In this document: positions 1-12,525 of the stretch, in pieces
How the letters are laid out: each line of letters begins with the position of its first letter
Position numbering within the stretch: position 1 is the first letter of the stretch
Assembly (NCBI RefSeq): GCF_031082345.1
Contig: NZ_JAVHLH010000050.1
Span: 1,047-13,571 of the forward strand
Direction of reading: 5' to 3'
DNA length: 12,525 nucleotides
Source of the DNA: Brevundimonas sp.
GTDB lineage: Bacteria > Pseudomonadota > Alphaproteobacteria > Caulobacterales > Caulobacteraceae
Translations under genes and position numbers: made by a program
The notes under the pieces: model-generated
What the model was told of the DNA's origin: nothing
Seen by the model: only the letters and a program-made list of their open reading frames with translations
The model's database searches: none

Positions 1-255
1 ATCACCATCACCTCCCTGGGCACGCTGGGCGGGGTCATCCACACCCCCATCATCAACCACCCCGAGGTCGCCATCGTCGGCCCCAACAAGATCGCCGAGC
101 GCGTGGTGGTCAAGGACGGCCAGATGGTCGTGCGCAAGATGATGAACCTGTCCTCCAGCTTCGACCACCGCATCGTCGACGGCCACGACGCGGCGGTCTT
201 CGTCCAGCGCATCAAGAACCTGCTGGAGCATCCGGCCACGCTTTGGATGAACTGA
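1..255 (+). CDS. bkdB: Branched-chain 2-oxoacid dehydrogenase E2 (dihydrolipoyl acyltransferase), C-terminal fragment
   Basis: The frame is open from base 1 and ends at TGA 253-255, leaving the last 84 residues of a lipoamide acyltransferase. It carries the E2 active-site signature SFDHRIVDG, in which His is the catalytic base and Asp the supporting residue. The preceding stretch VRKMMNLSSS and the ending VQRIKNLLEHPATLWMN resemble BkdB-type E2 chains more than pyruvate or 2-oxoglutarate E2s, judged from memory of the family. The enzyme transfers the branched acyl group from its lipoyl arm to CoA and forms the core of the BCKDH complex in the cytoplasm. The lipoyl and E1/E3-binding domains lie outside the window. 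The E3 gene starts 4 nt after the stop, so the two are almost certainly one operon. The E2 assignment is firm; the branched-chain assignment is likely but not proven. Confidence 0.85.
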   Translation: MTITSLGTLGGVIHTPIINHPEVAIVGPNKIAERVVVKDGQMVVRKMMNLSSSFDHRIVDGHDAAVFVQRIKNLLEHPATLWMN

Positions 256-259
256 GACC

Positions 260-1657
260 ATGGCTGAATCGATCAAGACCAAAGTCCTCATCATCGGCGC
301 CGGCACCGGCGGCTATGTCGCGGGCATCCGCTGCGGCCAACTGGGCCTCGACACCATTCTCGTGGACGGCGGCGACGGCCTCGGCGGCACCTGCCTGAAT
401 GTCGGCTGCATCCCGTCCAAGGCCATCATCCACGCCGCCTCGAAATTCGAGACGGTGGCCAAGGCCGCCGAGGGCGGCACGCTCGGCATCACCGCCAGCA
501 AGCCGGCCATCGACCTGAAGGCCACCGTGGCCTGGAAGGACGGCATCGTCCGTAAACTGAACGCCGGCGTCGCGGGCCTGCTGAAGAAGGCGAAGGTCAA
601 GGTCATCAACGGCTGGGCCACCTTCTCCGACGCCAAGACCTGCACGGTGAAGACCGCCGACGGCGACATCGTCATCAGCGCCGAACACGTCATCCTCGCC
701 ACCGGCTCCGACCCGGTCGAACTGCCGTTCCTGAAGTTCGGCGGCGACGTCATCTCCTCGACCGAGGCCCTGTCGCTGGACAAGATCCCCGGCAAGCTGG
801 TCGTCGTCGGCGGCGGTTACATCGGCCTCGAGCTCGGCATCGCCTTCCGCAAGCTGGGGGCCGAGGTCGCCATCGTCGAAATGGCCGACCGCCTTCTGCC
901 GCTCTACGACAAGGCCCTGACCGATCCGGTCCGGAAATGGCTGGAGGCCCACGGCGTCGAACTCCACCTCGGCGCCAAGGCCGGCTCGTTCGAAAAGGGC
1001 CAGCTCAATGTCACCACCGCCGACGGCAAGGCCCTCAAGCTCAAGGCCGACAAGGTCCTCGTCACCGTCGGCCGCAAGCCCCGCACCCAGGGCTGGGGCC
1101 TCGAGAACATGGGCGTCGCCATGAACGGGCCGTTCGTCAAGATCGACGACCGCTGCGCCACCTCGATGAAGAACGTCTGGGCCGTCGGCGACCTGACCGG
1201 CGAGCCGATGCTGGCCCACAAGGGCAGCGCCCAGGGCGAGATCGTCGCCGAGATCATCGCCGGTCATGACAAGCGCTTCGATCCCGTCAGCATCGCCGCC
1301 GTCTGCTTCACCGAGCCCGAGATCGTCTCCGCCGGTCTCGGCCCGCTGGACGTCGAGGGCCGCGACGACGTCATCACCGCCGTCTTCCCCCTGATGGCCC
1401 TCGGCCGCGCCTTGGCCATCGAGGCCGGCGGCGACGGCGGCTTCGTCCGGGTGCTGGCGTCGAAGACCGACCACCGCCTGCTCGGCGTCCAGGCCGTGGG
1501 CCAGCACGTCTCGGAACTCAGCAACAGCTTCGCCCAGATGCTGGAGATGGGCGCGGTGCTGGAGGATGTGGCCGGAACCATCCACGTCCACCCGACCATG
1601 GGCGAGGCCTTCCACGAAGCGTCCCTGCGGGCGCTGGGGCATGCGATTCATATCTAG
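260..1657 (+). CDS. lpdA: Dihydrolipoyl dehydrogenase (E3 subunit)
   Basis: A 465-residue flavoprotein disulfide reductase of normal family length. It reoxidises the dihydrolipoyl arm of E2 and passes electrons through FAD to NAD+. The FAD dinucleotide-binding motif GAGTGGYVAG lies at residues 13-22. The redox-active disulfide is C45/C50 in GGTCLNVGCIPSK. The NAD-binding motif VVVGGGYIGLELG is at about 181-193 and the second FAD contact AVGDLTG at 308-314. The catalytic pair is H444 and E449 in HVHPTMGE, which serves the partner subunit of the homodimer. All key residues are present. ATG 260 is 4 nt after the E2 stop, with no strong ribosome-binding site, so translational coupling is likely. 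The position next to a BkdB-like E2 suggests it is the E3 of the branched-chain complex, although such E3s can be shared with other 2-oxoacid dehydrogenases. Confidence 0.96.
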   Translation: MAESIKTKVLIIGAGTGGYVAGIRCGQLGLDTILVDGGDGLGGTCLNVGCIPSKAIIHAASKFETVAKAAEGGTLGITASKPAIDLKATVAWKDGIVRKLNAGVAGLLKKAKVKVINGWATFSDAKTCTVKTADGDIVISAEHVILATGSDPVELPFLKFGGDVISSTEALSLDKIPGKLVVVGGGYIGLELGIAFRKLGAEVAIVEMADRLLPLYDKALTDPVRKWLEAHGVELHLGAKAGSFEKGQLNVTTADGKALKLKADKVLVTVGRKPRTQGWGLENMGVAMNGPFVKIDDRCATSMKNVWAVGDLTGEPMLAHKGSAQGEIVAEIIAGHDKRFDPVSIAAVCFTEPEIVSAGLGPLDVEGRDDVITAVFPLMALGRALAIEAGGDGGFVRVLASKTDHRLLGVQAVGQHVSELSNSFAQMLEMGAVLEDVAGTIHVHPTMGEAFHEASLRALGHAIHI

Positions 1658-1760
1658 GGCGCTAACGTTCGCGACGCGGTCGCTCACTGCTTGAGCGCCA
1701 GCTGTGGCCATCGTCACCCCGGCGACCCGAAGGGCGGCGCGTAGCAGCCAAAGCCGGGGC

Positions 1761-1812
1761 CCGTCGCCGAACCGTCATCGGACCGTCGCACCGCCCGTCA
1801 CAAACCTGTGGT
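1761..1812 (+). promoter_or_regulatory. Tandem PhoB-box-like array upstream of pstS
   Basis: Five heptamers recur at almost fixed spacing: CCGTCGC at 1761, CCGTCAT at 1772, CCGTCGC at 1783, CCGTCAC at 1795 and CTGTGGT at 1806, with steps of 11, 11, 12 and 11 nt. The classical Pho box is two 7-nt repeats of the CTGTCAT/C type separated by 4 AT-rich bases. The pair at 1795-1812, with spacer AAAC, fits best. The array ends 41 nt before the pstS start codon, as expected for an activator site. I see no convincing -10 just downstream. Activation by PhoB under phosphate limitation is inferred from this architecture and from the gene products. Confidence 0.7.
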
Positions 1813-1853
1813 CCAAGCAGCCTCGACCTCAACCGTTGTCGGAGCCAAGACCC

Positions 1854-2918
1854 ATGACCCGCACCCTGTTCGCCGCCACCTCGGCGATCGCCCTGCTCGC
1901 CCTCGGGGCCTGCGGCGACAACCAGACCGGAGGCGCCCAGGGCGCCCGCGCCGGCATCTGGGCCGCCGGCTCCTCGACCGTCTTCCCCTTCACCACCCGG
2001 GTGGCCGAGAATTTCGCCCGCACCTCGGGCGGCGCCGCGCCGCGCGTTGAATCGCTGGGCACCGGCGGCGGCATCCAGGCCTTCTGCCAGGGCACGGGCC
2101 CGACCACCCCGGACATCGCCAACGCCTCGCGCCGGATGAAGAAGTCCGAGTTCGAGATGTGCCAGGCCAACGGCGTCACCGACATCGTCGAGCTGAAGAT
2201 CGGCTACGACGGCCTCGTCATCGCCACCGCCCTGGACGCGCCCGACTACGGCTTCGAGGGCGACGACCTCTACCTCGCCCTGGCCAAGGAAGTGCCGGGA
2301 CCGAACGGGTCGTTCATCGCCAATCCGAACACCACCTGGAGCCAGGTCAATCCGGGTCTGCCCGCCAGCCGCATCATGGTCTATGGCCCGCCGCCCACTT
2401 CCGGCACCCGCGACTCCTGGCTCGAACTGGCCATGGCCCCGTCGGCCGAGACCATCCCGCAGCTCGCGGCCCTCGCGGAAAGCGACGAGGACCGCTTCGA
2501 GACCCTCGCCCACACCCTTCGCGAGGACGGCGCCTGGATCGACTCGGGCGAGAACGACAACGCCATCGTCCAGACCCTGACGCGCACCCCCGGCTCGACC
2601 GGCGTCTTCGGCTACTCCTTCCTCGAGCAGAACGCCGACTCGGTGAAGGCGCACAGCGTCAACGGCGTCATGCCGACCCCCGAAACCATCGCCTCGGGCG
2701 CCTATCCGGTCTCCCGCTCGATGTTCATCTACGTCAAGAAGGCCCACGTCGGCGTCACCCCGGGGCTGAAGGAGTTCGTCCTGGAGTATATGTCGGACGC
2801 CGCCGCCGGACGCGGCGGCTACCTCCAGGACCGCGGTCTGGTGCCGCTGCCCGCCGAGGAACTGGCCGCCCAACGCGCCCTGGCCACGGCCATGACCTCG
2901 ATGGCCAGCCCCGAGTAA
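1854..2918 (+). CDS. pstS: PstS-type phosphate-binding lipoprotein of the high-affinity phosphate ABC transporter
   Basis: A 354-residue periplasmic solute-binding protein that captures phosphate for the PstCAB importer. The N-terminus is a lipoprotein signal: MTR, a hydrophobic stretch, then lipobox LGAC with the modified cysteine at residue 20. Family motifs are AAGSSTV at 37-43 (the first phosphate-binding loop), the SRRMKKSE segment at 92-99, and PTSGTRDSW at 181-189, whose Ser/Thr/Arg normally contact phosphate. ATG 1854 was chosen over the open frame back to 1704 because it has GGAG nine nt upstream, begins the signal peptide, and leaves the Pho-like array non-coding. No pstC, pstA, pstB or phoU is nearby, so this is an orphan pstS; as I recall, pstS is also unlinked from pstCAB in Caulobacter. 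A related PstS-like protein such as SphX cannot be excluded. Confidence 0.9.
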   Translation: MTRTLFAATSAIALLALGACGDNQTGGAQGARAGIWAAGSSTVFPFTTRVAENFARTSGGAAPRVESLGTGGGIQAFCQGTGPTTPDIANASRRMKKSEFEMCQANGVTDIVELKIGYDGLVIATALDAPDYGFEGDDLYLALAKEVPGPNGSFIANPNTTWSQVNPGLPASRIMVYGPPPTSGTRDSWLELAMAPSAETIPQLAALAESDEDRFETLAHTLREDGAWIDSGENDNAIVQTLTRTPGSTGVFGYSFLEQNADSVKAHSVNGVMPTPETIASGAYPVSRSMFIYVKKAHVGVTPGLKEFVLEYMSDAAAGRGGYLQDRGLVPLPAEELAAQRALATAMTSMASPE

Positions 2919-2947
2919 ACCGGCCGGATCCTTTCGGAGCAGACCGG

Positions 2948-2977
2948 ACGCCGCGGGCCGCAAGGCCCGCGGCGTTT
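2948..2977 (+). terminator. Rho-independent terminator after pstS
   Basis: A perfect 12-bp stem (2948-2959 with 2964-2975) closes on the tetraloop GCAA, a GNRA loop, and runs into a short T run (TTTC). It begins 29 nt after the pstS stop. It separates pstS from the porin gene, so the two phosphate genes are independent units, consistent with each having its own Pho-like array. Confidence 0.8.
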
Positions 2978-3002
2978 CGCTGTCCGCGCGCCTCCGTCCG
3001 GG

Positions 3003-3108
3003 CCGTCACAAATCTGGATGGGAAGCGTCACGGTTCTGCATCCCGACGGTCGGAATAGCGTCACGGCAATCTCACCGTTCCGTCGCCGGACCGCAGCGAA
3101 ATCGTCGC
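3003..3108 (+). promoter_or_regulatory. Extended PhoB-box-like array upstream of the phosphate porin
   Basis: Every GTC triplet in this stretch sits on one 11-nt lattice, at 3005, 3027, 3049, 3060, 3082 and 3104. The surrounding heptamers are CCGTCAC (3003), GCGTCAC (3025), CGGTCGG (3047), GCGTCAC (3058), CCGTCGC (3080) and TCGTCGC (3102). Intermediate positions hold weaker half-sites such as CTGGATG (3014) and ATCTCAC (3069). The first pair has spacer AAAT and the last pair (3091-3108) has spacer GAAA, both in the style of Pho boxes. Eleven-nt spacing puts the repeats on one DNA face, as for tandem PhoB dimers. Strongest matches lie 22 nt apart within each half of the array. Confidence 0.68.
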
Positions 3109-3116
3109 GCGCAAAA

Positions 3117-3122
3117 GATAAT
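3117..3122 (+). promoter_or_regulatory. Candidate -10 element of the porin promoter
   Basis: GATAAT matches the TATAAT consensus at 5 of 6 positions. It begins 9 nt after the last Pho-like heptamer (ending 3108), close to the box-to-minus-10 spacing of PhoB-activated promoters, where the box replaces the -35. It would place transcription start near 3129, giving a leader of about 45 nt. Confidence 0.5.
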
Positions 3123-3174
3123 CCGGGGCCTGACAGACCACATCCGGTCCGCGGGCAACCGAAGGATTCTCCCA

Positions 3175-4392
3175 GTGCGACAACACACCCTGCTGGCGGG
3201 CGCCGCGCTCGCCGCCGCTCTCTCGCTCACCGCCGGTTCGGCCCAGGCCCAGACCGCCCAACCGACCAGCAGCGCCTGGAAGGGCGCGCCCGAATACAGC
3301 TGGGGCGACTTCACCATCAAACTCCGCGGCCGGGTGTACGCCGACTACGTCGATCAGGATGTCGACCGGGCCGTCGGCGCCGACTTCAGCGCCTCGGAGG
3401 ACCGTTTCCGCACCGCACGGATCGGCGTCCAGGGGAGCTGGGGCGAGCAGTGGTCGTTCGTCGCCGAGGGCAATTTCACCAACGGCGAGTCGAACTGGGA
3501 AGACCTGCTGATCGAATATGCGCCGAGCGACAACACCGCCATCACCCTCGGCAACTTCAAGAGCCTGTCGCTCGAGAACCTGACATCGTCGCGATACACG
3601 ACCTTCATGGAACGCGGCCCGTTCAACGACCTGATCGACGGCGGCCGGGTCATGACCCTGGCGGCGCGCACGGGCGGCGACAACTGGTCGGTCGCGGGCG
3701 GCGTCCACGGCGATTCGGTCAATGACGGCGCCCCGGGCGACGGCGACGAACAGCGCGGCGTCTTCGTCCGCGCCCACTTCGCCCCGATCGTCACCGACGA
3801 GACGAAGGTGCACCTCGGCGTCTGGGCCCGCGACCGCGACCGGCGCGACGACACCGCCTTCCGCTATCGCGTGCGCAACAACACCAATTTCGGCGCCCGC
3901 TACACCGACGCCGGCTCCTCGCCGCTCGGCGCCGGGGACGGTGATGTCGCCATCGGCCTCGAGGCCGCCGGCGTCTGGCGCAGCTTCTCGGTCCAGGGCG
4001 AATGGGCGACCGTCGACGCCGACCTGACCGGCGGCGGTTCGGCCCGGGCGGACGCCTGGTACGTCTTCGCCTCCTTCTTCCCGACCGGCGAACAGCGCAA
4101 ATACAAGCCCGCCGACGGCAAGTTCGACCGGGTCAGCGTCCGCGAGCCGGTGACCCGCGGCGGCATGGGCGCCGTCGAGCTGGCGGTCCGCTACGACGCC
4201 GCCGACCTGACCGAGTTCGCCGGCGTGGCCACCGCCGGCGAATATTCCGCCGTGACGCTGGGGGCCACCTGGTACCCGTGGTCCCACGTCCGCTTCATGG
4301 CCAACTACACCGACGCGAAGAACGACGCCCAGGTCGCCGCCTCGGACGTCGACGTCCAGACCCTGCAGTTCCGGGCGCAGTTCGACTTCTAG
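3175..4392 (+). CDS. OprO/OprP-family phosphate-selective outer-membrane porin
   Basis: A 405-residue beta-barrel porin expected to let phosphate or polyphosphate cross the outer membrane. GTG 3175 is preceded by AGGA at 3163-3166 (8-nt spacing) and opens a clean Sec signal peptide ending AQA|QT after residue 25. The mature chain shows alternating aromatic/polar strands. The family-typical run RTARIGVQGSWGEQW is followed by LGNFKSLSLENLTSSRYTTF and MERGPF, which resemble OprO/OprP sequences. The last residue is Phe (FRAQFDF), the usual signal for outer-membrane assembly. Placement behind a Pho-like array and next to pstS supports a phosphate role. Ligand selectivity (orthophosphate, pyrophosphate or polyphosphate) cannot be told from sequence. 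The gene ends 18 nt before a composite palindromic repeat that probably terminates it. Confidence 0.9.
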   Translation: MRQHTLLAGAALAAALSLTAGSAQAQTAQPTSSAWKGAPEYSWGDFTIKLRGRVYADYVDQDVDRAVGADFSASEDRFRTARIGVQGSWGEQWSFVAEGNFTNGESNWEDLLIEYAPSDNTAITLGNFKSLSLENLTSSRYTTFMERGPFNDLIDGGRVMTLAARTGGDNWSVAGGVHGDSVNDGAPGDGDEQRGVFVRAHFAPIVTDETKVHLGVWARDRDRRDDTAFRYRVRNNTNFGARYTDAGSSPLGAGDGDVAIGLEAAGVWRSFSVQGEWATVDADLTGGGSARADAWYVFASFFPTGEQRKYKPADGKFDRVSVREPVTRGGMGAVELAVRYDAADLTEFAGVATAGEYSAVTLGATWYPWSHVRFMANYTDAKNDAQVAASDVDVQTLQFRAQFDF

Positions 4393-4410
4393 TCGGCAGG
4401 AAAGCAGCCC

Positions 4411-4622
4411 TTGTCATCCCGGCCGAGGCGAAGCCGAGAGCCGGGACGCAAGACCCACAGGTCCAACCCTCCCGGAAGCTGCGTCAGCAGCTATCCGGGA
4501 GACAGGCCAACTCAAGCGCAGGACCAACCCGTCTCCCGGACAATCGCGGCGCGATTTCCGGGAGGCTGAAGTTTGCGCGTACTTCGTCCCGGATCACCGC
4601 TGCGCGGCGTCCGAGATGACAA
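4411..4622. repeat. Composite four-hairpin intergenic repeat, copy 1
   Basis: A 212-bp non-coding element bounded by TTGTCATC at the left and GATGACAA at the right. It contains four palindromes in order: A (4411-4448), B (4469-4501), C (4533-4564) and A' (4585-4622, inverted relative to A). B is an 8+6-bp stem with loop GTCA and one bulged A at 4493. C pairs 4533-4540 with 4557-4564 and 4542-4547 with 4551-4556. Hairpin A has diverged from A' inside the stem, but both keep the 38-bp length. It lies between the converging porin and glycosyltransferase genes, 18 and 17 nt from their stop codons. A second copy is at 8994-9203. It resembles REP/BIME or MITE-like elements and could act as a bidirectional terminator. 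Confidence 0.88.
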
Positions 4623-4639
4623 CTGCTTGCTCTTGAAGC

Positions 4640-5725
4640 CTACGCCGCCGCCCGCTTCCTCAGCCGGGCGATGCGCCGCAGCCGCCGCCAGAACCGACCG
4701 CGCTCGGGCTCGGGATAGGGCTGCAGGTTTTCGACGAACTGCTCGGCCGAGGCGCGCCAGCTGAATTTCTCCGCATAGGCCCGCACCGCCGCCCGGTCGC
4801 ATTCCAGCGCCGCCATGCAGGCGACGCGAAGGTCCTTGTCGATGGCCCCGGCGTTCGAGCCCGGGATGATGTCGATCGGCCCGTGGGCCGGATAGGCCGC
4901 CACCGGCGTGCCCGTGGCCATGGCCTCGAGGATCACCAGGCCGAAGGTGTCGGTCCAGCTGGGGAAGACGAAGACGTCGGCGTCGCGGAAGCAGCGCGCC
5001 AGCTCCTCACCGAAACGGGCCCCGAGGAATTTCGCCTCCGGATATTTCTCTTCCAGCTCGGCCCGCGCCGGCCCGTCGCCGACGACGATCTTGGTGCCCG
5101 GCAGGTCGGTCTTGAGGAAGGCCTCGATATTCTTCTCGACCGCCACCCGGCCGACGTTGAGCCAGAACGGCCGCGGCCAGTCCTTGCCGCCCAGTTCGTC
5201 ATAGATGCGCGGCAGGTCCGGGCTGAACTGTTCGGTGTCGACGCCGCGCGACCACGGCGAGACGTTCCGGAACCCGTGCGCCAGCAGTTCGTCGCGCAGC
5301 GTCGGGGTCGCCACCATCAGACGGCCCGACGGCTTGTGGAACCACTTCATATAGGCGTAGCCGACCTGGACCGGGATCGGGAACCGGGCCGAGACGTACT
5401 CGGGGAATTTGGTGTGATAGCTCGTCGTGAAGGGCAGCTTCCATTCGACGCAGATGCGCCGCGTGGCGATGCCGATCGGCCCCTCGGTGGCGATATGCAC
5501 CGCCTCCGGCTCGAAGGCCCGCAGGCGCTCGCGGATCTCCTCTTCGGCCCCCAGCGCCAGCCGGATCTCCGGATAGGTGGGGCAGGGTATGGTCTTGAAT
5601 TGGCTGGGTTCTATGACCTCCACCTCATGACCCATGGCGCGGCATTCCGCGATGGTCCGGGTCAGGGTGCGGACGACGCCGTTGACCTGGGGCTCCCAGG
5701 CGTCGGTGGCCAGAACGATGCGCAT
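4640..5725 (-). CDS. GT4-type (GT-B fold) glycosyltransferase
   Basis: A 361-residue retaining glycosyltransferase. The N-terminal acceptor domain begins MRIVLATDAWEPQVNGV and carries SYHTKFPEY at 102-110. The C-terminal nucleotide-sugar domain carries GRVAVEKNIEAFL at 192-204, VVGDGPARAEL at 214-224 and PSWTDTFGLVILEAMA at 255-270. The last is the EX7E motif with Asp259 in place of the first Glu and Glu267 as the second. The tail FWRRLRRIARLRKRAAA is very basic and could help bind anionic membrane lipids. Relatives transfer mannose, glucose or uronic acid to lipids such as diacylglycerol, but donor and acceptor here are unknown. ATG 5725 starts the conserved fold. An in-frame ATG at 5794 has a better upstream purine tract and would add 23 non-conserved residues. 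No Pho box lies upstream. Confidence 0.88.
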   Translation of the reverse strand: MRIVLATDAWEPQVNGVVRTLTRTIAECRAMGHEVEVIEPSQFKTIPCPTYPEIRLALGAEEEIRERLRAFEPEAVHIATEGPIGIATRRICVEWKLPFTTSYHTKFPEYVSARFPIPVQVGYAYMKWFHKPSGRLMVATPTLRDELLAHGFRNVSPWSRGVDTEQFSPDLPRIYDELGGKDWPRPFWLNVGRVAVEKNIEAFLKTDLPGTKIVVGDGPARAELEEKYPEAKFLGARFGEELARCFRDADVFVFPSWTDTFGLVILEAMATGTPVAAYPAHGPIDIIPGSNAGAIDKDLRVACMAALECDRAAVRAYAEKFSWRASAEQFVENLQPYPEPERGRFWRRLRRIARLRKRAAA

Positions 5726-5760
5726 TGAGGGCGAGAGGCTCCGCCGTTGATCGGGGAACT

Positions 5761-5768
5761 GATCTAGC
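5761..5768 (-). promoter_or_regulatory. Candidate housekeeping -10 for the glycosyltransferase
   Basis: On the minus strand these bases read GCTAGATC, an exact match to GCTANAWC, the housekeeping -10 consensus I recall for Caulobacter. It would start transcription near 5754, about 29 nt before ATG 5725 and downstream of the alternative ATG at 5794. It therefore favours the shorter protein. I could not find a good TTGAC-type -35, so confidence is limited. Confidence 0.35.
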
Positions 5769-5807
5769 GGTTTGGAACTGGCTTGGCGAGACATCGTAAC
5801 CCTCTCC

Positions 5808-5824
5808 CGTTCTTCGAAAAAACG
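5808..5824. promoter_or_regulatory. Imperfect palindrome before putA, possible operator
   Basis: CGTTCTT (5808-5814) and AAAAACG (5818-5824) pair at 6 of 7 positions around CGA. The site ends 15 nt before the putA start, in the 114-bp region shared with the divergent glycosyltransferase. Because this PutA has no DNA-binding domain it cannot repress itself, so an external regulator such as an Lrp/PutR-type protein would be expected. Assigning this palindrome to that role is a guess. Confidence 0.25.
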
Positions 5825-5839
5825 AGCTAGACGCCGCTC

Positions 5840-8800
5840 ATGAACGCACACGTCTTCCCTCCGGCCCCGCTCACACAGGACTGGGACGCCCTCGACCACG
5901 GGAAATACGCGGATGAGGGCGAGGTCGTGCGCGGCCTGCTGGCGCGCGTGCCGCTCGACGCCGCCGAGCGCGAAGCGGTCGTGGCCCAGGCCATCGACCT
6001 GGTCGAACTGGCCCGCAAGACCCAGAAGACCGAAGGCGTGGTCGAGAGCTTCCTGCAGGAATTCAGCCTCGGCACCCGCGAGGGCCTGGCCCTGATGTGC
6101 CTGGCCGAGGCCCTGCTGCGCATCCCCGACGAGGACACCCGCGACAAGCTGATCGCCGAGAAGATCGGCTCGTCCGACTGGGCCTCGCATCTGGGCCAGT
6201 CCGAGAACCTGTTCGTCAACGCGTCGACCTGGGGGCTGATGCTGACCGGCAAGCTGGTCGACGTCGACGAGGACGCCCGCCGCGACCTGCCCGGCTTCCT
6301 GCGCCGCGTCGCCGGCCGCCTGGGCGAGCCGGTGATCCGCCAGGCCGTGGCCGCCGCCGTCCGCATGATGGGCGAGCAGTTCGTGGTCGGCCGCACCATC
6401 CAGGGGGCCCTGAAGCGGGCCAACCGCGAACGCTGGCTGTGCAGCTTCGACATGCTGGGCGAAGGCGCCCGCACCACCGCCGACGCCGAACGCTATGAGG
6501 TCGTCTACGCCAAGGCCATCCACGGCGTCGGCAAGGCCATCCCCGAGCGCAAGGAGATGCAGGGGCCGATGACCGGCCACGGCGTCTCGGTCAAGCTGTC
6601 GGCCCTGTCGCCGCGCTATGAGGCGACCCAGGAGGCCCGGGTCTGGGCCGAGCTCTATCCGCGGGTGAAGCGGCTGGCGATGATCGCCGCCTCCTACGAC
6701 ATCAATTTCTGCATGGACGCGGAAGAGGCCGACCGGCTGGCCCTGTCGCTCAAGCTGCTCGACGCCCTCGCCCACGATCCCGACCTCGGCGAGTGGAAGG
6801 GCCTCGGCCTCGCCGTCCAGGCCTATCAGAAGCGCGCGCCCGAGGTGATCGCCCGCGTCGCCGAACTGGCCCGGGTCTCCGGCCGCCGCATCATGGTCCG
6901 GCTGGTCAAGGGCGCCTACTGGGACACCGAGATCAAGCGCGCCCAGGTCATGGGCCGGCCCGACTATCCGGTCTTCACCACCAAGGCCGCGACCGATCTC
7001 AACTATCTGGTCTGCGCGCGCGACATCCTCGACGCCGATCCGCACCTGTACGGCCAGTTCGCCACCCACAACGCCGTCTCGCTGGCGGCGGTCCAGCATA
7101 TGGCCCGCGCCTCGAAGGTCCGGGTAGAATTCCAGCGCCTGCACGGCATGGGCGAGGCCCTTTACGAGGCGGCCGAACAAATGTGGGCCGAGGACCGCTT
7201 CGTGGTCCGCGGCTACGCCCCCGTCGGCGGCCACGAGGAGCTGCTGCCCTATCTGGTGCGGCGTCTGCTCGAGAACGGCGCCAACTCCTCCTTCGTCCAT
7301 GCGTTGCTGGACGAGCGCGTTCCCGCCGCGACCGTCGCGGCCGATCCCATCCTCCAGGTCGAGGCCCACCCCGACCGTCACTCCAGAATTCCGGCGCCCA
7401 GGAACATGTACACCGACAGGCACAACTCCCTCGGCCGCGACTACAGCCGGCTCGAGGACCGCGAACGCCACGCCATGGCGCTGGAGCTGGTCGACCGCGA
7501 GAAGCTGACTTCCGGCCCGATCATCGGCGGCATGCTGCGCGCCGGGACCCATCCGCAGGACGTCACCAATCCGTTCGACCTGAACCAGGTCCTCGGCCAC
7601 GTCTCGGAGGCCACCGAGGCCGAGATCGACATGGCCGCCGCGGCCGCCGCCAAGGCCCAGCTCGTCTGGGACCGCCAGGGCGGCGCCCGCCGGGCGCTGG
7701 TCCTCAACGCCATGGCCGACGCGCTCGAGGCAGACATGGATCGCCTCGTCGCCCTGCTGTCGCGCGAGGCCGGCAAGACCCTGAACGACGGCGTCGCCGA
7801 GGTGCGCGAGGCCGCCGACTTCTGCCGCTACTACGCCATGCTGGCCGAGCGCGACTTCGGCGGCCCGGAAACCCTTCAGGGCCCGGTCGGCGAAACCAAC
7901 CAGCTGGTCCTGCACGGCCGCGGCGTCTTCGCCTGCATCAGCCCGTGGAATTTCCCGCTGGCCATCTTCACCGGCCAGATCGCCGCGGCCCTCGCCGCCG
8001 GCAACGCCGTCCTCGCCAAGCCCGCCGAACAGACCCCCCTGGTCGCGGCCGAGGCCGTGCGCCTGTTCCACAAGTCCGGCCTCCACCCCGACCTGCTGGC
8101 CCTGCTGCCCGGTCGCGGGGACACCGTCGGCGCGGCCCTGGTCAACCATCCGGGCGTCGACGGCGTCGCCTTCACCGGCGGCACCGACACCGCCGCCATG
8201 ATCAACCGCTCGCTGGCCGCCCGGCCCGGCCCGATCATCCCCTTCATCGCCGAGACCGGCGGGCTGAACGGCATGTTCGTCGACACCACCGCCCTGCGCG
8301 AACAGGTCATCGACGACGTCATCCTGTCGGCCTTCGGCTCGGCCGGCCAGCGCTGCTCGGCCCTGCGCATGCTCTATGTGCCGAAGGACTCGGCCGACCA
8401 GCTGATCGAGGGCCTCAAGGGCGCCCTCGCCGCCCAGGTCGTCGGCGACCCCGCCGACCCCGGCACCGACATCGGCCCGGTCATCGACATGGACGCGCGC
8501 CAGATGCTTGAGAGCCACGTCAAGCGGCTGGCCCGCGAGGGCAAGATCATCGCCCGCGCCTCCCTGCCCGCCGGCTCCGAGCGCGGCGAGCTGTTCGCCC
8601 CGACCATCGCCGAGGTGAAGACGCCCGACTTCCTCGAGAAGGAGGTGTTCGGCCCGATCCTGCACATCTACCGCTACGACCCGGCCAAGCTGAAGGAGAC
8701 GGCCGGCAAGCTGGCCGCCCGCGGCTTCGGCCTGACCCTGGGCGTCCACAGCCGCATCGAGGCCTTCGCCAGCGAGGTGATCCGTCTCGTCCCGGCCGGC

Positions 8801-8986
8801 AACGTCTACATCAACCGCTCGATCACCGGCGCGGTCGTCGGCGTCCAGCCCTTCGGCGGCGAGGGCCTCAGCGGCACCGGCCCCAAGGCCGGCGGCCCCT
8901 ACAGCCTGATCCGCTACGCCTCCGAAAAGGCCATCAGCAACAACATCGCCGCCCAGGGCGGCGACCCGGCGCTGCTGAACCTTTAA
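5840..8986 (+). CDS. putA: Bifunctional proline dehydrogenase / L-glutamate-gamma-semialdehyde dehydrogenase
   Basis: A 1048-residue PutA that oxidises proline to glutamate in two steps with a channelled intermediate. An alpha-helical arm covers roughly residues 25-140. The FAD-dependent PRODH barrel spans about 180-490, with VKLSALSPRY at 251-260, RLVKGAYWDTEIKRAQ at 354-369, FATHNA at 407-412 and YAPVGGHEELLPYLVRRLLE at 459-478. The NAD-dependent aldehyde dehydrogenase spans about 550-1035, with SPWNFP at 701-706, catalytic-site Glu805 in ETGGLN and nucleophile Cys839 in GSAGQRCS. There is no N-terminal ribbon-helix-helix domain and no long C-terminal extension, so it belongs to the short PutA type (about 1000 residues) rather than the trifunctional E. 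coli type (about 1320). No Shine-Dalgarno is visible before ATG 5840, so leaderless or weakly initiated translation is possible. The enzyme is cytoplasmic and probably membrane-associated for electron transfer to quinone. Confidence 0.97.
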   Translation: MNAHVFPPAPLTQDWDALDHGKYADEGEVVRGLLARVPLDAAEREAVVAQAIDLVELARKTQKTEGVVESFLQEFSLGTREGLALMCLAEALLRIPDEDTRDKLIAEKIGSSDWASHLGQSENLFVNASTWGLMLTGKLVDVDEDARRDLPGFLRRVAGRLGEPVIRQAVAAAVRMMGEQFVVGRTIQGALKRANRERWLCSFDMLGEGARTTADAERYEVVYAKAIHGVGKAIPERKEMQGPMTGHGVSVKLSALSPRYEATQEARVWAELYPRVKRLAMIAASYDINFCMDAEEADRLALSLKLLDALAHDPDLGEWKGLGLAVQAYQKRAPEVIARVAELARVSGRRIMVRLVKGAYWDTEIKRAQVMGRPDYPVFTTKAATDLNYLVCARDILDADPHLYGQFATHNAVSLAAVQHMARASKVRVEFQRLHGMGEALYEAAEQMWAEDRFVVRGYAPVGGHEELLPYLVRRLLENGANSSFVHALLDERVPAATVAADPILQVEAHPDRHSRIPAPRNMYTDRHNSLGRDYSRLEDRERHAMALELVDREKLTSGPIIGGMLRAGTHPQDVTNPFDLNQVLGHVSEATEAEIDMAAAAAAKAQLVWDRQGGARRALVLNAMADALEADMDRLVALLSREAGKTLNDGVAEVREAADFCRYYAMLAERDFGGPETLQGPVGETNQLVLHGRGVFACISPWNFPLAIFTGQIAAALAAGNAVLAKPAEQTPLVAAEAVRLFHKSGLHPDLLALLPGRGDTVGAALVNHPGVDGVAFTGGTDTAAMINRSLAARPGPIIPFIAETGGLNGMFVDTTALREQVIDDVILSAFGSAGQRCSALRMLYVPKDSADQLIEGLKGALAAQVVGDPADPGTDIGPVIDMDARQMLESHVKRLAREGKIIARASLPAGSERGELFAPTIAEVKTPDFLEKEVFGPILHIYRYDPAKLKETAGKLAARGFGLTLGVHSRIEAFASEVIRLVPAGNVYINRSITGAVVGVQPFGGEGLSGTGPKAGGPYSLIRYASEKAISNNIAAQGGDPALLNL

Positions 8987-8993
8987 CGCCGCC

Positions 8994-9203
8994 TTGTCAT
9001 CCCGGACGCCGCGCAGCGGCGATCCGGGACGCGCAGACGCAAAACGCCATCCGCCCGGAAGCGGCTTCGGCCGCTATCCGGGCGACAGGTCAGGACTGGC
9101 GCGACGGCCGCCTGGCTCCCGGACAATCGCAAGCGATTTCCGGGAGGTCGCGAAATGGGCCGCCCCGTCCCGGATCGCCGCTGCGCGTCGTCCGGGATGA
9201 CAA
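8994..9203. repeat. Composite four-hairpin intergenic repeat, copy 2
   Basis: A 210-bp copy of the element also found at 4411-4622. Its ends, 8994-9031 and 9166-9203, are inverted repeats matching at 37 of 38 positions, and each arm is itself a palindrome. Hairpin B (9052-9084) has an 8+6-bp stem, a bulged A at 9076 and the very stable loop C(TTCG)G. Hairpin C pairs 9116-9123 with 9139-9146 and 9125-9130 with 9133-9138. It fills the junction between putA (stop 7 nt away) and the converging membrane-protein gene (stop 4 nt away). It contains no open reading frame that looks real. Confidence 0.92.
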
Positions 9204-9207
9204 GGCG

Positions 9208-9753
9208 CTACGCCCCCTCCCCCCGCGCTGCCTCCCGGAACAGCCACGCCGCCAGCAGCCAGCCCATCGAGAACACCCCGACGATGGCGAAGACGATGTG
9301 CTCATAGGCCAGGGCGACGAACCCCGTGCCGAACTGGGCCGCCGCGGTCACGGCCATGGCCAGCGCCATCCCCCTCGCCCGGAACCGGGCCAGAAACGCC
9401 CCGACGATGGCGATGGCGATGACCCCGAAGAAGATCTGGTTCAGGGGATTGTTCTCGTCGCCGATGATGCCGACGGCGAGGTTCGACCAGGTGATCAGGA
9501 AGCTGGTCCCCGCCGCCACCACCACCCCGGCGCGATAGGCCAGACTGCCCGACAGCCTCAGCCCGATCTCGCAGGCGCCGGCGGCGACGAGCAGCATCAC
9601 GCCCCAGGCGATGAAGTCGAACGTCGTCCACGGCAGGTCCGTCAGCAGCTTCGCCACGAGCGGGATCAGCCAGGCGACCGTCGCCCCGCCCCACACCAGC
9701 AGCCTCAGCCACCGACCCAGCCGCGCGTCCCGCTCCACAGTCGTCATCGTCAT
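9208..9753 (-). CDS. Six-helix integral membrane protein of unknown function
   Basis: A 181-residue hydrophobic protein that I do not recognise. Predicted membrane helices fall at about 17-37, 46-66, 73-97, 106-122, 127-149 and 152-172. Charged residues concentrate at the N-terminus (MTMTTVERDARLGRWLR), in the ARFRARG loop at 122-128 and in the REAARGEGA tail, suggesting both ends are cytoplasmic. A short polar loop GDENNPLNQ (98-106) is the only notable extracellular-type segment. ATG 9753 has GGAG with 7-nt spacing upstream on the minus strand. It lies 100 nt downstream of the spermidine-synthase-like gene on the same strand, so co-transcription is plausible. No catalytic motif is seen and I propose no function. 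Confidence 0.8.
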   Translation of the reverse strand: MTMTTVERDARLGRWLRLLVWGGATVAWLIPLVAKLLTDLPWTTFDFIAWGVMLLVAAGACEIGLRLSGSLAYRAGVVVAAGTSFLITWSNLAVGIIGDENNPLNQIFFGVIAIAIVGAFLARFRARGMALAMAVTAAAQFGTGFVALAYEHIVFAIVGVFSMGWLLAAWLFREAARGEGA

Positions 9754-9853
9754 CTCGCTCTCCCGTCGTCATCGACGCCCTGACACTGCCGGGCCCGGCC
9801 GTGAGCGGCATGAGCGAAAGGTGAGCAGTCGCTGAAAAGCGCCCCGCGCCGGC

Positions 9854-10561
9854 TCAGGCCTCCGCCCGCCCCGCCACATAGATGGTGCAGGTCGAGGCCC
9901 CGCCCGTGAGCGGATTGTCGAACGCGACCACCTCCGCCCGCGCCGCCGGGAACACCGCCGCCAGTACGGCCAGGAATTCGTCGTCCGGCCCCTCGTCCGA
10001 CCACATGGCGAACACCCCGACCGCCGTCAGGCTCTCCCGCACCCGCCCCAGCCCCTCCGGCGTATAGAAGCGCGCATGGTCCGGGTGCAGCAGCTGGCGC
10101 GGCGAATGGTCGATGTCGAGCAACACCACGTCGTAGCGCTCGCCCTCCGCCCGCGGCGCGTCGAACCAGCCGAAGAAGTCCCCATGCGCCAGGGTGCAGC
10201 GCGGCTCCTGGCCCAGGCTGTCGCCGATCGGAACCAGCCCCGCCCGGTGCCATTCGATCACCGGCGCCAGGGCGTCTACCACCTCGACCGAGGCCACGCG
10301 CGGGTTCGCCAGCGCCGCCCGCGCCGTATAGCCGAGCCCCAGCCCCCCGACGAGCACCCGCAAGCCGTCGCCCCGCGCCGCCGCCAGGCCGCGCACCGCC
10401 AGCTCAATCTCCCCGACCGTGAACAGGCTCGACATCAGATGCTCGTCGCCGAGGATCACCTCGACCACGTCCTGATCGATGGCCGCCACCCAGCGGCGTC
10501 TCAGGATCAACGGCCCCATGTCGGTGAGGCGGTAGTCCAGTTCCTCGATCAGCCGGCCCAT
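9854..10561 (-). CDS. Spermidine-synthase-like / class I SAM-binding Rossmann protein
   Basis: A 235-residue cytoplasmic protein with the nucleotide-binding glycine loop VGGLGLGYTA at 71-80, an acidic residue after strand 2 in VEVVDA (E93), AHGDFF at 125-130 and DVVLLDIDHSP at 144-154. The order and spacing match spermidine-synthase-like proteins. However, the glycine loop lacks the GGGDGG form, and the aspartate-rich site reads DIDHSP rather than the usual DSTDP type. It may therefore bind SAM or decarboxylated SAM and act as a methyltransferase or a divergent aminopropyltransferase; the substrate is unknown. ATG 10561 was preferred over the frame extension to 10702 because GGGAGG lies just upstream and the extension is Arg/Gly/Pro-rich and would cross the divergent promoter. 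It is probably the first gene of a two-gene unit with the membrane protein. Confidence 0.82.
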   Translation of the reverse strand: MGRLIEELDYRLTDMGPLILRRRWVAAIDQDVVEVILGDEHLMSSLFTVGEIELAVRGLAAARGDGLRVLVGGLGLGYTARAALANPRVASVEVVDALAPVIEWHRAGLVPIGDSLGQEPRCTLAHGDFFGWFDAPRAEGERYDVVLLDIDHSPRQLLHPDHARFYTPEGLGRVRESLTAVGVFAMWSDEGPDDEFLAVLAAVFPAARAEVVAFDNPLTGGASTCTIYVAGRAEA

Positions 10562-10657
10562 GTGGTCCTCCCCGCCTCGCCCACCCTGCGGGGGAACGGC
10601 GCCGGACGCCACCCCGACGGCGTTCGGTTCCATCCCGGAATCGTGAGGCCGCCCGCC

Positions 10658-10683
10658 GGAACGGGCGGCGGCCCGCTCCCGTT
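10658..10683 (+). promoter_or_regulatory. EcfG (sigma-T) general stress response promoter
   Basis: GGAAC at 10658-10662 and CGTT at 10680-10683 are separated by exactly 17 nt, matching the alphaproteobacterial EcfG consensus GGAAC-N16/17-CGTT. The start would fall near 10690, leaving a leader of about 24 nt that contains AAGGAG (10701-10706) and ends at ATG 10714. The -35 lies at the loop edge of an 8-bp inverted repeat (10648-10655 with 10662-10669). Confidence 0.78.
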
Positions 10684-10713
10684 CATGCGGCTCCAACCTC
10701 AAGGAGAGCTTGA

Positions 10714-11166
10714 ATGCAAACCCACGATGATCGCGCCGTGAAGGTCCTGAACAGCCTGATCGAAACCACCATGGACAGCGCCCACGGCTACCGCAGCGCC
10801 GCCGAGGGCGCCGACAATCCCGAATTCAAGACGATGTTCAGCGAGCGCGCCGGCAAGCGCGAGGAGCTGTGCCGCCGCCTGCAGCAGGAGGTCCGCACCT
10901 TCGGCGGCGAGCCCGAGGACGACCAGTCGCTGATGGGCCGCATCCACAACAAGTTCGCCGAGATGCGCGGCGACGTCATGGGCCGCGACGACAAGGGCGT
11001 CATCGACGAGGTCGAACGCGGCGAGGACGTCATCAAGGCCAAGTTCGAGAAGGCGGCCCAGGATGCCGACCTGCCCGAACCCGCCCGCCAGCTGGTCGCC
11101 ACCGCCTACACCGAGGTCAAGGCCGATCACGACACGATCAGCCAGCTGAAACACCGGATGAACTGA
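10714..11166 (+). CDS. PA2169/DUF2383-family four-helix-bundle protein
   Basis: A 150-residue, mostly helical, charged, soluble protein with a ferritin-like arrangement. Helix 1 begins RAVKVLNSLIETTMDSAHGY, helix 2 includes MFSERAGKREELCRRLQQEV, and later helices contain IDEVERGEDVIKAKFEKA and LVATAYTEVKADHDTISQLK. This matches the PA2169-type DUF2383 family in length and pattern. Metal-ligand candidates (E, H and D in the helices) exist, but the canonical paired EXXH of true ferritins is not obvious. The biochemical role of the family is not established. ATG 10714 is preceded by AAGGAG with 7-nt spacing. The EcfG-type promoter upstream places the gene in the general stress regulon, which suits a protective or structural stress function. 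It is divergent from the spermidine-synthase-like gene. Confidence 0.9.
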   Translation: MQTHDDRAVKVLNSLIETTMDSAHGYRSAAEGADNPEFKTMFSERAGKREELCRRLQQEVRTFGGEPEDDQSLMGRIHNKFAEMRGDVMGRDDKGVIDEVERGEDVIKAKFEKAAQDADLPEPARQLVATAYTEVKADHDTISQLKHRMN

Positions 11167-11188
11167 CGCCCGGCGACGTCGGCGAGGA

Positions 11189-11210
11189 GCGGGAGCGGCG
11201 TCGTTCCCGC
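11189..11210 (+). terminator. Possible terminator hairpin after the DUF2383 gene
   Basis: A 9-bp stem with one wobble pair (11189-11197 with 11202-11210) and a 4-nt loop GCGT lies 23 nt after the stop codon. It is not followed by a clear T run, so it may be a Rho-dependent or stabilising structure. It also lies downstream of the small minus-strand gene ending at 11234 and could serve both. Confidence 0.4.
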
Positions 11211-11233
11211 GTCCTTGTCGACGCCGGCTCAGG

Positions 11234-11365
11234 TCAGGTCCCGGCGGCCCCGTGCCGGGGTTGTCTGCGCCCACACTCGCAGCAGTAGTATCCGCCGCGG
11301 CGCTCGACCCAAATGTACGTGTGCGCACAGAAGAGCTGTCGCAGAAACCTCAATACCTTGGACAT
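11234..11365 (-). CDS. Small CxH/CxxC zinc-ribbon-like protein (43 residues)
   Basis: ATG at 11365 to TGA at 11234 encodes 43 residues. GGAGG lies 5 nt before the start on the minus strand (11371-11375), the best ribosome-binding site in the window. The N-terminal amphipathic stretch MSKVLRFLRQLF is followed by C13-A-H15, then TYIWVERRGGYY, then C28-C29-E-C31-G. That makes a plausible CxH plus CxxC zinc site, and the CG after the last cysteine is typical of zinc ribbons. The gene is shorter than usual gene-calling cut-offs and easily missed. It sits in a pocket with noticeably lower GC than its neighbours. It lies 93 nt downstream of the P1-peptidase gene on the same strand, so it may be co-transcribed or have its own promoter. 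A role in nucleic-acid or protein binding is possible; no function is claimed. Confidence 0.7.
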   Translation of the reverse strand: MSKVLRFLRQLFCAHTYIWVERRGGYYCCECGRRQPRHGAAGT

Positions 11366-11458
11366 TCTGGCCTCCACGGAAGAAATGGGAAGGCAGATCG
11401 GCGTTCTGTCAACAGTGTTCGCTTCTCAGGCTGCACGACGCCCGCAACGGGAAGGCCG

Positions 11459-12525
11459 TCAGCCGGTGAGCCGGTGCGCCTCGAGCACCCTCCGCACTTC
11501 GGCGATGTCGATGGCCTCGACCACCACCGGCCGCCCCGTCTCCGCATCGACGCTGCGCACCGTCACAGCCATCAGCAGCGAGTTGTAGATCGCCTCCTCG
11601 GTGGCCTCGATCACCGCCGCGAACAACGGCGACAGGGCGTCATTGCCCAGCTCCTCATAGGGCGCGAGGCCGCCCCGGCGCTCCGGCGTCCGCCGTACCG
11701 CCTCGGCCGTCGAGAAGGCCACGGCATAGTCGCCCGACCCGTTCGAGAAGGTCGATCCTGTTCGCGCTGCCCCCGCCATGGCCCGTCGCGCCAGCCGCGT
11801 CAGGTTGCGGTCCGACAGCGGCGCGTCGGTGGCGACGATGATCATGATCGAGCCGTCTGCGCTGCGGTCCTCGACCACCTCCCTCAGGTGATACTGGCCC
11901 AGCGCCCGCCCGACCGGCGCCCCGCCCATACTCAACACCCCGCCGTAGTTGCTCTGCACCAGCACGCCCACCGCATGGCCGCCCAGCCGCGCCGGCAGCA
12001 CCCGCGAGCTCGTGCCGATCCCGCCCTTCCAGCCGAAGGCCACGGCGCCGGTCCCGGCCCCGACGCTGCCTTCCTCGACCGGCCCGCCGCGCGCCCGCGC
12101 GATCGCCTCGCGCACATGGGCCACGGTGACCGGCCGGGCGCGGATATCGTTCAGCCGCCCGTCATTGGTCTCGCCGACCACCGCATTGACCGAGCGCACC
12201 GCCTCGTTGCCCGGCTGCTCCAGCGTCCAGCCGATCAGCGCTTCCGCCGCCGTCGGCACGGCCAGGGTGTTGGTCAGCACCACCGGCGTCTCGATCTCGC
12301 CCAGCTCCACCAGCTGCGTCCCGCCGGCGAACTTGCCGAAGCCGTTGGCCACCGCCAGCCCCGCCGGGACCTTGTCCTGGAACAGATGGCCCCCGTGCGG
12401 CAGGATCGCCGTCACCCCGGTGCGCACGCTTTCGCCCTCGATCAGGGTCGTGTGCCCGACCCGCACCCCCGCGACATCGGTGATGGCGTTCAGAGCCCCC
12501 GGCAGCAGCACCCCCGGCGCCAGCC
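11459..12525 (-). CDS. DmpA/P1-family (S58) self-processing peptidase, N-terminus beyond the window
   Basis: An N-terminal nucleophile hydrolase related to Ochrobactrum DmpA aminopeptidase. Numbering from the GTG at 12511, family motifs are LNAITDVAGVRVGH at 7-20, TGVTAILPHGG at 31-41, NDGRLND at 116-122, VGAGTGAVAFGWKGGIGTSSR at 150-170 (two overlapping family blocks), VGVLVQSNYG at 181-190 and IIVATDAPL at 224-232. Autocleavage is predicted between G252 and S253 in RTGSTFSNGSGDYAVAF, freeing Ser253 as the nucleophile. TEEAIYNSL near the C-terminus is also conserved. The frame stays open to the right edge and the GTG has no proper ribosome-binding site, so the true start is probably outside. 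Whether a signal peptide exists cannot be seen. Relatives release N-terminal D- or L-amino acids or cleave beta-peptides; the substrate here is unknown. Confidence 0.9.
   Translation of the reverse strand, partial: LAPGVLLPGALNAITDVAGVRVGHTTLIEGESVRTGVTAILPHGGHLFQDKVPAGLAVANGFGKFAGGTQLVELGEIETPVVLTNTLAVPTAAEALIGWTLEQPGNEAVRSVNAVVGETNDGRLNDIRARPVTVAHVREAIARARGGPVEEGSVGAGTGAVAFGWKGGIGTSSRVLPARLGGHAVGVLVQSNYGGVLSMGGAPVGRALGQYHLREVVEDRSADGSIMIIVATDAPLSDRNLTRLARRAMAGAARTGSTFSNGSGDYAVAFSTAEAVRRTPERRGGLAPYEELGNDALSPLFAAVIEATEEAIYNSLLMAVTVRSVDAETGRPVVVEAIDIAEVRRVLEAHRLTG

Follow-up and report, generated by a model that had tools for sequence, protein, structure and literature searches.

A long tandem array of putative PhoB half-sites ahead of a phosphate porin gene in Brevundimonas

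The pho boxes of E. coli replace the −35 element, and Pho promoters of this bacterium carry one to three of them. Each box is built of two 11-nt repeats with CTGTCAT as the most conserved motif, and the ugp promoter is described as having “multiple PHO boxes” (PMC4415409); the boxes are located 10 bp upstream of the −10 element (PMC1906773). The repeats of Streptomyces PhoP follow the consensus GTTCACC (PMC4415409), and the complex (type III) PhoP operator of pitH2 has a 64-nt footprint with four core and two ancillary units, which are filled as PhoP rises (PMC7866108). In cyanobacteria, SphR operators consist of three or more 8-bp boxes in tandem, separated by 3-bp linkers (PMC1906773). Tandem 11-nt operators with unequal units are already known.

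The array described here belongs to Brevundimonas sp. and is located between pstS and a porin gene. The window, i.e. the whole stretch of DNA that was analysed, comprises 12,525 nt of contig NZ_JAVHLH010000050.1. Its relevant features are as follows:

1761..1816, plus strand: Pho half-sites of pstS, with 1761, 1772 and 1783 at 11-nt steps, a 12-nt step to 1795, then 1806
1854..2918, plus strand: pstS, periplasmic phosphate-binding protein (PF12849 PBP_like_2, 149.5 bits)
3003..3035, plus strand: distal module of the array (slots 1–3), half-sites CCGTCACAAAT (3003, the strongest) and GCGTCACGGTT (3025), 22 nt apart
3036..3057, plus strand: joint (slots 4–5), poorly conserved, with CGGTCGG at 3047
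3058..3112, plus strand: proximal module (slots 6–10), half-sites at 3058, 3080 and 3102, 22 nt apart; its other slots are a weak CTCAC slot at 3069 and an A-rich-ended slot at 3091
3117..3122, plus strand: −10-like hexamer GATAAT, 13 nt from the proximal GTC (start to start)
3175..4392, plus strand: gene of an OprO/OprP-type phosphate porin with a GTG start (PF07396 Porin_O_P, 159.9 bits)
Beyond the porin, plus strand: putA (proline dehydrogenase and aldehyde dehydrogenase domains), past a stretch with a long minus-strand frame

As in the PhoB pho boxes of E. coli (phoA, pstS, ugpB), the repeats are direct, 11 nt long, built on a GTCA core, uniformly oriented and placed before a −10 element. 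In contrast to these boxes, the array covers five 22-nt box lengths, its proximal half-sites are poor and its best half-site is the distal one. With pitH2 of Streptomyces it shares an arrangement of 11-nt repeats of unequal strength, but the consensus is another one, six units stand against up to ten slots here, and the phylum is different. The SphR operators also proceed in 11-nt steps, but with the consensus CTTAACCT, and the work describing them (PMC1906773) deals with two or three units. The porin arrays of other Caulobacteraceae stand ahead of an orthologous gene and have the same half-site, −10 offset and 22-nt rhythm, which a step of 11 nt often interrupts; they differ in being shorter than ten slots and in that the porin mostly lies ahead of pstS. 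As a switch the array would be of a familiar type, only unusually long; what sets it apart is its length and the conserved distal anchor combined with weak proximal sites. No description of this promoter was found among the literature matches listed (titles and beginnings of abstracts, subscription papers being mostly outside the scope), and the main text of PMC11208175 mentions neither a porin nor a binding motif.

Read as 11-nt slots from 3003, the array is CCGTCACAAAT CTGGATGGGAA GCGTCACGGTT (slots 1–3), CTGCATCCCGA CGGTCGGAATA (slots 4–5) and GCGTCACGGCA ATCTCACCGTT CCGTCGCCGGA CCGCAGCGAAA TCGTCGCGCGC (slots 6–10), followed by AAAA and GATAAT. The GTC triplets at 3005, 3027, 3049, 3060, 3082 and 3104, the only ones in 3001–3110, have the same orientation and are equal modulo 11, with steps of 22, 22, 11, 22 and 22 nt; good half-sites thereby alternate with poor slots in a 22-nt rhythm that slips once, at slots 5–6. 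The single lattice of six GTC claimed in the original prediction is thus borne out with the spacing described, and the GATAAT that it placed at 3117 is present. Codon periodicity is ruled out as a source of the lattice, since 11 cannot be divided by 3.

The half-sites were scored with a PhoB matrix derived from Brevundimonas pst promoters, 30 of pstS and 30 of pstC, porin sequences being excluded; training was seeded with a PhoB consensus and used 87 half-sites, a few of which are probably not real sites. Five slots of the array reach at least 2.5 bits, namely 3003 and 3025 in the distal module (13.1 and 3.8 bits) and 3058, 3080 and 3102 in the proximal one (2.6, 5.2 and 2.7 bits). The slots at 3047 (1.4 bits) and 3091 (0.5 bits) are weaker, and those at 3014, 3036 and 3069 score below −5. 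Five or six half-sites can be considered well supported. The resemblance of every heptamer to CYGTCAY, as originally proposed, holds for 3003, the only heptamer of the array to fit CNGTCAY strictly, and fails in this strict form at the other sites. Likewise, the room for ten units stands as a register and not as ten occupied sites, slot 4 being invariant in only one of its 11 columns across five species. All five intergenic plus-strand half-sites of at least 2.5 bits lie on the lattice in one orientation, and the three minus-strand matches (3066, 3049, 3033) each overlap plus-strand cores, which leaves the opposed PhoB modules also suggested at the outset unsupported.

As can be judged from the matrix scan that had been proposed as a check, the array is well above background: starting at 3003 it ranks first in the window with 29.4 bits, followed by the pstS promoter with 22.3 bits (itself a training sequence). 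This score was reached in none of 5000 dinucleotide shuffles of 2919–3174 (mean 5.9, maximum 21.0), and none of 5000 such shuffles placed six GTC of a 110-nt span on a single 11-nt lattice. Any other period from 7 to 21 gives at most 18.4 bits, and no second site where a 108-nt span holds five or more GTC in a single 11-nt phase exists on either strand of the whole window. In the 2.9-Mb genome the pattern GTCR-N18-GTCR-N18-GTCR has four matches, two of which are the halves of this array, and its reversed control has one. At a cut of 35 bits, under which the window's own array falls, 19 distinct places were found among 1.13 million positions of the collected DNA (both strands, overlapping loci included). 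By their coordinates, 13 stand ahead of porin genes and represent 10 different loci; the other 6 stand ahead of pstC and belong to the training set of the matrix.

Relatives of the porin at E 0.001 occur in 26 of 131 Brevundimonas genomes, and a close orthologue is found in five including the present one (79–100% identity; other matches do not exceed 43%). According to the original prediction, an 11-nt spacing lost among close relatives would have counted against the array. The spacing is kept: the ten-slot register is free of indels in all five orthologues. The distal GTC of the 3003 and 3025 half-sites and those at 3058, 3080 and 3102 are present in 5/5, the GTC of slot 5 (3047) in four of the five species and the CTCA of slot 7 in all. 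The last two bases of the poor slots 2 and 9 are AA in every orthologue, directly before the next GTC. Slot positions 3–5 are invariant in 21 of 30 columns, compared with 32 of the 80 remaining columns of the array (p 0.006 by Fisher test; five species). By slot, the fewest invariant columns belong to slot 4 (1/11), and slots 5 and 9 have 4/11 each. A scored chain, in which no scored slot falls below 0 bits and a single empty slot is permitted, spans the ten slots in two of the five and breaks at slots 4–5 in the other three.

A pattern made of slots 1, 3, 6, 8 and 10 retrieves the porin promoter in all five orthologue genomes among the 131 Brevundimonas genomes searched, together with seven further matches, five of them near-identical and two singletons; its reversed control has no match in the same 131 genomes. 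The pattern's matches in five genomes (L140 and the near-identical L142, L146, L147 and L149) represent one shared stretch. Inspected by eye, the L140 match lies ahead of a TrbC-like conjugation gene, and there the stretch has its own 11-nt tandem units starting with AAGTCG, AAGTCGTCAGC AAGTCGCATAC AAGTCGTTGAA, with a consensus different from that of PhoB.

Outside Brevundimonas, 35 loci were compared: seven, and 28 new ones among the 30 best-matching loci of a larger set (some match in 151 of 299 genomes). L112, L114 and L117 duplicate L011, L008 and L010 and were dropped from the −10 offset, seed-free and strength-order counts. L012, L122, L123, L125, L126 and L129, which have no clear array, were also dropped from the latter two counts, so that 26 of 32 were kept. 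For the scored-chain count a tail-based filter left 33 others, with L117 retained. L013–L016, whose contigs equal those of L002–L005 in length, were treated as the same records and not counted. The relatives are not independent of each other, and counts across them overstate the evidence.

The scored chain extends over 4–7 slots in 27 of these 33 orthologues and over fewer in 6, and in the 32 non-redundant ones GTC occupies slot indices 0–7 from the promoter and almost never a farther one. In Brevundimonas GTC is found in 24 of 45 on-lattice slots vs 4 of 450 off-lattice positions, and in the other orthologues in 77 of 192 vs 28 of 1920, with the phase picked by best score. The 22-nt steps are the only ones in 11 of 26 other porin promoters, and 15 mix 11- and 22-nt steps; the change of phase in the middle of the array, to which the original prediction had attached a special meaning, is consequently no peculiarity of it. 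The poor slots in other genera show a preference for C or G (position 1), C (2), T (4), G (6), C (7) and A (10–11), and may be decayed half-sites rather than spacer. The distal 33 nt of the present array resemble the distal end of the 7-slot arrays in L006, L108, L124 and L127 (23–25 of 33 identical), where they stand at slot index 6 vs index 9 here; the other 28 loci give 15–22 of 33, and the motif itself creates similarity. Our guess is that the extra length came from a 7-slot array grown by three slots (33 nt). Such growth would explain both the length and the slip of the rhythm, since an odd number of slots shifts it; rhythm shifts are common in relatives, however, and this history is not needed to explain the slip.

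The repeat distance was also examined by a seed-free 3-mer test. Of the 30 pstC promoters, 29 repeat GTC at 11 nt, where other distances average 5.2. In the non-Brevundimonas porin promoters it recurs at 22 nt in all 26 of those kept after removal of the six without a clear array, and at 11 nt in 15 of the 26; other distances have a mean of 4.8. Many pstS promoters have a single strong half-site, and for this group the same test gave no 11-nt repeat of GTC.

The distance from the array to the −10 element is fixed. A TA of the −10 lies exactly 15 nt after the proximal GTC in 5/5 Brevundimonas and in 26 of 32 other orthologues (a count that includes the six loci without a clear array and in which the anchor of L122 was shifted one slot by hand); each other offset from 8 to 24 accounts for at most one sequence. 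In pstS promoters TA is found at offset 17 in 16 of 27, so that the porin −10 sits 2 nt nearer the array; the window's own pstS promoter has CCAA at this position and no TA. A sigma-70 scan found no −35/−10 pair, and with little power, for it found none in shuffles either.

Taken together, these features very probably define a Pho promoter without −35 element, in which a tandem PhoB operator stands ahead of the porin. The 11-nt half-sites are direct repeats of one orientation and agree with CTGTCAT or with the pst sites of the same genus (distal 13.1 bits, other GTC slots 1.4–5.2 bits), the boxes occupy the −35 place at a fixed distance from the −10, and the gene downstream is one of phosphate acquisition (Porin_O_P with pstS adjacent). 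The prediction of a PhoB-type array ahead of a phosphate porin has thereby gained support from the pst-trained matrix, from conservation in the genus and, in shorter form, in the family, from the −10 offset and from a PhoB with a near-identical recognition region.

The predicted strengths are graded along the array, which may therein resemble a Streptomyces-type complex PhoP operator, whose core and ancillary repeats of graded strength are filled in order. The most distal half-site is the strongest in 5/5 Brevundimonas (mean 14.1 bits vs 2.5 for the proximal one) and in 14 of 26 other porin promoters (7.3 expected), failing to be so in 12; by the matrix, distal beats proximal in 19 of these 26. 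The proximal half-site is the strongest in 0 of 31 promoters. It is weak and not always the weakest, for 3047 and 3058 score below 3102 here. A simple count of matches to CTGTCAT gives 5.6 for distal vs 3.4 for proximal half-sites in Brevundimonas (distal better in 5/5) and 5.31 vs 4.65 in the 26 others (distal ahead in 16, level in 5 and behind in 5). The window's own pstS promoter has its 15.0-bit half-site, at 1795, in one of the two positions closest to the gene, though training inflates this score.

We infer PhoB binding, phosphate control and the mechanism of the array from its sequence as follows. The array would be the operator of a PhoB-activated, −35-less phosphate porin promoter. 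Phosphorylated PhoB would be arranged head-to-tail on the 11-nt half-sites, with 22 bp per dimer and all protomers along the same side of the helix, and the one bound at 3102 would keep sigma positioned at the GATAAT −10. Since the best half-site is the farthest one and the proximal ones are poor, it is possible, at somewhat less than even confidence, that PhoB~P nucleates at distal 3003 and fills the array cooperatively toward the promoter. Distal filling suggests a late and steep response: the porin would need more PhoB~P than pstS or pstC and would be switched on later and more steeply. Carried further, an anchor ~112 nt upstream of the −10 would seed a PhoB “zipper” of up to ten protomers, propagating through poor half-sites before it reaches the promoter. 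Array length and the anchor-to-promoter gradient of strength would then set a high, steep phosphate threshold, tuned in Brevundimonas by the addition of about three helical turns; we regard this elaborate version as speculative and on the whole improbable.

The array might instead be two separate PhoB operators that merely share a helical phase. The proximal one (3058–3112) would drive the porin alone, and the distal one (3003–3035) would be auxiliary or spare, e.g. a reservoir of PhoB or a block to read-through from pstS. The interruption of the scored chain at slots 4–5 in three of five species is taken as evidence for two modules, and the conservation minimum at slot 4 (one invariant column vs four in slots 5 and 9) points the same way. 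Against it, the 55-nt register from 3003 to 3058 is indel-free in all five species, and the half-sites of other genera run in register to the promoter, though 15/26 mix 11- and 22-nt steps. On balance we consider two operators rather unlikely.

The identity of the regulator deserves a separate consideration. OmpR-family relatives other than PhoB also use such repeats, and of the 46 matches that the PhoB model TIGR02154 has in the genome all but one stay below the cut-off, so that a different member of the family with 11-nt direct-repeat sites might bind the array. That the half-site is shared with the pstC and pstS promoters, that the target gene is of the same kind with pstS adjacent, and that the PhoB recognition region is conserved make this very improbable. 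Finally, the lattice could be a chance product of a GC-rich spacer, where single half-sites are common (13.2 per kb of at least 2.5 bits, both strands); with no shuffle in 5000 matching it, the register kept in all five close orthologues and a shorter form in other genera, the probability of this is negligible.

If the gradient model is true, the porin promoters constitute a natural series of PhoB operators, mostly with 4–7 slots in relatives vs 10 here, at the same gene and −10 offset, and with this series the threshold and steepness of a two-component response could be related directly to how many tandem half-sites there are and in which order they stand. The work also provides a PhoB half-site matrix usable for Brevundimonas and places the porin in the predicted Pho regulon.

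PhoB is encoded in the genome (TIGR02154, 353.8 bits vs the cut-off of 296.2) on a contig that also carries PstC matches. Its recognition region, VYVEaRTVDVHvgRLRKAL, is nearly identical to VYVEDRTVDVHIRRLRKAL of E. coli PhoB (1gxp). The phoB gene is reported to be apparently essential in B. subvibrioides (PMC5590869). The genome's own pstC promoter is absent from the comparison, as the match has only 583 nt of contig upstream of it.

Relatives of pstS are present in 60 of 61 Brevundimonas genomes searched. It precedes the porin in the window and in 4/4 Brevundimonas relatives. Of 12 other loci examined, nine have pstS behind the porin on the same strand and one has it on the opposite strand, and in the DNA covered for the remaining two it was not found; the order of the genes is therefore swapped, pstS coming first in Brevundimonas and the porin first in those nine of 12 other Caulobacteraceae loci. 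A perfect GC-rich hairpin, GCCGCGGGCC-GCAA-GGCCCGCGGC, occupies 2950–2973 after pstS and shows few changes in L002–L005 (by eye). It has too few T, and the terminator scan found no strict intrinsic terminator after pstS. No RNA element within the window matched Rfam at gathering scores.

The five pstS half-sites score 8.6, 8.7, 4.9, 15.0 and 7.3 bits in order from 1761 to 1806; these values are inflated relative to those of the porin, as the matrix was trained on pst sites including pstS. The 12-nt step to the strong 1795 site is visible in the nearest relative L075 as well. The genome has three places with such an 11-nt triple, this promoter being one of them, and a single match to the reversed control. 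A further triple of GTC half-sites in 11-nt steps is found at ~1501 of L152 (G000 C210:5357-5382), between a ribonucleotide reductase-like ORF and a divergent PAP2-like ORF (by eye); this triple may be chance because the reversed control pattern also matched once. Another triple of GTC half-sites at 11-nt steps, at ~1286 of L151 (G000 C74:5179-5204, minus strand), stands directly ahead of a TonB-dependent receptor-like ORF (by eye), which is a candidate for a further Pho target.
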